Made by a program: the position numbers and the translations under genes
In this document: one piece after another, positions 1 to 64,000 of the stretch
Layout of the letters: each line of letters opens with the position of its first letter
Numbering within the stretch: the first letter of the stretch is position 1
The notes under the pieces: generated by a model
What the model saw: only the letters and a program-made list of their open reading frames with translations
Told to the model about the DNA's origin: nothing
The model's database searches: none
DNA from: Phycisphaerae bacterium
Lineage (GTDB): Bacteria > Planctomycetota > Phycisphaerae > UBA1845 > Fen-1342
Direction of reading: 5' to 3'
Assembly (NCBI GenBank): GCA_028279405.1
Contig: JANQNU010000035.1
Coordinates: forward strand, 1 to 64,000
Length of the DNA stretch: 64,000 nucleotides

Positions 1-108
<108 letters not shown>

Positions 109-122
109 GGACTGATCAATAC

Positions 123-141
123 GTCGAGACCCGTTCTCGAC
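123..141 (+). other. Short hairpin just after 16S
   Basis: GTCGAGA and TCTCGAC form a perfect 7-bp stem around CCCGT, 16 bases after the mature 16S end. A further stem (TTGGCG / CGCCAA) follows at about 187-209. They may take part in 3' processing of the precursor. That role is inference. Confidence 0.35.
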
Positions 142-238
142 AATATCTGTCAGCGCATCTTCTGCCCCTTCCTATGGAACGGGTTTTTTGGCGGAGCGAT
201 TCGCCAAAACGGTAATCTCCACTGTGACTTGATATTTC

Positions 239-279
239 CGGACCCGGAGTCCACAATGAGGACCCGGGTCCGCTTTTTT
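239..279 (+). terminator. Rho-independent terminator of the 16S transcript
   Basis: A 13-bp GC-rich stem with a single bulged A (left arm 239-252, right arm 260-272) closes a 7-base loop and is followed by C then six T at 274-279. This is a textbook intrinsic terminator placed about 130 bases after the 16S end. It shows that transcription is not meant to continue into a 23S gene. Confidence 0.85.
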
Positions 280-367
280 GCGCGGGGATGGCTGTGCGTT
301 GGATTCCGGTCGAGGGGCGTATGCCTCAACGACACGGGACGGGTCTGTCTCGCTTTCGGAAGGCACC

Positions 368-952
368 ATGCAGCCACTTCATACCTACCGTTCTCATTTG
401 GAAGCAATTCTGCGCCGGCTGGGTCAAAACCGCGATCGGACTACCGTTCGTGAGTTGGTCACCACGCTCTGCGCTTCATACGATTTGGGCGATATCCAAT
501 TCGTCATGAACGGACAACCGCTAGCGCCCGAAACCTCAGTGGCGGCGCTTGCGGACGGCCCGTTCGAAGTGAGTCTGCGGCTCACCTGTGACTTGTCAGG
601 CGCGTCGACGGCGGCCGGCAGTTCGCGGTTCCGGGCCAGCGAGGACGAGCCTGCTTTCCAGTTCACGGAGGACGACCCTCGGGTCGACGCGTTCATCCGC
701 GAGTTGGCGCGGCTCGAGGATCGGAACGAGTTCATGTGGGCTGGCTATATCGTGCGGGATTTGCTGCCGCGGGTCGGTTTCCCGGCCGAGCAAACCAAGA
801 TCGTCCTCGACCATTTGCGCGAGGCGGGTATCGTCCTGGTAGAGAAGGTCCCCAACCCCAAAAACCCGACCTTCCCCGCCACCGGCGTTCGGCTGAACAA
901 CGAGAACGAGCGGGTTCAGGCCAACGCCACGGCGAACGTGCATCAATCGTAG
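368..952 (+). CDS. Hypothetical protein, possible winged-helix C-terminus
   Basis: A 194-residue protein that I do not recognise. The ATG at 368 has GGAAGG five bases upstream, so it is preferred to an in-frame ATG at 278 that sits in the terminator T-tract. The first 75 residues resemble a small alpha/beta fold. After a low-complexity Ala/Ser/Gly linker (about 78-90), residues 105-180 are helix-rich and end in a beta-wing-like segment, which looks like a winged-helix domain. There is no signal peptide or membrane segment. It stands alone between the 16S terminator and a convergent gene. Function unknown. Confidence 0.7.
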   Translation: MQPLHTYRSHLEAILRRLGQNRDRTTVRELVTTLCASYDLGDIQFVMNGQPLAPETSVAALADGPFEVSLRLTCDLSGASTAAGSSRFRASEDEPAFQFTEDDPRVDAFIRELARLEDRNEFMWAGYIVRDLLPRVGFPAEQTKIVLDHLREAGIVLVEKVPNPKNPTFPATGVRLNNENERVQANATANVHQS

Positions 953-1064
953 GCGGCTAGGCTGTTTGCGAGGTGGGGCGCATTGACCGCAGTCTGATTG
1001 TAGTGGAAGTTACAGACTGTGCCTGCCGGCGGGTAACGGTTGCCGGATGGCTGGTCTGCGGGTG

Positions 1065-1412
1065 CTATCTGTTCTTTCGGCGCCAGTACGCGAATTCCTT
1101 GGCGTACTCTTCGGGGGTGGGCCAGGGGTCGAAGGGGACGTAGCTCTCTCCGTCGTCGGAGAGGTTGGCCCAGTGCCCGAGTTTTTTTGACACTGCGACG
1201 AGTACTTCCGCCAAGCCATCGCCGACCTGACCGTGGGCCCACGGCTGCGGGCGCAGAAGTTTCGTCGCTCGCACACACAGTGCGGGAACAATGTACTCGG
1301 AGCCTCGATACCAACCTGCCGAATAGCAGTCTTCAGAAATTGCGCTGATCAAGTCACCGAGAATTTGCGTGAGGGCTTTCGCACCCACGTCCTCGATCCA
1401 GTCATAGGCCAT
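1065..1412 (-). CDS. Hypothetical small protein downstream of egtD
   Basis: A 115-residue cytosolic protein rich in Trp and Tyr, with no recognised domain. It starts 16 bases after the egtD stop on the same strand and may be the last gene of the egtB-egtD unit. The ATG at 1412 has only a weak upstream AGG, so it may be translated by coupling to egtD. The N-terminus (AYDWIEDVG) and C-terminus (PWPTPEEYAKEFAYWRRKN) look like folded-protein sequence rather than random GC-rich translation. There is no evidence that it acts in ergothioneine synthesis. Confidence 0.6.
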   Translation of the reverse strand: MAYDWIEDVGAKALTQILGDLISAISEDCYSAGWYRGSEYIVPALCVRATKLLRPQPWAHGQVGDGLAEVLVAVSKKLGHWANLSDDGESYVPFDPWPTPEEYAKEFAYWRRKNR

Positions 1413-1428
1413 AACTTCATCGCCTGGC

Positions 1429-2412
1429 CTAGATCGCGGTCAGGTACTGCACGCTGAACCAGCCGCGCGCGTCGCGCCAGACTTCGCGGACGGCAAACCC
1501 GCACTTCCGCGCCAGTCCCTCGAACTCGCGCTGCGTGAACTTGTGTGAATACTCCGTGAGAATACTCTCGCCGACACGGAACGAGATCGTCTCGTCTTCG
1601 ATGCGGTACTCCTGCGCGACCAGGCTGACGAGGTGCATTTCGATCCGCCGATGCTGCGGGTTGAAGAAGACGTAATAGCAGAACTGATCCGGGTCGATGT
1701 CTGCGTCAAACTCCCGGTTGAGTCGCTCCAGCAGGTTGAATGCAAACGTCTCGTTCGCTTGGTCCCGGTCGTTGTATGCGCGCTCCAGAATGCGCGGGTC
1801 CTTCACCAGGTCCACGCCGATGAGCAATCCGCCGTCGTCACCGACCAGGCGACGGACGCGCTTCAGGAACGCAACCTGCTCTTCGCGGAAGAAGTTGCCG
1901 ATCGTTGATCCCGGGAAATAGAACACGGGGCCGTGCTCCGCGCCTTCGATCTCAGGGAGGTCGATCGTCTCGTGGAAGTCCGCACAGACCGGAAAGACGT
2001 CGAGGTCCGGGTAGGCCTGGTTCAGCGACTCGGCGGCGGCGTGCAATGCGGTTGGAGAGATTTCGACCGGCACGTAAGCCCGAGGCGACTCGAGGTGGTC
2101 GAGCAGAATGCGGGTCTTTTCGCTACTGCCGCTGCCCGGCTCGATGATCACGCGATGCGGGCCGATCCGGGCCGCCATCGCTCCGGCGGCCGATCGCATG
2201 ATCTGCAATTCGGTGCGTGTCAGATAGTAGTCCGGCGCGCTGGTGATGGCTTCGAACAACTGCGAGCCACGCTCATCGTAGAGCAGCTTGGGCGGTAAAT
2301 GCTTCTGCTCGCGGCGCAGTCCCTCAAGCACTTCCGCAAGCGTCTGCTCACGGTCGTGCTCGAATTCAGATAGGGGTACACCATCCTGTTGGAAAAGCTC
2401 GGAAGTCTTCAT
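1429..2412 (-). CDS. egtD: L-histidine N-alpha-methyltransferase EgtD
   Basis: EgtD trimethylates L-histidine with SAM to give hercynine, the first step of ergothioneine synthesis. The 327-residue length fits the family. Family marks are PKLLYDERGSQLFEAI near the N-terminus, the SAM loop EPGSGSSEKTR (about 93-103) and the PGSTIGNF segment (about 165). The ATG at 2412 has AAGGTGA eight bases upstream; an in-frame GTG at 2421 would add three residues but overlaps that site. The gene lies 30 bases behind egtB on the same strand, so the two form an operon. No egtA, egtC or egtE is in the window, so sulfur may be supplied through another thiol or enzyme. Confidence 0.95.
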   Translation of the reverse strand: MKTSELFQQDGVPLSEFEHDREQTLAEVLEGLRREQKHLPPKLLYDERGSQLFEAITSAPDYYLTRTELQIMRSAAGAMAARIGPHRVIIEPGSGSSEKTRILLDHLESPRAYVPVEISPTALHAAAESLNQAYPDLDVFPVCADFHETIDLPEIEGAEHGPVFYFPGSTIGNFFREEQVAFLKRVRRLVGDDGGLLIGVDLVKDPRILERAYNDRDQANETFAFNLLERLNREFDADIDPDQFCYYVFFNPQHRRIEMHLVSLVAQEYRIEDETISFRVGESILTEYSHKFTQREFEGLARKCGFAVREVWRDARGWFSVQYLTAI

Positions 2413-2442
2413 CAAAGTCACCTTGGGTGAAGGAAAGGCGGA

Positions 2443-3753
2443 TCAGACGCCGGCAGCCAGGCGGATGCCCGAAAATTGCCAGCGCGCAGTCGGATAGAAG
2501 AAGTTGCGATAGGTGGCGCGAACATGGTCACGCGGCGTCGCACACGATCCGCCGCGCAGCACCATTTGATTGCTCATGAATTTGCCATTGTACTCGCCCA
2601 GGGCACCGGTCGGCGGCGAATAACCCGGATAGGGCAGGTAGGCGCTCGCCGTCCATTCCCAGACATCCCCGTAGAGTTGTTGCGGGCTTCCGACGGCATC
2701 CGTCGCCGATCCCGCTGCCTGCGGATGAAAACGGCCCGACTCGACAAAGTTCCCCGCGATGGGCGAGTCGGCCGCAAACACCTCCCACTCCGCTTCTGTC
2801 GGCAAGCGCTGACCGCGCCAACGCGCGTACGCGTCGGCTTCGAAATAGCTCACGTGCGTCACCGGCAACTCCGGCCGCAGTGCCTCCGGCCCCGAAAGCG
2901 TGAACTCGGACCAGCAACCGTCGCGCTCGAACCAGTACAGCGGTGCCGTCCAACCCGACCGCTGCACCTCGTTCCAGCCATCGGAAAGCCAGAGGGCAGG
3001 CCGCGAATAACCGCCGTCGCGGACGAACTCCAAGTACTCAGCGTTCGTCACCAGTCGCGACGCCAAAGCGAACGCGTCGAGGAAGACGCGATGTCGCTGC
3101 CGCTCATTGTCGTACGAAAATCCGCTCGGCGACGCGCCGATCCGATACACGCCCTCATCGCGCGTGTGCCATTGAAGCTCCGCAGCACTGCCGCTCCCCA
3201 GCGCTCGTTCGTGATACGCGGGAAGCAGCGGGTTCTGCGAGAAGACGTGCTTGATGTCGGTCAGCACCAACTCCTGATGCTGCTGCTCGTGGTGCAGCCC
3301 GATCTCGATCACATCATGGTGCTCGGCACAGCGTTCCGGACGCGTCTCGAAAAGCCGATCCATCTGCATGTCGACGTGAGCACGGTATTCGCGAATCTCG
3401 GCGACCGTCGGCCGCGAGAGCACGCCACGGTTCGCCCGAATAAACTGCGGCCCGACCGCGTTGTAGTACGAATTGAAGAGATACCGGTATTGCTCGTGAA
3501 AGGGCCGATAATCATCCAACGCGGGCACCAGCACGAACGTCTCGAAGAACCACGTCGTATGGGCCAAGTGCCACTTGGTCGGGCTGACATCGGTCATTGT
3601 CTGGATAACGTAATCCTCTGTCGCCAGTGGTCGACAAAGTTCCAGCGTGGCCGCCCGCACCCCTTGGTAACGATCACGTAACGACTGCTGCCCGGACGCA
3701 ACCTCCGCGCGGGGGTGTGGTATCACGTCGCAGGCGGCATGCCGCGGGCTCAT
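2443..3753 (-). CDS. egtB: Ergothioneine sulfoxide synthase EgtB
   Basis: EgtB is a non-heme iron enzyme joining a thiol to hercynine with oxygen. The 436-residue protein has an N-terminal DinB-type domain with the iron-binding pattern HHEQQHQEL (HxxxHxE) plus an upstream histidine in [10 protein letters not shown]. The C-terminal half is a formylglycine-generating-enzyme/C-type-lectin fold ending in LRGGSCATP and [15 protein letters not shown]-like family sequence. The ATG at 3753 has AGGAG nine bases upstream; longer in-frame extensions run through non-family sequence. It leads the egtB-egtD operon and is divergent from the DUF4139 gene. Whether the thiol donor is cysteine or gamma-glutamylcysteine cannot be told from the sequence. 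Confidence 0.95.
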
Positions 3754-3794
3754 GGATCGAATCTCCTGCGTCGGGAAGAACTTAGATTCGATCC
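3754..3794. promoter_or_regulatory. Inverted repeat between egtB -10 box and start codon
   Basis: GGATCGAATCT at 3754-3764 and AGATTCGATCC at 3784-3794 are a perfect 11-bp inverted repeat with a 19-base spacer. One arm abuts the egtB ATG and overlaps the AGGAG site; the other covers the predicted -10 edge and start point. It could be a DNA operator, or a hairpin masking the ribosome binding site if transcription begins upstream of it. Confidence 0.5.
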
Positions 3795-3818
3795 TAGCCC
3801 AAGGGACCGCGCTGTCAA
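3791..3818 (-). promoter_or_regulatory. Predicted sigma70-type promoter of egtB
   Basis: On the minus strand TTGACA (3818-3813) and TAGGAT (3796-3791) are separated by 16 bases. A start near 3785 gives a leader of about 30 bases before the egtB ATG. Confidence 0.6.
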
Positions 3819-3954
3819 ATAAATATTGGAGAAGACGCCTCCGAATCGGCCACTTGTACCGTCGATTCCGCGAGATTTTGGCCTGAGGGGCATTTCGGGA
3901 ACTCTGGGGAGTTCGCACGGTCTGAATCCTTGTCCCATTCAAAGGAGACTCACG

Positions 3955-5460
3955 ATGAACCGGACCTGGGCGATATTTGTCGGATTCTGCGCCTCTGGCG
4001 CGCTGGCGGGCGAATCCGGGCTGACCGTCTACAACGACAACTTCGCTGTCGTGCGCCAAACAATCCCACTCAGCCTGCAGCGCGGCGTCAACGACGTCGT
4101 CTTCAGCGATACGACGGCGCATCTCGAGCCGGACTCCGTGATTCTGCGCGACCCCAGCGGCCGTCGTCGGCTCTTGATCCGGGAGCAGAACTACCGCGCC
4201 GACCCACTCTCGCAGCAACTGCTGCTCTCGCTATTCGAGGGGCAGACGATTGACTTTCTGGTCGGCGAGAAAACGGTCCGCGGACGGATCGTGCGGAGCG
4301 GGTACGTGCCTCATCGCCGGGCCTGGCGTCGCTATGGCGAACAGTACATGTACGCCCAGATGGCATACGCTGGCCCAAGTGTGCTTGGCGGCGGCGGCGG
4401 AACGCCAATCATCGAGATCGACGGGAAGATGCGCTTCGGCCTGCCGGGGACGCCGTTGTTTCCCTCGCTCGGTGCCGAGACGATCATGAAGCCGACGCTC
4501 CACTGGCAACTCGAAACCGATCTCGACGGCCCGCTCGACGCCGAACTGGCCTACGTCACCGGCGGCATGAGCTGGAAAGCGGACTACAACGTGATCGCCG
4601 ACCAGGAAGAACCAGACCGCGTGTCGATTCTCGGCTGGGTAACCATCGACAACCAAAGCGGCCGCGACTTCGTGGACACGCGTATCAAGCTCATGGCCGG
4701 CGACGTTCACAAGCTCGATCCCGCTGCGGGCGTGGGTGGGTTCGGCGCCCGGGTGCGTGCAGCCGGCGAGTCGCTAGGCCAGCCAGCAGTCAGCGCCAAA
4801 GTCTTCGACGAATACCACCTCTACAAGCTCGCCCGGAACACGACGTTGCGTGACCGCGAGACCAAGCAGGTTGAGTTCGTCCGCGCCGATGACGTGCGTG
4901 CCGACAAGGTCTTCGTCTACGAGGGCGCGCAAATCGATGAGTCCTACAGCAACTGGGACGTTCATCACATTCGCGCGAAGGCCGATTACGGCGTGCGTTC
5001 CAATCCAAAGGTCTGGATCATGCGCGAGTTCAAGAACACCAAGGAGAATGGGCTAGGCATTCCCTTGCCAGGCGGTCGGATGCGCTTTTACCAGCAGGAT
5101 GACGACCGTCAGCTCGAGTTTGTCGGCGAGAATGACATCGATCACACGCCGAAGAGCGAGAAGGTTCGTGTTTATACCGGAAACGCCTTCGATCTTGTCG
5201 GTCAACGCACGCAGACGCACTTCCACGTCGACCACAACGCGCGCTGGACCGACGAGGCATTCGAGATCACGCTGCGCAATCACAAAGACGTGCCGGTGGA
5301 AGTGCGTGTCGTCGAACGGCTCTATCGCTGGTACAACTGGGACGTGGCGGAACAGTCGATGGAGTTTCGCAAGATCGACGCGCGGACCATCGAGTTCCCC
5401 GTGACCGTTCCGCCGAATGGCGAGAAACGGGTTACTTACAAGGTGCACTACTCCTGGTAA
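3955..5460 (+). CDS. DUF4139 domain protein, exported
   Basis: A 501-residue protein with a short N-terminal signal sequence ([20 protein letters not shown]) and a DUF4139-like body. Typical marks are the N-terminal [11 protein letters not shown], the beta-sandwich segment [12 protein letters not shown] (about 200) with [10 protein letters not shown], and the C-terminal [17 protein letters not shown]. The molecular role of the family is not established. AAAGGAG at 3941-3947 lies seven bases before the ATG. The gene is divergent from egtB and stands alone, with a dispersed repeat shortly downstream. A Gly-rich loop occurs near residue 145. Confidence 0.85.
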
Positions 5461-5509
5461 TGCCGTGGTAGGTGGTTTGGTGTCCTGGGAGAACTTCGCA
5501 TGAACACCG

Positions 5510-5586
5510 GGGGTGGCACTAGCTTGCTACCAGTGTTCAGGGGGGACTTGCGCATATTTGCTGAACTCTCTAGCGACTTGACTCGC
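5510..5586 (+). repeat. Dispersed repeat, copy A
   Basis: About 75 bases beginning GGGTGGCACT and containing AGCTTGCTACCAGTGTTCAG, then CTTGCGC and CTAGCGACTTGA-CTC. The same series of words occurs reversed at 10904-10980, with scattered substitutions and small indels. In copy A the palindrome has lost two bases (ACT--AGCTTGCTACCAGT). It fills most of the gap between the convergent DUF4139 and kinase genes. A mobile or REP-like family is inferred. Confidence 0.7.
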
Positions 5587-5677
5587 TCCTTACCCTGCCG
5601 GGGCAAAGCGCATTGTTTTCGAAGCAGGATCTTCCCGCAAGCCTGTGTCGTTGCGCGAGACGGTATGGTTGCCGCGA

Positions 5678-7957
5678 TCAGGCGCGATTGCTTTCCGGTT
5701 CTGTGCGCGGGAGCAGCACGTTTACGATCGTCCCCTCGTTGGGGCGGCTCTCGAGCCAGATACGGCCGTCGAGCGATTCGAGGATGCGATACGCCCGCGG
5801 TAGACCGAGTCCTCGTCGTCGTCCTGCCTTGCGATGTGAAAAGAACGGGTCGAAGGCCCGTTCCTGGATGCTGGGGGGCATGCCGCGACCCTTGTCACTG
5901 ACCTGAATCTCGAAGCCGTCGATCGTCTCGGCCGGCCGGCATGTGATTGTGATCAGCCCTTGGTTATCCGCCGTGGCCTCGACAGCGTTCTGCAACAACT
6001 CGCGCACCACGACGCGCAATTGTTTCGGGTCGCTCACGAGCACCGCTCGCTGCTCCGGAAGGCCGGCGGCACGGAGCACGACGCGCGGTGCAGAGACGCG
6101 ACCCTCCGTGATAAACTCTTCACGGATGGATTCCAACAGCTCCATCAAGTCGAATTGGCGACATGTCGCGGGTTGCGGGCGCGCAAAGTCCATCAGGTCG
6201 CTGACGATCCGGCTGCATTCGTGCGCCTTTTGGAAGATGATCTCGAGCGAGCGGCGGTGCTCGGGATTGTCGAGTTGCTCGACCAGCATCTGCGCCCGCC
6301 CCGAGATCACCGTCAACGGACTGTTCAGCTCGTGGCCGGCGCCTGCCGCCATTTCGGCGATCATCGACAGTGTTCGAGAACGAAGTACCTCATTTTGCAT
6401 TTGCTGCAAGCGCCGGTTGGTCTCGGCGAGGTCGTCCGCCATTCTGCGCTGAGCAGTCTGCGCGTGAGCGCGACCCAGGGCCAGACCCAGGCTGCTCGCG
6501 AACGACCGCAACTCCCGGAAGTCGTCGGTGAAACGTGTGCGTTCGTTTGTCTCACTGCGATAGACAACCCCGGCCGCCAGCTCACCGTCATGCATGATCG
6601 GCACAATCCACAGCTGCCCTGCGCCGAGGCGCTCGAGCACCGGATTGACCAGTTCGCGAATGGGCTCAGGCGCTTTGAAGATCGCACCGTCGAAAGACCC
6701 CTCACGGTGCGCGAGCCACCCTTGCACGCTATCGGGAACCGGTAAGGTGAGCGTACGCGGCGCCCCGTCCTGCTCGATGCAGGCCAGCTCGTAGTTCGTC
6801 GTGCGATCGCGCAGACCGAACACCGCTAATGTGGAGCGCTCCAGGCCGATCGTCGCAGCGTGTGCGATGGCGGGAATGATGCTGCCCGGATCAGACCACG
6901 ATGAGAGATGCGTTTCGAATGCCTCGAGCGCCCGAAAGAACCGGGCAGCCGCCGAAAGCCGCCGATTGCTCTCGGCCAGTTCCGTGTTGATTCGACCGAG
7001 TTCGGCGTTCGCGCTACCGATCGCCTTGATATAGATCGTTTCCGGCGACTCGCGTTCCAAGCCCAGCAGTCGGGCATACTCGCTAACCTCGGCGACCAGG
7101 CCGGTCAGTGCCTGTTCGATCGTCGCGACGTCGAGTCCCAGGTTGCGCGCCACGCGCGGCGAGTATTCGTAGAAACGGAAGTTGCCCGAGTATCCCAGCC
7201 GCTGTTCGCGGACCAGCGTGTCAGCCAGTTGAACGACAGCGATCAGTTGGGGGTTCTCGACCGAGGCCGGTAGCGTGCCGGGCGCCAAGTGGTGTAGCCA
7301 GATCACGTCCCGATACGTCGCAGGCAGCTTCCAGCGCTCGGCTAGTCGTCGGCCGGCCCGCGTGTGGTCGGCGCCCAGGATCGTTCGTTCGAGATCCGAT
7401 ATGTCGCCGCGATCGTTCGCAGCACGGGCTGCGATGCGGTCGTAGGCCTTGGGGAAGACCGCGTCCAACGCGACCTTGCCGAGGTCGTGCAACAGTCCGC
7501 CAAGGAATGCCTCGTCCGATTCGACGCCGAGTCTCGGCGCGGCTTTCGCAATCCGTTGCGCGGCGCACGCCGTCGCGATCGAATGCAGCCAGAACTCGCG
7601 GCGTTGGAACCCGCCCTCGGGGGTCGGTTCGCTGTCGTTCTCGAAAGCCTGAAACACACACGTCGCGAGAACGATGCTGCGCACCGCGGCAAACCCCAGC
7701 AACGCCACCGCCTGCTGCAACGTGGTCACCTGACGACCGACGCCGAAGGATGCCGAACTTGCGACGGAGAGCACCTTCGCGGCCAACGCCGGGTCGCCGT
7801 GAATCACCTCGGCCAACTCGCGGAACGAACTGTCGCGATCGGCGCTGATCTCGAAGAGGCGAATGACCACCACCGGCAGCGTGGGCAGCGCGTCGAGCTT
7901 CCCGACCACCCGTTCGGGATCCGGACGTTCTCCCGGCGTTTCCTGCTGGACGAGCAT
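5678..7957 (-). CDS. HDOD-GAF sensor histidine kinase
   Basis: A 759-residue cytosolic sensor kinase. The N-terminal ~215 residues are an HDOD domain (LPTLPVVVIRLFEI, GDPALAAKVLSVASSASFG, LHDLGK). A helical linker leads to a GAF-like domain (about 345-490) and a short coiled coil. The HisKA phospho-acceptor is His542 in GAGHELNSPL. The ATPase domain shows the N box (LLQNAVEA), G1 (DKGRGMP) and G2 (RRGLGLP). There is no membrane segment, so the signal is probably internal. It starts six bases after the stop of the HTH-receiver gene, so the two are co-transcribed. An HDOD domain fused to a kinase suggests stress or cell-cycle input, but the ligand is unknown. Confidence 0.92.
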   Translation of the reverse strand: MLVQQETPGERPDPERVVGKLDALPTLPVVVIRLFEISADRDSSFRELAEVIHGDPALAAKVLSVASSASFGVGRQVTTLQQAVALLGFAAVRSIVLATCVFQAFENDSEPTPEGGFQRREFWLHSIATACAAQRIAKAAPRLGVESDEAFLGGLLHDLGKVALDAVFPKAYDRIAARAANDRGDISDLERTILGADHTRAGRRLAERWKLPATYRDVIWLHHLAPGTLPASVENPQLIAVVQLADTLVREQRLGYSGNFRFYEYSPRVARNLGLDVATIEQALTGLVAEVSEYARLLGLERESPETIYIKAIGSANAELGRINTELAESNRRLSAAARFFRALEAFETHLSSWSDPGSIIPAIAHAATIGLERSTLAVFGLRDRTTNYELACIEQDGAPRTLTLPVPDSVQGWLAHREGSFDGAIFKAPEPIRELVNPVLERLGAGQLWIVPIMHDGELAAGVVYRSETNERTRFTDDFRELRSFASSLGLALGRAHAQTAQRRMADDLAETNRRLQQMQNEVLRSRTLSMIAEMAAGAGHELNSPLTVISGRAQMLVEQLDNPEHRRSLEIIFQKAHECSRIVSDLMDFARPQPATCRQFDLMELLESIREEFITEGRVSAPRVVLRAAGLPEQRAVLVSDPKQLRVVVRELLQNAVEATADNQGLITITCRPAETIDGFEIQVSDKGRGMPPSIQERAFDPFFSHRKAGRRRGLGLPRAYRILESLDGRIWLESRPNEGTIVNVLLPRTEPESNRA

Positions 7958-7963
7958 GGTTGA

Positions 7964-8530
7964 TCAGCCGCGCACGAGTTCAGTAATCCGCGTCACGAGT
8001 TGTTCGATGCTGAAAGGTTTCTGGAGAAAATCGTCGGCGCCGTCGGCGAAGAGCCGCTCGACGTCGTCGCGGTCAATGACGCCGGAAACGATGATGACTT
8101 TGACTTCCGCGAGTTGCGGGTCGGTACGAATGGTCTTGCAGACGGCGTTCCCGTTGATGTCCGGCAGCATGTAGTCGAGCACGATCACATCCGGCTTGAA
8201 CTCGCGCGTTTGCATCCCGGCTTCGAAGCCGGTGGCGGCCGTCGCGACCTCGAAGCGACCGTCGCGCTCCAGCAACTCGACCAGCATTTCGACGATCGCC
8301 GGGTCGTCGTCGACGACCAGGACGCGCGTCTTGCCCATCTCGATCTGATCGAGCGGGATATTGTTCTCTTTCATGAACTGAATCAGCGACTCGCGCGGGA
8401 TCCGTCGAAACCGCGAGCCCGGTACCCGAAAACCGCGCAACTGGCCGCGGTCAAAACAGCGAATCACCGTCTGCTGGCTGAGGTTGCAGATCTCCGCCAC
8501 CTCGCCGGTGGTGTAGACCTGCTTGTCCAT
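7964..8530 (-). CDS. Response regulator with N-terminal excisionase/MerR-type HTH
   Basis: A 188-residue protein with an N-terminal DNA-binding domain (YTTGEVAEICNLSQQTVIRCF, about 6-26, then RFRRIPRESL) and a C-terminal receiver (about 67-188). The receiver has the acidic pair in VVDDDP, phospho-acceptor Asp119 in VIVLDYMLPD, the switch Ser in VSG and Lys171 in QKPF. The HTH-first order is the reverse of usual regulators. The start at 8530 has AAGG five bases upstream and matches where the HTH begins. In-frame ATGs at 8599, 8581 and 8554 exist, but 8599 overlaps the predicted -10. It is the likely partner of the kinase immediately downstream. Confidence 0.9.
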   Translation of the reverse strand: MDKQVYTTGEVAEICNLSQQTVIRCFDRGQLRGFRVPGSRFRRIPRESLIQFMKENNIPLDQIEMGKTRVLVVDDDPAIVEMLVELLERDGRFEVATAATGFEAGMQTREFKPDVIVLDYMLPDINGNAVCKTIRTDPQLAEVKVIIVSGVIDRDDVERLFADGADDFLQKPFSIEQLVTRITELVRG

Positions 8531-8597
8531 GATGCCTTCGCGCTTGCCCGTCATATCCATGCTTCCTTGCAGATACCCCATCTTATCTATGTTATCC

Positions 8598-8626
8598 ATA
8601 ATATATCATCGGGGGCAACTTGGCAA
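8598..8626 (-). promoter_or_regulatory. Predicted promoter of the two-component operon
   Basis: On the minus strand TTGCCA (8626-8621) and TATTAT (8603-8598) are separated by exactly 17 bases. The -10 overlaps the most distal possible ATG of the regulator and so argues for one of the downstream starts. Confidence 0.55.
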
Positions 8627-8651
8627 ACGTGGAAAGATTATTCGGGAAAAA

Positions 8652-10553
8652 TTAATTCTCCGTTTCGGACTTCGCGGGTCGTGTTCGGTCCCGTGCGGCG
8701 AGGTACACCATGAGAATTGAGAGGTCCGAGGGGTGGACGCCGCTGACCCGTGAGGCCTGGCCGAGATTGCGCGGTCGGACCGCGGACCATCGCTCGACGG
8801 CTTCGCGGCGCAGGTGCGGCACACCTTCGTAGACCAGCGATGTCGGAATTGCCCGATCTTCCAGTTCGCGGAACGAGTCGATCAGGCGCTGTTGGCGACG
8901 GATGTAGCCGGAATACTTGATATCGACCAATACCCGTTGCCAAAGGGCTTCGTCCGCCGCGCTTCGGCCCAGCGTCGGGAACGCCGTCCGAAAGCGCGTC
9001 CCGTCCTCTTCGGGGCGCTTGAGCCAGGCGGCGATCGGTCGGCCGTCGACGATCGTGCGGTCCGCGATGGCGTGCCAGCGCTGGAGTCGCTCCTGGCGTG
9101 TCGAGAACGCGGCCCAGCACGCGTCGTCCACGAGCCCCACCTCGCGACCGATCGGGGTCAAACGGGTGTCTGCATTGTCGTAGCGCAGGTGGAGGCGGTG
9201 TTCGGCGCGGGAGGTGAACATCCGGTAGGGTTCGAGCACCCCGCGCGTGACGAGGTCGTCGATCATGACGCCGATGTATGCCTGGTCACGCTGCAGGATC
9301 AACGGTTCCCGGCCTTGCACGAATCGGCTGGCGTTGATGCCTGCGATCAGCCCCTGGCCTGCGGCTTCCTCGTATCCGCTGGTTCCGTTGATCTGGCCTG
9401 CGAGCAGGAGACCACGAACTCGCTTCGTCATCAGCGAGGCATCGATCTGCACGGGTGGTACGAAGTCATACTCGACGGCATATCCCCACTGCACGATGCG
9501 CGCTTGCTCGAGCCCGGGCATGCCGTTGACGACTCTCTGTTGGACGTCCTGCGGAAGCGATGTACTGATGCCGTTGAGGTATAGCCGGTCGGCGTCGCGC
9601 GTTTCCGGTTCGACGTAGACTTGATGCCGTTCCTTGTCGGCGAACCGTACGACCTTGTCTTCGATGCTCGGACAGTAGCGCGGTCCGGGCGATTCGATCT
9701 GCCCTGAGAACATCGGCGCGCGGTGCAGGTTGTCGCGGATCAGCGCGTGTGTCGCTGGGTTCGTATACGTCAGCCAGCATTGGATCTGCGGCTGGGTGAT
9801 GCGCTCGGTTCGTAGCGAGAAGGGCGCCGGTTCGGGATCGCCGGGCTGCGGCTCGAGTTGACGAAGATCGACGGAGTCCGCCGACACGCGCGGCGGCGTG
9901 CCGGTTTTCAGTCGACCGAGCTCCAGTCCGAGCGTAGCCAGGGACCGGCTCAGCCCGGCTGCGGCAGCCTCACCGACCCGCCCACCAGGCGTCTGGCGTT
10001 CGCCGCAGTGCATGAGCGCGCCAAGGAACGTGCCGGAAGTGATGACGACGGCCGGGGCGCGCAGCTGCGTTCCGTCGTTCAAGACGACACCCGTGACCCG
10101 ATGGCGGACGATTCCGTCGTCGAGCGGCTCGGTTAGCAACTCGTCGACGCCGGCCTCGACGATCGAGAGGTTCGGGCAGCCTTCGAGGTGGCGTCGAACG
10201 ATTCTCGGATAAGCGTCGCTGTCGCATTGCGCCCGCGGCGCCCAGACCGCCGGACCCTTACGCCGATTGAGCATCCGGAACTGGATCCCGGCTTCATCCG
10301 CGGCGATGCCCATGATGCCGCCGAGCGCGTCGATCTCGCGGACCATCTGACCTTTTCCGATGCCGCCGATTGCAGGGTTGCACGACATCCGGCCAATCGC
10401 GTCGCGATTGAACGTGACCATCGCAGTCGATGCGCCAATCCGCGCAGCAGCCCAGGCGGCTTCGGCACCGGCATGGCCGCCGCCGACGACGATGACGTCG
10501 AATTCTCGATCCCGATGCGACACGGCACAATCCCCGCGCCGGGGCGCACCCAT
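8652..10553 (-). CDS. mnmG: tRNA U34 carboxymethylaminomethyl synthesis enzyme MnmG
   Basis: MnmG (GidA) is the FAD-binding partner of MnmE in making cmnm5U34 in certain tRNAs. The 633-residue protein has the dinucleotide-binding VVGGGHAGAEAA motif near the N-terminus, the family signature GRMSCNPAIGGIGKG, KTGTPPR, and the second signature GQINGTSGYEEAAGQG. The C-terminal helical domain (YSGYIRRQ, then HPSDLSILMVYL) is intact. The ATG at 10553 has a poor Shine-Dalgarno; an in-frame GTG at 10523 (GGGGA eight bases upstream) would remove ten non-conserved residues. No mnmE is nearby. Confidence 0.96.
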   Translation of the reverse strand: MGAPRRGDCAVSHRDREFDVIVVGGGHAGAEAAWAAARIGASTAMVTFNRDAIGRMSCNPAIGGIGKGQMVREIDALGGIMGIAADEAGIQFRMLNRRKGPAVWAPRAQCDSDAYPRIVRRHLEGCPNLSIVEAGVDELLTEPLDDGIVRHRVTGVVLNDGTQLRAPAVVITSGTFLGALMHCGERQTPGGRVGEAAAAGLSRSLATLGLELGRLKTGTPPRVSADSVDLRQLEPQPGDPEPAPFSLRTERITQPQIQCWLTYTNPATHALIRDNLHRAPMFSGQIESPGPRYCPSIEDKVVRFADKERHQVYVEPETRDADRLYLNGISTSLPQDVQQRVVNGMPGLEQARIVQWGYAVEYDFVPPVQIDASLMTKRVRGLLLAGQINGTSGYEEAAGQGLIAGINASRFVQGREPLILQRDQAYIGVMIDDLVTRGVLEPYRMFTSRAEHRLHLRYDNADTRLTPIGREVGLVDDACWAAFSTRQERLQRWHAIADRTIVDGRPIAAWLKRPEEDGTRFRTAFPTLGRSAADEALWQRVLVDIKYSGYIRRQQRLIDSFRELEDRAIPTSLVYEGVPHLRREAVERWSAVRPRNLGQASRVSGVHPSDLSILMVYLAARDRTRPAKSETEN

Positions 10554-11078
10554 TGAGTGTCGTCCCCGGAGAAAAACGCAAACCGAGATGATACGCGTTT
10601 CGCGAGGCCGATGTCTACGTTGAGTAGCCTCGCTTGCGCTCGGGACTCCCGTAGGCGGGCGGGACGCCCGCCCCGCCCTTGGGCCTATTGGTGCCGTGGC
10701 GCCGGACCTCTGAATCCGGTGTTCGACCTGAGCTTGCGGACCTCAGCGTCCGGTGTCCGGATTCTCGATGCGCCGGACCGGGACGTCCGGCGTTACGCGA
10801 ACGGGTGGCACTGGAGGATTTCGCTGAAGTTGAGTAGCGCAGGCTGATTGGGCCTTCTGGGTGGCACTGGCGGCTTGTCCGCCAGTGTTGGGAACGTACG
10901 TTTGATCAAGTCGCTAGTGGATTCAGCGAATACCGCGCAAGCACCTTCTGAACACTGGTAGCAAGCTACCAGTGCCACCCGGTCGGCCTCGCTCGCGCTC
11001 GCGGCTCTGGTTCTAGTAGGGGCTCGGTCGCGTTGTCCCCTTGCAAAGGGGCACGTCGGCACCCAGAATGCTGCCCGG
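10554..11078. repeat. Repeat-rich intergenic region with a cluster of palindromes
   Basis: This 525-base gap holds no credible gene. It contains a series of imperfect palindromes: GGCGGGC/GCCCGCC near 10655; CCGGA/TCCGG near 10703; CGGAC/GTCCG near 10740; GCCGGAC/GTCCGGC near 10775; ACTGGCGG/CCGCCAGT at about 10866-10886; and ACTGGTAGC/GCTACCAGT at about 10953-10972. The last two share the flank GGGTGGC but have different stems that still pair. The cluster is REP/BIME-like and separates mnmG from the divergent kmo gene. Confidence 0.65.
10904..10980 (-). repeat. Dispersed repeat, copy B
   Basis: Read on the minus strand this begins GGGTGGCACTGGTAGC, contains the complete palindrome ACTGGTAGCAAGCTACCAGT, and ends in CTAGCGACTTGATC. 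It matches copy A at 5510-5586 along about 75 bases. Copy B keeps the full palindrome that copy A has partly lost. Confidence 0.7.
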
Positions 11079-12401
11079 ATGAGCAAGCCGCGAGTAACGA
11101 TTGTGGGTGCCGGGTTGGGTGGCGCGTTGATGGCGTGCTATCTGGGTCGGGCGGGCTACGAAGTCGAACTCTTCGAACGTCGACCGGACCCGCGATCGGG
11201 CAAGGTTGTCGGGGGCCGTTCGATCAATCTCGCGCTATCAATTCGCGGCATCCATGCGCTGCACGAAGTGGGACTGGCCGATCAAGTGCTCGCGCTCGCT
11301 GTCCGGATGCCGGGGCGCATGATCCATGCGCCGGACGGTCGTCTCTCATACCAACCTTACGACAAAGACCCGGACCGCGCGATCAACTCGGTTTCGCGCG
11401 CCGGGTTGAACCAGCTACTGGTCGAGACGGCAGAGCGGATGCCGAATGTGACCGTACGGTTCGACCATCGTTGTCAGGATGTCGATCTGGACGGCGGCCG
11501 CGCGGTGCTCGTCGACAACGAGAGCGGTGCGGAGGTTCGTTCGACCGGCGATCTGCTGATCGGGGCGGACGGGGCCTTCTCGGCGATTCGGGCACGGATG
11601 CAGCGTCTGGATCGGTTCGACTATCAGCAGGCGTATCTGGCGCACGGCTATAAAGAACTGACGATCCCGCCTGCCACGGGTGGCGGTTTTCGGATCGAAC
11701 GCAATGCGCTGCACATCTGGCCTCGGCGCTCGTACATGATGATCGCGTTGCCGAATCCGGACGGTTCGTTCACCTGCACGTGTTTCTGGCCGTTTAGTGG
11801 GCCGAATGGCTTCGATCGGTTGCAGACAGACGAACAGATCATGTCGTATTTCGAGACGCATTTTCCCGACGCGGTGCCGCACATGCCCACGTTGGTCGAT
11901 GACTTCAAGACGAATCCGACGTCGTCACTGCTTACCGTTCGATGTGCACCGTGGCATTACCGTGACAGGGTGGTGCTGCTTGGCGATGCGGCGCACGCCG
12001 TGGTGCCGTTCTACGGACAGGGTATGAACTGCGCGTTTGAGGACTGCACGGAGCTGAACCGGTGTCTTCAGCAGCACGTTGATGTCGGGACGGCGCTGGC
12101 GAGCTACTCTGCGGCGCGCAAGGAAAACGCTGACGCGCTGGCCGATCTGGCATTACACAACTTCATCGAGATGCGCGACCATTCTGGCTCGGCCGCGTTT
12201 CGAGCGCGCAAGGCTATCGAACGGATCCTGCATCGGTTCGTGCCGGGCTATACGCCCTTGTATACGATGGTGACCTTTACACGCACCCCGTACTCCGAAA
12301 CGGTCCGCAAGGCCCGCCATCAGGATCGGGTGGTACTGTGGGCGCTCTTGTCGCTCGTTTTCGTCGTCGGCGTTGCCGTGATTCTGGCGGTCCTGCCATG
12401 A
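11079..12401 (+). CDS. kmo: Kynurenine 3-monooxygenase
   Basis: KMO hydroxylates L-kynurenine to 3-hydroxykynurenine using NADPH and FAD. The 440-residue protein has the FAD-binding GAGLGGAL motif (residues 10-17), the family motif GRSINLALS, and the second FAD motif GDAAHAVVPFYGQGMN. The C-terminus ends in a single hydrophobic helix (VVLWALLSLVFVVGVAVILAVL), matching the membrane anchor known in this family. The gene lies 49 bases before tryptophan 2,3-dioxygenase on the same strand, so the two catalyse steps of tryptophan breakdown or of NAD synthesis from tryptophan. Kynurenine formamidase, kynureninase and 3-hydroxyanthranilate dioxygenase are not in the window. Confidence 0.95.
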   Translation: MSKPRVTIVGAGLGGALMACYLGRAGYEVELFERRPDPRSGKVVGGRSINLALSIRGIHALHEVGLADQVLALAVRMPGRMIHAPDGRLSYQPYDKDPDRAINSVSRAGLNQLLVETAERMPNVTVRFDHRCQDVDLDGGRAVLVDNESGAEVRSTGDLLIGADGAFSAIRARMQRLDRFDYQQAYLAHGYKELTIPPATGGGFRIERNALHIWPRRSYMMIALPNPDGSFTCTCFWPFSGPNGFDRLQTDEQIMSYFETHFPDAVPHMPTLVDDFKTNPTSSLLTVRCAPWHYRDRVVLLGDAAHAVVPFYGQGMNCAFEDCTELNRCLQQHVDVGTALASYSAARKENADALADLALHNFIEMRDHSGSAAFRARKAIERILHRFVPGYTPLYTMVTFTRTPYSETVRKARHQDRVVLWALLSLVFVVGVAVILAVLP

Positions 12402-12450
12402 TCACGAGCGCGGATTGATGCGGTAACGAGTGTAGTCGAGGGATATCCTG

Positions 12451-13272
12451 ATGAACGAGAACGAGCATCTTCCGCCGGCAACGCCGAAGAAGGCGATTAC
12501 CTACGCCAGCTATCTTCGCGTGGACGAACTGCTGGCACTACAGTCACCCGTGTCGGACCCGCCGGAGCACGACGAGACGCTGTTCATCATCATCCATCAG
12601 GTCTACGAGCTGTGGTTCAAGCAGATGCTGCACGAGCTCGAGAAGGTCAAGCGAGATTTTCGGGAGAACCATTTGTACGGCGCGATGGCGACGCTCAAGC
12701 GCTGTCGGATGATCATGAAAACGCTCGTTCAACAGCTGGATATTCTCGAGACCATGACCCCGACGGACTTCAACAGCTTCCGCGAAAGGCTCGAGACGGC
12801 CTCCGGGTTTCAGTCCGCGCAGTTTCGTGCAGTCGAGTTCATGCTGGGGTACAAGCGCCCCAACATGCTCGGCTTCCACGAGCCGGGTGGACCGGGCCAG
12901 GCATTGTTGCAACATCACTTGCAAATGCCGAGTTTGGTTGATTGTTTTTATGCTTTCCTGATTCATCGCGGATACTCGATTCCGGTCGAACTGTTGGAAC
13001 GCGACTTGACCCAACCGACGGAAACGAACGCGCAGGTGCAGGACGCACTGCTCGACATTTACCGGACTAAGCCTGATCTCGCGAACCTCTTGGAGCTGAT
13101 GACGGACTTTGACGAGGGGCTGCAGGAGTGGCGCTACCGGCACGTCAAGATGGTTGAACGAACGATCGGGCACAAGCCGGGGACCGGTGGGAGTCCTGGT
13201 GCAGACTTCTTGCGCGCGACGCTATTCAAGCCTGTGTTTCCGGACCTTTGGGCGATGCGCCATCGGCTATAG
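12451..13272 (+). CDS. kynA: Tryptophan 2,3-dioxygenase
   Basis: TDO opens the indole ring of L-tryptophan to N-formylkynurenine with a heme cofactor. The 273-residue protein shows the substrate-site motif IIIHQVYELWFKQML (His near residue 50), the arginine in GFQSAQFRAVEFMLG, and the heme-ligand histidine in RTIGHKPGTGGS near the C-terminus. GGGATATCCTG just before the ATG gives a moderate ribosome binding site. It follows kmo in an apparent two-gene operon, the reverse of pathway order. Confidence 0.96.
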   Translation: MNENEHLPPATPKKAITYASYLRVDELLALQSPVSDPPEHDETLFIIIHQVYELWFKQMLHELEKVKRDFRENHLYGAMATLKRCRMIMKTLVQQLDILETMTPTDFNSFRERLETASGFQSAQFRAVEFMLGYKRPNMLGFHEPGGPGQALLQHHLQMPSLVDCFYAFLIHRGYSIPVELLERDLTQPTETNAQVQDALLDIYRTKPDLANLLELMTDFDEGLQEWRYRHVKMVERTIGHKPGTGGSPGADFLRATLFKPVFPDLWAMRHRL

Positions 13273-13601
13273 CGCCTGAACTTGCGCGGTTTGAGCGAGT
13301 TTGGGATTTGCGATGCGTTCGATCCAGATCTTGGGTTGTCCAATAAAAACTGTTGCTGTTCTGTTGGCGTGCGTGCGGGCAGGCGGGGCCCGGAAAAAAG
13401 TGGGGTGACGGGTGTTTTTCCGCAAGTTTTTCGGCGGCTCCGTCGATAGCTCTTCCAGAGCGAATGGGCGAAGGTGTGGGACGTACCCGCTGACGGAACA
13501 GCGTAGTTCGTAATCCGTGTTCCCCCCGCGGCTACAAGGGATGGAAGCCGACGGGCGGTGGGAGCGCGTCTGCCTGCGGGAGGCGCGAAAGGTGGTGTTC
13601 G
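13273..13601. other. Long leader / intergenic region before the FlgM-like gene
   Basis: These 329 bases hold no convincing gene. Short hairpins are visible (for example AGCTCTTCCAGAGC near 13450), and a GC-rich stretch occurs at about 13525-13590. I looked for a sigma28-type promoter; CGTCGATAG near 13441 is only a partial match and is not claimed. No known riboswitch is recognised. Confidence 0.4.
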
Positions 13602-13898
13602 ATGTTTGAGATTCAATCCAATCCAGCTGCTCTTACGGGCAATCGGTCGGTCTACGGGCGTGCGGACGCACTCGGTCAGGATCGTGCCGAAGCCCTCAAA
13701 GTCAGCTCGCAGGCGCCGGAGAGCGATTCGGTCGAGCTCTCCGATGCGGCTCGGCACTTCAAGCCGGAGGACAGCCAGGCGCAAGCGAAGGTGCTGTCGA
13801 TTCGAAGCGAGATTGCCAAAGGGACCTATGTGACCAAGGACAAGCTCGACTCGGTCGTCGACAAGCTACACGAGGTACTCTTCGGCGTGGCGGTTTAG
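13602..13898 (+). CDS. flgM: FlgM-like anti-sigma factor
   Basis: A 98-residue protein whose C-terminal half matches the sigma28-binding part of FlgM: an SVELSDAARHF segment (about 43-53), then a helix KVLSIRSEIAKGTYVTKDK and a final helix LDSVVDKLHEVLF. The N-terminal half is polar and probably disordered, as in FlgM, which is exported through the flagellar machine. Family knowledge predicts that it holds FliA inactive until the hook is complete. No flagellar genes lie beside it, which is unusual. GGTGG seven bases before the ATG is the only ribosome site seen. Confidence 0.75.
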   Translation: MFEIQSNPAALTGNRSVYGRADALGQDRAEALKVSSQAPESDSVELSDAARHFKPEDSQAQAKVLSIRSEIAKGTYVTKDKLDSVVDKLHEVLFGVAV

Positions 13899-13946
13899 AC
13901 CGGCGCAGTCGCCTAGGCAAGCGCAGCGCGAGGAAGAAGGACCACA

Positions 13947-13970
13947 AAGGGGCCGCAGGGCCCCTTCTCT
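13947..13970 (+). terminator. Likely terminator of the FlgM-like gene
   Basis: AAGGGGCC and GGCCCCTT pair around GCAG-type loop bases about 50 bases after the stop codon. The trailing CTCTATT is only moderately T-rich, so this is a probable rather than certain intrinsic terminator. Confidence 0.6.
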
Positions 13971-14028
13971 ATTGGTCGGGGGCGCGTCGAGTGTTCCCGG
14001 TTGGCGTCCGGCGGGGGAAAGTCGGGCC

Positions 14029-14069
14029 AAAAAAAAAAGCCCGGCGAGGTTGGCACTCCTCGCCGAGCT
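14029..14069 (-). terminator. Rho-independent terminator for the minus-strand gene
   Basis: On the minus strand AGCTCGGCGAGG pairs with CCTCGCCGGGCT (one mismatch) around an eight-base loop and is followed by ten T (14038-14029). It sits about 70 bases downstream of the small Cys-containing gene. Confidence 0.9.
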
Positions 14070-14137
14070 TTCGCAAGGCTCCCCGCGTGCAGCCGGTGAC
14101 CAAATCCCAGCCATCACGCGAGCAACAATCGTCTGGC

Positions 14138-14440
14138 TCAAGTCACGACGAACCGGTCCTTGAGCTTGCTCCACGCCGGACATTGCTCATGATCGCCGCA
14201 GCAGAGCTGCTGGATCTCTTCGAGGTAGATGTCCTGTGGCATTCCAATGTCTTTCCTCAGGTGGCACTTCAGCGTGATCCGCGGCCTGCCGGGCCGTCGC
14301 CCGGTCAGCAGATTCCGCAAATACACCTTGTTGCGACCCGCTGGGCATTTCATGTTGTCGTTCAGCTGCCGTTCCAGGATCGAGAGGTTGACGGACAACT
14401 CCTGCTCGGTCGGCGGCGGAATATGAAACGCTGCACTCAT
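14138..14440 (-). CDS. Hypothetical small Cys-containing protein
   Basis: A 100-residue protein of unknown function. Cysteines occur in NMKCPAG, LKCHLRK, LCCGDHEQCPAW; the spacing resembles a metal-binding site, but no named zinc-finger pattern fits. The middle is basic (LTGRRPGRPRITLK) and could touch nucleic acid. The ATG at 14440 has GGAAGGAG six bases upstream, much better than an adjacent GTG at 14443. A strong terminator follows, so this is a monocistronic, expressed gene. Confidence 0.7.
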   Translation of the reverse strand: MSAAFHIPPPTEQELSVNLSILERQLNDNMKCPAGRNKVYLRNLLTGRRPGRPRITLKCHLRKDIGMPQDIYLEEIQQLCCGDHEQCPAWSKLKDRFVVT

Positions 14441-14863
14441 CACGAACTCCTTCCCAGGTAACGAATGAATAAAATGAGTCCGGTTGTTGAGAGCTCGTGC
14501 CAGCCGACGAACTATTCACACGGGCCGAAGAGAATGCGGGCGCTTCATTCGCGCTAACTCGGCGCTGCGCGAGGGAAGGGCACACCGCTCAGAAAAAGCC
14601 TCAAGCGAAATCGGCGAGAAACAAACCGATACCGCAAACGCTTCTGCTGGGCGTCTCTTAGGTGCGAATCAGGTTGTCGGTGACAAACGGTTGAAGATGG
14701 GATGGATTAGATGTCGAACGATAAGTCGATAATCATTCAATGACTGCGGTTATGACATCCCGTTGTATGAAATACCGTTTCGTCTCCATTTCGATATCAT
14801 AGAGCGCCACGAATCGGGGCGCGATAATGTATCCAAAAAAGTCAAACAAATGATCTCGCTCGT
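14441..14863. other. Intergenic region, AT-rich in its right half
   Basis: About 420 bases between galE and the small Cys-containing gene. The part from about 14700 to 14860 is clearly more AT-rich than its surroundings. A minus-strand frame here (14733 up into galE) reads DHLFDFFGYIIAPRFVALYDIE-like sequence and could be a gene remnant, but it has no ribosome binding site of its own. No promoter or terminator is confidently seen. Confidence 0.35.
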
Positions 14864-15850
14864 CTATTCCGAAAATCCGCTCGGATTCTTGCGGTGCCAG
14901 GCCCATGCGGTCTGAAGGATCGCTTCGACATCGGTGAACTCCGGCTCCCACCGGAGCTCCGATTTGAGCTTCGACGGGTCGGCGTAAAGCGCCGGCGGGT
15001 CACCGGGACGCCGCGGCGCGGTCTCCGCCGGTATCGCGTGGCCCGTCACCTTGCGTGCCGCCTCAATCACCTCGATCACAGAGAACCCGTTACCGGTTCC
15101 GACATTATAGGACGAAAAAGTGCCCGGCTCGACGGCTTCGACGGCTTTGACGTGGGCAGTGGCCAGGTCTTCGACGTGGATGTAGTCGCGCACGCAGGAC
15201 CCATCTGGCGTGGGATAGTCGGTCCCGAAGATCTTGATCTGGTCGCGTTGGCCGAGTGGGACCTGGAGGATGAGCGGGATCAGGTGCGTCTCGGGGCTGT
15301 GGTCCTCGCCGATGGATCCGTCGCGGGCGGCTCCGGACGCATTGAAGTAGCGTAGTGCGGTTGCGCCCAGGCCCCAGCCCGCGCTGCAGTCCTGGAGCAT
15401 CAGCTCGACCGCGTACTTCGTGCAGCCGTAGGGGTTGATCGGCGATTTCGGCAGGTCTTCCGTGATCGGCAGGGTCTCGGGCACGCCGAAGATGGCGCAG
15501 GTGCTGCTGAACACGAAGCGTCGCAGGTTCGCTTTCTGCATGCACTCGAGCAGGCTGAGGGTGCCGGCGACATTGTTTCGGTAGTACATGAGTGGCTGGT
15601 CGACGGACTCGCCGACGTTCAGGAACGCCGCGAAGTGCATGACGGCATCGAATCGCTTGGCCTCGAAGACCGCCGAGATCTTCTGAGAGTCCGCCAGGTC
15701 TCCGACGACCAGTTCTGCTTCGGGTGCGACGGCGGCCCGGTGGCCGAAGCTGAGGTTGTCGTAGACGGTGACATCATGGCCGGCCCCGTTCAGGGCTCGC
15801 ACGCTGTGGCTGCCGACATACCCGGCCCCGCCGGTGACGAAAACACGCAT
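14864..15850 (-). CDS. galE: UDP-glucose 4-epimerase
   Basis: GalE interconverts UDP-glucose and UDP-galactose with tightly bound NAD and supplies galactose for envelope polysaccharides. The 328-residue protein has the NAD-binding GGAGYVGSH motif at the extreme N-terminus, the active-site Ser/Thr region FSSTCAIFG, the YxxxK pair in NPYGCTKYAVE, and the conserved ALRYFNASGA and RDYIHVEDLA motifs. The ATG at 15850 has AAAGGAG eight bases upstream and begins exactly at the MRVFVTGGAGYVG start of the fold. It is divergent from the DtxR-type gene. Confidence 0.95.
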   Translation of the reverse strand: MRVFVTGGAGYVGSHSVRALNGAGHDVTVYDNLSFGHRAAVAPEAELVVGDLADSQKISAVFEAKRFDAVMHFAAFLNVGESVDQPLMYYRNNVAGTLSLLECMQKANLRRFVFSSTCAIFGVPETLPITEDLPKSPINPYGCTKYAVELMLQDCSAGWGLGATALRYFNASGAARDGSIGEDHSPETHLIPLILQVPLGQRDQIKIFGTDYPTPDGSCVRDYIHVEDLATAHVKAVEAVEPGTFSSYNVGTGNGFSVIEVIEAARKVTGHAIPAETAPRRPGDPPALYADPSKLKSELRWEPEFTDVEAILQTAWAWHRKNPSGFSE

Positions 15851-16038
15851 TTGAAACGCTCCTTTGGTCCAACGGAGGCGTGCATCATCGCGGAAATACA
15901 AGGGGGGTCAAATGGACCGTGCGGATCGGACGCTCGGGCCGCATACCCGGTGCAGGCGGTACGCTTTTCCCGCGACGAGGCGTGCGAATTCGGCTAGAAT
16001 ATTCAATTACGAGGATTGCGTTAACCGGAGTCAGCAGC

Positions 16039-16584
16039 TTGGAAGTCTGGAAGGAATTCGACCACAACGGCATCAGCCACAGCGCCGCTCACCATTTGAT
16101 GGCGATCGACGACTTGGTGGGGCGCAAAGGATATGCGCGTGTATCGGACGTTGCCCGGCAGTTGGATATCACGCGCGGCAGCGTCTCGATCTCGCTCCGG
16201 CCGTTGAAGGATGCCGGCTTGGTCTTGCAGGACGAGAATCGTCATCTGCAACTCTCGGACGGCGGCCAGCGGTTGGTCGACGCGATCAAGACGAAGCGCC
16301 GACTGATGCAGCGGTTTCTAACCGACGTGCTGGGGATGGAAGCGGGACAGGCCGAGATCGATGCCTGCAAGATGGAGCATCTGCTCAGCAACGATGCAGC
16401 GCGACGGTTGCTATCCTTCCTTCGGTTCCTGGACACAGATAGCGCCGCGCCGCGGCAATTCTTTACGGCTTGGCATGAGTTCGACCCGTCGTGCAGCCAC
16501 GACTCCGCGAACTGTGCAAGCTGCGACGCCGGTGGAGGCTGCATGGCCGACCGCGTTGCGACGTCGACACGGCTGGATCGCTAG
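16039..16584 (+). CDS. DtxR/MntR-family metal-dependent regulator
   Basis: An approximately 181-residue repressor with an N-terminal winged helix (SAAHHLMAIDDL, VSDVARQLDITRGSVSISLRPL, AGLV) followed by a helical dimerisation/metal domain (KTKRRLMQRFLTDVLGM, ACKMEHLLS). This matches iron- or manganese-dependent DtxR/MntR proteins. The C-terminus carries the cluster CSHDSANCASCDAGGGC, which may bind a metal. There is no family ATG at the expected place; a TTG at 16039 with GGAG ten bases upstream gives a normal N-terminus, while an ATG at 15880 would add 53 non-family residues. No transporter gene is beside it, so its targets are unknown. Confidence 0.85.
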   Translation: MEVWKEFDHNGISHSAAHHLMAIDDLVGRKGYARVSDVARQLDITRGSVSISLRPLKDAGLVLQDENRHLQLSDGGQRLVDAIKTKRRLMQRFLTDVLGMEAGQAEIDACKMEHLLSNDAARRLLSFLRFLDTDSAAPRQFFTAWHEFDPSCSHDSANCASCDAGGGCMADRVATSTRLDR

Positions 16585-16671
16585 GCCCGCGGGCGATATG
16601 CCCTCCCCACCCTACTAGTAAATCCTGGACGGCCCGCTCGCGACAAGGCGACGCATTGCATGGCATGCCTG

Positions 16672-17424
16672 CTATTGTTCGTCCGGCAACAGGACGATCG
16701 GGCGTTTCGCTTCGCGCAGCAACGTCTTCATCTCGCGCACCGCCTCGCGCATGCCCACGATCACTGCGCGCGAGACGATGCTATGCCCGATGTTGAACTC
16801 GGTGAAGCCCATCAGTTCTGCCACGGGCGTCACGTTGCGGTACGTCAGTCCGTGACCGGCGTGTACGACCAGGCCGCAGCTCAACCCGACGTCGATCGCT
16901 TCGTTGAGCCTGGTAAGTTGGGCATCGCGGCGTTTCTGGCCCTTGGCGTGCGCGTAGCCGCCGGTCCAGATCTCGACCGCCTCGAATCCCGCTTCGGCCG
17001 ACGCTTCGATCTGTTCGGGAGCGGGTTCGACGAATGCACTGGTGTCAATGCCAGCGTCGCGCAACTTCTTGACCGCGGTCCGGACGCGCGTCCGTAGCCG
17101 GATCACGTCGAGCCCGCCCTCAGTGGTCAGCTCCTCGCGACGTTCGGGCACGAGTGTCACCTGGTCGGGCTTGAGCGCGCAGGCCAGCCGGATGATCTTG
17201 GCGTCGATCGAGGCTTCCATGTTGAGTTTGGTCGCCACGGTGCGTTTCAACACCTCGGCGTCGCGGTCGGAGATATGCCGGCGATCCTCGCGCAGGTGGA
17301 ACGTGATGCCGTCGGCACCGCCGAGTTCGGCTTCGACCGCAGCCCATACGGGGTCCGGCTCGTCCGCTTTGCGGGCCTGTCGGATGGTTGCGACGTGGTC
17401 GATGTTGACGCCGAGCAGGTTCAC
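16672..17424 (-). CDS. pdxJ: Pyridoxine 5'-phosphate synthase PdxJ
   Basis: PdxJ condenses 1-deoxy-xylulose 5-phosphate with 3-amino-1-hydroxyacetone phosphate to form pyridoxine 5'-phosphate. The 250-residue TIM barrel starts NLLGVNIDHVATIRQAR and keeps GADGITFHLREDRRHI, TLVPERREELTTEGG, and the phosphate-binding HAGHGLTYRNV and EFNIGHSIVSRA segments. The GTG at 17424 has AAAGGAG eight bases upstream; a TTG at 17430 is too close to that site. The gene appears monocistronic. Confidence 0.96.
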   Translation of the reverse strand: MNLLGVNIDHVATIRQARKADEPDPVWAAVEAELGGADGITFHLREDRRHISDRDAEVLKRTVATKLNMEASIDAKIIRLACALKPDQVTLVPERREELTTEGGLDVIRLRTRVRTAVKKLRDAGIDTSAFVEPAPEQIEASAEAGFEAVEIWTGGYAHAKGQKRRDAQLTRLNEAIDVGLSCGLVVHAGHGLTYRNVTPVAELMGFTEFNIGHSIVSRAVIVGMREAVREMKTLLREAKRPIVLLPDEQ

Positions 17425-17562
17425 TAGCAAGTCTCCTTTCGATTGCGGCCGTGGCCGAGTCGTACGACTATCGGGCAGCGTCCCCTGGTTCGCAAGCGTC
17501 GCGTGTCGGCCGGCGCCGGTCTACAATCGTCGAAACCGAATCTTACCTGCGCGGAGAACCGA

Positions 17563-18033
17563 ATGATTGCAGCGATCGACATGATGGAACTATCCGATTC
17601 TGCTGTTCACGTCATCCACGTGCTGGCGGCGCTGGTCGCCGGCGGGGCCATTCTTTTTCAAGCGCTGGCGTTGCACCCCACGCTGCGGAGCCTCGATGAG
17701 TCGACGCAGAGTGCCGCGAGTAATACGCTCGCCGACCGCTGGCGGCCGGTGGCATTTGTGCTAATCGCAATCTTGCTGATTACGGGGCTGGTGACGTTCG
17801 GGCTGCGGATCCCGGTGTTGCGCGAAAACCCGCAAAAGATGGTCTATCACGGTCTGTTCGGCGTCAAATTCCTGTTGGCGCTGGTGATCTTCCACGGTGT
17901 TGCGGTGCTGGCGCTGCCGGGTGCCAAGGGTGAGCGTTATCGCGCGACCGCGGGAAAGCGATTGCCGCTGCTGGCGGCGCTCGTCGTCGCGATCGTGATT
18001 CTCGCCGGCATTCTGCGCTCGATTTCCGGCTGA
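17563..18033 (+). CDS. Four-helix membrane protein, unknown function
   Basis: A 156-residue protein with four hydrophobic segments at about 14-35, 62-82, 98-118 and 132-152. His/Arg residues lie near the ends of the first and third helices (VIHVLAALVAGG, FGVKFLLALVIFHGVAVL), as in small heme-associated or copper-resistance-D-like membrane proteins, but no firm family assignment is possible. The ATG at 17563 has GGAGAACC upstream. It is divergent from pdxJ. Confidence 0.75.
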   Translation: MIAAIDMMELSDSAVHVIHVLAALVAGGAILFQALALHPTLRSLDESTQSAASNTLADRWRPVAFVLIAILLITGLVTFGLRIPVLRENPQKMVYHGLFGVKFLLALVIFHGVAVLALPGAKGERYRATAGKRLPLLAALVVAIVILAGILRSISG

Positions 18034-18224
18034 CCGGCACGACACGCGACCGATGGGATCAATGACGGACCAATAGTTGATCTATCGGAGCCGGACCGCA
18101 GGTGTCCATGTGTCCACGGGTTCCTGACGCGAGGAGGCCGGATACCCGCGTTCGCCTATGGTCGCGATCGCGTAGAATGCCGGTGGGTTCGCGGTGCGGT
18201 CTGAAATGACGGAGGTGAGTGGAA

Positions 18225-19355
18225 ATGCTGATTCGCAGGATGCTGGCCGGTGCCATGGTCTTCGGCGTCTTCGTCGGTGGTTGTGTGGTTCCGACGCTCG
18301 TGATCTTCCCCGCGACGCTGCCCGATGGGGCCGTGGGGATTGGCTACAGCGCGACATTATCGGTCGAAGCGAGTGGCAGCGTCCAGTTCAGTATCAGTCA
18401 AGGCGAGTTGCCGGCCGGTCTTCGGCTGCGCTCGGACGGGCAGATCACGGGAACGCCGACGTCGTCCGGCACGTTCAGCTTCACGGTGCTGGCGGATACC
18501 TCCACGATTTTCGGAGGCATGGGGTCTGAAAGCTATACGATCGAGATCTTCCCTGAGCTGACGGTCGATGCGGACCTGGATGTAGGTCGGTTGGCGGTTG
18601 CGTACGAGTCGTTTGTGGAGATTGCGGGCGGCGTTCCGCCTTACCGCGTGACGGCTGTAGGGTTGCCGGCCGGGCTATCGGTGAACCGGTCGAACGGACG
18701 TGTGTCCGGGACTCCGGTGTTGACGACGACCGGCACACTGGTCGAGTTCACCGTGACCGATTCCGGCGATCCGCGTCAGGAGAAGACGGCGTCGGTGACG
18801 CTCGTGATCAAGCCCGAGGCGGTGAACATTACAACGACGACCTTGGCGAACGGCATGGTGGGGTCGGCGTACAACGAGCGGCTTTTCGCCGAGGATGGAC
18901 AAACGCCGTACGAGTGGTCGGTGGTCGCCGGTCTGTTGCCGGACGGGCTGAGCCTGAACCGCGATACGGGCGTTATCTCAGGTACGCCGGAGGAAGCGGG
19001 CGCGGTGACCTTCACGGTCGAGGTGCGCGATTCGGACAGCCCGTTATCCAGCGATGAGCAGGAGTTGACGCTGACGATCGACCCGCAGCCGGTAGAGATC
19101 CTGACCGATGCATTAGCGGCCGGTCAGGTCGGGATGGCCTATACGGACGGGCTCGTCGCGATCAACGGCACGCAGCCGTTTATGTGGAGCTTGTCGGCGG
19201 GGACGTTGCCGGACGGGCTGATGTTGGACGCGACCACCGGTGAGATCACCGGCACGCCGACCGCGGCCGGGATGAACACCTTCTCGATCACTGTCACGGA
19301 CAGTGCCGATCCCCCGACGACCGCGACCGAGGAATTTACGATTACGACCATGTAG
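18225..19355 (+). CDS. Lipoprotein with tandem putative-Ig (He-PIG) repeats
   Basis: A 376-residue exported protein. The N-terminus is a lipoprotein signal with lipobox VGGC (about residues 18-21 from the ATG at 18225). Four repeats of roughly 85-90 residues follow, each with the pattern LPAGL/LPDGL-x-L...TG-x-I-x-GTP...G...F-x-V, which is the putative-Ig (He-PIG) signature. Such domains usually mediate adhesion or surface display. GGAGG nine bases before the ATG supports this start over a GTG at 18219. A second exported protein follows 91 bases later. Confidence 0.85.
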   Translation: MLIRRMLAGAMVFGVFVGGCVVPTLVIFPATLPDGAVGIGYSATLSVEASGSVQFSISQGELPAGLRLRSDGQITGTPTSSGTFSFTVLADTSTIFGGMGSESYTIEIFPELTVDADLDVGRLAVAYESFVEIAGGVPPYRVTAVGLPAGLSVNRSNGRVSGTPVLTTTGTLVEFTVTDSGDPRQEKTASVTLVIKPEAVNITTTTLANGMVGSAYNERLFAEDGQTPYEWSVVAGLLPDGLSLNRDTGVISGTPEEAGAVTFTVEVRDSDSPLSSDEQELTLTIDPQPVEILTDALAAGQVGMAYTDGLVAINGTQPFMWSLSAGTLPDGLMLDATTGEITGTPTAAGMNTFSITVTDSADPPTTATEEFTITTM

Positions 19356-19446
19356 CCCGCTGGAAGCGGCGCGTGCATGTCGCGCCGAGTGCCTGGTGGG
19401 TTCGCTTACACGAGATGTTTGATCTGCACGAGATGGAGGATACGGG

Positions 19447-20211
19447 ATGATCGGCAAGGGATTGACGAATACGAGGGAATCGTGGAGCCGGGCGCGCGGG
19501 GCCGTGGTGCTCGTTCTGCTGGCCACGGTCGTCGTGTTGAACCCCGGCGTCTCCTGTCGGATCGTGCCGACGCCGCCCGACGGCAACACCAACAACAACA
19601 GCGGCGGTTCCTTCGGCGTCCGCGCAGCGCTGGACGATACGGATGCGACCATCACGATCGTGCAGGAATCCGGCAGCAGCAACGCAACCGTGTCTGCGGC
19701 AATCACCGATTCGCGCGGACGCGGCGTGGATTTGAGCGACGACCAGGATGTCGAGGTGAATGGCCGGTCGTTGCAGGGCGAGGGCGGCGACTACGAGCGC
19801 ACCGTCACGGCGGCGAACGAATACACGATTACTGTCCGCGAGCCCACGCGTGGCGTCGAGCAGAGTACGGTTACCGGTCCGGTGGCCTTCGCGGTCATTT
19901 CACCCGCGAGCGGTGAGTCGGCGTCGCTTTCCGGGTTCACGCTCACGTGGTCGCAGCGAAACGCGAATCTACAAGTCCGCGTCCGGATCAGTCAGACGAT
20001 CTTCAACGAGAACCGCGTCGAAAACTTCGGACCATTCGCGGATACGGGCGAGTTGGTGCTGACGCTGGCGGATTTGAGTGATTTTCGGCAGGGCGCGGAC
20101 CTGTTGATCGAAGTCACGAAAGAGTCGCGTGACGCGACGGTCGACGGCTTCGACTCAGCTGAGGTGACGGTGATGCGCTCCGCGACCCGTACCGTTTCGC
20201 CGGGGGCCTGA
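19447..20211 (+). CDS. Exported Ser/Thr-rich protein, unknown function
   Basis: A 254-residue protein with an N-terminal hydrophobic segment (GAVVLVLLATVVVL, about 18-31) ending NPGVSC. The cysteine could be lipidated, although the lipobox is not standard. An Asn/Gly linker (NTNNNSGG) follows, and then beta-rich sequence with Ig-like character (VTGPVAFAVISPASGESASLSGFTLTW resembles a fibronectin-III-type strand pattern). GGAGGATACGGG lies before the ATG. Probably co-expressed with the repeat lipoprotein upstream. Confidence 0.75.
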   Translation: MIGKGLTNTRESWSRARGAVVLVLLATVVVLNPGVSCRIVPTPPDGNTNNNSGGSFGVRAALDDTDATITIVQESGSSNATVSAAITDSRGRGVDLSDDQDVEVNGRSLQGEGGDYERTVTAANEYTITVREPTRGVEQSTVTGPVAFAVISPASGESASLSGFTLTWSQRNANLQVRVRISQTIFNENRVENFGPFADTGELVLTLADLSDFRQGADLLIEVTKESRDATVDGFDSAEVTVMRSATRTVSPGA

Positions 20212-20237
20212 GGCGCGCAAGAACGCGTGTGTGACGG

Positions 20238-21032
20238 CTACCCGTCCGACGCCGACTCAACGGTGGTCACATATCCATGCCGCGCGAACGCCGCGCGCGC
20301 CGTTTGCGATTGTGTGAGAAAACGCAGCAGATCGTGCGCGGCACGAGTATCAGCGCTGCCGCGCAGGACGCCGACGGTGACCCGTTCGGTACGCTGTCCG
20401 AGTACGGGATCGCTGCAGTAGCTCAGGTCCGCTTGTTGCCGCGCATTGGCGTCCCAGATGATGCCGGCGTCGACGCTGCCGAGCGCGATCGTGTTGGTTA
20501 CGTCGTTGACGGTGGGTAGAAACACCTTGCAATTGGCTCGCACCTGCTCCCAACGTCCAGCGTGTTGGAGGGCGTTACGCGTTGCGCGTCCGATGCTGGC
20601 CGCGTTCGGCGAGGCGAGCGCGAAGGTCACGTCGGCGCGGAGCAGGTCATTCACCCCTTGGATTCGTTTCGGATTATCGCGCGCGAACGCAATGACCGGA
20701 CGGATCGTCGCGATCGCGCGCCGTTCGGCGATCAGACCGTACTCCTGGGCCGTATCGAGATAGCTCGCGTCCGCTGCGAGGAAGAGATCGCCGATCGGGT
20801 ATACCGTCAGTCCGCTGAGCAGCGTTCCGGATCCGCCATATTGGACGAACGCACGCGGTCCCTCAGTCGTCGCGTTGTACGCTTCGACGATCTCGTCGAT
20901 CGGTTGTTGCACGCCGGCGGCGCAAAGGAGCAGCACACGCGCGTCCGCGGGTGCGTCCAAGGCAGCGAGTGCGACAACGAGCAGCGCGGCGAGGACCAGC
21001 GAGCCGCCGAGGATGAGTCGGGTGCGCGACAT
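20238..21032 (-). CDS. modA: ModA-like molybdate-binding protein
   Basis: A 264-residue periplasmic solute-binding protein of the ModA class. It has a signal or anchor helix at residues 5-25, then LLCAAGVQQPIDEIVEAY, YGGSGTLLSGL (the oxyanion-binding Ser/Thr region), GDLFLAADASYLD, and VDAGIIWDANA, all typical. It would deliver molybdate or tungstate to an ABC permease. No modB or modC is adjacent; the gene instead follows ctaA by 14 bases, so the two are probably co-transcribed. Substrate specificity is not settled by sequence. Confidence 0.88.
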   Translation of the reverse strand: MSRTRLILGGSLVLAALLVVALAALDAPADARVLLLCAAGVQQPIDEIVEAYNATTEGPRAFVQYGGSGTLLSGLTVYPIGDLFLAADASYLDTAQEYGLIAERRAIATIRPVIAFARDNPKRIQGVNDLLRADVTFALASPNAASIGRATRNALQHAGRWEQVRANCKVFLPTVNDVTNTIALGSVDAGIIWDANARQQADLSYCSDPVLGQRTERVTVGVLRGSADTRAAHDLLRFLTQSQTARAAFARHGYVTTVESASDG

Positions 21033-21046
21033 GTGTCGGAGTCGCC

Positions 21047-22432
21047 TCAGCCGGAGACGGCATCGACGCCTTCGGGAGCCGTCGCGGTTGGTTCGAACAA
21101 TCGATGGTTCCAGAGAGCGAGGCAGGCAGCCGCGGCCAACAACAGCGCGCCGACCGTTTGGTGGGCCGTCGTGACGACCGCCTGCACCATCATCGCTCCG
21201 CCGTCGCGTGTCACCATGATGGCGACCAGTGCGGCAACGCCAAGCATGAGTTGCACGCCAGTCCCGGCGAGTAGCCAGCCGCCCAACGTCGGTACGATCG
21301 GGACATCTTCGAGCATCCAGGCGCGGAGGCCCGCCGTGAAAGCGACCAGTGCGACGAAGGTCGCCATCGTAATGTGAAAGACCAGCAGCATACTCATGCC
21401 GCCTTGTGTGTCCCCGACGTGACGCTGGAGGGCGCCGAGCACCAGCTGCACGAGCAGCATCAGCACCAGTAGGACCGAGACGAAGCGGTCCGTCGCCGCC
21501 GACGGGCGCGGCTGTGGCGCCCCGGCCGTGTGCCAGGTGCGGGCGAGCGTGGCGGCGATGACGGCCAGGACCGCGAAGAACACCTGGGCGAATACGCCGT
21601 GAACGATCGCGAGGGTCGTGTTGGGCGCGACATCCGCCGGCGATTGGCTGAGTGTAAGCGTGCCGGTGACCCGCAAGCCGCCCATCAGCCCCTGTACGCA
21701 GACCATCACGAATGCGACCCAGCCGAGCGTTCGAAGCCAGCCGCGCGCGTCATAGCGTTGCAGCCACGCAGCCAGGATCAGTGTCGTCAACCCGACGAGT
21801 GACCCGGTGAGCCGGTGGGTGTGCTCGAAGTAGATTCCGCCGGTCATGCGCGTGAGCGGGTAGAGGAACATGTTGTAGCCGAACGTATTTGGCCAGTCGA
21901 CGACGGCCAGGCCGGCCTCGAGTCCGGTGACCATGCCTCCCACCAGGATCAGAAATGTCGTGGCAGCGAGTGCGACGAGCGCCAGACGCAGCGGCCAGTT
22001 GGCTGGTGGTGCGGTGTCGCGGCTGACGCGGCCGATCGCGCCGCCACCCGCCCCGAAGACGGCGGCGATGAGTAATGCGGCTGGTACCCACACGAAAGCG
22101 GCGCGCACCATTTCTCCCGGGGTTTCCTTCCCGACGAGCGATCCGAGGATGAGCAGGTTGAGCAATCCGGTGATCAGCATCGCGAGCGCCCCGCCTTTCG
22201 GGCCGCGCTCGGTGGCGTAACCTGCGTAAATGCCACCGCCCAGCAAACAACCTAGAAACAGGAAGAACAGCACGGGGCTAGGGATCTCGAGGCCGGGCAT
22301 GCGGGCGACGTATCCGATGACCCACATGCAAACGGTCGTGCCGACGCCGATGGCGAGCAGGTCTGCCGGGCCGGCGTTCCGTGTCGAGGAGCCGGTAGCG
22401 TAGTCGATGGGCGTAGCGACTGATGATTTCAT
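21047..22432 (-). CDS. ctaA: Heme A synthase, COX15/CtaA family
   Basis: An integral membrane enzyme oxidising the C8 methyl of heme O to give heme A for aa3-type cytochrome oxidase. The 461-residue protein has about ten hydrophobic segments in a duplicated four-helix arrangement. The expected heme-ligand histidines are in FEHTHRLTGS, AIVHGVFAQ, LVFHITMAT and TTAHQTVGA. The N-terminal ~150 residues add three extra helices ahead of the core, so the protein is longer than the ~300-350-residue norm. No ctaB or oxidase subunit is in the window. Confidence 0.92.
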   Translation of the reverse strand: MKSSVATPIDYATGSSTRNAGPADLLAIGVGTTVCMWVIGYVARMPGLEIPSPVLFFLFLGCLLGGGIYAGYATERGPKGGALAMLITGLLNLLILGSLVGKETPGEMVRAAFVWVPAALLIAAVFGAGGGAIGRVSRDTAPPANWPLRLALVALAATTFLILVGGMVTGLEAGLAVVDWPNTFGYNMFLYPLTRMTGGIYFEHTHRLTGSLVGLTTLILAAWLQRYDARGWLRTLGWVAFVMVCVQGLMGGLRVTGTLTLSQSPADVAPNTTLAIVHGVFAQVFFAVLAVIAATLARTWHTAGAPQPRPSAATDRFVSVLLVLMLLVQLVLGALQRHVGDTQGGMSMLLVFHITMATFVALVAFTAGLRAWMLEDVPIVPTLGGWLLAGTGVQLMLGVAALVAIMVTRDGGAMMVQAVVTTAHQTVGALLLAAAACLALWNHRLFEPTATAPEGVDAVSG

Positions 22433-22570
22433 GACTAGATCATAGGATGGCCGACGCGAATTTGAAATCCATCCGAATCAGCCGTTATCCTCTGCGAATC
22501 GCATCGCCGGGCGGTTAGCAGCACAACGTCGCGGTCGCGAGCGTTGGTTCTGGTTACGAGGGTAGGACAG

Positions 22571-23380
22571 ATGCCCATTCATTCGACGGCGGTCGTGCAC
22601 GCTTCCGCGGAGTTGGATCCGTCCGCGGAGGTCGGTCCTTACGCGGTCATCGAGGCGGGTGTGCGAATCGGCCCCCAGACACGGATCTACGCGCATGCAT
22701 ACGTTAGTGAGGGGGCGCGGCTCGGTGCGCGTGTTCAGGTGCACCCGTTCGCGATCGTCAGTCATCCGCCGCAAGACCTCAAGTACGACGGGGCGCCCTC
22801 GTACACGGTTGTCGGCGACGACACGATCATCCGCGAGTACGTCGCGGTTCATCGACCGACGACGCCCGAGGGCACCACGCGAATCGGGGCGCGCTGCTTC
22901 CTGATGTCGACCAGCCATGTCGGGCACGATTGTGTTGTCGAAGATGACGTCATCATGGCCAGCGGCGCGTTGCTTGCCGGGCACGTCCACGTGCAGCGCG
23001 GAGCGTTCCTGAGCGGCCACACCGCAGTGCATCAGTTCTCCCGGATTGGGGAACGGGCGATGATCAGTGGTTTGGCGCGGGCCCATCGGGACGTTCCGCC
23101 GTTCATGACATTGGCCCCGCACGCGGTCGTGACCGGCCCGAATGTCGTGGGACTGCGGCGGGCCGGGTTCTCGAGTGAAGAGCGGCAGGAGATCCGCGAG
23201 GCGTACAAGTTGTTGTATCGAAGCCGGCTGCCGTGGAAAGATGCCATACAGCGGGCGATCGCGCACCTGCGGACCGACGCCGGCCTGCGACTCGCTGCGT
23301 TTCTCGCGGCGCCCTCCAAACGCGGCTACTGCACCTATCGTCCGGCGGCGCTCGCTGATCAGTCGACCGCTGATGGATAA
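22571..23380 (+). CDS. lpxA: UDP-N-acetylglucosamine O-acyltransferase LpxA
   Basis: LpxA performs the first step of lipid A synthesis, moving a hydroxyacyl chain from ACP to UDP-GlcNAc in the cytosol. The 269-residue protein begins IHSTAVVHASAELDPSAEVGPYAVIEAGVRIG, the hexapeptide repeat of a left-handed beta helix, and carries the catalytic histidine in MSTSHVGHDC. The helical C-terminal domain (EERQEIREAYKLLYRS) is present. GGTAGGACAG precedes the ATG at 22571; an earlier in-frame start at 22544 is not family-like. The stop overlaps the glycerate kinase start by eight bases. Confidence 0.95.
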   Translation: MPIHSTAVVHASAELDPSAEVGPYAVIEAGVRIGPQTRIYAHAYVSEGARLGARVQVHPFAIVSHPPQDLKYDGAPSYTVVGDDTIIREYVAVHRPTTPEGTTRIGARCFLMSTSHVGHDCVVEDDVIMASGALLAGHVHVQRGAFLSGHTAVHQFSRIGERAMISGLARAHRDVPPFMTLAPHAVVTGPNVVGLRRAGFSSEERQEIREAYKLLYRSRLPWKDAIQRAIAHLRTDAGLRLAAFLAAPSKRGYCTYRPAALADQSTADG

Positions 23381-24551
23381 TCCCGGACGCATCCTGATTG
23401 CACCTGACAAGTTCAAGGACGCGCTGGACGCGCGGGGAGTGGTTGCCGCTTTGGGACGCGGGATTCGCGACCGATGGCCACGTTGCGAGATCGACGCGTG
23501 TCCGCTCGCGGATGGCGGTGAGGGTACCGGTGCGATTCTGGCCCAGTCCGTCGGTGCCGCTCAGCGGACCGCAACCGTGCTGGACCCGCTCGGCCGACCG
23601 ACGACGGCTACGTGGTGGTTTCATGCTGGCGATCGTCACGCGATCGTCGAGATGGCGGAGGCCTCGGGACTCGCGAAACTCCGTGTGGATGAGCGGCAGC
23701 CCATGCAGACGACCTCGCACGGAACGGGCGAGTTGCTACGGCACGCGCTCGAGGCCGGGGCCGAACGGATCACCCTTTGTGTCGGCGGCTCGGCGACCGT
23801 CGACGGCGGCGCCGGTTGTCTCCAAGCGCTCGGCTGGCGACTGGTCGATGTCGGCGGGCGAACGTGGACCACGCCGATCGTCGGTGCGGATCTGATCCGA
23901 GTCGGGGCGATCGAGCCCCGACGGGTGGCATGTGAATTGACCGTGCTGGTCGATGTACCCAATCCGCTGCTAGGACCGCAGGGCGCGGCGCGCGTCTTCG
24001 GTCCGACAAAAGGTGCAACGCCAAATGATGTTCGAGCGCTCGAGACCCGGCTGCAACATTGGTGGGATCGACTGAAACAGGCTGGTATCGGTCCGTTGGT
24101 GGACTCGGGCGCGGCAGGGGGCATCGCGTCGGCGCTCGGTGCGAGCTTCACGGCACGAATCTGTTCGGGGTTTGATGAAGTAGCGCGGATTGTGGCGCTC
24201 GAGCAGCGAATTCAAGCGTGCGACGTCGTTCTCACCGGCGAGGGCAGCCTCGATGCCCAAAGCCGTGCGGGGAAGGTCGTCGCCCAGGTGGCGCGCGTCG
24301 CACGTCCGATGGGTCGGGCGTGTATCGCGTTCGCGGGTCGCGTCGACTTCGGCACTCCGACGGACGAGTCGTCAACAACCGAGACGCCCGATCGGCTCAC
24401 GCTCACGGCGTTCGCGAACGAACTGGGGCTCGATGAGATCGTCGTCGTTACGCCGACAGCCATGGAGCAAGCGGCGGCGTTGCGCGCTACCGGCGAGAAT
24501 CTTCAACGAGCAGCCGCGACGTGGGCGACGCGCTGGCGGCCGTCAGGATAG
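23373..24551 (+). CDS. Glycerate kinase, GarK/GlxK type
   Basis: A 392-residue enzyme phosphorylating D-glycerate with ATP. Family marks are ILIAPDKFKDALDA at the N-terminus, PLADGGEGTG, QTTSHGTGELLRHAL, GGSATVDGGAGCLQALG, FGPTKGAT and VLTGEGSLDAQSRAGKV. The ATG at 23373 lies inside the last codons of lpxA, so translation is probably coupled. The pairing with lpxA has no obvious metabolic logic and may only be genomic packing. Whether the product is 2- or 3-phosphoglycerate is not determined by sequence alone; the GarK/GlxK type generally makes 2-phosphoglycerate. Confidence 0.92.
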   Translation: MDNPGRILIAPDKFKDALDARGVVAALGRGIRDRWPRCEIDACPLADGGEGTGAILAQSVGAAQRTATVLDPLGRPTTATWWFHAGDRHAIVEMAEASGLAKLRVDERQPMQTTSHGTGELLRHALEAGAERITLCVGGSATVDGGAGCLQALGWRLVDVGGRTWTTPIVGADLIRVGAIEPRRVACELTVLVDVPNPLLGPQGAARVFGPTKGATPNDVRALETRLQHWWDRLKQAGIGPLVDSGAAGGIASALGASFTARICSGFDEVARIVALEQRIQACDVVLTGEGSLDAQSRAGKVVAQVARVARPMGRACIAFAGRVDFGTPTDESSTTETPDRLTLTAFANELGLDEIVVVTPTAMEQAAALRATGENLQRAAATWATRWRPSG

Positions 24552-24647
24552 AACCTGCGCCAACACAGCGGATCGGCGCGTTCCTCGGCGAGAAGCACTC
24601 GGCGGTCTGAGCGTTGGGCTGCCGATCGTATTCAGCGTGATACGGGC

Positions 24648-25925
24648 TTATTCCGACGAGCTGGCTTCGTGCACGATGCGACCGCGTTTGATCACAGCTC
24701 GAACGCGGGACCGTCCGGGGGCATAGAACCACTCATCGAGGCTGGGGACGTCGAAGAGCACGAGGTCCGCGTCGAAGCCGACCTCGATGGCGCCGAGACG
24801 TTCGGACTGCCCGATCGCGGCGGCGGCATTCGCCGTCACGGCACTCAGCACTTCCAAGGGATGCATGCGGAGCTGGCAGCAAGCGATGTTCATGATCCAC
24901 GCGAGCGATTCGATGTGCGAGGAGCCGGGGTTGTAGTCGGTCGCAAGTGCCACGGCGAGACCTTCCTGGATCAGTTGACCCGCGTTGCAGTGCTCGATTC
25001 CCAGGAAGAACGACGTGCCGGGCAATACGACCGCGATCGTGTTCGCCGAACGCAGCGCCGCGATTCCAGCGTCATCGATCGTCTCCAGATGATCGGCTGA
25101 GACCGCCGCGAGTTCACCCGCGAGTCGTGTCGCGCCGATTTGAGCCAGTTCGTCGGCGTGCAGCTTCGGTCGCAGCCCCGCGTCGGCAGCGCGCGTCAGC
25201 ACGCGCCGAGCCTGCTCCACGTCGAACGCACCCCGGTCACAGAACACGTCGCAGAAGGTTGCCAGGCGTTCGTCCGCGATCTGGCGCAGCAATGCCGGGT
25301 CGCTGATGTCGTCGATGAACGCGTCCGCGCGACCCTCGTATTCCGCCGGTAGCGCGTGGGCGCCGAGGTAGGTCGCAACCAGTTCGATCGGTACCTGCTC
25401 GTCTAGCGCGCGGATCGCGCGCAGTTGCTTGAGTTCGTCGTCGGCCGTTAGCCCGTAGCCGCTCTTGCACTCGACGGTGGTGACGCCGCCGGCCATCATC
25501 CGCATCAGCCGGGGATGGTTGATCTCGATCAGTTCCGCTTCCGATGCGCGTCGGACCGCTTCGGTCGTGACGCGAATACCGCCGCCGGCTTCCATGATCG
25601 CGAGGTAGGACTCGCCCGCGACCCGACGCACGAACTCGTGAGCGCGCTCGCCTGCGAACGGGATGTGTGTGTGCGGATCGATCAACCCGGGGACCACGGT
25701 CCCGCCGTTGGCGGACACTTCCACCTCGGCCTGCGCGCGGGGGGCTTTGTCGTGTGGCCCGAACCACGAGATCTGCCCGTCTTGTACGAACACAGCGGCA
25801 TTTTCGATGATCGGGATTTGTTGCATCGCGGCGCCGGGCAACGGCCCCGGCGGTACCGCGACGAGCGTTCCGATCTCGTCGATCAGCATCGGTGGAATGT
25901 CGATATTCTGCTTGGCGGCGTACAT
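24648..25925 (-). CDS. hutI: Imidazolonepropionase HutI
   Basis: HutI hydrolyses imidazolone-5-propionate to N-formimino-L-glutamate in histidine degradation. The 425-residue amidohydrolase has the metal-binding DPHTHIPFAG motif, the family TTVECKSGYGL, LHADELAQIG, SADHLETID, and ATDYNPGSSH near the C-terminus with the metal-ligand Asp. The ATG at 25925 has AAAGGGG six bases upstream. The other hut genes are absent from the window. It lies 56 bases downstream of the kinase-TPR gene on the same strand. Confidence 0.95.
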   Translation of the reverse strand: MYAAKQNIDIPPMLIDEIGTLVAVPPGPLPGAAMQQIPIIENAAVFVQDGQISWFGPHDKAPRAQAEVEVSANGGTVVPGLIDPHTHIPFAGERAHEFVRRVAGESYLAIMEAGGGIRVTTEAVRRASEAELIEINHPRLMRMMAGGVTTVECKSGYGLTADDELKQLRAIRALDEQVPIELVATYLGAHALPAEYEGRADAFIDDISDPALLRQIADERLATFCDVFCDRGAFDVEQARRVLTRAADAGLRPKLHADELAQIGATRLAGELAAVSADHLETIDDAGIAALRSANTIAVVLPGTSFFLGIEHCNAGQLIQEGLAVALATDYNPGSSHIESLAWIMNIACCQLRMHPLEVLSAVTANAAAAIGQSERLGAIEVGFDADLVLFDVPSLDEWFYAPGRSRVRAVIKRGRIVHEASSSE

Positions 25926-25981
25926 GAACGACCCCTTTCTAGCTGGACTATACCAGCGCGGGGCGTCCAGCGGCAGTCGGC

Positions 25982-28900
25982 TTACGGCGTTGCGCCCAAC
26001 GCCGACAAGTCGGCATCGATTCTGGCGCTCTCGGTGGGCTTGTTCCAGCGTTCGTAGAGCCGTTGCTGTGCGACCAGGACCTCCTGGCGCCAGTCGGTGT
26101 CGGCGTCCGGGAGCTTGTCGAGTGCCGCCCGGCAGAGGTTGAGCAGATTCTCGGCGGTCTCGAACTTGTCCTGCGCCATCCAGTCGTCGATGCTCCCCAG
26201 CCGGATGTCGAGTGCGGCACGGGTGGCTCGGCGGGCTTCGTCGAGTCGATCCGCCTTGATGCATGCGGACGCGACCAGATCGAGTGCCTGGGCGGTCATT
26301 TGGTGGCGCCCTTCCCCCGCCTCGTGCATCAGTTCGACGAGTCGGCCGGCGGATTCGATTGCACCGTCGTAGTCCGCCGATCCGTGTTGCGCGGTGGCAA
26401 GGTGATAGTATGCGCGGAGCGTTCGAACGTTTCGCGGCCCGTAGTTCTTGAACTGCAATGCCGCCGATCGTTCGAGGTGCGGTACCGCGTCCGTCCAGCG
26501 CTCGAGCTTGCATAACGCGAGTCCCAGCGCGTAACTGGCTTTGCCGACAAAGCGGTGCTCCGGGCCGCGCATGTCGATCCACCCGGCGAGTGCTTCCTCG
26601 AGTAGCGGCACCGCTTCCGCGTGTCGTCCTTGTTTGTGCAAAAGCTGCCCCAGGTCGTCGGCGCTCTGTGCGATGTGCCCGTGCGGTGCGTCGAAGAGCG
26701 CTCGACGCAAGGTGAGTCCCTCGCGATAGGCGCTTTCGGCCTCCGCCAGCCGGCCGACGGCCTGGAGCGCTCGTGCGTAGCCGTGAATCGCATATGCAGT
26801 TCGGGGATGCTCGTCTCCGAGCGCGGCGCGCAGCGCATCTACGGCCTCCTCATGAATGGGCAGGGCTTCTTCGGCATTGCCGGCCGCCTCCAACGCCGCC
26901 GCGAGGTCCGTCAGTACAGTTGCGGTCTTGGCGTGGGCGGTGCCGTACGCGGCACGCATCACATCAAGTGCTTCGCGATACAACGGAATCGCCTCGTCGG
27001 GCTCGTCCTGCATGATCAGTAGGCCTGCCAGATTGAACAGCGTCGTGCCGTTCTGCGGATTGTTGGGTCCGAAGCGATCGCGCCCGATCCGCAGGGCCTC
27101 GCGGTAGGCCGCTTCGGCCTCATCGTAGTTACCTAGCTGGAAGTGCGAGACACCGATGCTGTTCAGCGTGTTTGCGAAGCGCGGATGGTTCGGCCCGTAG
27201 TAGCGCCGATCGAGCTCCATCGCCTCTTCGAGCAATCGGACTGATTCGGCGCCGTGCTCGAGTTCGCTCTCGACCTGGGCGAGATCCTTCAACATGGAAG
27301 ACAGGAAAAAGTCGTCGTCAGCCGTCTGGCGATACAACGCAATCGCGCCACGCAGCATCGTCGCCGCACCGCGCGTGTCTCCCTGATCGCGGCGCGTCTT
27401 GGCGAGTTGGCGCTGGGCGCGCGCCGCGTCCACGCTGCGCTCACCTTCGACCGCGCACCAACAGTCCAACGCGCGGCGTGCATGCACAGCCGCCTCCTCG
27501 TAGCGACCGAGTTGGGTCAGCAGGGTAGACATGGTGCTGAGCGAGTCGCACAACAGCGTGTCGTGTTCGCGACCTGCGTTCGCCGTCGCGGCTTCGGCCA
27601 GCGCGAATCCCTGAGTGATTTCCCGTTCGGCGGCATCTATTTCGCGCAGTTCGAGATAGGTGCCACCCAGCAGATTGCGCGTAATCGCTTCCGTTACCGG
27701 GTCCGGGGCGATCTCCAGTAGCCGCAGCGCATATTCGAGTCGCTCGATCGCAGGATCGTAGTCGCCGAGTCGCGCGTACGTTCGACCGATGGTCTTGTGC
27801 AGCAAGATCGCGGCAGTCGGTTGGTCATCGAACCGTTCGTCGATCTTCGGCGCCCATGTTTCGAGCAGCTCGCGCATCACCGCGGTGTCGCGTCCCAGCG
27901 CAACGCGCGGATCCAGACCACTGAGCATGTCGTCCAGAAACGTATACATGTCCATCGCAAGCTGTTGATTGCGGTTGGCTTCGTCGGCGCGCTGCTGCGC
28001 GAGCGTTTCCGCTGCCATCGCGGCCGCGGCACGTTCCTTCGCACGATACTCGGCGCGTTGTGCATCGTCGCGGGCCGCAGTCGCTTGCACGGCCCACCAA
28101 CTGGCACCGACGACGCCGACCATCAGGCCGACGAACGCGATCGCGACGCCGCCGACTAGCGCCCGGTTGCGATGCGCGAATTTTCGGATCTGATACCAAT
28201 TGCTGGGCGGACGTGCCGTAATCGGCTCGTCACGCAGGTAGCGGCCAATATCGGCGGCCAGGTCGGCCGCGGACGAGTAGCGCTGTTCCTTCTCCTTGAC
28301 GAGCGCCTTGGAGATGATCGTCTCGACGTCGCCGCGGAAAATACGGTTCAGCGAACTCAACGGCGTTGGATCGTCCTGCTGAATGATCCGGACCGCTTCG
28401 GGGATCATCTTGTTTCGCAACTCGTAGGGCAGCCGGCCGGTGAGCAGCTCGTAGCCGATGACGCCGAGCGCATACACGTCCGATCGCGTATCGATCTCGG
28501 TCGGATCGCCGGCCACCTGCTCAGGGCTCATATAGGGGATCGTCCCGATCAACTGCCCCATATCGGTCCGCATCGTCGTGGCTTGAATGTCGGCGTCGGT
28601 GGCGCGCGCGACGCCGAAGTCGAGGATCTTCGCGCGGCCGACTTCGTCGATCAGGATATTGCTCGGTTTCAGGTCGCGGTGAATGATCCCCTTGGTGTGC
28701 GCATGGTGCACGGCCTCGCTGATCTCGGCGAGCAGGCGCAACCGATCGCGCGTCCCGGGCTTCTCTTGCTCCAGGTAGGCGCCGAGTCGCCAGCCGCGGA
28801 CGAACTCCATCGCGAGATACGGCCGCGATACGCCCGCGATGTCGGACCAGCCGGTCTCATAGATCTGGGCGATGCCGTGGTGCTGCAACCGACCCAGCAG

Positions 28901-29293
28901 GTTCGCTTCGTGTTCGAAACGCCGCAGCGCCGTCGGCGAACAATGGTCCGCTCGGATGAGCTTGAGCGCGACGATCCGATCGGGGTAATCCTGGCGCGCC
29001 TCGTAAACCACGCCCATGCCGCCGTGTCCGATCTTACGCAGAATTTCGAACGAGCCGATTCGTTTCGGCAGCGCCTCGTCCATCGTCGGCGGAGGTGCGA
29101 CGGGCGCTTGGGCGCCCGAGTCGTCGGCGACGCGAAGTAGTGAAGAGATCAGATTCTCGTCCGCCTCGGCCTCGTCGAGCCATGCCTGACAGCGCGCACA
29201 CGCCTGGCGGTGCGCGTCGATCGCGGTTTGCTCGCGTTCGTCCGCGCGTCCGGAGTAGTAACGCTCCAACGATTCTTCAGAAGGGCACTTCAC
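25982..29293 (-). CDS. Serine/threonine protein kinase with TM segment and TPR array
   Basis: A 1103-residue protein. The N-terminal ~60 residues contain HRQACARC, like the anti-sigma zinc-finger (HC2) motif. The Hanks-type kinase domain follows with GHGGMGVVYEA, the ATP-binding Lys in ALKLIRAD, HRDLKPSNILID, DFGVARA and the SPEQVAGDP activation segment. One transmembrane helix (ALVGGVAIAFVGLMVGVVGASWW) comes next, then a coiled stretch and at least ten TPR units of the Kinesin-light-chain type (for example YYGPNHPRFANTLNSIGVSHFQLGNYDEAEAAYREAL). The GTG at 29293 has AGGGTGAG nine bases upstream; a GTG at 29326 has none. It follows an ECF sigma gene, a pairing typical of planctomycetes. Confidence 0.92.
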   Translation of the reverse strand: MKCPSEESLERYYSGRADEREQTAIDAHRQACARCQAWLDEAEADENLISSLLRVADDSGAQAPVAPPPTMDEALPKRIGSFEILRKIGHGGMGVVYEARQDYPDRIVALKLIRADHCSPTALRRFEHEANLLGRLQHHGIAQIYETGWSDIAGVSRPYLAMEFVRGWRLGAYLEQEKPGTRDRLRLLAEISEAVHHAHTKGIIHRDLKPSNILIDEVGRAKILDFGVARATDADIQATTMRTDMGQLIGTIPYMSPEQVAGDPTEIDTRSDVYALGVIGYELLTGRLPYELRNKMIPEAVRIIQQDDPTPLSSLNRIFRGDVETIISKALVKEKEQRYSSAADLAADIGRYLRDEPITARPPSNWYQIRKFAHRNRALVGGVAIAFVGLMVGVVGASWWAVQATAARDDAQRAEYRAKERAAAAMAAETLAQQRADEANRNQQLAMDMYTFLDDMLSGLDPRVALGRDTAVMRELLETWAPKIDERFDDQPTAAILLHKTIGRTYARLGDYDPAIERLEYALRLLEIAPDPVTEAITRNLLGGTYLELREIDAAEREITQGFALAEAATANAGREHDTLLCDSLSTMSTLLTQLGRYEEAAVHARRALDCWCAVEGERSVDAARAQRQLAKTRRDQGDTRGAATMLRGAIALYRQTADDDFFLSSMLKDLAQVESELEHGAESVRLLEEAMELDRRYYGPNHPRFANTLNSIGVSHFQLGNYDEAEAAYREALRIGRDRFGPNNPQNGTTLFNLAGLLIMQDEPDEAIPLYREALDVMRAAYGTAHAKTATVLTDLAAALEAAGNAEEALPIHEEAVDALRAALGDEHPRTAYAIHGYARALQAVGRLAEAESAYREGLTLRRALFDAPHGHIAQSADDLGQLLHKQGRHAEAVPLLEEALAGWIDMRGPEHRFVGKASYALGLALCKLERWTDAVPHLERSAALQFKNYGPRNVRTLRAYYHLATAQHGSADYDGAIESAGRLVELMHEAGEGRHQMTAQALDLVASACIKADRLDEARRATRAALDIRLGSIDDWMAQDKFETAENLLNLCRAALDKLPDADTDWRQEVLVAQQRLYERWNKPTESARIDADLSALGATP

Positions 29294-29373
29294 AGCGACG
29301 ATCTCACCCTGGACGGCTCCTGTCACTTGGGATTGGTCGAAACGCCGTTCGATCTGTCAAGAAAAAAACCGTG

Positions 29374-29988
29374 CTACCACTGTTCGTCTACCAGTGGCAT
29401 CAGTTCGCGGATGCGACGCAGGACCCGTCGTTTGGCACTGAAGACGGCGTTTGCTGTGATTCCAAGCTCGCGTGCCACTTCTTCGGCGGGCTTTTCGCTG
29501 TATGCGAATCGTTCGAAGGCCTCGAACGTCTGCGGTTGCACCTCGGCCCGGACTTGCACCAGGCACTGTTTCAGCACCGCGTCGCGCCACTCCTGCTCCC
29601 AGGCGGCACCGAGGGCATCGTTGTCCTCGATCCGGTGAAAAACGTCCGTTTGCTGCGAATCGAATCCGACCTGCCGCTCGCGCCGCCGGGCCCGGCGCTG
29701 CCAGTTTCGAATCAAATTGCGCGCGATCCCGAACAGCCACACGCGCAGCCGACCCTTGTCACGATCGTACTTGCCCGCTTGGTATGCCTTGCTGAACTCG
29801 ATCAGGATCTGTTGTGCGACGTCCTCGGCTTCGTCCTCGCGCAGGCCGAGGCGACGCCCGTAGCGCACCAGCAGGGGTCGATAACGCTCGACATACTGGC
29901 CCCAGACCGCTTGGTTGTGCGGATCCTTCAGGCCATCCAGCAGATGCGTGCTCGTCAGGGACAATGTTGTCAGATACGGCTCGGTCAT
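29374..29988 (-). CDS. ECF-type RNA polymerase sigma factor
   Basis: A 204-residue sigma70-family protein with region 2 (YRPLLVRYGRRLGLREDEAEDVAQQILIEF, and RLRVWLFGIARNLIRNWQR) and region 4 (FAYSEKPAEEVARELGITANAVFSAKRRVLRRIREL). It should direct polymerase to a specific promoter set. No separate anti-sigma gene is seen; the HC2-like N-terminus of the kinase encoded 80 bases downstream is the candidate antagonist. The ATG at 29988 is chosen by family length; an in-frame ATG at 30042 adds 18 residues, and neither has a good ribosome site. Confidence 0.88.
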   Translation of the reverse strand: MTEPYLTTLSLTSTHLLDGLKDPHNQAVWGQYVERYRPLLVRYGRRLGLREDEAEDVAQQILIEFSKAYQAGKYDRDKGRLRVWLFGIARNLIRNWQRRARRRERQVGFDSQQTDVFHRIEDNDALGAAWEQEWRDAVLKQCLVQVRAEVQPQTFEAFERFAYSEKPAEEVARELGITANAVFSAKRRVLRRIRELMPLVDEQW

Positions 29989-30286
29989 GTTTTTGCAGGT
30001 TGCCTCATCGGGATGGGAGCCCGGACGCGTCCTTATGGTCATATTGGCATCAATCCGCCAAGATTGTCACGGGAGGCCAGCCCAGGCTCGCAGCCAACGC
30101 ACTACGGCCCCGGAACACCGACGTTATCCATTCTACGTGCGAAGGACACCCCGCGGACCGAAAAAAATCCCAGAATGACGTCGAAGCCGTTTCGGCGCCG
30201 GCATGCATCACCTCCCGAGCAGCGGCGCGCGAGCGCTCCGGGACACTCCGTCCAGGTTGTTGTCGCAGCAATCCGCTCCATCGCGA

Positions 30287-30490
30287 TTACCCATTGCGCT
30301 TGCCGGCGTCCTCGTGCGCGATCCCGAGAATCAGCGCGACGCCGACGCCCAGTACGCTAAGGACAGCCTCTGGAGAGAGGTCGAAGCCGAACTGGGCGGC
30401 ATAAGCACCAATCACGGTTGCGAGTCCAACTTGTACCTTTCGGCTGCGCAGCGGCCAGAGCCAGCGTCGTGCACCGGTCGAAGTCTTCAT
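30287..30490 (-). CDS. Small one-helix membrane protein, last gene of capsid module
   Basis: A 67-residue protein with a basic N-terminus (RRWLWPLRSRK) and a hydrophobic region of about 45 residues (VQVGLATVIGAYAAQFGF...AVLSVLGVGVALILGIA) that may form two helices. Its ATG overlaps the stop of the upstream lipoprotein gene (ATGA), so translation is coupled. In a phage context it is holin-like, but the sequence gives no firm family. Confidence 0.6.
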   Translation of the reverse strand: MKTSTGARRWLWPLRSRKVQVGLATVIGAYAAQFGFDLSPEAVLSVLGVGVALILGIAHEDAGKRNG

Positions 30491-31023
30491 CGGCGCACTT
30501 CCTTCCCGTTCGGCGCTATCGGTTCGCTGACCCGCGAGACATCGTCGGCTTCGACGGGGACCGGCGCTGCGGAGAGCGATCCGCCGAACCAGGCCGCCAG
30601 GCCGTCTTCGGCGCGGTCGAGCTTGCGCAACAGAGACTTCGTCAGGAGGTCGACGATCGACTGCTCGCTGTACAGCTTCGCGTCGACCGCGATTCGGCGC
30701 AGGTTCGCGGCGCGCTCGTTTTGTATGTGCCAGAACTCGAATCGGTCGCGCAGGTTCCACGCGTCGTTGAGTCGAGTGACCTGATGGTCGTTGAGCGGCT
30801 CGCCAGCATCAGCGAGCCGACTGAGCGTGTCCCGAAAGAGCAGGATTTTCAGGGACTCGTGTTGGTTCTCGAATAGCGTTTGACGGACGTCGTCGACGCG
30901 CCGCTGCGTCTCGATCGCGATTCGCGTTGACTCCTGCGTGCACCCGCCGATCAGCAGTTGGGTTGCGACAAGTATGATGTGTATTCGGTGGCGTCGCGCC
31001 GTTGCACGGATTGGTGATTCCAT
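30487..31023 (-). CDS. Lipoprotein in the capsid module, possible spanin-like
   Basis: A 178-residue predicted lipoprotein. A basic start and hydrophobic stretch (HIILVATQLLIGGC) end in a good lipobox with Cys28. The rest is helical and charged with coiled-coil-like heptads and little beta sequence. GGAG eight bases before the ATG. Its place at the end of a phage-type operon beside small membrane proteins suggests an outer-membrane lysis protein (spanin-like), though a host lipoprotein gene is possible. No homology is recognised. Confidence 0.6.
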   Translation of the reverse strand: MESPIRATARRHRIHIILVATQLLIGGCTQESTRIAIETQRRVDDVRQTLFENQHESLKILLFRDTLSRLADAGEPLNDHQVTRLNDAWNLRDRFEFWHIQNERAANLRRIAVDAKLYSEQSIVDLLTKSLLRKLDRAEDGLAAWFGGSLSAAPVPVEADDVSRVSEPIAPNGKEVRR

Positions 31024-31048
31024 CGGTTCGGCTCCGTTCCGGGTTTCG

Positions 31049-31345
31049 CTAGGACAACATCGTCAGGGCACGGATCGCGAAGACGACGCCGTCGGTCCAT
31101 TTCTCACTCGCTAGCGCTTCGGTGAACCGTTGCACGGTCTGGTCTAGTTCGGCGCGCGAGATCCAGCCTTGCGGGGGCGCAGCGTTCGGCAATTCGGCAC
31201 GCGCATAGTCGCGGTCCGTCGGCGCTTGCGTTTCCGCTACTCGTTGCCCTTCGATCAGCATGGCGTCGATGACGTGTCGCGCGGCGCGCACGAACGCCTG
31301 TGCCGCTCCGGCATCGATTCGGTTCGCGAGTTGCTCCAGCTTCAT
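31049..31345 (-). CDS. Small hypothetical protein of capsid module
   Basis: A 98-residue soluble, mostly helical protein (LEQLANRIDAGAAQAFVRAARHVIDAML, then LDQTVQRFTEALASEKWTDGVVFAIRALTML). AAGGAG is present seven to eight bases upstream of the ATG. It lies between a holin-like gene and the lipoprotein gene. No family recognised. Confidence 0.6.
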   Translation of the reverse strand: MKLEQLANRIDAGAAQAFVRAARHVIDAMLIEGQRVAETQAPTDRDYARAELPNAAPPQGWISRAELDQTVQRFTEALASEKWTDGVVFAIRALTMLS

Positions 31346-31357
31346 TGGTTGGCTCCT

Positions 31358-31663
31358 TCAGGTTCGTTCCGTCGCGTGAGACCGCAGCAATTCGAGCTGT
31401 TCGAGCTGGCGGTTGACGCGACCCATCCAGTCGTTCTCGGTCGCGCGGTGGGTGCGGAGTTCCTCGCGCAGCTCGGTCATCGCTTGCGTGTTGGCCTTCA
31501 CGACGGCGAGCAAGCGGTCGTTCATGTCCGATACGAGTTGCTTGACGGCTTCGTGCAGGCCGACGGTGTTTTGCGCGCGTTCCTTGCGCTCGAACCACCA
31601 CATCACAAACAGCAGGCCTGCCATGCCGAGCGAGGGGAGTTGTTTGAGCAGTTCCGGCGGCAT
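31358..31663 (-). CDS. Holin-like membrane and coiled-coil protein
   Basis: A 101-residue protein with one N-terminal hydrophobic helix (LPSLGMAGLLFVMWWF, about 9-24), a basic KERAQ turn, and a long charged coiled coil (about 30-95). This shape matches several phage hemolysin-XhlA- or holin-like accessory proteins. Its ATG at 31663 shares one base with the stop codon of the preceding gene (TGATG), so translation is coupled. Function inferred from shape and position only. Confidence 0.6.
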   Translation of the reverse strand: MPPELLKQLPSLGMAGLLFVMWWFERKERAQNTVGLHEAVKQLVSDMNDRLLAVVKANTQAMTELREELRTHRATENDWMGRVNRQLEQLELLRSHATERT

Positions 31664-31989
31664 CACGCGACCTTGTCGTACCACAGCGTGAGTCCCAGCT
31701 CCGACGGCGCGCCTTGGTAGACGGTCGTCAGGCCAAGCGCCATCGAACGTTGGGTCGCGATCGCGAAACGGTCGGCGAAATCGAAGACACCGACCGAGCC
31801 GTTGGTGATTCGCAGCCGAGCCGTCAAGGCAAGTTCTGCGCCGCCTTTCGGGTCCGAGAGCAGCTGGACCCAGGCACCGACCCAGCCGGTCACGATCAGT
31901 CGATGTATGCGGATCACGCGGTCGGTCGTCGCCGACACGAGGACCGTGCCGGTTTGTGCCGTCGCGTAGTGGAATGTACCGGTCGTCAT
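31663..31989 (-). CDS. Small beta-rich protein of capsid module
   Basis: A 108-residue protein, beta-rich throughout (GTVLVSATTDRVIRIHRLIV, VQLLSDPKGG, LTTVYQGAPSELGLTLWYD). The ATG at 31989 has AGAGG upstream and starts a compact fold; the open frame extends further upstream but overlaps the gp36-like gene. It looks like a small decoration or tail-interface protein. No family recognised with confidence. Confidence 0.65.
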   Translation of the reverse strand: MTTGTFHYATAQTGTVLVSATTDRVIRIHRLIVTGWVGAWVQLLSDPKGGAELALTARLRITNGSVGVFDFADRFAIATQRSMALGLTTVYQGAPSELGLTLWYDKVA

Positions 31990-32033
31990 CGAGTCCTCTC
32001 CGATCGCGCCGGCGCGGCGCGATGTTCTCGGTC

Positions 32034-32486
32034 CTAGAGTCCGTCCAGTTCGGCTTGCGTCAGTGTTCGCGGTGCGCTGCGGTAGCGTGGGGTGTCGGGG
32101 TTGTCCCCGGAGTGCGCGATTGGCGTTTCTGTCGGCAAACGGACGACGCCGCTCGCGACCGACTCCAGCCAGCGAAGCGCGGTTGTCCGCAGCATCTCGA
32201 CGCGTGTCGGGACATCGCTCACGAACGGCGAACCCTGCCACAAGCGATGTTCGGCCAGGTCGAGCGTACGCGCCTTGATGATCGTCTCGAAGCCAGGGTC
32301 GGCAGCGAGGTCGATCGGCGTCGTGAACCGTCGCGCGAGATAGCTCTCGATCTCGGCTTCCGCCTCATCGATGCTGCGCTGTCCGACGACGTTGTCCGCG
32401 ACCGAGCCGTTGATGCGGTCGGTGAGTCGTGCATAGAGCGTAGCGCCCAGACGGTCGCTGAGCTCTGTGGTCGATACGATGGCCAT
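32034..32486 (-). CDS. Mu gp36-like protein (DUF1320), head-tail connector
   Basis: A 150-residue protein of the DUF1320 / Mu gp36 type. The N-terminal helical domain reads STTELSDRLGATLYARLTDRING and AEAEIESYLARRFTTPID, matching this family and the wider HK97 gp6-like connector fold. GAGGAG lies six bases before the ATG. It follows the major head gene, the same relative order as in Mu. Confidence 0.8.
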   Translation of the reverse strand: MAIVSTTELSDRLGATLYARLTDRINGSVADNVVGQRSIDEAEAEIESYLARRFTTPIDLAADPGFETIIKARTLDLAEHRLWQGSPFVSDVPTRVEMLRTTALRWLESVASGVVRLPTETPIAHSGDNPDTPRYRSAPRTLTQAELDGL

Positions 32487-32571
32487 GAAACGCTCCTCGC
32501 GCCGTCACCTCGAAAGAGAACGGGATGCCCGGGTTGTTGGCACTTCCCGGGCATCCGCTGCAAGGCACCCG

Positions 32572-33501
32572 TTACGTCAACGTCACCAGGCAGGCGTCCT
32601 GCCAGAAGCCATAACCCGCGGCATGGATGGCTTTGACGCCGAACTGGTGCTGGTTCTCATTGATCTCGAGTTCGCTGCCTTCGGCGAGGACCTGCATCTG
32701 CACCGGCAACTCCTCTTGGAAGATGAAGGGGCGCGTCTCGCCGTCGGTGCGAAAGACCGTGAAGCGGTCGGTCCAGCTGAGTCGCGGGTTCGCGACCCAC
32801 TGGATGGTGAAGGGCTCACTCGCTGCGAGCGGGTTGTCGGAGTTTGCGATGGTGCCGCTGGAGAGCGCGATGAGCGTCGACGAAAGGAAGTTCATCGGCA
32901 CCATGACGAGGAATCGCGCGGCTCCTTCGTTCATCGGCTCGCCTTGGTCGTCGCGCTGGCGCAGAATCTGTGCGATGCCATCGACGATCGCTTCGTACAT
33001 CTCGCTGTCGGTGGGCGCGCTCGGCGTCGCGACGTCGTGCGTGATACTGTTGCTTTGCGTTCCCGATTCGCCTTCACTGTGATCGGTCGCAAAGAACTCG
33101 GCACCGTCGTAGACGACCGTGCTCGCGCCGTTCTCTACCAGCTGCGTCAGCAGTTTGTTGGGATGCAGTGCGACTCGTCGCGCCAGCTCGTTCACCCGAA
33201 TCATGATCTGGCCCGTCTTGTCACGGCGTTGCTCGTCAGCGTCGACGCGGATGGTCGACTCCCACGTCTTGTTGATGATCGTCTGACCGTTGGCACGCAG
33301 CGGTCGCGCCTGACGGCCGCCTTTCCACTCGCGTATTTGCGGCACCATGCCGAGCCAGCGGTAGGTCTCCGATTCCTGCGCACTCGGGAAACGCATTGCG
33401 ACCTGCGTCCACCAGGCGGCGTCCGCGAACTCTTCGAGTCGTCGAAAAAAGCGGCCGATCACAGCCCTCGATGACAACCCGGTATCGACAACAACACTCA
33501 T
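32572..33501 (-). CDS. Mu-like major head protein gpT
   Basis: A 309-residue protein of the Mu gpT family (HK97-like capsid fold). Typical sequence includes WLGMVPQIREWKGGRQ, TIINKTWESTIRVDADEQRRDKTGQ, FFATDHSEGESGTQSNSITH and FRTDGETRPFIFQEELPVQ. Many copies would build the icosahedral shell. The reading frame is complete, and GAGG sits close to the ATG at 33501. Its neighbours (protease, cement, connector, portal) are the normal partners. Confidence 0.92.
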   Translation of the reverse strand: MSVVVDTGLSSRAVIGRFFRRLEEFADAAWWTQVAMRFPSAQESETYRWLGMVPQIREWKGGRQARPLRANGQTIINKTWESTIRVDADEQRRDKTGQIMIRVNELARRVALHPNKLLTQLVENGASTVVYDGAEFFATDHSEGESGTQSNSITHDVATPSAPTDSEMYEAIVDGIAQILRQRDDQGEPMNEGAARFLVMVPMNFLSSTLIALSSGTIANSDNPLAASEPFTIQWVANPRLSWTDRFTVFRTDGETRPFIFQEELPVQMQVLAEGSELEINENQHQFGVKAIHAAGYGFWQDACLVTLT

Positions 33502-33517
33502 GAGAACCTCCTCAGTC

Positions 33518-34252
33518 TTAGGCCAAATCGCGGCTGGCGATCACCCATTGCGTTCCGGTACAGATCAGCAGCGCGCTGTCATAGATCGCGTCGACGCCGA
33601 TGAACGTCGCCGAGCCGTCGATCGTCTCCGATGCGTTACCGTCCAGCGCGATCGCGGCGGCAGCGGCGGACGTCTTGATCAATGTGAACCAGCCGCCGGC
33701 GCCGACCTGCGCCACCGGTGGTAGCGTGAGCACACGCGCTGCGGTGTTCGGCATCGTCAGCACGCGGTTCATGTGATCGAGTGTCAGCGTCATTGTCTGG
33801 TCCGGCAGCGTGACAGCCGGAAGCGGTTCGAGCGCGCCGTCCAGCGTTGCGATCGGCGTGCAGCGTACACGCGCTGTGTTGGTCGTTTCGACCGCGACCA
33901 CTCGGCCGACGCGGCTTCCGACGTTGTTCAGGGTCAGCGTCTCGTCGTCCGAGGCATACACCGGTCTTCCGATGTCCGCGGTCGCGACGCCACTCAGTGG
34001 ATGCACGATGTCGATCGTTTGAAACAGCCGAGCGCTGATACCGCCGGCGGTGTGCCCTGCGACCGTGTTGTCCGCTTGCCGGTAAGCCACGCCGACGAAC
34101 TCGTCTCCGGCAACCAGCGGTCGCACGAAGCCGGTCGCGCGGTTGCGCCCGACCAGCGCCCCCTTGTAGATCAGTACGTTGTCGTCGACTGCTAGGTCGA
34201 TCAACTCGTTCGAGGTGAAGAAGTCGATATCGCGGTTTGCCGTCAATGCCAT
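33518..34252 (-). CDS. DUF2190-type cement protein with fibre-like C-terminal domain
   Basis: A 244-residue protein. Residues 1 to ~140 match DUF2190 (ELIDLAVDDNVLIYKGALVGRN, AGDEFVGVAYRQADNT, ADIGRPVYASDDETLTL), a capsid-decorating cement family. Residues ~150-244 are a beta-rich domain (RVLTLPPVAQVGAGGWFTLIK, IALDGNASETIDGSATF, SALLICTGTQWVIA) like those ending phage head or tail fibres. The ATG at 34252 has AGGAG seven bases upstream. The two-domain layout suggests a surface decoration with an exposed binding part. Confidence 0.8.
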   Translation of the reverse strand: MALTANRDIDFFTSNELIDLAVDDNVLIYKGALVGRNRATGFVRPLVAGDEFVGVAYRQADNTVAGHTAGGISARLFQTIDIVHPLSGVATADIGRPVYASDDETLTLNNVGSRVGRVVAVETTNTARVRCTPIATLDGALEPLPAVTLPDQTMTLTLDHMNRVLTMPNTAARVLTLPPVAQVGAGGWFTLIKTSAAAAAIALDGNASETIDGSATFIGVDAIYDSALLICTGTQWVIASRDLA

Positions 34253-34336
34253 CGATTCACTCCTGCTGCGTTGTTCAGTCAAAACTGGCGGTTGAGCCGT
34301 CTACGGGTGCACTGTCGGGATCGTTTTCGTGTCGCG

Positions 34337-35419
34337 TCAGTGACCGTGCCGGACGCGCCCGGCTGCGGAGGCCCGCTCATACGCGGCAAGATCACGTTGC
34401 TCGACGTCTGTCGGGTCGCGCGGTGCGTCATCCGGTGCGGGTAGTGCGGCGACTTGTCCGCGACGATCGAGCGTCACGATTCGTCCTGGCGGCAGGATCG
34501 TCGGTGTGCGCGAAAGACGTGATTCGGCCGCCTGGGGATCACGCAGGTAGTCGGCGCGCCAGTCCATGCTGGTGCTGTCGAGGACCTTGCCCAGTCGCAA
34601 GCCGCGCTCGACGAATGCGTCCGCTTCCTGAATCGCGAGTCGGGTCTTGAGATCGATGATTTCACGCCGAGCCGTCAGCAGCGCGTCGGGCGCCGGATCA
34701 ATGGGCGCGGGTGCCTCGGGATTAGCGTTTCCGTCATGCCGTGCGCGGCCTGCCGCGAGTTCGGGGATACTGCGCAGCGCCGGATCGTTGGTGAGCGCAA
34801 CGGGCCCGAGCGCCGCGATGTCGCTGTAGTCCTCGTCGGTCCAGAAGATGACCGGCGAGAAGTAGCGGTACTCGCCGGTGCGCAGCAGGTTCGCAGCGCG
34901 TTCTGTCCAGGTCACGTCGGTTGCGTACAAGCCGGCGTCGCGGATCTCGAGTCCGCCGATCCAGCCGGCGGCCGGGCGCAATCCGTCCGGACGCGTGTTG
35001 AATCGTTCCAGCGACTGATGTTCGTAGTCGATTGCCAGTCGGCGGTTGAGCCGCTGGAACCACGCGACGGCGGACGCGGCGTGCTCGCGGGTGAAGACGA
35101 AGCTGCCGCCGGCGAGCGGGCGTTCGACCTCGACGTCGCCGAAGGGGATCAGCAGGAACTCCCGGACGGGTTCGGCTGGCAGCTGTTTGAGGACGGTTGC
35201 GTGGGTCTCGCGGCACGTGCCCTCGGCAGCGTCCAGCGTGCGCGTCAGTTCGAGCGTCTGCAAGCGATCCTGCATTTCCGCGAGCAGCACGCCGAGGCGG
35301 GGGGCGTGCTGGGCCGGATCCGCCTGAATCAGCGCCGAGACCTCCGCGACGGAAGTCGTTAATGCTCGCTGCAGAGGCTCCAACAGGGGGTTCTGGAAAA
35401 GCGGTTGCGGTTCATTCAT
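34337..35419 (-). CDS. Mu gpI-like capsid maturation protease / scaffold
   Basis: A 360-residue protein of the Mu protease (gpI) type. The protease part includes FGDVEVERPLAGGSFVFTREHAASAVAWFQRLNRRLAIDYEHQS and the later RTGEYRYFSPVIFWT and GPVALTNDPALRSIPEL. The C-terminal ~120 residues are helical (DALLTARREIIDLKTRLAIQEADAFVERG), as in the scaffold part. It would trim capsid precursors during assembly. Its ATG overlaps the stop of the GNAT gene (ATGA). Confidence 0.9.
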   Translation of the reverse strand: MNEPQPLFQNPLLEPLQRALTTSVAEVSALIQADPAQHAPRLGVLLAEMQDRLQTLELTRTLDAAEGTCRETHATVLKQLPAEPVREFLLIPFGDVEVERPLAGGSFVFTREHAASAVAWFQRLNRRLAIDYEHQSLERFNTRPDGLRPAAGWIGGLEIRDAGLYATDVTWTERAANLLRTGEYRYFSPVIFWTDEDYSDIAALGPVALTNDPALRSIPELAAGRARHDGNANPEAPAPIDPAPDALLTARREIIDLKTRLAIQEADAFVERGLRLGKVLDSTSMDWRADYLRDPQAAESRLSRTPTILPPGRIVTLDRRGQVAALPAPDDAPRDPTDVEQRDLAAYERASAAGRVRHGH

Positions 35420-36000
35420 GCTTCACTTCCTTTCGATCGTGAACGGCGCTTCGCTGCGGATCGGGTGGTTCTGTTTGCCGACCGCGGCGCCGGATCCGAC
35501 GCAGTTTGTCCGGTAGCGTTGTTGTGGATCAGTCGCGGCCCCGACGCCGGGCGTTCCATCAACTCGATGTTGCCTTTTGCGTTTCGGGCGCCTGTGCGGT
35601 GGAAGCCGAGCCGTTCATAGAAGCGGCGTGGATCACCGGTGCTCATGTCGAGCTTGGCACGGACGCTGATGGCGCCACTGGCTTCGATCAGCGCGCGGCC
35701 GACCTGCATCCCGCGGTAGGCCGGATGCACCAGGACGTTTGTCAGGCAGGTGCCGCGGGTCTTGATCGCGACGCCGACAAGCACGCTGTCCAGCTCCGCG
35801 ACATAGACCGTGTGATACTTGTCCGTGCAGATATCCTCGAGTTGTCCGCGGCGCAGGAAGTAGTCGTTGCGCAGCACGGTGTCGAAGAAGAAGCGCAAGG
35901 GTGCCAGGTCGAGCGCGGTTACGGTTCGGATCCGCAGGGCTGCCGGGGCGGGTGGATCGGCGTGCGCGGCGATGTGTTTCCGGGCTGCGGCAGCGCTCAT
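35416..36000 (-). CDS. GNAT acetyltransferase inside the capsid operon
   Basis: A 194-residue protein with a GNAT fold at about 20-150: IRTVTALDLAPLRFFFDTVL, the beta strands TVYVAELDSVLVGVAIKTRG, the acetyl-CoA loop VHPAYRGMQVGRALIEA (V/I-x-P-x-Y-R-G-x-x-x-G) and FYERLGFHRTG. The C-terminal ~40 residues are basic and low-complexity. It overlaps both neighbours by four bases (ATGA), so it is translated as part of the module. It occupies the place of the Mu minor head genes F and G. A substrate, perhaps a virion or host protein, is unknown. Confidence 0.85.
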   Translation of the reverse strand: MSAAAARKHIAAHADPPAPAALRIRTVTALDLAPLRFFFDTVLRNDYFLRRGQLEDICTDKYHTVYVAELDSVLVGVAIKTRGTCLTNVLVHPAYRGMQVGRALIEASGAISVRAKLDMSTGDPRRFYERLGFHRTGARNAKGNIELMERPASGPRLIHNNATGQTASDPAPRSANRTTRSAAKRRSRSKGSEA

Positions 36001-37343
36001 CGGACGGTTCCGGCCTGCAGCACCGCTTCATCGTTCGTCGGTTCGGGAATTCCGAGCGAGCGATGCGCCCAGCGGCTCGGAACACGCATGCCGATCCGAT
36101 TAACCGCGACCGCCAGCGTGTCGGCGAGGACCTTCGTGTCGACGGATTGCACGAGCGATCGGCGAAAGTGAGGGACGGGCGCCTGCGGGCCGAATCGCGC
36201 GTGTACCATCGGGGTCAACAGATCGCGACGAATCGTCTCAGCTTCGTCGTGAATATCGTCGACCAGCAGGTCCTCGCGCACGCGATCGTGAATCTCAGCG
36301 GCCGCTCGCGAACCGGACTGACGGATGTCGGTCGTGAGATGCTGCCCGAGCCACAGGATCGTGATCTCTGTGTTGCAATAGTTCTGTATCGCCTCGTACG
36401 GGCGGGGCCCGCTGGCGGCATCGAGCAGTTTGAGGTCGATGTTCTTGCTGAATACCGCAGCGGCCTCGGTCCCGAGCGAGCCGAGCATCTTCAGCAACTG
36501 GGCCTTGTCCTGATCGGTCACGCCGCTGTCGAACTGCGCGACGCGGATCGGCATTCCGGCGATCTGCGAGTAGACCAGCCAATCCTTGAAGCTCAGATTC
36601 TGTGCGATGTAGAGCAGCGCGCTGGCCCGTAGCAGCCCGCCTTGAAAGGGTCGGCCCGGCGTCGCGCGCGGTTCGTGAATGATCCATTTGTTGGCTTGTT
36701 CGTCGAGCGCGATGCCGTCGGTCGGATGCTCCTGCGTACGAACGCGCAGCCGACAGGGTTCGAGACGGTCGCTGACGAGTCGACTCATCGGCACCGGGAC
36801 CAGATCGATCAGTTCGCCGCGCTCCCAGACCAGTTCCGCGACCGAGATTCCCTGTCCGATCGCATTCGCGAGATGGTCGAGGGTCGTTCGCAACGCAGGG
36901 AGCTGGTCGAGGCGCATCGCGCACCACTCGACGACCGCGTCGGCCGTAACGGTCGGCTGCGATGAGGAAGGGGAGGGGAAGGAGGAGGGGGAGGGGGAGG
37001 GACCGGGCCGGACTGGTGTCGGGGCGGCGGCAGGTGTGAGTTCCCAGTCCAGCCCGGTGAGGGCAAGTCGTCGCGTGCTCTCGACCGCCGTCAGGCGCGG
37101 CCACTTCTGCAGCATCTCGGCGAACAGCTCGAACATCGATTGGGGCATGCCCGCGTCCGCCGACTGCAGCAACGACAGCATCCGTGATGGCGTGAGCCCG
37201 ACGGTCGGATAGCTGCGCAACGCGTCTTCACGCCATGAGTGAATCAGCTGCGATCCGATGGGTTGTCGCGACCGACTCGGCGGCAGTAACGAACCGAGCT
37301 GTCGAAGTGCGGTGGTCACGAGCGTGCGGGCAGACCTGATCAC
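35997..37343 (-). CDS. Mu gp29-like portal protein (DUF935)
   Basis: A 448-residue protein of the DUF935 portal family, the twelve-copy ring at one capsid vertex. Family sequence includes LTPSRMLSLLQSADAGMPQSMFELFAEMLQKWP, LTGLDWELTP, GISVAELVWE, GRPFQGGLLRASALLYIAQNLSFKDWLVYSQIAGMPIRVAQFD and WLGQHLTTD. A Pro/Ser linker (PTPVRPGPSPSPSSFPSPSS, about 108-127) is inserted near the clip region, which is odd. It is the first gene of the module; the terminase gene expected upstream is missing. Confidence 0.92.
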   Translation of the reverse strand: MIRSARTLVTTALRQLGSLLPPSRSRQPIGSQLIHSWREDALRSYPTVGLTPSRMLSLLQSADAGMPQSMFELFAEMLQKWPRLTAVESTRRLALTGLDWELTPAAAPTPVRPGPSPSPSSFPSPSSSQPTVTADAVVEWCAMRLDQLPALRTTLDHLANAIGQGISVAELVWERGELIDLVPVPMSRLVSDRLEPCRLRVRTQEHPTDGIALDEQANKWIIHEPRATPGRPFQGGLLRASALLYIAQNLSFKDWLVYSQIAGMPIRVAQFDSGVTDQDKAQLLKMLGSLGTEAAAVFSKNIDLKLLDAASGPRPYEAIQNYCNTEITILWLGQHLTTDIRQSGSRAAAEIHDRVREDLLVDDIHDEAETIRRDLLTPMVHARFGPQAPVPHFRRSLVQSVDTKVLADTLAVAVNRIGMRVPSRWAHRSLGIPEPTNDEAVLQAGTVR

Positions 37344-37617
37344 GGCAAAACCTCCATTCCCGTTGCGTCCAGTACAAGCCTAGCCAGATGATCAGGAAAA
37401 TCTAGAAACACAAGAATAGGGCGCGGATTGACGCGGATTGGGGCGCGGGCGAGCGGCGGTAGCGCTGTTCGGTCGCGGCTCCTGGCGATCGGATGCGTCG
37501 ACCGTGCGAAGTTTCGGGGACGGAATAGAATGGTTCGTGTCGGTCCCGTTTGGGTCGGGATCAAGGCGCAGATGGCTGTGGCGCCGTAACGGATAGCGTG
37601 GAGGCGTATCGGGACGA
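37344..37617. other. Intergenic region upstream of the capsid module and queC
   Basis: This 274-base divergent region contains the presumed promoters of portal and queC. It has a short direct repeat (GCGGATTG at about 37433 and 37443 within GCGCGGATTGACGCGGATTG). No tRNA, attachment site, repressor gene or terminase remnant is seen. Confidence 0.4.
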
Positions 37618-38355
37618 GTGAGCGAATCGACGTCAACAGTGGGGCCGACCAGTGCGTCAGGCCCGGTGATTGTATTGCTGTCCGGCGGGCTCGACAGTGC
37701 GACCGTGGCGGCAATTGCGCGGAATCAGGGCCACGATCTGATCGCGCTCAGCGTCCGTTATGGCCAGCGGCACGCATGCGAACTCGAAGCGGCGCGGAAC
37801 GTTGCGCAGGCGCTGGCGGTACGCGAGCACGTCTGGGCCGAGATTGACTTGCGCCTGTTCGGCGGCTCCGCGCTGACCGCCGATATCGCGGTCCCGAAGA
37901 TGGGTGCGGAGTTGGGAACACGCTCGTCCGACGCGATCCCGATCACGTACGTTCCGGCGCGAAACACGATCTTTTTAAGCTATGCGCTGGCGCTCGCCGA
38001 GGTGCGCGAGGCGTCCGACATCTATATCGGGGTGAACGCTGTCGACTACAGCGGGTACCCGGATTGTCGTCCGGACTTCATCCGCGCCTTCGAGCGGATG
38101 GCGAATCTCGCGACGCGGGCGGCGGTCGAGGGGCGAACGCTGCGGATCCATACGCCGTTGATGGATCTGTCGAAGACCGCAATTATTCGGACGGGGTTGG
38201 CGCTCGGTGTAGACTACGGGCTGACGCGCAGCTGCTACGACCCGGACGATCGCGGCTTCGCGTGCGGGCGCTGCGAGAGTTGCCGATTTCGACTCGCGGC
38301 CTTCGCCGAATTGGGGATGAACGACCCGGCGCCGTACCGCGAATCCGCCGAGTAG
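37618..38355 (+). CDS. queC: 7-cyano-7-deazaguanine synthase QueC
   Basis: QueC converts 7-carboxy-7-deazaguanine to preQ0 with ATP and ammonia in queuosine synthesis. The 245-residue protein shows the PP-loop [16 protein letters not shown], the conserved [10 protein letters not shown], the [19 protein letters not shown] segment, [11 protein letters not shown], and the zinc site [18 protein letters not shown]. The start is a GTG at 37618; GGAGG lies 13 bases upstream. Other queuosine genes are not nearby. Confidence 0.96.
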
Positions 38356-38400
38356 GCGCGCTGTCGGAAGCGCGCAGGGGGGAAAGGGGAGTCAGCACTC

Positions 38401-39390
38401 ATGGACAAGGTTGACAGAGCCGATTGGCTGTTCGAGGAGGCCAACCGACTCGAAGAAGCGGGACGCCTGGAGGAGTCGATCGCGCGGACGCGCGAACTCG
38501 TCGCATTGTTTCCCGATGCGGCGGTGTTCTGGCTCTTCCTGAGCAGACGTCATCGCGAGGCCGGCCAAGCTGCGGAGGCTCTGGCGTCCGTCGATCGAGC
38601 GTTCGAGCTCGAGCCGAACAATGTCCTCTGTTATATGCAACGTGGTCAGTTGGCGTGCCACACCGGGGACTACCCGAGCGCGGTTGCGGATCTCGCGCAG
38701 GCAGTCAAGATCGCGCCCGCCGCACATCGGTATGTCATTTTGGGGTCGGCTCAAGAGGACAATGATGAGCCGGAAGCGGCCGAGGTCTCGTTCCGGGCTG
38801 CGATCGCGTTGGAGGCGGACAACTCGGAGGCGTGGCTGAATCTCGGCCAATTGATCCGCTCGAGCGATCCGGTTGAAGCTGAAGCCTGCCTGCGACGCGC
38901 GATCGACCTGGGCGAGGACGATTCTGTCCTGGCGTGGCGCGAGCTCGGCTTCGTGCGGGCCAAAGCGGGTCATCCAGAAGAGGCGCTGGGCCATCTGGCG
39001 AAAGCGATCGCGCTCGGTGATCCGGAGGGCTGGTCGCAGCTTTATCGGGCTGCGGTGTATCGCGATTTGGATCGGGACGATGAGGCACGCGCGGACTACG
39101 ATGCGGCGATTCGCATCGTTCCGGAAGAAACGTATCCGTACCATCTGTTTGCGAGCTTCCTGATCGAACAGGACGAATTCGAGGACGCGATCCGTCAACT
39201 CGAGCAGGCATATGCAACCGGCACCGACCGTGCGGAAACGTGTTGGCGTCTTGCCGGGATCTGCCGGCAGTTGGAGCGCTGGTCGGACGCCAGGCATTGG
39301 CTCGAACGAGGCCGGTCATGTTCGCAACAACCAGGGGACGACTTCGATTTTGCTGGCGTGCTGGCCGAGTTGGACGGGATGGGCGTTTAG
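38401..39390 (+). CDS. TPR-repeat protein
   Basis: A 329-residue protein consisting almost wholly of tetratricopeptide repeats, about eight units (for example EAGRLEESIARTRELVALFPDAAVFW, AGQAAEALASVDRAFELEPNNVLCY, AGHPEEALGHLAKAIALGDPEGW). No signal peptide and no enzymatic domain; it should be a cytosolic scaffold. A GGGGAG-type site is present about 10 bases upstream of the ATG. It follows queC by 45 bases on the same strand, but no functional link is evident. Confidence 0.85.
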   Translation: MDKVDRADWLFEEANRLEEAGRLEESIARTRELVALFPDAAVFWLFLSRRHREAGQAAEALASVDRAFELEPNNVLCYMQRGQLACHTGDYPSAVADLAQAVKIAPAAHRYVILGSAQEDNDEPEAAEVSFRAAIALEADNSEAWLNLGQLIRSSDPVEAEACLRRAIDLGEDDSVLAWRELGFVRAKAGHPEEALGHLAKAIALGDPEGWSQLYRAAVYRDLDRDDEARADYDAAIRIVPEETYPYHLFASFLIEQDEFEDAIRQLEQAYATGTDRAETCWRLAGICRQLERWSDARHWLERGRSCSQQPGDDFDFAGVLAELDGMGV

Positions 39391-39400
39391 CCCGATTGGG

Positions 39401-39820
39401 TTACGCGAGCCAATTAACGTTCGCGCCGATGCGATTCGCTTCTCGGCTGTACGCGTTACGGGCCCGTAGGTTGCCCTGCCATGTATCTACTTCTCGGTCG
39501 TGTGTCGGCGTGCGGTCCGGGATGCGCGGTCGGGGGTCGATTGCGTCCGGGATACCATCGTTGTCGTCGTCGGGATCGAGGACGTCCGGCAAGCCGTCGT
39601 GGTCGGCGTCGGGCAGCAACAGCGTTGCCACCGGCCGACATTCGAATCCCAACGGGTCGTACCGGTCGACGCTCAGCTCACGGAGGCAGTCCGATAATGG
39701 GTGCGGACCGCCGGGCGGCCGAGTCGGCGTACCAGACACTGCGGCCGGCCATTGTCGGTTGGCGGCTGCCAGCCAGCGGTCGGCAACGAGGATCGCGGGA
39801 ACATAGAGCGGATCGCGCAC
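39401..39820 (-). CDS. Protein with thrombospondin type 3-like calcium repeats, possibly truncated
   Basis: A 139-residue frame with the calcium-binding sequence DADHDGLPDVLDPDDDNDGIPDAIDPRP (about 70-97), the DxDxDG pattern of thrombospondin type 3 repeats found in secreted planctomycete proteins. The segment before it (LSVDRYDPLGFECRPVATLLL) is also plausible protein. There is no signal peptide from the only nearby start, and no ribosome site, so the 5' end may be lost. It ends ten bases from the convergent TPR gene. Confidence 0.5.
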   Translation of the reverse strand: MRDPLYVPAILVADRWLAAANRQWPAAVSGTPTRPPGGPHPLSDCLRELSVDRYDPLGFECRPVATLLLPDADHDGLPDVLDPDDDNDGIPDAIDPRPRIPDRTPTHDREVDTWQGNLRARNAYSREANRIGANVNWLA

Positions 39821-39986
39821 CGGGTCAGCTTCCTTCGAGCGGTAACCGATTTCCCTGGAGAAGCCCGTCTCCTTTGTGCGAGACGGGGCTGGGAACGCTG
39901 ACTCATCCTAGGCTGGAGTGCGTGACGGCGGCTATTGGCCACTTTGCGAGTCCTATAATATGTGCCGAACAAATTGTTAACGGGTA

Positions 39987-40015
39987 TTGCAGTTGGGCTT
40001 TTTTTGCGCTAGAAT
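39987..40015 (+). promoter_or_regulatory. Predicted promoter of the PEP-CTERM-like gene
   Basis: TTGCAG (39987-39992) and TAGAAT (40010-40015) have a 17-base spacer. The spacer is T-rich. A second AT-rich TATAAT at about 39954 lacks a matched -35. Confidence 0.6.
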
Positions 40016-40065
40016 TGCGGAAGTCCGGGCTTAATTGATGAACCCGCTAATAGGTTATTTGCGAC

Positions 40066-40383
40066 ATGAAGAAGATTCTCTTGCGAGCCAGTCTGGCTGC
40101 GGTACTGCTGTTTGGATTGCAGGTTGCCGTGGCTTTGACGCCCATCCCCGATGGTAGTGACGACCCGCGGTTCACGAACGTGCAGTCGGTTTCGGCGCCG
40201 TTCCAGGTGACGACGGGTTCCAGCAACCTCTCGACCGGTACGAAGGCGCCGAACCACGACTTCGGTAGCGGTTCCGCTTCCGGTTCAACCAGTGGCGACG
40301 TGCCGCGTGTCCCTGCCCCCGGGGCAGCGATGTTGGCCATGATCGGTTTGGTTGCGATGCGTCGCGCTGCCCGTCACCTGTAG
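40066..40383 (+). CDS. Short exported protein with PEP-CTERM-like sorting tail
   Basis: A 105-residue protein: signal peptide (MKKILLRASLAAVLLFGLQVAVA), a Ser/Thr/Gly-rich middle, and a C-terminal tripartite tail VPAPGAAMLAMIGLVAMRRAARHL with a VPxPG motif, a hydrophobic helix and a basic end. This resembles PEP-CTERM sorting signals processed by exosortase, so the mature protein would be only about 60 residues on the cell surface. It has its own promoter, so it may be abundant. The tail motif is VPAPG rather than the commonest VPEP. Confidence 0.8.
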   Translation: MKKILLRASLAAVLLFGLQVAVALTPIPDGSDDPRFTNVQSVSAPFQVTTGSSNLSTGTKAPNHDFGSGSASGSTSGDVPRVPAPGAAMLAMIGLVAMRRAARHL

Positions 40384-40555
40384 CTGGCGCGACAGAACGC
40401 CTTTTCTTTGATAGTGGTCGAGGCTTCTTCGGCGGGGTGGGGCGCGATCTGCGCGCCGTCTGATCCGATGCATATCCTGGCCTGCGATCGGTGTATGATC
40501 TGTGGCGCGAACGCTGCGCTAGTGAGAATTGCACCGGGTTGAATGGGCCGACTCC

Positions 40556-41965
40556 ATGAAATGGAACATCCGACGGGTCGAGTGGCCGCGTGAGGTGGTC
40601 ATGGCGGCAAGGGCGTTCGTCGCGCACCACGACGCGGTATGGCTCGATTCGGCGGAGACGGGCCGTAGCTCGAACGGTCGCTATAGTGCGATTGCGGTCG
40701 ATCCGTTGGTGACGGTGCGGGCGGCGGACGGCCACGTGGCGGAGATCCAAAGCGCCGGCACAGTCGAGCGTGTCTCCGACGGGTTTTGGTCGGCCTGGGA
40801 GGGCGTGCAGCGGTCGTTGCCGCGCTGGCCGGCGGGGCAGACATCATTGATGCCTGGTTGGTTCGGTTACCTTGGTTATGAGCTCAACGGATTGCTGGAG
40901 CGACTCCCTGCGCCACGCGTGGCGGGGCTCGGCTTGTCCAGTGGACGGATGGGTCTTTTCGACCGGGTGGTCGTGCTGGATCATGTGCAGCGGTCGGCGG
41001 TTGCGATAGACGCCGACGGGTTGCGCACGCAGCTTGGTCTCGCGGCTGCCGAGCGGTCGTTCGACGACTGGGTGTCGGCGTGGAACGACGCCGCGACAAC
41101 CGCCGGAACGATGGTTGGGCCGCAGGCATCGGTCGTCGTACGCGTGCCGGCGGAGCGTCATCTGGATGCGATAGAGCGAGCGCTGGAGTACATCGCGGCG
41201 GGAGATATCTATCAGGTCAACCTGGCGCGTCGGATCGACGTGGAGCAGGTTCGGGATCCATTGGCGCTGTACGCTGCCCTTCGGCAATCGAACCCCGCGC
41301 CCTTTGCGGCGTGGCAGCAATGGGGTGACGAAGCGCTGGCTTCGGTGTCGCCGGAGCTGTTTCTGCGGGCGCGGAACGGGTACGCATTGACCTCGCCGAT
41401 CAAGGGTACTGCTGCTCGTGATGCGTCCGAGTGCGATTCGGCGGCGCGAATGCGGCTCCTGTCGTCCGAGAAGGACGCCGCGGAACTCGCGATGATCGTG
41501 GATCTCCACCGCAACGATCTGGGACGTGTTTGTTTGCCGGGGACCGTTCGCGTGCGTACTCCGCGACGAGTGGAGGTTCACCCGACGGTGCTCCACACGG
41601 TCGCAGATATCGAAGGGCGGCTGCGTCCCGGTGTAAGCGAAATCGAGCTGATTCGAGCGTGTTTCCCGGCAGGTTCGATTACCGGTGTGCCGAAGATTCG
41701 TGCGATGGAGATCATTCACGAACTGGAGACCTGTACCCGCGGCGCGTACACCGGCGCCATCGGGGCGCTCGGACTCGATGGGCAGCTCACCCTCAGCGTT
41801 GCGATTCGCACGATGCAACTCAAGGCCGGTCGAGGTAGCGTCTATGCCGGTGGCGGGATCGTCGCCGACTCCGTTCCGGCGGATGAACTTGCCGAAACGG
41901 ATGCCAAGGTCGAAGGAATCCTGCGTGCCTGCGGGGCGCCGGCGCTGAGCGGCTCGACGACGTGA
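40556..41965 (+). CDS. pabB: Aminodeoxychorismate synthase component I
   Basis: PabB makes 4-amino-4-deoxychorismate from chorismate and ammonia for folate synthesis. The 469-residue protein has the TrpE/PabB chorismate-binding C-terminal half (AAGDIYQVNLARR, SPELFLR, DLHRNDLGRV, AGSITGVPKIRAMEII, YTGAIGALG, AGGGIVADS). The PIKGT motif has the lysine typical of PabB, whereas anthranilate synthase usually has alanine there. The N-terminal domain is complete (GRYSAIAVDPL, PGWFGYLGYELN). No pabA or pabC gene is adjacent. The ATG at 40556 lacks a strong ribosome site. Confidence 0.9.
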   Translation: MKWNIRRVEWPREVVMAARAFVAHHDAVWLDSAETGRSSNGRYSAIAVDPLVTVRAADGHVAEIQSAGTVERVSDGFWSAWEGVQRSLPRWPAGQTSLMPGWFGYLGYELNGLLERLPAPRVAGLGLSSGRMGLFDRVVVLDHVQRSAVAIDADGLRTQLGLAAAERSFDDWVSAWNDAATTAGTMVGPQASVVVRVPAERHLDAIERALEYIAAGDIYQVNLARRIDVEQVRDPLALYAALRQSNPAPFAAWQQWGDEALASVSPELFLRARNGYALTSPIKGTAARDASECDSAARMRLLSSEKDAAELAMIVDLHRNDLGRVCLPGTVRVRTPRRVEVHPTVLHTVADIEGRLRPGVSEIELIRACFPAGSITGVPKIRAMEIIHELETCTRGAYTGAIGALGLDGQLTLSVAIRTMQLKAGRGSVYAGGGIVADSVPADELAETDAKVEGILRACGAPALSGSTT

Positions 41966-42019
41966 ACGGTGCGCAACGGAAGGCGTCGTTGCTCTGAGGA
42001 GCCGCCCGTCGCGTACAGC

Positions 42020-42385
42020 CTAGCGCACGTCTTCGCGTTTGAAGTGCGGGTTCTCGATGATTCCGAGCACGTTGCCGAATGGGTCCAGGACGGACGCGAC
42101 TTTGATGTCGCCGCCGACGTCCTGCACGCCCTCGTGCAGCGATGCGCCGAGTTCGATCAGGCGCTGTAGCTCGGCCGTCACATCGTCGACACCCCAATAT
42201 CCCTGGACGCCCGTCGTTCCCGGTTCGGCGTCGGGAAGCAGGCCGAGTTCGAACCCGCCGACCGAAAAGCCAACGTAGAACGGCTCTTCGAAATAGGGCT
42301 CCTGACCCAACACACGGCTGTACCACGCCTTCGCGGCGGCCAGATCGGGCGCCGGATAACAAGCGGTTCGTAGTCCCTTGAGCAT
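42020..42385 (-). CDS. VOC/glyoxalase-like protein
   Basis: A 121-residue VOC-fold protein (CYPAPDLAAAKAWYSRVLGQEPYFEEPFYVGFSVGGFELGLLP, then LDPFGNVLGIIENPHF). Members bind metal or small ligands and include glyoxalases, dioxygenases and bleomycin-resistance proteins; the substrate here is unknown. The ATG at 42385 has AAGGAGG five bases upstream. It is divergent from the MarR gene. Confidence 0.88.
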   Translation of the reverse strand: MLKGLRTACYPAPDLAAAKAWYSRVLGQEPYFEEPFYVGFSVGGFELGLLPDAEPGTTGVQGYWGVDDVTAELQRLIELGASLHEGVQDVGGDIKVASVLDPFGNVLGIIENPHFKREDVR

Positions 42386-42484
42386 GCAGCCCTCCTTCCT
42401 GACCAGCGGATGATAGCAAGATCCGGGTGGTTGCGCACCGCGTCGGCCGGAAAATGGACTGGACGATGACGCCGGAGATGTATA

Positions 42485-42500
42485 TGATGTGTATACATCA
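42485..42500. promoter_or_regulatory. Palindromic operator at the MarR start
   Basis: TGATGT-GTAT-ACATCA is a perfect 6-bp inverted repeat directly abutting the MarR ATG at 42501. A possible promoter (TGGACG 42460-42465, 17-base spacer, TATGAT 42483-42488) overlaps it, so binding would block transcription. Confidence 0.6.
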
Positions 42501-42989
42501 ATGAGAGTGAATCGATCCAATTCCGTTCCGCGTCCTTGTACCTGCACGACTGTCCGTCGCGCCTCGCGTGTGCTGGCGCGGACCTTTGATGGCGTGCTGG
42601 AGGCGGTTGGGTTGAATGTGACGCAGTTGGCGGTGTTGCGTGCGATTCAGCGGCATGCGGGTGAGGCGTTGGTGCGCGTGGCTGAAGATTTGTGTATGGA
42701 TCGAACGTCGCTCTACCGCGCGGTGGGGACGATGCGGCGTTCGGGCTGGGTCGTGGTTCGCGAGGGGCCGAATGCGCGGGCGCGTTCGGCGAGCGTGACA
42801 GCGAAGGGTCGGCGGGTGCTCGAGGCTGCTGATCCGCATTGGGCCGATGCGCAGGCGGAGGTGGTCGATCGTTTTGGCCGAAGAGAGTGGGCAGCGCTGG
42901 CGCGGCAGTTGGAGCGTCTGGCCGCGTGTGCGGCTGCGGTCGGCGCGGCACGGAATGGGGGCGGTGATGGAGAGCAAGGTGATGTCTGA
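42501..42989 (+). CDS. MarR-family regulator
   Basis: A 162-residue winged-helix regulator. The N-terminus has CTCTTVRRASRVLARTFDGVLEAVGLNVTQLAVLRAI, then the recognition helix EDLCMDRTSLYRAVGTMRRSGWV and the wing REGPNARARSASVTAKGRRVLEAA. A CxC pair at about residues 13-15 occurs in a subgroup and might sense oxidants. The ATG at 42501 is taken rather than the GTG at 42489, which lies within the operator. No Shine-Dalgarno is present. Its last bases overlap the start of the PLP decarboxylase, so the two are co-expressed. Confidence 0.88.
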   Translation: MRVNRSNSVPRPCTCTTVRRASRVLARTFDGVLEAVGLNVTQLAVLRAIQRHAGEALVRVAEDLCMDRTSLYRAVGTMRRSGWVVVREGPNARARSASVTAKGRRVLEAADPHWADAQAEVVDRFGRREWAALARQLERLAACAAAVGAARNGGGDGEQGDV

Positions 42990-44559
42990 ATCGGATCCGT
43001 CGTTTGTGCACTCGGAGGCGGTGACGTCAGGAGCGTCACCTGAAGCGGTCGGGCTCGATCCGTCGGACTGGGAGGCTTTTCGGGCGATCGGGCACTCGAT
43101 CTTCGATGACATGGTCGACTATCTGCGTGACGTCCGGGACCGGCCTGCTTGGCAAAGCCCGTCGTCTTCGGCGCGGGTGGCCTTGTCGGCGCCGGTACCG
43201 CGGCACGGGCGCGATCTTGTCGACGTGTACGCGGACTTCAAGCGGAACATACTGCCCTATCCGACTGGCAACATTCATCCGCGGTTCTGGGGCTGGGTGA
43301 TGGGGAATGGGTCAGCGGCCGGGCTGCTCGCGGACATGCTGGCGTCCACGATGAACTGCAACGTTACCGGGTACGATCAGGCGGCGTCGCTTGTCGAGCG
43401 CCAGGTAATGGGGTGGTTGGCGGCATTGCTCGAGTTTCCTGCGGACTCAAGCGGTTTGCTGGTGAGCGGTGGGACCGCTGCCAATCTGGTCGGCGTGGCT
43501 GCGGCGCGCGGCCATGCGACGGGACGACGGGTTCGTCGCGAAGGGGTCGATCCCGGGCGGGATGGCGCATTGACGATGTACGGATCGAGCGCGACACACG
43601 GCTGGGCGGAGCGCACCTGTGATTTGCTTGGGCTCGGCGAGACGGCGTTTCGGCGGATTCCGACGGACGCGGATCATCGGGTGGATGTGGACGCACTGGC
43701 GCGCCGGATCGAGGCCGATCGCGGCAACGGCGAGCGTCCGATCTGCATCGTGGGAAACGCCGGCACGGTGGCCTGTGGCGCCACCGACGATTTGAACGCG
43801 CTGGCAGACTTGGCCGCAGAACAAGACATCTGGTTCCACGTCGACGGCGCATTTGGCGCGCTCGCGAAGCTGTCGCCGCGGTATCGGCAGGTCTGTGAGG
43901 GTCTGGAGCGCGCTGATTCCGTGGCCTTTGATCTCCACAAGTGGGGCTACATGCAATATGAAGCCGGCGCGGTTCTGTTGCGCGATCCGGAAGCGCACAC
44001 GGCCGCGTTCTCGTTCGCGCCGTCTTACCTCGAGCAATTCCGGGGCGGCATCGCGATTCAGCCGACGGAGTTTGCTTCGCGTGGTGTGCAACTCTCTCGC
44101 GGGTTTCGCGCACTGCGGGTCTGGATGCACCTGTCGACGTACGGCTGCGAACGGATCGGTGCCCTCATCGAGCAGAACATTGATGACGTGCAGTATCTGA
44201 AGGACCGAGTCGAGCGTGAGCCGTGGCTCGAACGGCTTGGGCCGGCGGCGCTCAACGTCTTGTGCTTCCGATTCGTCGACAGGCAGCTGAGCGAGGAACA
44301 GTTGGAATGCTTGAACTGCGAGCTGCTGGTTCGGCTTCAGGAGTCCGGTTTCGCAGTTCCTTCGAGCGCCCGGGTTGACGGACGGTTTGCCCTACGGGTT
44401 GCGAATACGAATCATCGGACGCGCCGCGCGGACTTCGATGCACTCGTGAACGAAGTACTGACGATCGGCGGTGGCTTGGCGCGCGCACAAGTCGGATCGG
44501 CAGGCGGGCCGCCCGACAGAGAGGACAAATGTGGACTCTCGGAGGAGGCCTATGGATAG
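42982..44559 (+). CDS. PLP-dependent aromatic amino acid decarboxylase-like protein
   Basis: A 525-residue group II decarboxylase. It shows the N-terminal PTGNIHPRFWGWVMGNGSAAGLLADMLAS, GLLVSGGTAANLVGVAAAR, NAGTVACGATDDL, FHVDGAFGALAKLSP (Asp for the PLP ring nitrogen) and the PLP lysine in DLHKWGYMQYEAG. Substrates in the family include tryptophan, DOPA and tyrosine; specificity cannot be read. The ATG at 42982 has GGAG nine bases upstream and overlaps the MarR stop by eight bases; an ATG at 42967 is possible. Given tryptophan dioxygenase elsewhere in the window, tryptophan is one candidate substrate, but that is conjecture. Confidence 0.9.
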   Translation: MSESDPSFVHSEAVTSGASPEAVGLDPSDWEAFRAIGHSIFDDMVDYLRDVRDRPAWQSPSSSARVALSAPVPRHGRDLVDVYADFKRNILPYPTGNIHPRFWGWVMGNGSAAGLLADMLASTMNCNVTGYDQAASLVERQVMGWLAALLEFPADSSGLLVSGGTAANLVGVAAARGHATGRRVRREGVDPGRDGALTMYGSSATHGWAERTCDLLGLGETAFRRIPTDADHRVDVDALARRIEADRGNGERPICIVGNAGTVACGATDDLNALADLAAEQDIWFHVDGAFGALAKLSPRYRQVCEGLERADSVAFDLHKWGYMQYEAGAVLLRDPEAHTAAFSFAPSYLEQFRGGIAIQPTEFASRGVQLSRGFRALRVWMHLSTYGCERIGALIEQNIDDVQYLKDRVEREPWLERLGPAALNVLCFRFVDRQLSEEQLECLNCELLVRLQESGFAVPSSARVDGRFALRVANTNHRTRRADFDALVNEVLTIGGGLARAQVGSAGGPPDREDKCGLSEEAYG

Positions 44560-44602
44560 CCGCATGGTGCCAGCGTGTGACGTCGGCGCTACGTTCCCCG
44601 CG

Positions 44603-45013
44603 CTACGGCGAAAGTCGACCGCGCAGGGCTTGTACGCCTTCGAGCCAAGCGGCCAGTTCGTCACTCTCTTCCCACAACACGCGAAGCTCTGACTCTTTGC
44701 TCAGAACCCGATCGATTGCATTGTGCGCCAGCGCGAGCAGTGACGCCGGCGGTTTGATCGGGTGCGCTGCGACCCACCGGTCTACGGTTTCCGTGTATTC
44801 GTCCTGATAGCCGGGATTTCCTTGCAGTCGCGCAAGGACCTCACAGGCCGCCAGTGCACAGCACGCCACGTCTGCCTCAAACTCGTCGTCGTCATCAGAT
44901 TGCGTTGCCCGAATCGCCGACTCGACCAGCGAGAGGTCGTCTGTCTCTTCCAGTTCGTACAACCAATCACCTGCGTCGTCGTTTTCCAGCGCCAGGACAC
45001 CCCAAGCACCCAT
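44603..45013 (-). CDS. DUF4259 protein
   Basis: A 136-residue acidic protein starting MGAWGVLALENDDAGDWLYEL, the DUF4259 signature, followed by ACEVLARLQGNPG and the helical LLALAHNAIDRVLSKESELRVLWEE. Function unknown. GGAGG precedes the ATG. It lies 69 bases behind the transglutaminase-like stop on the same strand. Confidence 0.85.
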   Translation of the reverse strand: MGAWGVLALENDDAGDWLYELEETDDLSLVESAIRATQSDDDDEFEADVACCALAACEVLARLQGNPGYQDEYTETVDRWVAAHPIKPPASLLALAHNAIDRVLSKESELRVLWEESDELAAWLEGVQALRGRLSP

Positions 45014-45082
45014 CCGGTACCTCCTTCCATCCGTTGTCGACGATCGCCAGTGCTCGGCTTCGTCGTACTCAGTCGTTCGGCG

Positions 45083-46669
45083 TTACTTCTTCGGACGAAC
45101 GAGTCGTACATCCTCGTCAACGCGCCAGGCGACTGGACGGTCGGCGTCGTGGGGTACCAGTCGGTAGGCGGCGCCAGGAACAATTCTTTGGAACTGATCG
45201 GGTGGGACGTAGACATAAAAGTCGCGAATCCCTCGGTTCGTGTCAATCCAGAAGCCGCGCGCTGCGCGCGCCTGAATTCGTTCCTGGTTCGGGCCGACAA
45301 GGTGGAAGGTCTTATCGACCTGCTCGTAGAACTCGTTGTAATCGTCGAATGTCGCGATCTCCTCAACAACCAGCAGGAAATGTCCGGCGGTCTCAGGATT
45401 GCGCACTGTCGTCTCGATGCGCGGCGGGTCCGCCTGGTGGTCAAACCAATAGGCCTGCTTGATCGTGAGCTGTTTGAGTGCCGGCTCGGCGGGCGGGTTC
45501 TCGGCCTTACAGTGTGGGCCGAAACGATCCGAGAGCGAGATGCAGGAGTATGGGTTGGCGTAGCCGCAGACGTCGTTGCGGTCGCCGCCGTTCCGACGCC
45601 CCCAGGCCGCCAGACCTGCCTGCGCATGGTCAGCATACGTGTTGACGTGCACCATCAGCCCGAGGCTCTGCTCGTCGAGAATGTTCTGACCGAGTCGGTG
45701 GTAGTTCAGACGTACCCAGCGGCCGCCAACGTGCACTTCGTTGAACGTGTGCGAGGTCCATGTGTTCTTCGATCGCCGATGCGCGCGCACCACCGTTCGG
45801 CGGATCCCATGATGCTGGAGTCGCTTGGCGAGCTCCAGCTCCACGTCGTCGTTGCCGTCGGTCACCGGAATACAGATGATCGAACGTGCCGGGATTCCGG
45901 CCGCTTTCATTCCGGTCGCCATGTAGATGGCCGCGGATGTACACGTGCCCATCGTACGATTCTCGAACATCCCTTTGCCATACAACTCGTGGTTGAGCTG
46001 CTGTTCGAGCGTGCGCTGGCGGGCAGCGAGCTCCGACTTCCAGTGGGCGCGCATATCATCCGGAATCACAGGCCGTCCCGTCTTGTCGAAATCGATGGCG
46101 AAGGTCGTGAAACTATCCTCGCTGTTGACACGACGCATCAGGTACCGAGCGAGTTTCGCGACGGCGTCCTTGTCCGAAAGAGCGGCGAGATCGATCCGAT
46201 GCTTCGCGAGTTCGGCATGGAGTGCGGAACGCATCGCGGCGTCCCAGTTCGTCGTCGGCCCCGGCGACAGATAACGCTCCGGCGCATCATGCGCCTCGAA
46301 CCACTGCATCCGGCTGCCGATCCCACTCTCGACTGTATTGAACGGATAAAGGACGACCTCGATCTCGACGTGGTCGTCATGTTCGTCAAGGACGCGTCCA
46401 TCCTGATAATCGTCGGTCAGCGTGGCGGCGTTGATCGGCTTGATCACGTGCATCACGGCCCGAACGGTGTATGCGAACTCGCGACGTTCACGCCAATCGC
46501 CGTCCGGAACGCCGTCGTTGTCAGAGTCCGGATTCGCTGGATCGGTACCGTGCTTGTGTACCTCGCGAAAGTCGGAAAGGCCGTCCCCGTCCGTATCCGG
46601 ATCGGTCGAGAAACCGATGCTCGCCATGAGTGCAACCAGCGTCAACGCGATAGTCGCGGCAGCCGACAT
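45083..46669 (-). CDS. Exported transglutaminase-like protein with calcium repeats
   Basis: A 528-residue protein with a signal peptide (MSAAATIALTLVALMASIGFS), then a thrombospondin type 3-like calcium segment (DPDTDGDGLSDFREVHKHGTDPANPDSDNDGVPDGDW). The central domain is transglutaminase-like: Cys in MGTCTSAAIYMATGMKAAGIPARSII, His in HTFNEVHVGGRWVRLN. The C-terminal ~150 residues look beta-rich. Probably a secreted thiol protease or amidase, or crosslinking enzyme. AAGGAG six bases before the ATG at 46669. The long plus-strand frame antisense to it is a GC artefact. Confidence 0.85.
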   Translation of the reverse strand: MSAAATIALTLVALMASIGFSTDPDTDGDGLSDFREVHKHGTDPANPDSDNDGVPDGDWRERREFAYTVRAVMHVIKPINAATLTDDYQDGRVLDEHDDHVEIEVVLYPFNTVESGIGSRMQWFEAHDAPERYLSPGPTTNWDAAMRSALHAELAKHRIDLAALSDKDAVAKLARYLMRRVNSEDSFTTFAIDFDKTGRPVIPDDMRAHWKSELAARQRTLEQQLNHELYGKGMFENRTMGTCTSAAIYMATGMKAAGIPARSIICIPVTDGNDDVELELAKRLQHHGIRRTVVRAHRRSKNTWTSHTFNEVHVGGRWVRLNYHRLGQNILDEQSLGLMVHVNTYADHAQAGLAAWGRRNGGDRNDVCGYANPYSCISLSDRFGPHCKAENPPAEPALKQLTIKQAYWFDHQADPPRIETTVRNPETAGHFLLVVEEIATFDDYNEFYEQVDKTFHLVGPNQERIQARAARGFWIDTNRGIRDFYVYVPPDQFQRIVPGAAYRLVPHDADRPVAWRVDEDVRLVRPKK

Positions 46670-46832
46670 GGATCGCTCCTTGGTACGCGTGACGACACGT
46701 GACCCACCGCCACGCGTCGCAACCATTTGCGGCGCAACGCCGACGAGCCCGTCGATGCCAACAGCATACCGCCGAATTCGGCTCGTCGATCATATCGTGG
46801 AAGCGCTAATCCACCCGTCGGCACACGGTCGC

Positions 46833-47204
46833 TCAGACGTGCTGGTCAACGAGGATCGGGTTGCCGTCCGGGTCGACGACGACGAAGCTGGCTGGCCCGG
46901 TCGTGGACTCGTCCGCCTCGTTGCTGAGCGTCACGCCCTTCGCCTTGAGTTGTCGCTGCAACTCGCGAACGTCGGTAAACGACTCGAGCGGACTGGCATC
47001 GTTCATCCAGCCCGGGTTGAACGTGAGGATGTTGCGGTCAAACATTCCCTGAAAAAGCCCGATCGTACACTCCCCGTTGCGCAGGATCAGCCAATTCTGA
47101 GATGCGTCACCGCCGCAAACCGCGAAACCCAAGTGTTCGTAAAAGGTTTGAGACGCTGCAAGATCCTTGACCGCCAGACTGACCGAGAACGCACCGAGAT
47201 CCAT
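46833..47204 (-). CDS. VOC/glyoxalase-like protein
   Basis: A 123-residue VOC protein ([55 protein letters not shown]). Such proteins often modify or sequester small toxic compounds. GGAG sits seven bases before the ATG at 47204 and only one base before the ATG at 47210, so 47204 is preferred. It is divergent from the XRE-cupin regulator, its possible controller. Confidence 0.88.
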
Positions 47205-47349
47205 GTTCATACTCCGTTCAGGAGAGATCGAAACCGACGCGAATCTTACGGATGCCCCCGGTCCAGCACAATCAACGACGGCTTGTTTGGCGCGTGCGGG
47301 TGTTGCACGCAACGCAGTGTATCGCAGTGGCGGTGGTCCGGAAATCTAA

Positions 47350-47355
47350 TATAAT
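47350..47355 (+). promoter_or_regulatory. -10 element of the XRE-cupin gene
   Basis: A perfect TATAAT overlapping an ATG at 47354. It shows that 47354 is probably not the start codon and that the next in-frame ATG (47372) opens a transcript with a leader of about ten bases. The -35 is weak. Confidence 0.5.
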
Positions 47356-47371
47356 GGAAATTAAGTCCGTT

Positions 47372-47968
47372 ATGAAAGAATCATCCGATCTCAACCGACG
47401 TATCGGCGTCCGCGTGCGTGGTCTTCGCGTGGGGCAGGCGTTGTCGCTCGACACGCTTGCGCGACGCAGTGGCGTCAGTCGATCGATGATTTCGCAGATT
47501 GAGCGCGGTGCGAGCAGTCCCACGGCCGCTGTGCTCGAGAAGCTCGCCGCCGGGTTGCAGGTGGTCCTGGCGACGCTGTTTGACGAGCCCGGCGCCGACG
47601 GTCGCGTTTCGGACGAGCCGATCGTGCGGCGAGTGCAACAGCCCGTGTGGCAGGATCCGGAGTCCGGGTACGTCCGACGGAACGTGTCGCCGACGGGTGT
47701 GGCCCAACCGATGCGGATTGTCGAAGTGCGGTTTCCGCCCGGCGGACGCGTCGCTTTTGAGCCGAGCGTTCGGGACGACGTGGTCTACCAACAGGTGTGG
47801 ATGCTTGCGGGTACGATCGAGATCACGGTCGGAGCAACTTGCCATCGGCTTCGTATCGGGGACTGTCTGGCGATGCAGCTTGACGGCCCGACGATGTTCC
47901 ACAACCCGGCCCGCGCCGTGGCGCGCTACGCGGTCGTCACAGCGGGTGCAACCAAGAGCAGGCGCTAA
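47372..47968 (+). CDS. XRE-family regulator with C-terminal cupin
   Basis: A 198-residue regulator with a Cro/CI-type HTH (LSLDTLARRSGVSRSMISQIERGASSPTAAVLEKLAAGL, about 25-62) and a cupin domain (RFPPGGRVAFEPSVRDDVVYQQVWMLAGTIEITVGATCHRLRIGDCLAMQLDGPTMFHNPA). This architecture usually represses a small adjacent operon in response to a metabolite. The following GNAT gene starts two bases after its stop. Confidence 0.9.
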   Translation: MKESSDLNRRIGVRVRGLRVGQALSLDTLARRSGVSRSMISQIERGASSPTAAVLEKLAAGLQVVLATLFDEPGADGRVSDEPIVRRVQQPVWQDPESGYVRRNVSPTGVAQPMRIVEVRFPPGGRVAFEPSVRDDVVYQQVWMLAGTIEITVGATCHRLRIGDCLAMQLDGPTMFHNPARAVARYAVVTAGATKSRR

Positions 47969-47970
47969 CC

Positions 47971-48498
47971 ATGGATTCCTCCTGGCATCCCCGACGTCTA
48001 CACGCGATCGATGCGCCGGAGATCGCGGGGCTCGCCGATGTTCTAGTGGATTGCGTTACGGGCGGTGCGTCGGTGGGCTTTATGCATCCATGCACGCGGG
48101 CGCGCGCAATGGAGTTCTGGCAGGATGTCGCGACCGATGTCGCCGACGGTCGGCGGGCGCTGCTCGTGGCGGAAGATGCGGAGGGGATTTGCGGTACCGT
48201 GCAACTCCAACTCGCGCAATTACCCAACCAGCCGCACCGGGCTGATCTGATGAAGATGCTGGTGCACCGGCGCGCCCGGCGACAGGGGCTCGGGCGCGCA
48301 CTGTTGCACGCCGCGGAATCGACGGCGCGCGATTGCGGCAAGACGTTGCTGGTGCTCGACGCGGTGACCGACGGTCCGGCGGCGAAGCTCTACGCGCAGG
48401 CGGGATGGACCCATGTGGGGGACATTCCGAACTATGCGCTGTTTCCGCAGGGCGGACTGTGCAGTACAACGGTGTTCTACCGCGATCTCAGTGGGTGA
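47971..48498 (+). CDS. GNAT acetyltransferase
   Basis: A 175-residue GNAT protein with the acetyl-CoA loop MLVHRRARRQGLGRALLHAAE (R/Q-x-x-G-x-G/A) and the C-terminal LYAQAGWTHVGDIPNYALFPQGGLCSTTVFYRDL. It is co-transcribed with the XRE-cupin gene two bases upstream, a pairing known among regulator/acetyltransferase operons. Substrate unknown; an antibiotic or amino-acid-like compound is possible. Confidence 0.9.
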   Translation: MDSSWHPRRLHAIDAPEIAGLADVLVDCVTGGASVGFMHPCTRARAMEFWQDVATDVADGRRALLVAEDAEGICGTVQLQLAQLPNQPHRADLMKMLVHRRARRQGLGRALLHAAESTARDCGKTLLVLDAVTDGPAAKLYAQAGWTHVGDIPNYALFPQGGLCSTTVFYRDLSG

Positions 48499-48552
48499 CC
48501 TACGCGTAAAGGTAGAGGCGGTTCGGCGGTGCGCAAACCCGCCGGGTGCAGG

Positions 48553-48957
48553 CTAGACGGAACTCGGCAGCGAGGACGAATCTTGTCGCGCAGCGTTCGC
48601 CCGCGTTCGCGCGGATCCGAGGGCGGTAGTGACGACCGGAATCATGAGGTACGTCACGCCGACATCCGCGATGTATGCCTCGAGTGTCCAACCAAAGAGG
48701 GCAACGAACATCGGCACGTCGATGACGATGCACAGGAGCATCCACATAGCACCCACCGCCGCGGCGTGACGCGGCGCTGCGCGCTCGACGCGCCGGAAGT
48801 ATGCGAGCGTCGCAAGGCAGGCACTGAACGCGAGCGCAACGGCCAGTAAGCTGTCGAAAAGCGCCGTCTCCTTGAGAGGAAACAACACGAACGCGACGCA
48901 GAAGGGGATCAGCCACACGCTGAACCCGCAGACAATGATCAGGGTGGTGTTTTTCAC
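48553..48957 (-). CDS. Four-helix membrane protein, unknown
   Basis: A 134-residue protein with four hydrophobic segments (about 5-27, 36-53, 64-84, 89-112) and a polar C-terminus. No known motif. A moderate GAAGGAG site is present before the ATG. It stands between a convergent GNAT gene and the MerR gene. Confidence 0.75.
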   Translation of the reverse strand: MKNTTLIIVCGFSVWLIPFCVAFVLFPLKETALFDSLLAVALAFSACLATLAYFRRVERAAPRHAAAVGAMWMLLCIVIDVPMFVALFGWTLEAYIADVGVTYLMIPVVTTALGSARTRANAARQDSSSLPSSV

Positions 48958-49016
48958 GGTTGCTTCTCCTTCACTGGGCGGGCGCTGGCGTGGCCCTTGC
49001 GGCAGATCGATTCCTG

Positions 49017-49766
49017 TCAGGCGTCACTCTCGTCGAGCGCCTTCATCGCGCGTTGCAGCAGTTCGAACGCGGCCGGATCGACGCGCCAGCCGTGCTTTGC
49101 CAGGATGTTCGTCGCACCCTCGTCCCGATACCGGGCTGCGACGCCGCGTTCGATGGCCTGGTCTCCGCCGGAAAACGCAGTGACCAGTCGTCGGGCACGT
49201 CGCGCGCCGGCAACCGCGTCGGGATGTGTTGGTGCCGTGCCGTTTTTTGCGAGTCGTTCGAATTGCTCAAGCAGTTCCTTCCATTCTTCCTGAGCCGCTT
49301 CCAGGCGGTCCGGCCCCAGCGCGGCGGCGCGGCGTTTGAGCGTTTCAATCTGCTCCGGTGAGAAATGCTTGCTGATCGAGTTGATTTCGCGTAGCGTCGC
49401 CAGCACGTCGTCCAACGCGACGGTGCGGGCGCTCTCGAACTGATCCAGCAGCAGATTCAGACGGTCTCGCAGACCCGTCGTTCGGGCGAGCTGCTCCTCG
49501 AGCGTAGCTACGTGCATTCGAATCGCCGCGATGGGCGAGAGCTCCTCGTCGTCCAGCAGGCGCTTGATCTGGCTCAGCGAGAGTCCGATCTCGCGCAACG
49601 ACGTGATCTGCTGGAGGCGGAGCACCTGCTCGCGGCCGTACTGCCGGTAGCCGGCGCCGGTCCGGTCCAACGGGAGCAGGATCCCGATTTCCTGGTAGTG
49701 GTGCAGGGTGCGGACGGAGACGCCCGCGAGCGCGGCGAGTTCACCGACCTTGAGGATCTTATCCAT
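49017..49766 (-). CDS. MerR-family regulator with TipAS-like domain
   Basis: A 249-residue regulator. The N-terminal HTH is MerR type (LKVGELAALAGVSVRTLHHYQEIGILLP, then QQITSLREIGLSLSQIKRLL), followed by the dimer helix and a C-terminal helical TipAS-like antibiotic-recognition domain (HFSPEQIETLKRRAAALGPDRL, EEWKELLEQFERL, RYRDEGATNILAKHGW). Family members are induced by thiopeptide-like or other drugs. The C-terminal tail follows the usual TipAS pattern. It is near an alpha/beta hydrolase on the same strand upstream. Confidence 0.92.
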   Translation of the reverse strand: MDKILKVGELAALAGVSVRTLHHYQEIGILLPLDRTGAGYRQYGREQVLRLQQITSLREIGLSLSQIKRLLDDEELSPIAAIRMHVATLEEQLARTTGLRDRLNLLLDQFESARTVALDDVLATLREINSISKHFSPEQIETLKRRAAALGPDRLEAAQEEWKELLEQFERLAKNGTAPTHPDAVAGARRARRLVTAFSGGDQAIERGVAARYRDEGATNILAKHGWRVDPAAFELLQRAMKALDESDA

Positions 49767-49831
49767 CGGATGCAGTTCTCCGCGATGCAGTCTCGCCGAA
49801 TCATGTCCCGTCGCGCGTCGGACGCCGGTTG

Positions 49832-50872
49832 TTACTTGCCCTGGCCCTCGACCGGCGCTGGCCGCACTGTCCGTCCCGGAGCGGTCGTCGGCGATGATGG
49901 GTGCATTGTGCGCTCGACGAAGTGCGTCAGGAGCCGATTGAACTCCGTCGCACGCTCGAGATGCAGCAGATGCGACGCACCTTCCCAGCTATGGTACTCC
50001 ACGGTCGGCGCGATCTCGCGGACAAACGTCTCGTAACCCTCGTCCCAGAAGGGCCACCACGGATTCTTTGCGTATACGGCCAGAAGTGGTACCCCCAAGG
50101 GCTCGTTCGTCCACGCGCCGTCTGTTTGCTGCGCCTCGGACGTACTTAGCAGAACGCGATGCGGTATGCGGAGCGTGGCCGCCATCATCGCGTCGATCTG
50201 GTGCTGGGTAAGTTCCCCGTTCGGTCTCACATACGTCTGCATTTGTTGGAGGACGGTACGGTACTCCGGGGATTTCAACCTCTCGAGCATCGACGCGGCG
50301 AGCGCATCCGGAACGACCTTTCGCAACGGTCCGTCGACCGCGACCAGCGCGTGAACGCGCCCCGGTGCGCGGTGAAGCACGCAGCGGCATACCGGAACTC
50401 CGGCACTATGTCCGACCAGAATCACTTTCTTGGCGTCCAGATCGTCAAGGACCGCGATCACGCTGTCCGCCAGGACATCGACGGAGTAGGTGATTTCGGG
50501 CATTGCACTGCGTCCGTGTCCCAAGAGGTCGACGGCAACGACCCGCCCGTCGAATTGGAGATTGCGCAGCTGGGCGTCCCAGGCGGAACGATCGGAACCC
50601 CAACCATGTACGAAAACCAACGCCGCGTCTCCGGATCCCTTGAGCCCGTAGGCGATATGCCAGTCTCGAAATCGAGCCGTTGCCTCTAGCAAACGACCGT
50701 CGGGCGCCGGGGCTGATTGGGTGATTTGAGCGTTCATTGTCGGATTCTCCGTGCGCGTGTCGTCTCTGGCACTGTCTCGACTGACGAGCGGTGATTCGTT
50801 CGGCTGCGGATGGCATGCCGTCCGGATGTGCCCGAAAGGCAGCACCAGACATGTTGCGATGAACGTGCGCAT
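49832..50872 (-). CDS. Alpha/beta hydrolase
   Basis: A 346-residue alpha/beta hydrolase with oxyanion-loop sequence VHGWGSDRSAWDAQL, nucleophile Ser in LVGHSAGVPV, and catalytic His in EGASHLLHLE. The ATG at 50872 has GAGGAG nine bases upstream and would give a hydrophobic N-terminal segment (MRTFIATCLVLPFGHIRTAC), perhaps an export signal. A second ATG at 50737 also has GGAGA eight bases upstream and gives a cytosolic 301-residue enzyme. Both may be used. Substrate unknown. Confidence 0.87.
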   Translation of the reverse strand: MRTFIATCLVLPFGHIRTACHPQPNESPLVSRDSARDDTRTENPTMNAQITQSAPAPDGRLLEATARFRDWHIAYGLKGSGDAALVFVHGWGSDRSAWDAQLRNLQFDGRVVAVDLLGHGRSAMPEITYSVDVLADSVIAVLDDLDAKKVILVGHSAGVPVCRCVLHRAPGRVHALVAVDGPLRKVVPDALAASMLERLKSPEYRTVLQQMQTYVRPNGELTQHQIDAMMAATLRIPHRVLLSTSEAQQTDGAWTNEPLGVPLLAVYAKNPWWPFWDEGYETFVREIAPTVEYHSWEGASHLLHLERATEFNRLLTHFVERTMHPSSPTTAPGRTVRPAPVEGQGK

Positions 50873-51020
50873 ACGATTGAACTCCTCGCAAGAGCGGTCG
50901 TGGTAGAGCCCGGCGCTGTTGTCGAGCGTCGTCATTCGGGAGTGATTATGCGACCTCACGTTACGTGAGGGTCAAGCGGCCTCTGGCAATAATCGCCAAA
51001 ATCCGTCACGAAGCCGGCTT

Positions 51021-51488
51021 CTATCGCGAAAACGGGAAGACCTGTTCCGGCTGCGCAGCACGCTGGTAGTCGCTTGTACGCATGATGATGGATGCGGTTA
51101 GCGAGCCGGCGTTGAAGGCGACACGGTCCAGCTGCTGGACGTTGGTATCGAGCGCCAATGCGAAAGGGAGGATCGGCTGGCCGAAGGGCGGGACGCTCCC
51201 CGGTACGAGGCCCGTCGACGCCATGAGTTCGTCCGCGGTGGCGAACCGTAATGAACGCGCACCTAGACGTTGCTTGATGGCGCGCGAATCCAGCTTGCGC
51301 GCGGCGCTCAGGACGAACAGTCGATAGTCATCGTCCACCTTGAGCACCATCGCCTTCGCCCCGATCTCGAGCGGCTCGCCGCGCACAGTAGCCGACTCCT
51401 CGCTGGTGCGCGTGGCGACATGCTCCAGGTATCGGTACGAGATCTCGAGGCGATCGAGGAACTCACGGATGGCATCGGTCGGCGTCAT
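51021..51488 (-). CDS. YbaK/EbsC-type aminoacyl-tRNA deacylase domain protein
   Basis: A 155-residue protein of the YbaK/aminoacyl-tRNA synthetase-associated family. The sequence reads EISYRYLEHVATRTSEESATVRG, GAKAMVLKVDDDYRLFVLSAARKLD, LRFATADELMASTGLVPGSVPPFG (the conserved G-x-x-P-G-x-x-P-P-F-G pattern), and FNAGSLTASIIM. Such free-standing editing domains hydrolyse mischarged tRNA. GGGAG lies before the ATG at 51488. It follows the GNAT gene by four bases. Confidence 0.9.
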   Translation of the reverse strand: MTPTDAIREFLDRLEISYRYLEHVATRTSEESATVRGEPLEIGAKAMVLKVDDDYRLFVLSAARKLDSRAIKQRLGARSLRFATADELMASTGLVPGSVPPFGQPILPFALALDTNVQQLDRVAFNAGSLTASIIMRTSDYQRAAQPEQVFPFSR

Positions 51489-51492
51489 CAAG

Positions 51493-52332
51493 TCACTCCC
51501 GGTCGGCAGGCCCCGATGCCTCGGTATGGAATTGGATGATGCGATTGCTGGCGAAGAAGCCCGCGCGGCTGATCGCTTTCTGCGCCGCCACGTTCGTTCG
51601 CTCAGTCGAACAGATTGACTGTAGGTGATCGGCTTGATTCCTGGCAACCAGCTGCATGAGTACCTTCGTCGCGACTCCCTTCCCTCGTTCGGATCGGGCA
51701 ACGATCACGCCGACGTCGGCGTACCCTGTCTGGAACTCGTCGTATCCTCGGCTCTCACCAGTAGCGATCAGCTGCCCGTTCTTCCATACGCCGAAAAGCT
51801 CGCGACGATCGATCAAGTTCTTGAAGTAGGTGCGGAGCCAATCCGCCGCGGCACCGATGCTAGCAACTGCAAAGTCAACGGCCTGCGAGAGCTGTGCCGA
51901 GTCGACCGCCGTCATCGCGAGGCTCGATTGTGGCTGTTCGATGGCGCTGCCGGCGTGCTGGTACATCAATGCATTTACTTCGAAGCTGGCGAACTGATCC
52001 AGACAGAGCGACAGAAAGCGTGGCTCGGCCGTACTCACAAACGCGCCCCGGATCTCGCACGAAGATGCTTGGTCGCTGCGTAAGATCGATGCGAACAGCT
52101 GCGATGTTCGGTGTTGATGATCCGGCGTCACGAAGAACTGCAATAGAAACCCTTCGTCGTTTACGCAGTAGAAACCGACAAGATCATCTTCTTCGTAGAT
52201 TCCGTAGTGAGCCGCCAACGGCACAAGGCCGCACAACCACATCCCATCGAGGGGCGCGGTCGTTTGCTGCATGTACTGGCGCTTCAGTGGTGCCAGCTCG
52301 TCGATCGCTGTCACTGGCTTCACGCTCGTCAT
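51493..52332 (-). CDS. GNAT acetyltransferase, two-domain
   Basis: A 279-residue protein. The C-terminal ~130 residues are a clear GNAT domain (FGVWKNGQLIATGESRG, YADVGVIVARSERGKGVATKVLMQLVARNQ, TERTNVAAQKAISRAGFFASNRI). The N-terminal half (DELAPLKRQYMQQTTAPLDGMWL, GFYCVNDEGFLLQFFVTPDHQ) resembles a second, degenerate GNAT-like fold. AAGGGAG is 11 bases upstream of the ATG. It is first in a two-gene operon with the tRNA-editing-like gene. Confidence 0.88.
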   Translation of the reverse strand: MTSVKPVTAIDELAPLKRQYMQQTTAPLDGMWLCGLVPLAAHYGIYEEDDLVGFYCVNDEGFLLQFFVTPDHQHRTSQLFASILRSDQASSCEIRGAFVSTAEPRFLSLCLDQFASFEVNALMYQHAGSAIEQPQSSLAMTAVDSAQLSQAVDFAVASIGAAADWLRTYFKNLIDRRELFGVWKNGQLIATGESRGYDEFQTGYADVGVIVARSERGKGVATKVLMQLVARNQADHLQSICSTERTNVAAQKAISRAGFFASNRIIQFHTEASGPADRE

Positions 52333-52590
52333 TGTAAGTAAGGCTCCCTTCCTCTGCGGGTTGCGATTGCCGTCGCCGCCGCAGACGGTCACTCCAGCTT
52401 TACCTTCCTGTCGACATCATAGCTGCCTTTTGGCCAGCGACGAGGTCAACCGATGGACTCGACGATTCGAGCGTTTCCAGTGCTCGAGTAGATTGTTGGC
52501 AGTATCCTTGTGGCGGATGGGAGACGCAGCTGCCGGCGAGCGCATCGACGTCTACTCGGCGTTCGACGTCAGGCCATCGGGTTCACGTGA

Positions 52591-53034
52591 TCAGAACAGT
52601 TCTTCGCCAGGTAACTCAGACGCCTCACGGATCCAGTTCGCCAACTGGTCCGTGTCCGATTGATCGTCCTCGTGGATATGAAGATACCGCACGTGCTTCT
52701 GCTTGGACGCGATTGGGGGGACAGGATGCAGCGCCGCGCCGCGGAGGAAGGTCACCTTGATGTACTTGGTGAAGCAATGGAAACCGAGAAACCAGCCCTG
52801 GCCCTCAACTCCATAGAATGGCGTGTTCCATCTGACCGCCTTACGCACCTGGGGCACCGTCCGCGAGATTAGCTCGTCGAGGCGCCGCCCAACGTCGTGT
52901 TTCCAGCCTGGCATGGCCGCAATGTACGCCTGGACCGGCGCATCGCCGTCGGCCTTCGGGATTTGCGGGTTACCGCCGGAGAGCAGCTTCGGCTTTGCGG
53001 GTGCTCTCTTGACTGTCTTGTGATCCGACACCAT
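52591..53034 (-). CDS. DUF1801 protein
   Basis: A 147-residue protein of the DUF1801 (YdhG-like) type: DAPVQAYIAAMPGWKHDVGRRLDELISRTVPQVRKAVRWNTPFYGVEGQGWFLGFHCFTKYIKVTFLRGAAL. The first 25 residues are basic and probably disordered. Function is unknown in the family. There is no strong ribosome site. It is divergent from the PadR gene. Confidence 0.88.
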   Translation of the reverse strand: MVSDHKTVKRAPAKPKLLSGGNPQIPKADGDAPVQAYIAAMPGWKHDVGRRLDELISRTVPQVRKAVRWNTPFYGVEGQGWFLGFHCFTKYIKVTFLRGAALHPVPPIASKQKHVRYLHIHEDDQSDTDQLANWIREASELPGEELF

Positions 53035-53267
53035 CTGATGTGCCACGGTAGCCGCAAGTCGGCAAGACCGCACGCGCCGATGTCGATGCCACTCGCGATA
53101 GCGGACCCCCGCAAGGGACACTTCTCAAGCGTATCGGGCAAGTCGTGAATCGAGCGCTTCGTCTCCCCGTTCCGTCGTCGGCGTCGGCAGCCGGGTGCGG
53201 CCAGGGCGTAGCGCCCGGATTCCTTCGCGGCTCGCGGAAAATCCAAGTTGACTTTTGCGTCCGATGT

Positions 53268-53285
53268 TATTCTAGTACTAGAATA
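53268..53285. promoter_or_regulatory. Palindromic operator over the PadR start codon
   Basis: TATTCTAGTACTAGAATA is a perfect 18-bp palindrome whose last base is the A of the PadR ATG. TTGACT at 53248-53253 is a good -35; 17 bases later TCTAGT (53271-53276) could act as -10, placing the transcript start at or next to the ATG. Confidence 0.7.
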
Positions 53286-53836
53286 TGAAGCAGTTGACCG
53301 ATGCCGAGTTGTTGCTGCTGGGGCTGGTGGCTGAGATGCCGCGCCACGGTTACGAGTTGGATCAGGTGATCCGGGGGCGCGGGATGCGCGAATGGACGCA
53401 GATCGGCTTCTCGTCGATCTACTTCGTCCTTGGCAAGCTCGAGAAGCTGGGGCTGGCCACCGCGCGGAAGCGGCCGGGCGCCGACGTCAGTGCGAAGTCT
53501 CGGCGCGTGTACGCGATCACCTCGGCCGGGCGCCGGGCGTTGGTTTCGCAGACGTTGGCGGCCTTGCGCGAAGTGCGTCCGACGTACCCTTCGGTGCTGT
53601 TGGGGATGGTCAACTGGTCGGCGTTGGAGCGTGCCGAGGCGTTGGAGGCGCTGGCGGCGCGTGGCGAGGCGATCGAAGCGGAGGTAAAGCGCCTCGAGAC
53701 GATTGCGGCCGAGCAGCAACCGTTGCCGGACTTTGTGGAAGTACTGTTCGAGTACTCGATCGAGCAACTGCGTACCGAAGCGCGATGGGTGGCGCGGACG
53801 CTGGCTTACATGGCCACCAAGCCATGGCTTGAATGA
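53285..53836 (+). CDS. PadR-family regulator
   Basis: A 183-residue PadR protein: winged helix ELLLLGLVAEMPRHGYELDQVIRGRGMREWTQIGFSSIYFVLGKLEKLGL, with RRVYAITSAGRRAL, and a C-terminal helical dimer domain. No Shine-Dalgarno precedes the ATG, which coincides with the operator. The downstream GyrI-like gene follows by eleven bases with a good ribosome site, so the pair is one operon and probably autoregulated. Confidence 0.92.
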   Translation: MKQLTDAELLLLGLVAEMPRHGYELDQVIRGRGMREWTQIGFSSIYFVLGKLEKLGLATARKRPGADVSAKSRRVYAITSAGRRALVSQTLAALREVRPTYPSVLLGMVNWSALERAEALEALAARGEAIEAEVKRLETIAAEQQPLPDFVEVLFEYSIEQLRTEARWVARTLAYMATKPWLE

Positions 53837-53847
53837 GGAGCGGAATC

Positions 53848-54468
53848 ATGAAGGAAGCGGAGTTACGAGCGAGGTTGATGGAGTTATACCGCCCGCCGGC
53901 GACGGAATTCGTCCTGGTGGACGTGCCGAAGATGCGTTACGTGATGATCGACGGGCACGGGGCAGCAGATCGAACGGCGCTCGACCAGGCGGTGAAGTGG
54001 CTCTTCGCGGCGATCTATCCCGTCAAACGCATTGCGCGCGAGCGGATGGGGAAGAACTTCGTCGAGCCGCCGCTCGAAGCACTGTGGTGGGCAGACGAGC
54101 CGCAGGACTTCGTGTGTGGAAATCGGGAGAAGATGAACTGGCGGATGATGATCATCTTCGAGCCGGACTGGCTGACGCCGACGATGTTTGAGGACGGTGT
54201 GGCGGCTGCGACGGAACGGCTGGGGACGCCACCGGCGAGTCTGCGGCTCGATAGCTACGACGAGGGTCTTAGCGCCCAGATCATGTACGTTGGTCCCAAT
54301 GAGGCGGAAGCCGCTACGATTACGCGGCTTCATGAGGAGTTTCTGCCGGCGAACCAACTGGTCCCCAATGGGTACCACCACGAGATCTACTTAACCGACC
54401 CCAACCGGGTTGCCCGGGAAAAAAGGAAGACGGTCCTGCGCCAGCCGGTGCGCTCGGCGCATGGCTAA
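53848..54468 (+). CDS. GyrI-like small-molecule-binding domain protein
   Basis: A 206-residue stand-alone GyrI-like protein (LYRPPATEFVLVDVPKMRYVMIDGHGA, YPVKRIARERMGKNFVEPPLEALWW, and WRMMIIFEPDWLTPTMFEDGVA). These bind or hydrolyse hydrophobic toxic compounds. GAGGAG seven bases before the ATG. It is the effector of the PadR operon. Confidence 0.9.
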   Translation: MKEAELRARLMELYRPPATEFVLVDVPKMRYVMIDGHGAADRTALDQAVKWLFAAIYPVKRIARERMGKNFVEPPLEALWWADEPQDFVCGNREKMNWRMMIIFEPDWLTPTMFEDGVAAATERLGTPPASLRLDSYDEGLSAQIMYVGPNEAEAATITRLHEEFLPANQLVPNGYHHEIYLTDPNRVAREKRKTVLRQPVRSAHG

Positions 54469-54616
54469 CATACACCCGCTCGTTCATCGGCGTCGTTTGT
54501 TCGAACCCCTGCCCTGAGAGGGATGCCCAGGGTACGGCGCGATTGTACCCCACACCATTGGCAGCATCGGCTTGTCCAAAGACCGGTACGACGGCTCCAT
54601 TGATTGCTCCCGTTCT

Positions 54617-54638
54617 ATTGACAAAAAAATTTGTCAAT
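54617..54638. promoter_or_regulatory. Operator/promoter of the first ArsR gene
   Basis: ATTGACAAA and TTTGTCAAT form a perfect 9-bp inverted repeat around AAAA. The -35 TTGACA (54618-54623) lies within it; TACGGT (54641-54646), 17 bases on, is a weak -10, which puts the transcript start next to the ATG at 54654. Confidence 0.7.
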
Positions 54639-54653
54639 GGTACGGTAGGCGGC

Positions 54654-55253
54654 ATGAACGACATCTGCACCATTGAGGCTCCGGCGGCGGCAGCTGCGGC
54701 ATTGGATCCGCTTCGGAATCGGATGCTGGCCGAACTCGAGACGCCGGCATCGGCCGCGGGTCTGGCAAAGCGCCTGGGAGTGCCGCGTCAGAAGTTGAAC
54801 TACCACTTGCGCGCGTTGGAGCGGCTTGGGCTGGTGACGGTCGCGGAGGAGCGGCAATGGGGTGGGTTGCGGGAGCGCCGGATGGTCGCGTCGGCGGCCA
54901 GTTACGTGATTTCGCCGGAGGCGCTCGGAGGGCTCGCGGCCGATCCCGCGCGCGTTCAGGATCGGTTCTCGGCCAGTTATCTGATTGCCCTGGCGGCGCG
55001 CATCGTGCGTGAGGTAGCCGATCTCGTTCGTCGGGCGGCGATTGCCAAGAAGCGCCTGGCAACACTGTCACTGGACACGGAGGTGCGCTTCCGTTCCCCG
55101 TCCGATCGGGCGGCGTTCACCGACGAGCTTACATCGACGATCACGCGGCTGGTCGCGAAGTACCACGATCCTGCGGCTCCGGGCGGGCGTCTGCACCGCC
55201 TGATGGTCGCGGCTCATCCGCTGCCGACGGCAGCTGCCCCGGAGGAGAGTTGA
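54654..55253 (+). CDS. ArsR-type winged-helix regulator
   Basis: A 199-residue protein with an N-terminal ArsR-like HTH (ALDPLRNRMLAELETPASAAGLAKRLGVPRQKLNYHLRALERLGLVTVAEERQWGGLRERRM) and a longer helical C-terminal part. No metal-binding cysteines of classic ArsR are seen, so it likely senses something else. No Shine-Dalgarno. The SRPBCC gene begins three bases after its stop, a combination frequent for ArsR/AHSA1 pairs. Confidence 0.88.
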   Translation: MNDICTIEAPAAAAAALDPLRNRMLAELETPASAAGLAKRLGVPRQKLNYHLRALERLGLVTVAEERQWGGLRERRMVASAASYVISPEALGGLAADPARVQDRFSASYLIALAARIVREVADLVRRAAIAKKRLATLSLDTEVRFRSPSDRAAFTDELTSTITRLVAKYHDPAAPGGRLHRLMVAAHPLPTAAAPEES

Positions 55254-55256
55254 ATC

Positions 55257-56069
55257 ATGTCCGTTCAGCGTGATGATGATGGCAAGCGGTCCGTGCAGGT
55301 CGAGGTCGAAGTTCCCGGATCGCCTGAAGAGGTCTGGCGGGCAATTGCGACCGCGGGCGGGATCTCTTCCTGGTTTGTACCCACCCGTAGCGTGGAGGGC
55401 GCGGATGGCGTTCCCACGGAAATCATCTCCAACTTCGGTCCGGGGATGGACTCGTACTCGACTGTTATCACCTGGGACCCGCCGAATTTGCTGGCGGCAG
55501 AGAGCAAGGACCTGGGGCCGGATGGGCCGACTATCGCGACGCAGTGGATCGTCGAGGCGCGTGCGGGCGGAACCTGTGTCGTTCGCGTGGTTCACAGTTT
55601 GTTCGCGTCCACTGACGACTGGGACGCGCAGCTCGAGGGCTGGGAGAGCGGATGGCCCAGCTTCTTCCGACTGCTGCGGCTCTACCTCGCCCACTTCAGT
55701 GGCCAGCCGAGCGCCGCGTTCCAGCTCATGGGGTTCTCCTCGGAGTCGTGTGAGGCCGCCTGGCGCAAGCTGCTCGACGGTCTGGGGGTTAGCGAAGTAG
55801 TGGTCGGCGGCCGCGTCGCGTCGTCGGGGGCGGCGCCGCGCTTGAGTGGTGCGGTCGAGCACGTCGGCGGCTCGTCGCATCCGGAGGAGCTGCTGTTGCG
55901 ACTGGAGACACCTGCACCCGGAATCGCGCACCTGTTTGCGATGGAAATGGGAGGGCAGGTGGTGCTGTCGATCCGTCCGTACCTCTACGGCGAGGGGGCA
56001 GCGGGTATTGCACAGCAGGAGGAACCGGTGTGGCAGGCCTGGCTCGGTCGGGTGTTTCCGTCGGGATAG
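55257..56069 (+). CDS. SRPBCC (AHSA1-like) protein
   Basis: A 270-residue protein with an N-terminal START/AHSA1-like domain (VQVEVEVPGSPEEVWRAIATAGGISSWFVPT, IITWDPPNLLAAESKDL, WESGWPSFFRLLRLYL) and a further ~110 residues that look like a second, weaker domain. It would bind a hydrophobic ligand. Co-expressed with the ArsR gene upstream. Confidence 0.88.
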   Translation: MSVQRDDDGKRSVQVEVEVPGSPEEVWRAIATAGGISSWFVPTRSVEGADGVPTEIISNFGPGMDSYSTVITWDPPNLLAAESKDLGPDGPTIATQWIVEARAGGTCVVRVVHSLFASTDDWDAQLEGWESGWPSFFRLLRLYLAHFSGQPSAAFQLMGFSSESCEAAWRKLLDGLGVSEVVVGGRVASSGAAPRLSGAVEHVGGSSHPEELLLRLETPAPGIAHLFAMEMGGQVVLSIRPYLYGEGAAGIAQQEEPVWQAWLGRVFPSG

Positions 56070-56133
56070 GAGGGCCGTGCTACGGTCGTCTGGTATCATG
56101 ACGCCGAGTCTTTTCCAATAACCGGAGCACGAC

Positions 56134-56622
56134 ATGAATACCGAGGCGGCGTCTTCGCAAGGGATGATTCTCGAGGCCTTTCCATACCTGCGCGTGCGCG
56201 GCGCATCCGAGGCGATCGAATACTACAAACGCGTGTTCGGCGCGACGGAGTGTTTTCGTCTGAGTGAGCCCCGCGGGCGCGTCGGCCACGCCGAACTTCG
56301 ATTCGGGCCGATGATCGTGATGGTTGCCGACGAGTATCCGGAGTACGGAATCCATGCGCCTTCGACGAGCAGCGAGCCAGGGTCCGCGCTTCACCTTCAT
56401 GTGGAGGACGTCGATGGGCTGACGCAGCGCGCGGTGGACGCCGGCGCCCAATTGGTAAGGGAGCCGCAGGATCAATTCTACGGCGAACGATCATCGCGGA
56501 TCCGCGATCCGTTCGGTCATGAGTGGCTTCTCGGATCGTCGATCGAGGAGGTTTCGCACGAGGAGATGCAGCGCCGATTCACCGCAATGTGCGAGCAGGC
56601 AGCGGACACCGAGAATTCCTGA
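56134..56622 (+). CDS. VOC protein, PhnB/glyoxalase type
   Basis: A 162-residue VOC protein of the PhnB-like group (AFPYLRVRGASEAIEYYKRVFGATECFRLSEPRGRVGHAELRFGPMIVMVADEYPE, LHLHVEDVDGLTQRAVDAGAQLVREP, YGERSSRIRDPFGHEWLL). The motifs for a metal site (GHAELRF, HLHVED, DPFGHEW) are kept. It may be read together with the following MBL gene, whose start is seven bases after its stop. Confidence 0.9.
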   Translation: MNTEAASSQGMILEAFPYLRVRGASEAIEYYKRVFGATECFRLSEPRGRVGHAELRFGPMIVMVADEYPEYGIHAPSTSSEPGSALHLHVEDVDGLTQRAVDAGAQLVREPQDQFYGERSSRIRDPFGHEWLLGSSIEEVSHEEMQRRFTAMCEQAADTENS

Positions 56623-56629
56623 GCGCCTT

Positions 56630-57595
56630 ATGAACCAGCGAAGGGGCTTTCGATCGGCTGTTCGATCAGGGGCGTTGTTACTCCTCGCAGCGTCATGTCC
56701 GCTGGTTGGTTGTGCGACGACGACAGTACACATTGGAGACGGTGAAACAAGCGTCATTGTGCTGGGTACCGGACAGGACGCGGGGGTGCCGCAGGCGGGG
56801 GCGTTCCAGCATCGTGGCTGGACGGATCCGACGTTTCGGCGCTACGCGACCTCGTTGGCGGTGATCGATCGTGGCAAGCAGTACCTGTTCGATTGCACGC
56901 CGGACTTTCGTTTGCAGCACCGCTTGCTCTACGAGGTCACCGGCCGAGCCCATATCGACGGCATCTTTCTGACACATGCGCACATCGGGCACTACGCAGG
57001 GCTGATGTTCCTGGGACGCGAGTCAATGGGTGCCAAGGGCGTCCCGGCGTGGGCGATGCCGCGGATGCGCCGTTTCCTCGAAGAGAACGGACCCTGGAGC
57101 CTGTTGGTTGAACTGGGCAATATTGTGCTGCGCGGACTCGCCGACGGTGAAGCGGTTCGGGTTTCCGACAGGCTGACCGTCACGCCGATACGTGTTCCGC
57201 ACCGAGGCGAGTTCTCGGAGACCGTCGGATTCGTGATCGAGGGACCGCGACGCGCCGTGCTCTACCTGCCCGACATCGACTCCTGGCACGAACTGGACGC
57301 AACGGGCGTGCGGATCGAGGACGTGATCGCGCGCGTGGACGTTGCCTATCTCGACGCGACGTTCTACGACGGCGACGAGCTGCCGGGACGCGACTTGTCA
57401 CAGATTCCGCATCCGTTTATCAGCACCAGTCTTGGGCGCTTTGCTCAACTTTCCGTTCGCACCCGTGCCAAGATTCGCTTTATCCACCTGAATCACTCAA
57501 ACCCCGCTCAGTACCGCGATTCGGCGGCCCGACGTGCGATCGAAGCAGCAGGCATGCGTGTGGCCGAGCGCCGCGAAGTCGTTCGGCTGGATTAG
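56630..57595 (+). CDS. MBL-fold (PqqB-like) lipoprotein
   Basis: A 321-residue exported protein with a lipoprotein signal (GALLLLAASCPLVGC, cysteine near residue 28). The metallo-beta-lactamase fold shows VIVLGTGQDAGVPQAG, LFDCTPDFRLQ, the metal motif THAHIGHYAGLMFLGRESMGAKG and VPHRGEFSETVGFVI, FIHLNHSNPAQ. The aspartate of the usual HxHxDH motif is glycine here (HAHIGH), as I recall for a PqqB-like subgroup. It is close to the VOC gene upstream. Substrate unknown. Confidence 0.87.
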   Translation: MNQRRGFRSAVRSGALLLLAASCPLVGCATTTVHIGDGETSVIVLGTGQDAGVPQAGAFQHRGWTDPTFRRYATSLAVIDRGKQYLFDCTPDFRLQHRLLYEVTGRAHIDGIFLTHAHIGHYAGLMFLGRESMGAKGVPAWAMPRMRRFLEENGPWSLLVELGNIVLRGLADGEAVRVSDRLTVTPIRVPHRGEFSETVGFVIEGPRRAVLYLPDIDSWHELDATGVRIEDVIARVDVAYLDATFYDGDELPGRDLSQIPHPFISTSLGRFAQLSVRTRAKIRFIHLNHSNPAQYRDSAARRAIEAAGMRVAERREVVRLD

Positions 57596-57705
57596 CGCGC
57601 ATCAATCAGACACGACGCGGAGCGGTCGGGTATGCGTCGCTTCCGGACCGTGTAACGCTCGCGGGCGCGTCGAAGCGAGCGCCTTGCGGAGCGTCTTGGA
57701 GGGTA

Positions 57706-57735
57706 TTGACATGCAAGCGTGGACTTGCCTATCAT
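57706..57735 (+). promoter_or_regulatory. Predicted promoter of the second ArsR operon
   Basis: TTGACA (57706-57711) and TATCAT (57730-57735) with an 18-base spacer. The transcript start should lie near 57742, about 25 bases before the ATG. Confidence 0.65.
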
Positions 57736-57765
57736 AGCATCAGTGATCGAACATATGCTTGTTTC

Positions 57766-58056
57766 ATGAATGACCTGTACCGAGCCATCGCCGACCCGAC
57801 CAGGCGGGTGATTCTGGACGAACTGGTGGAGCGAGATGGACAGTCGCTGTTCGAGCTTTGCGGCAGATTGGCCATGAAGCACGGCATCGGCTCATCTCGG
57901 CAGGCGATCTCGCAGCATCTGGAGGTGCTGGAGTCCGCCGGATTGGTGATTGTCAGGCGAGAGGGCAGGTACAAGTTTCATTGGTTCAACGGCGAGCCGC
58001 TAAGGGCGATCGCGGAACGTTGGCCCACGAAGGACCCAGGAGAGACATCTCGATGA
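57766..58056 (+). CDS. ArsR-family regulator
   Basis: A 96-residue ArsR protein (LYRAIADPTRRVILDELVERDGQSLFELCGRLAMKHGIGSSRQAISQHLEVLESAGLVIVRREGRYKFHWFNGEPLRAIAERW), matching the group that controls AHSA1 or VOC genes. The stop overlaps the start of the VOC gene (ATGA). No Shine-Dalgarno is seen before the ATG at 57766. Confidence 0.92.
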   Translation: MNDLYRAIADPTRRVILDELVERDGQSLFELCGRLAMKHGIGSSRQAISQHLEVLESAGLVIVRREGRYKFHWFNGEPLRAIAERWPTKDPGETSR

Positions 58057-58448
58057 GAATCAACATTTGTAGCGTGCCGGTTGACGATCAGGCCAAGGCG
58101 CTTCGTTTCTATACCGAGACGCTCGGCTTCCAGAAGAAGCACGACATCCCGTTGGGCGAGCACCGCTGGCTGACCGTGGTGTCCCCCGAAGACCCGAGCG
58201 GCACCGAGCTTGTCCTCGAGCCCGATGAGCATCCTGCGGTCAAGCCGTTCAAGTCCGCACTCGTCGAGGATGGCATCCCGTTCACGTCGTTTGCCGTCCA
58301 GGACGTCGGCGCCGAGCACGAGCGGCTCGACGCGCTGGGCGTGCGGTTTACACAACGACCTACCGACCTCGGCGCGGTCATCACGGCCGTCTTCGATGAC
58401 ACCTGCGGCAACCTCATCCAGATCGCACAGGAGATTCACGAATCATGA
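58053..58448 (+). CDS. VOC/glyoxalase-like protein
   Basis: A 131-residue VOC protein (INICSVPVDDQAKALRFYTETLGFQKKHDIPLGEHRWLTVVSPEDPSGTELVLEPDEHP, VQDVGAEHERLDALGVRFTQRP, FDDTCGNLIQIAQ). It overlaps the ArsR stop and its own stop overlaps the next gene, both by ATGA, so the three are translationally coupled. Confidence 0.92.
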   Translation: MRINICSVPVDDQAKALRFYTETLGFQKKHDIPLGEHRWLTVVSPEDPSGTELVLEPDEHPAVKPFKSALVEDGIPFTSFAVQDVGAEHERLDALGVRFTQRPTDLGAVITAVFDDTCGNLIQIAQEIHES

Positions 58449-58921
58449 GATGGACACCACTCGGTCTGAGCATTCTCTGCCTGATACCCATCCTGGTCGC
58501 AGTCGCTAGCACCAAAGATCAGCCGACCTCGGATCAAGGGCAAACCAAGGTCGAATCGAAAGCGGCGCCGAGCACTTTGAAGGTGCAGTATCTCGAAATC
58601 GTCACGCCGGCGGTCGCCGAGACCTGTGAAGCCTTGGCGAAGGCGCACGGCGTGGTTTTCAGCGAACCGGTCGCAGCGTTCGGCAACGCACGCACGGCCG
58701 ATCTCAAGGGTGGCGGACGATTGGGTGTTCGAGCACCGATGCGCACGACCGAGGAACCGGTCGTGCGACCCTACGTCTTGGTCGACGACATCGTATCGGC
58801 ACTCAAGGTCGCGGTAGAAGCCGGCGCCAAGGTGGCCTTGCCGCCGATGCCTATCCCCGGTCAAGGTACCTTTGCGATCTACATCCTCGGCGGTATCGAG
58901 CACGGTCTCTGGCAACTCTGA
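58445..58921 (+). CDS. Exported VOC-like protein
   Basis: A 158-residue protein with an N-terminal signal or anchor (LGLSILCLIPILVAVAS) and a glyoxalase-like domain (LKVQYLEIVTPAVAETCEALAKAHGVVFSEPVAAFGNARTADLKGGGRLGVRAPMR, YVLVDDIVSALKVAVEAGAKVALPPMPIPGQGTFAIYILGGIEHGLWQL). An extracytosolic VOC protein beside a cytosolic paralogue is unusual. Third gene of the ArsR operon. Confidence 0.85.
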   Translation: MRWTPLGLSILCLIPILVAVASTKDQPTSDQGQTKVESKAAPSTLKVQYLEIVTPAVAETCEALAKAHGVVFSEPVAAFGNARTADLKGGGRLGVRAPMRTTEEPVVRPYVLVDDIVSALKVAVEAGAKVALPPMPIPGQGTFAIYILGGIEHGLWQL

Positions 58922-59022
58922 TCGCGCCCGATCGCAGGTCGGCCCCCAACACTTCCCCGGGCTAGTCCCTGGGGCAGCGGCAGTGTGCTCAAAAAAAGAC
59001 TGGACAAAGGTCTCTTGCTGGC

Positions 59023-59040
59023 ATACCGTCTAGTCGGTAT
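59023..59040. promoter_or_regulatory. TetR operator 1
   Basis: ATACCG-TCTAGT-CGGTAT, a perfect 6-bp inverted repeat that includes the first two bases of the TetR ATG (59039). TGGACA at 59001-59006 is a possible -35. Confidence 0.7.
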
Positions 59041-59650
59041 GTCGACGACTTCGACCAGTCACCGCTCGCGTCTACTCGACGCTGCCATGATGCTCACGCT
59101 CGAGCGGGGGTTCTCGGCCACCCGCGTCGACGAGGTATGCGCGGCGGCGGGCGTGACGAAGGGCAGCTTCTATCACCACTTCGAGTCCAAGGATGCGCTG
59201 GCGCACGCGCTCATCGATCACTACTTCGACGGTATCGTCGCGGCGCTGGCAGGCGGGACATGGGCGTCGATCGAGCAGCCATCGGCTCGCGCCTTGGCAT
59301 TTGTCGATCATGTGATCGACGGCGTTCGGGGTGGATTGTTGCGCCAGGGGTGCCTCCTGTGTAGTTTCGCATTGGATCTGAGCGAGACGCATCCGGAGTT
59401 GCGTGTCGAGGTGGATCGACGTTTCGATCGGCTGACCGAGTTCTTGTATCCGACGCTGGATGAGGCGTTGGCTGCCGAGACGCGGCCCGATGTGTCGGCG
59501 GCGGGGCTTGCCCGGCAGTTTGTGGCCGTCCTGCAGGGGGGAATCGTGCTGGCAAAGGCGCACAATGATCAGAGCCGACTGACCGAAGCCGTCTCATGTT
59601 ATCGACAGATGCTGGCTGTCCTGCTCTCCGATCAACTGCAGGACAAATGA
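59039..59650 (+). CDS. TetR-family regulator
   Basis: A 203-residue TetR protein with the usual N-terminal HTH (SRLLDAAMMLTLERGFSATRVDEVCAAAGVTKGSFYHHFESKDALAHALIDHYF) and a C-terminal ligand domain of the TetR_C_16-like kind (GCLLCSFALDLSETHPELRVEVDRRF, ARQFVAVLQGGIVLAKAHND). Identical-type operators lie at its start and before the isochorismatase gene downstream, so it probably represses both. The ATG sits inside operator 1 without a Shine-Dalgarno. Confidence 0.92.
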   Translation: MSTTSTSHRSRLLDAAMMLTLERGFSATRVDEVCAAAGVTKGSFYHHFESKDALAHALIDHYFDGIVAALAGGTWASIEQPSARALAFVDHVIDGVRGGLLRQGCLLCSFALDLSETHPELRVEVDRRFDRLTEFLYPTLDEALAAETRPDVSAAGLARQFVAVLQGGIVLAKAHNDQSRLTEAVSCYRQMLAVLLSDQLQDK

Positions 59651-59697
59651 CTGGAACGGGGCGGCAACGTGCCAGCCCCCTTTTTTGACAACGATGC

Positions 59698-59715
59698 ATA
59701 CCGACTGGTCGGTTT
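59698..59715. promoter_or_regulatory. TetR operator 2, before the isochorismatase gene
   Basis: ATACCG-ACTGGT-CGGTTT, matching operator 1 in both half-sites except one end base. TTGACA at 59685-59690 just upstream is a consensus -35, so binding here would block the isochorismatase promoter. Confidence 0.7.
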
Positions 59716-59737
59716 GTGTCGCGATTCGAAAGGATGA

Positions 59738-60364
59738 ATGATGGAAGCTCGGATCGATCCCAAGACGACCGCGTTGCTGGTGGTTGACCCCCAAGTCGAC
59801 ATGCTCGAGCCTGAAGGGGCGCTGTGGGACCTGGTCGGCGGAGAGGTTCAACGTTTGGAGGTCGTGAGCAGGCTCGCGGCGCTCAAGGCGGCGGCCGAGT
59901 CGGCGGGGCTGGTGGTGATGTACGCGACGATTGGTATCGATGAGCCAAGCTACGCCGGGCTCGAGCCGGTGAACGGGCTGCAGGCCCTGATGGCTCAGCG
60001 TCGCGTCGCGCTACCCGGCAAGGGGGGCGCGTGCGCCTCTCGGCTGGCGCCAACCGCGTCAACTGTCATGCTGCGTCCGCGCACCGGACCGTCACCGTCC
60101 ACGAGTGATCTGCGAGAACAAATTGAATGCCGAGGGATCCGAACGCTGATCGTGACAGGCATGATTGCCAACCTGTGCGTCGAGTCGCATGTGCGCGAGG
60201 TGAGCGATTGGGGCTACCGGACGCTGGTCGTGGGCGACGCCATCGGCACCACTGATCCCGAGACGCACGCGGCGACGTTGGGGAACATGGGGCTACTGGC
60301 GACCGAAGTCGTGCAATGTGGAGAGATGCTCGACGCGTTGGAAGGCCTCGCGGCAACTGCCTGA
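59738..60364 (+). CDS. Isochorismatase-like cysteine hydrolase
   Basis: A 208-residue isochorismatase-fold enzyme: Asp in LLVVDPQVDML and nucleophile Cys in GMIANLCVESHVREVSDWGYRTLVVGDA. The segment where many relatives carry the catalytic Lys reads LRPRTGPSPSTSDL and has no Lys, so chemistry may differ. AAAGGATGA precedes two tandem ATGs at 59738 and 59741; the second has the better spacing. It is probably controlled by the TetR regulator upstream. Confidence 0.88.
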   Translation: MMEARIDPKTTALLVVDPQVDMLEPEGALWDLVGGEVQRLEVVSRLAALKAAAESAGLVVMYATIGIDEPSYAGLEPVNGLQALMAQRRVALPGKGGACASRLAPTASTVMLRPRTGPSPSTSDLREQIECRGIRTLIVTGMIANLCVESHVREVSDWGYRTLVVGDAIGTTDPETHAATLGNMGLLATEVVQCGEMLDALEGLAATA

Positions 60365-60469
60365 CACGAGCCGTGGCGCAACCGCTGAGGATCGTGCAAT
60401 CAACGAAAAGATCCTTCGACCAGTCGTCGAAGGATCTCTCTCGAGTACTCCGGAACCAATTGGCAACAC

Positions 60470-61435
60470 TCACGCGTTGTTCTTCACCGCCGAGACCAAT
60501 TGGCAGATCTCGTCCGTTGAACTAACGGTTGCGTACGCGAATGCAAGCGCCGCCATCGCGGTTTGATGCACGTTGTTTGCCGGAACCTGTACTCCTCCAT
60601 AATCGAGCGACAGCGTTGCACATGCGTCTTCTGCGACCAACGTGTCGAAGCCAAGATCGTGTGCCGCGCGTGCAGTTCCTTCGACGCACATGTGGCTCAT
60701 TGCACCCGCGATCACGACACGTTCGATGCGCTCCTTGCGAAGGAGGTCTTCGAGGTTCGTGCCGAGGAAGCTGCTGATGTGGTTCTTGACGACAACGACT
60801 TCATCGGGCCGCGGGGCAACAGACGGGTGGATTTGCGATCCCGGCGTGCCAGGAACAAAAAAGGGAGCATCCGGGCTCAGAAAGAGATGGCGGATATGAA
60901 TGACCGGTTGCCTGCTTTCGCGAAAGTGCTCGAGAAGGCGGCTGGCGGCCTCCGCCGCTGCTTCCGTTCCTTCGAGTTCCATCGCTCCGCCGCGAAAATA
61001 GTCCTCCTGGAGGTCAACGACGATCAATGCCGTCTTCTTGTATCCCTTGGATGAAGATGGCTCGAAGGATTCCTGGATCTCAAAGTGATCTTCCGTTAAC
61101 GACCAGGTTCCGTCGGCGCCTGCCTTCCAGACTTCCCTGGTGACGACCCCGCGGCCGACGTTCATTTCCCAATCAGCGGAGAGCACGGCAACACCCTCTG
61201 TTTCGGTGTTGATCTGGATGTTGGAGTAGCGCAGCTGCCCGGCTCCGGAAGCCAAGAATGTTCGCCAGAACGTAGCGATCTCATCGCGTCCGACGAAGCG
61301 TCCTTTCGGTTTCGCAACCATCAGACAATCAGGCGCATAGGCCGCGATGCAGCGATCGGCGTTACCGGCGTTGAAATGCTCGACCCAGGCTTGGCTGGCG
61401 CGGAGCACGGCGATTTGTGTGGTGTTTATCATCAT
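60470..61435 (-). CDS. SnoaL-like / isochorismatase fusion protein
   Basis: A 321-residue fusion. Residues ~1-130 are a SnoaL/NTF2-like domain (ASQAWVEHFNAGNADRCIAAYAPDCLMVAKPKGRFVGRDEIATFWRTF, TREVWKAGADGTWSLTEDHFE). Residues ~132-321 are an isochorismatase-like hydrolase with Asp in IVVDLQEDYF, Lys in VVVKNHISSFLGTNLEDLL and Cys in GAMSHMCVEGTARA, the full catalytic set. It is divergent from the GlxA-type regulator; this gene pairing is common for isochorismatase-like hydrolases. The start is the first of two tandem ATGs. Confidence 0.9.
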   Translation of the reverse strand: MMINTTQIAVLRASQAWVEHFNAGNADRCIAAYAPDCLMVAKPKGRFVGRDEIATFWRTFLASGAGQLRYSNIQINTETEGVAVLSADWEMNVGRGVVTREVWKAGADGTWSLTEDHFEIQESFEPSSSKGYKKTALIVVDLQEDYFRGGAMELEGTEAAAEAASRLLEHFRESRQPVIHIRHLFLSPDAPFFVPGTPGSQIHPSVAPRPDEVVVVKNHISSFLGTNLEDLLRKERIERVVIAGAMSHMCVEGTARAAHDLGFDTLVAEDACATLSLDYGGVQVPANNVHQTAMAALAFAYATVSSTDEICQLVSAVKNNA

Positions 61436-61493
61436 GGCCCGATTGTCGCTGACACAGGCCTCATTGAACAGTGGCAAATTCGACCCTTTTAGG

Positions 61494-61499
61494 TACAAT
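61494..61499 (+). promoter_or_regulatory. -10 element of the GlxA-type regulator
   Basis: TACAAT with GTGGCA (61471-61476) as a weak -35 at 17 bases. It ends seven bases before the ATG at 61507, so the transcript would be leaderless or nearly so. An in-frame ATG at 61471 lies upstream of it and is therefore unlikely. Confidence 0.5.
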
Positions 61500-61506
61500 C
61501 TTGCCA

Positions 61507-62502
61507 ATGGTTGCCTCGTTCGCGATCGTCCCGTTGAACGGTGTTCTTGACTCCGCATTCGCCACGATGGCAGATGTGTTTCACACCGCCTGCGCGCTCG
61601 AGGCCCGAGCGGCGAGAACGACGATGGTTGGCAACGGCTACGAAACGCTCACGGTGACGGGCAAGTCGGTTCGCAGCGCCCGGGGAACGCTGATCTCGGG
61701 GGACCGCCACTTGTCGGATGGCAAACACCCACCCGTCGTCGTGATTCCGGGCATCGATGTATTGCTGGACATCAGCGTCAACGAAGCGATGGATGCCCTT
61801 CTCGCCCGGCGGGACGCGCAGCGGCTCGTGGCTTGGTTGGCTGCAATGCCGCGAGCCCCTGTGGTGGTCGCCGCCGGCTGCACCGCCACGTTTCTCTTGG
61901 CGGAGGCGGGCCTGCTGGACGGCCGAGAAGCGACGACGACCTGGTGGCTGGGGCCGCTGTTTCGGGAGCGTTACCCCGAGGTCGTCTTGCAGGAGAGGCG
62001 AACAGTTACATGCGCGGACGGCGTTGCTTGTGCGGGGGCAGCGATGGCACATGTGAACCTGGCGCTCTTTCTCGTCAGTCGGTTTCGATCCCCGGCGCTT
62101 GCGGAGCAGGTTGCGAGACAGCTTCTTCTGGATTCCGGCGGCAGGCAGGCCTGTCACATCGATTACAGCAGCATGAATGACTTGCCGCCTGTGATCCGCC
62201 GCGCGGAGGAATGGGTCAAGAATCACCTTGCCGAGCCGATCACAATTACCGAGATTGCTCACGCAATTGCGGTGAGCCCGCGAACGCTCGCCCGACGTCT
62301 GATGGATACGGTCGGTCGATCCCCCATTAAGTTCGTCCAGCATCTTCGCGTACGAGAAGCGATCCACTTGTTGCAGAACACCATGCTCTCACTCGAGGAA
62401 ATCGCGCTGCGCGTGGGCTACTCGAACGCGGTCAGTTTGCGCCGGGTCATCATCCGAGACACAGGGCGCCGACCGAATCAGTTTCGACGGGTTGGGGAGT
62501 GA
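61507..62502 (+). CDS. GlxA-type AraC-family regulator
   Basis: A 331-residue regulator: N-terminal DJ-1/PfpI-like domain (SFAIVPLNGVLDSAFATMADVF, VVVIPGIDVLL, PVVVAAGCTATFLLAEAGLLDGREATTTWWLGPLF) and C-terminal AraC HTH pair (PITITEIAHAIAVSPRTLARRLMDTVGRSPIKFVQHLRVREAIHLLQNTMLSLEEIALRVGYSNAVSLRRVIIRDTGRRPNQFRR). It likely controls the divergent SnoaL-isochorismatase gene. The Cys in AAGCTAT occupies the nucleophile-elbow position. Confidence 0.92.
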   Translation: MVASFAIVPLNGVLDSAFATMADVFHTACALEARAARTTMVGNGYETLTVTGKSVRSARGTLISGDRHLSDGKHPPVVVIPGIDVLLDISVNEAMDALLARRDAQRLVAWLAAMPRAPVVVAAGCTATFLLAEAGLLDGREATTTWWLGPLFRERYPEVVLQERRTVTCADGVACAGAAMAHVNLALFLVSRFRSPALAEQVARQLLLDSGGRQACHIDYSSMNDLPPVIRRAEEWVKNHLAEPITITEIAHAIAVSPRTLARRLMDTVGRSPIKFVQHLRVREAIHLLQNTMLSLEEIALRVGYSNAVSLRRVIIRDTGRRPNQFRRVGE

Positions 62503-62555
62503 TTCATTGGATGGTGGTTCGGCCAAGCGCCGGAGGGTTCGGATAGAATGGTCGC

Positions 62556-63176
62556 ATGGAGAACCATGAGTCCCGGATCACGGTCTTACTTCAGAAAGCA
62601 GGCAGCGGCGACACAGGTGCTTCCGCAAGACTTTTCCCGCTGATCTACGACCAACTTCGCAGGGCCGCGGCGATTCAGTTCCGCGCAGAGGATGCAGGTC
62701 AGACGTTGCAGCCGACGGCGGTGGTTCATGAGGCTTATCTGCGGCTCGTCGGGCCGCGCGATATCCCTTGGGTCAGCCGCGGCCACTACTACGCAGCGGC
62801 GGCGCAGGCGATGCGCCGAATTCTGATCGATCACGCTCGTTCTAGAGGGGCGCGGCGGGCGAGAGAAGCCGCTGTCGCGGCCTTCACTGACCCGGAATCC
62901 CTTTCGCAGCAAGATCCTGAGGCGATTTTGGCAGTCGATCAAGCCTTGTCTCGCTTGGAGAGTGAGGACCCGGAAGCCGCTACAATTGTGAAGTTACGGT
63001 TCTTCGCCGGCCTCAGCGTGGAGCAGGCCGCTCGTGCCTCGGGAGTATCTTCTCGGACGGCGGCCCGCCTCTGGTCGCTCGCCCGCGCCAGGCTTCACCG
63101 CTTCCTGACCGAGCCGGGCGCGGAGTCAACCGATGAGTGGCGATCTGCAACAACGCGCGAGAGCGATCTTCCTTGA
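62556..63176 (+). CDS. ECF-type sigma factor, planctomycete TIGR02999-like
   Basis: A 206-residue sigma factor with the signature [53 protein letters not shown] and region 4 [46 protein letters not shown]. This form is typical of planctomycete ECF factors paired with a kinase. No good ribosome site is seen before its ATG. Its end overlaps the kinase gene by 44 bases. Confidence 0.93.
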
Positions 63177-64000
63177 ACTTTCGACTCTCGACGGTCCGGG
63201 TGTGGCTGCGGAACTCGACCGGCTCACTCGAGGCGATGCCGAACTCCGTGAAGCTGTCGTCGACCTGATCGAGGCTCGGAATGCCGCCAGCGACGCCGGC
63301 ATCATGGCCGGTACGACCAAGACCGTCCCGACCGACACGATCATCGAGTCGCCCGGCTCGGTAATCGGTCCGTACAGGATTCTCCAGTTGATCGGAGAGG
63401 GTGGTTTCGGCTCGGTCTTTCTTGCCGAGCAGTTCGAGCCTGTCCGCCGGCGCGTCGCGCTCAAGATCATCAAGCTCGGGATGGACACCAAGCAGGTGAT
63501 TGCCCGATTCGAGGCCGAGCGCCAAGCGGTCGCGCTGATGGATCATCCACACATCGCGCGGGTCTTCGGCGCGGGTGCGACCGAGTCCGGACGCCCCTAT
63601 TTTGCGATGGAGTACGTCGTCGGGGATGCCATCACCAGATTTTCCGACGCGTACAAGCTCGACATTCCGTCTCGGCTGGCCCTCTTCACGCAGGTTTGTT
63701 CCGCGGTTCAGCACGCCCACACGAAGGGCGTCATCCACCGCGACTTGAAGCCCGCCAACGTGCTGGTCAGCATGGTTGACGGCAAGCCGTTCGCCAAGGT
63801 GATCGACTTTGGGATCGCCAAGGCGACGGCCACGCCGTTGACCGACAAGACGCTGTTTACCGAGCACCGCCAACTGATCGGTACGCCGGAGTACATGAGT
63901 CCCGAGCAGGCAGCGGGTTCACCTGACATCGATACACGAGCTGATGTGTATGCGCTTGGCGTATTGCTGTACGAGCTGCTTACCGGCGTTACGCCGTTCG
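63133..64000 (+). CDS. Serine/threonine protein kinase, N-terminal part (runs off window)
   Basis: The first 289 codons of a Hanks-type kinase that continues past the window end. After a ~70-residue helical lead-in the kinase domain begins: [44 protein letters not shown] (Gly loop and Lys), [58 protein letters not shown]. The ATG at 63133 lies inside the sigma gene in another frame, so the two are translationally coupled. C-terminal TPR or WD repeats are usual in this class but cannot be seen here. Confidence 0.93.

Follow-up and report, generated by a model that had tools for sequence, protein, structure and literature searches.

Why does an acetyltransferase gene lie inside an operon of phage head genes on a planctomycete chromosome? 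We examined this question in a window of 64,000 nucleotides (the whole stretch of DNA analysed) from a Phycisphaerae bacterium, in which the gene for a GNAT-type acetyltransferase directly follows that of a Mu-type portal protein. From its first gene onward, the operon reads as follows:

35997..37343, minus strand: Mu-type portal protein (PF06074), operon gene 1 (Pfam, 242 bits; phrog_113, 248 bits)
35416..36000, minus strand: GNAT acetyltransferase, 194 amino acids, ATG start (open reading frame list, Pfam, AlphaFold)
34337..35419, minus strand: gpI-type head maturation protease (PF10123) with a C-terminal extension (Pfam, 116 bits; phrog_328)
33518..34282, minus strand: virion structural/decoration protein (phrog_1731; PHROG, 56 bits)
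32572..33501, minus strand: gpT-type major head protein (PF10124; Pfam, 141 bits; phrog_371, 174 bits)
32034..32486, minus strand: gp36 head-tail adaptor (PF07030; Pfam, 57 bits; phrog_195)
31663..31989, minus strand: o31663, small conserved protein of the module in the window's family, kept across the family's loci, no family match
31358..31684, minus strand: o31358, small conserved protein with an N-terminal hydrophobic stretch (by eye) and a likely coiled coil
31049..31345, minus strand: o31049, small protein conserved in the family's loci
30487..31023, minus strand: o30487, conserved lipoprotein-like protein with a lipobox-like start (by eye)
30287..30520, minus strand: o30287, holin-like small membrane protein, last conserved gene of the module (in frame with a longer open reading frame, 30287..30760)

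The Pfam families Portal_Mu, Mu-like_Pro, Mu-like_gpT and Mu_Gp36 are all present and in order, which identifies a Mu-like head module. It shares the succession of portal, protease, decoration protein, major head protein and gp36 with the head modules of phage Mu and its relatives (TerL, portal gp29, F gp30, gpI, gpT, gp36), but differs from Mu in that no transposase, tail or MuF gene was found nearby, in carrying GNAT in the F/G interval and, in the window's family, in lacking a terminase. No promoter or terminator scored above shuffled sequences. The module closes with five small conserved genes (30287-31989), one lipoprotein-like and two with hydrophobic stretches seen by eye; these had no solid family match, and they possibly act in release or membrane attachment. 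The last of them, o30287, is conserved in the window's family and is also found in a prophage of the window's own genome. That prophage-like region (G000:C89:22000-41999, locus L047) is separate from the module and has an HK97-type portal-MuF and apparent protease, major capsid and tail-like genes, together with the relative of the holin-like o30287.

The acetyltransferase assignment itself is well supported. The open reading frame exceeds the curated Pfam cut-offs of PF13508, PF13673 and PF00583 (46 bits for Acetyltransf_7, against a cut-off of 27), and its AlphaFold model adopts the GNAT fold with a mean pLDDT of 81.8, rising above 90 over most of the core. The closest folds are RimI and PaiA, tied at Z ~15, with Ard1 and others also tying at Z 14-15. 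Since several acetyltransferases tie, the substrate is not readable from the fold: the N-terminal acetyltransferases RimI and Ard1 are alike in fold (Z ~14-15) and share only ~18-23% identity with GNAT, which scores 18.3 bits against the cut-off of 86.4 for the RimI equivalog, the S18 N-acetyltransferase. The first-pass annotation had held that a degenerate acetyl-CoA site in relatives would refute its reading of the gene. The site is not degenerate there; the pyrophosphate loop R-x-x-G-x-G/A is of the RGLGIG type in 19 of 21 complete alignment rows, and 31 columns are invariant across 20 sequences. In the window the loop reads RGMQVG, without the first glycine, and the protein departs from the family at two positions of the acetyl-CoA and catalytic region, G99Q and E112S, so the activity of this copy is less sure than that of its relatives. 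For one pair from two species of one genus, dN/dS was ~0.10 for GNAT and 0.11 for the portal gene, values that indicate purifying selection on GNAT. Together with the intact motif in relatives, this selection makes the enzyme look functional. Two other identities were tried and rejected: as a phage moron, the gene had no relative in IMG/VR (pattern scan) or in 50,697 phage records, and as a defence-system gene it had no match in PADLOC.

We then considered how tightly the enzyme is tied to the head genes. In the window it overlaps both the portal and the gpI frames by 4 bases, as the first-pass annotation had reported. The two overlaps fare differently among relatives. Every one of the 22 distinct loci of the window's family has GNAT immediately after the portal gene. 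Of 20 testable distinct loci, 19, among them the window, share an overlap of exactly 4 bases between the portal stop and the GNAT start, a recurrence that rules out chance. The overlap with gpI is not conserved; besides the window, only L050 and L053 were found to have it. Among the genes of the module, GNAT distances track those of the portal best (r=0.71, against 0.41-0.59 for the others, the locus sets differing). Portal and GNAT are also retained together at L035, where gpI through most of gpT is deleted, and at L045, where no further module gene was found on the stretch examined. In one draft genome, G095, the two form a single 750-aa open frame with a repeat-rich linker. These arrangements bear out the earlier proposal that GNAT is a built-in member of the module and no passenger, and indicate that it is translationally coupled to the portal gene.

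Translational coupling could nevertheless serve an enzyme that never enters a particle. GNAT may be made alongside the head proteins and remain cytoplasmic, where it would acetylate, for example, gpT, the portal protein or a host protein at N termini or lysines; the 4-base coupling would then set stoichiometry only, and the nearest folds are stand-alone acetyltransferases that include the protein N-alpha acetyltransferases RimI and Ard1 (tied with others). We regard this as possible, though rather unlikely, given the portal fusion in G095 and the retention of GNAT with the portal where downstream head genes are lost (L035) or not adjacent (L045).

The position of GNAT would instead fit a protein of the head. 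In published work, muf genes directly follow portal genes (PMC5576092), and in phage SPP1 the MuF protein gp7 is reported to be brought inside the procapsid by the portal (PMC6316719). GNAT occupies the same position as MuF proteins such as SPP1 gp7 and Mu F, which are encoded behind the portal or fused to it (PMC5576092), but it has a GNAT fold with an acetyl-CoA motif and no Pfam match to the MuF domain, PF04233. The interval had been equated with that of F and G in Mu. This holds for related phage contigs, in which a MuF domain follows the portal (L122) or is fused to it (L120, L123, L125), but not as a direct exchange, as neither MuF nor GNAT was seen between portal and gpI in the modules of sister families. 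By parsimony, MuF would have been lost first and GNAT added later, making GNAT a positional, not a direct, replacement of F and G. It has been proposed that enzyme domains joined to MuF or portal proteins enter the particle and are injected (PMC5512222). Those cases share the placement of an enzyme at the portal/MuF position, but they occur in phages, and the GNATs described there have different settings and are not a fixed part of a head operon passed down vertically.

To whom, then, does the module belong? Relatives were found in metagenome-assembled genomes of Phycisphaerae/Phycisphaerales, a few named only as Planctomycetota and one Armatimonadota genome that is probably mis-binned. Of the genomes sampled, the portal gene is present in 14/15 from the window's family (f1), in 46/50 from elsewhere in the order and in only 6/233 from elsewhere in the class, where most of the matches are weak. 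In a maximum-likelihood portal tree, each of four host families (f1 and three other families of the order, f2, f3 and f4) forms a single clade, with 4 label changes where the minimum is 4. Descent from their common ancestor best explains this congruence with the host families, the module having been passed down vertically within one order of Phycisphaerae. Divergent second copies of the portal gene are also present in some genomes and may be real prophages.

The surroundings of the module agree with a host-borne locus. The flanking genes tested in the window (QueC, TPR, kinase, glycerate kinase) belong to the host, and the G+C of the module is that of neighbouring host genes. We found no tail gene or integrase near the module; in the loci of relatives, with genes called using homology-trained codon tables, no tail gene was recognised beside it, and clustering of the flanks gave no shared phage gene set. 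The tail sheath PF04984 was absent from all 28 genomes searched, which represent both forms of the module (siphovirus tape-measure families being outside this search). With host flanks, host-like G+C and neither tail nor integrase found nearby, the module is not a prophage. It might still be a decaying remnant of a Mu-like prophage with a random added gene, a reading that would fit the survival of head genes only and the partial modules at L035, L045 and the f3 loci. We consider it very improbable, because the genes are intact and under selection across ~20 genera, their phylogeny is congruent with that of the hosts, and GNAT was not found in phage collections.

Against this order-wide background, GNAT is confined to one family. 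It is present in 21 of 27 f1 genomes (12 of the 13 of high quality, the exception, G077, also missing the portal) and in 0/87 genomes of the order outside f1 (E<=1e-10). The portal-GNAT-gpI order, whose conservation the first-pass annotation had proposed to check, is thus kept within f1 and does not extend to other families, making GNAT a late, single-lineage addition. The large terminase of the module shows the reverse distribution: its TerL profile matched 76/87 genomes of the other families and 0/27 of f1, the match in the window's own genome being a different terminase in the prophage on contig C89. Gene order changes accordingly, from TerL-portal-gpI-decoration-gpT-gp36 in f2 and f4, often followed by a gp37-like gene and without GNAT, to portal-GNAT-gpI-decoration-gpT-gp36 and up to five small conserved genes in f1; f3 keeps TerL-portal, with the remainder broken up. 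By these distributions, the gain of GNAT and the loss of TerL fall on the same lineage.

Several further arrangements were seen among the sister families. At the f3 loci L104, L105 and L066, the head module has been broken apart or has had some of its genes replaced by unrelated ones. At L113 (genome G184), a single 927-aa open frame spans TerL and portal, the second fusion seen within the module. A conserved ~700-aa protein with no family match (L059:2494-4617 and relatives) follows gp37 in several f2 and f4 modules. L059, L065, L063, L110 and other f2/f4 loci hold a compact module of TerL plus Mu-type head genes with no recognised tail or integrase nearby.

A terminase hidden elsewhere in f1 was considered and rejected, as other terminase families were patchy or absent by four profile searches (PF03237 alone, PF05876 and PF20441 lay outside them): Terminase_6C was found in 5/14 other f1 genomes and once in the window's own genome, TerL_ATPase in 2/18 f1 genomes and Terminase_3 in 0/18. 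This bears on whether the module is a gene transfer agent, with its terminase supplied from elsewhere and GNAT as an effector or protective enzyme that recipients would receive along with the DNA. Like gene transfer agents of the RcGTA type, the module consists of chromosomal, single-locus, vertically inherited phage head genes, but its genes are of Mu type, no tail was seen, and a packaging terminase of its own was found in 0/27 f1 genomes (some terminase families being outside the search). Order-wide inheritance and a TerL gene beside the head genes in sister families fit a GTA-like element, and the proposed injection of MuF- and portal-fused enzymes (PMC5512222) would fit delivery. However, most of f1 had no terminase by the four profile searches, tail genes were not recognised beside the module, and the tail sheath was found in none of the 28 genomes. 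Because f1 has lost the terminase, a plain gene transfer agent becomes less likely there, and we judge this explanation quite unlikely. It is plausible for the sister families, whose TerL-head module is a candidate agent of this kind for the order.

The explanation we favour, with confidence somewhat short of even, is that a domesticated Mu-type phage head without terminase has recruited GNAT as a minor head enzyme associated with the portal. A Mu-type head operon would have been domesticated and then inherited vertically through one order of Phycisphaerae; in the window's family, where the module's TerL is absent, a cellular-type GNAT would have been inserted directly behind the portal gene, to act in the MuF slot as a minor head protein bound up with the portal. 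The C termini of portal proteins generally point into the capsid, and the predicted portal structure of the module (pLDDT 60.9) is too weak to place its C terminus. GNAT could be carried with the portal into the procapsid interior, although we put such portal-guided loading at slightly less than an even chance. There it would acetylate protein amino groups of head or portal proteins, or act on a co-packaged or delivered target. Adjacency, the 4-base overlap, the G095 fusion, the distributions of GNAT and TerL, the portal tree, dN/dS, the MuF position, retention at L035 and L045 and the distance correlation together suggest this explanation. On the other side, a translationally coupled gene need not encode a physical partner of the portal, and the G095 fusion comes from one draft genome with a repeat-rich linker.

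What the f1 head became can be framed in the same terms. Having lost its DNA-packaging motor gene and gained an acetyltransferase, it suggests a domesticated phage head put to new use. The particle may be terminase-free with the acetyltransferase at the portal vertex, a portal-bearing enzyme compartment or delivery particle and not a DNA carrier; we think this form of the idea unlikely. Set beside encapsulin-like nanocompartments, in which an HK97-fold shell holds a dedicated enzyme cargo, the module has a gpT-type shell gene and an adjacent enzyme that would be a putative cargo, but it retains the portal.

Domesticated phage heads are already known. In the open-licence literature we found neither a report of Planctomycetota inheriting a phage head module vertically nor a description of the composition of the f1 module, portal plus GNAT without TerL. 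The order-wide module would provide a candidate GTA-like lineage distant from Alphaproteobacteria. Within it, the exchange of terminase for acetyltransferase in f1 would be a natural experiment on a domesticated capsid after the loss of its packaging motor, and would make the fate of domesticated heads directly testable.
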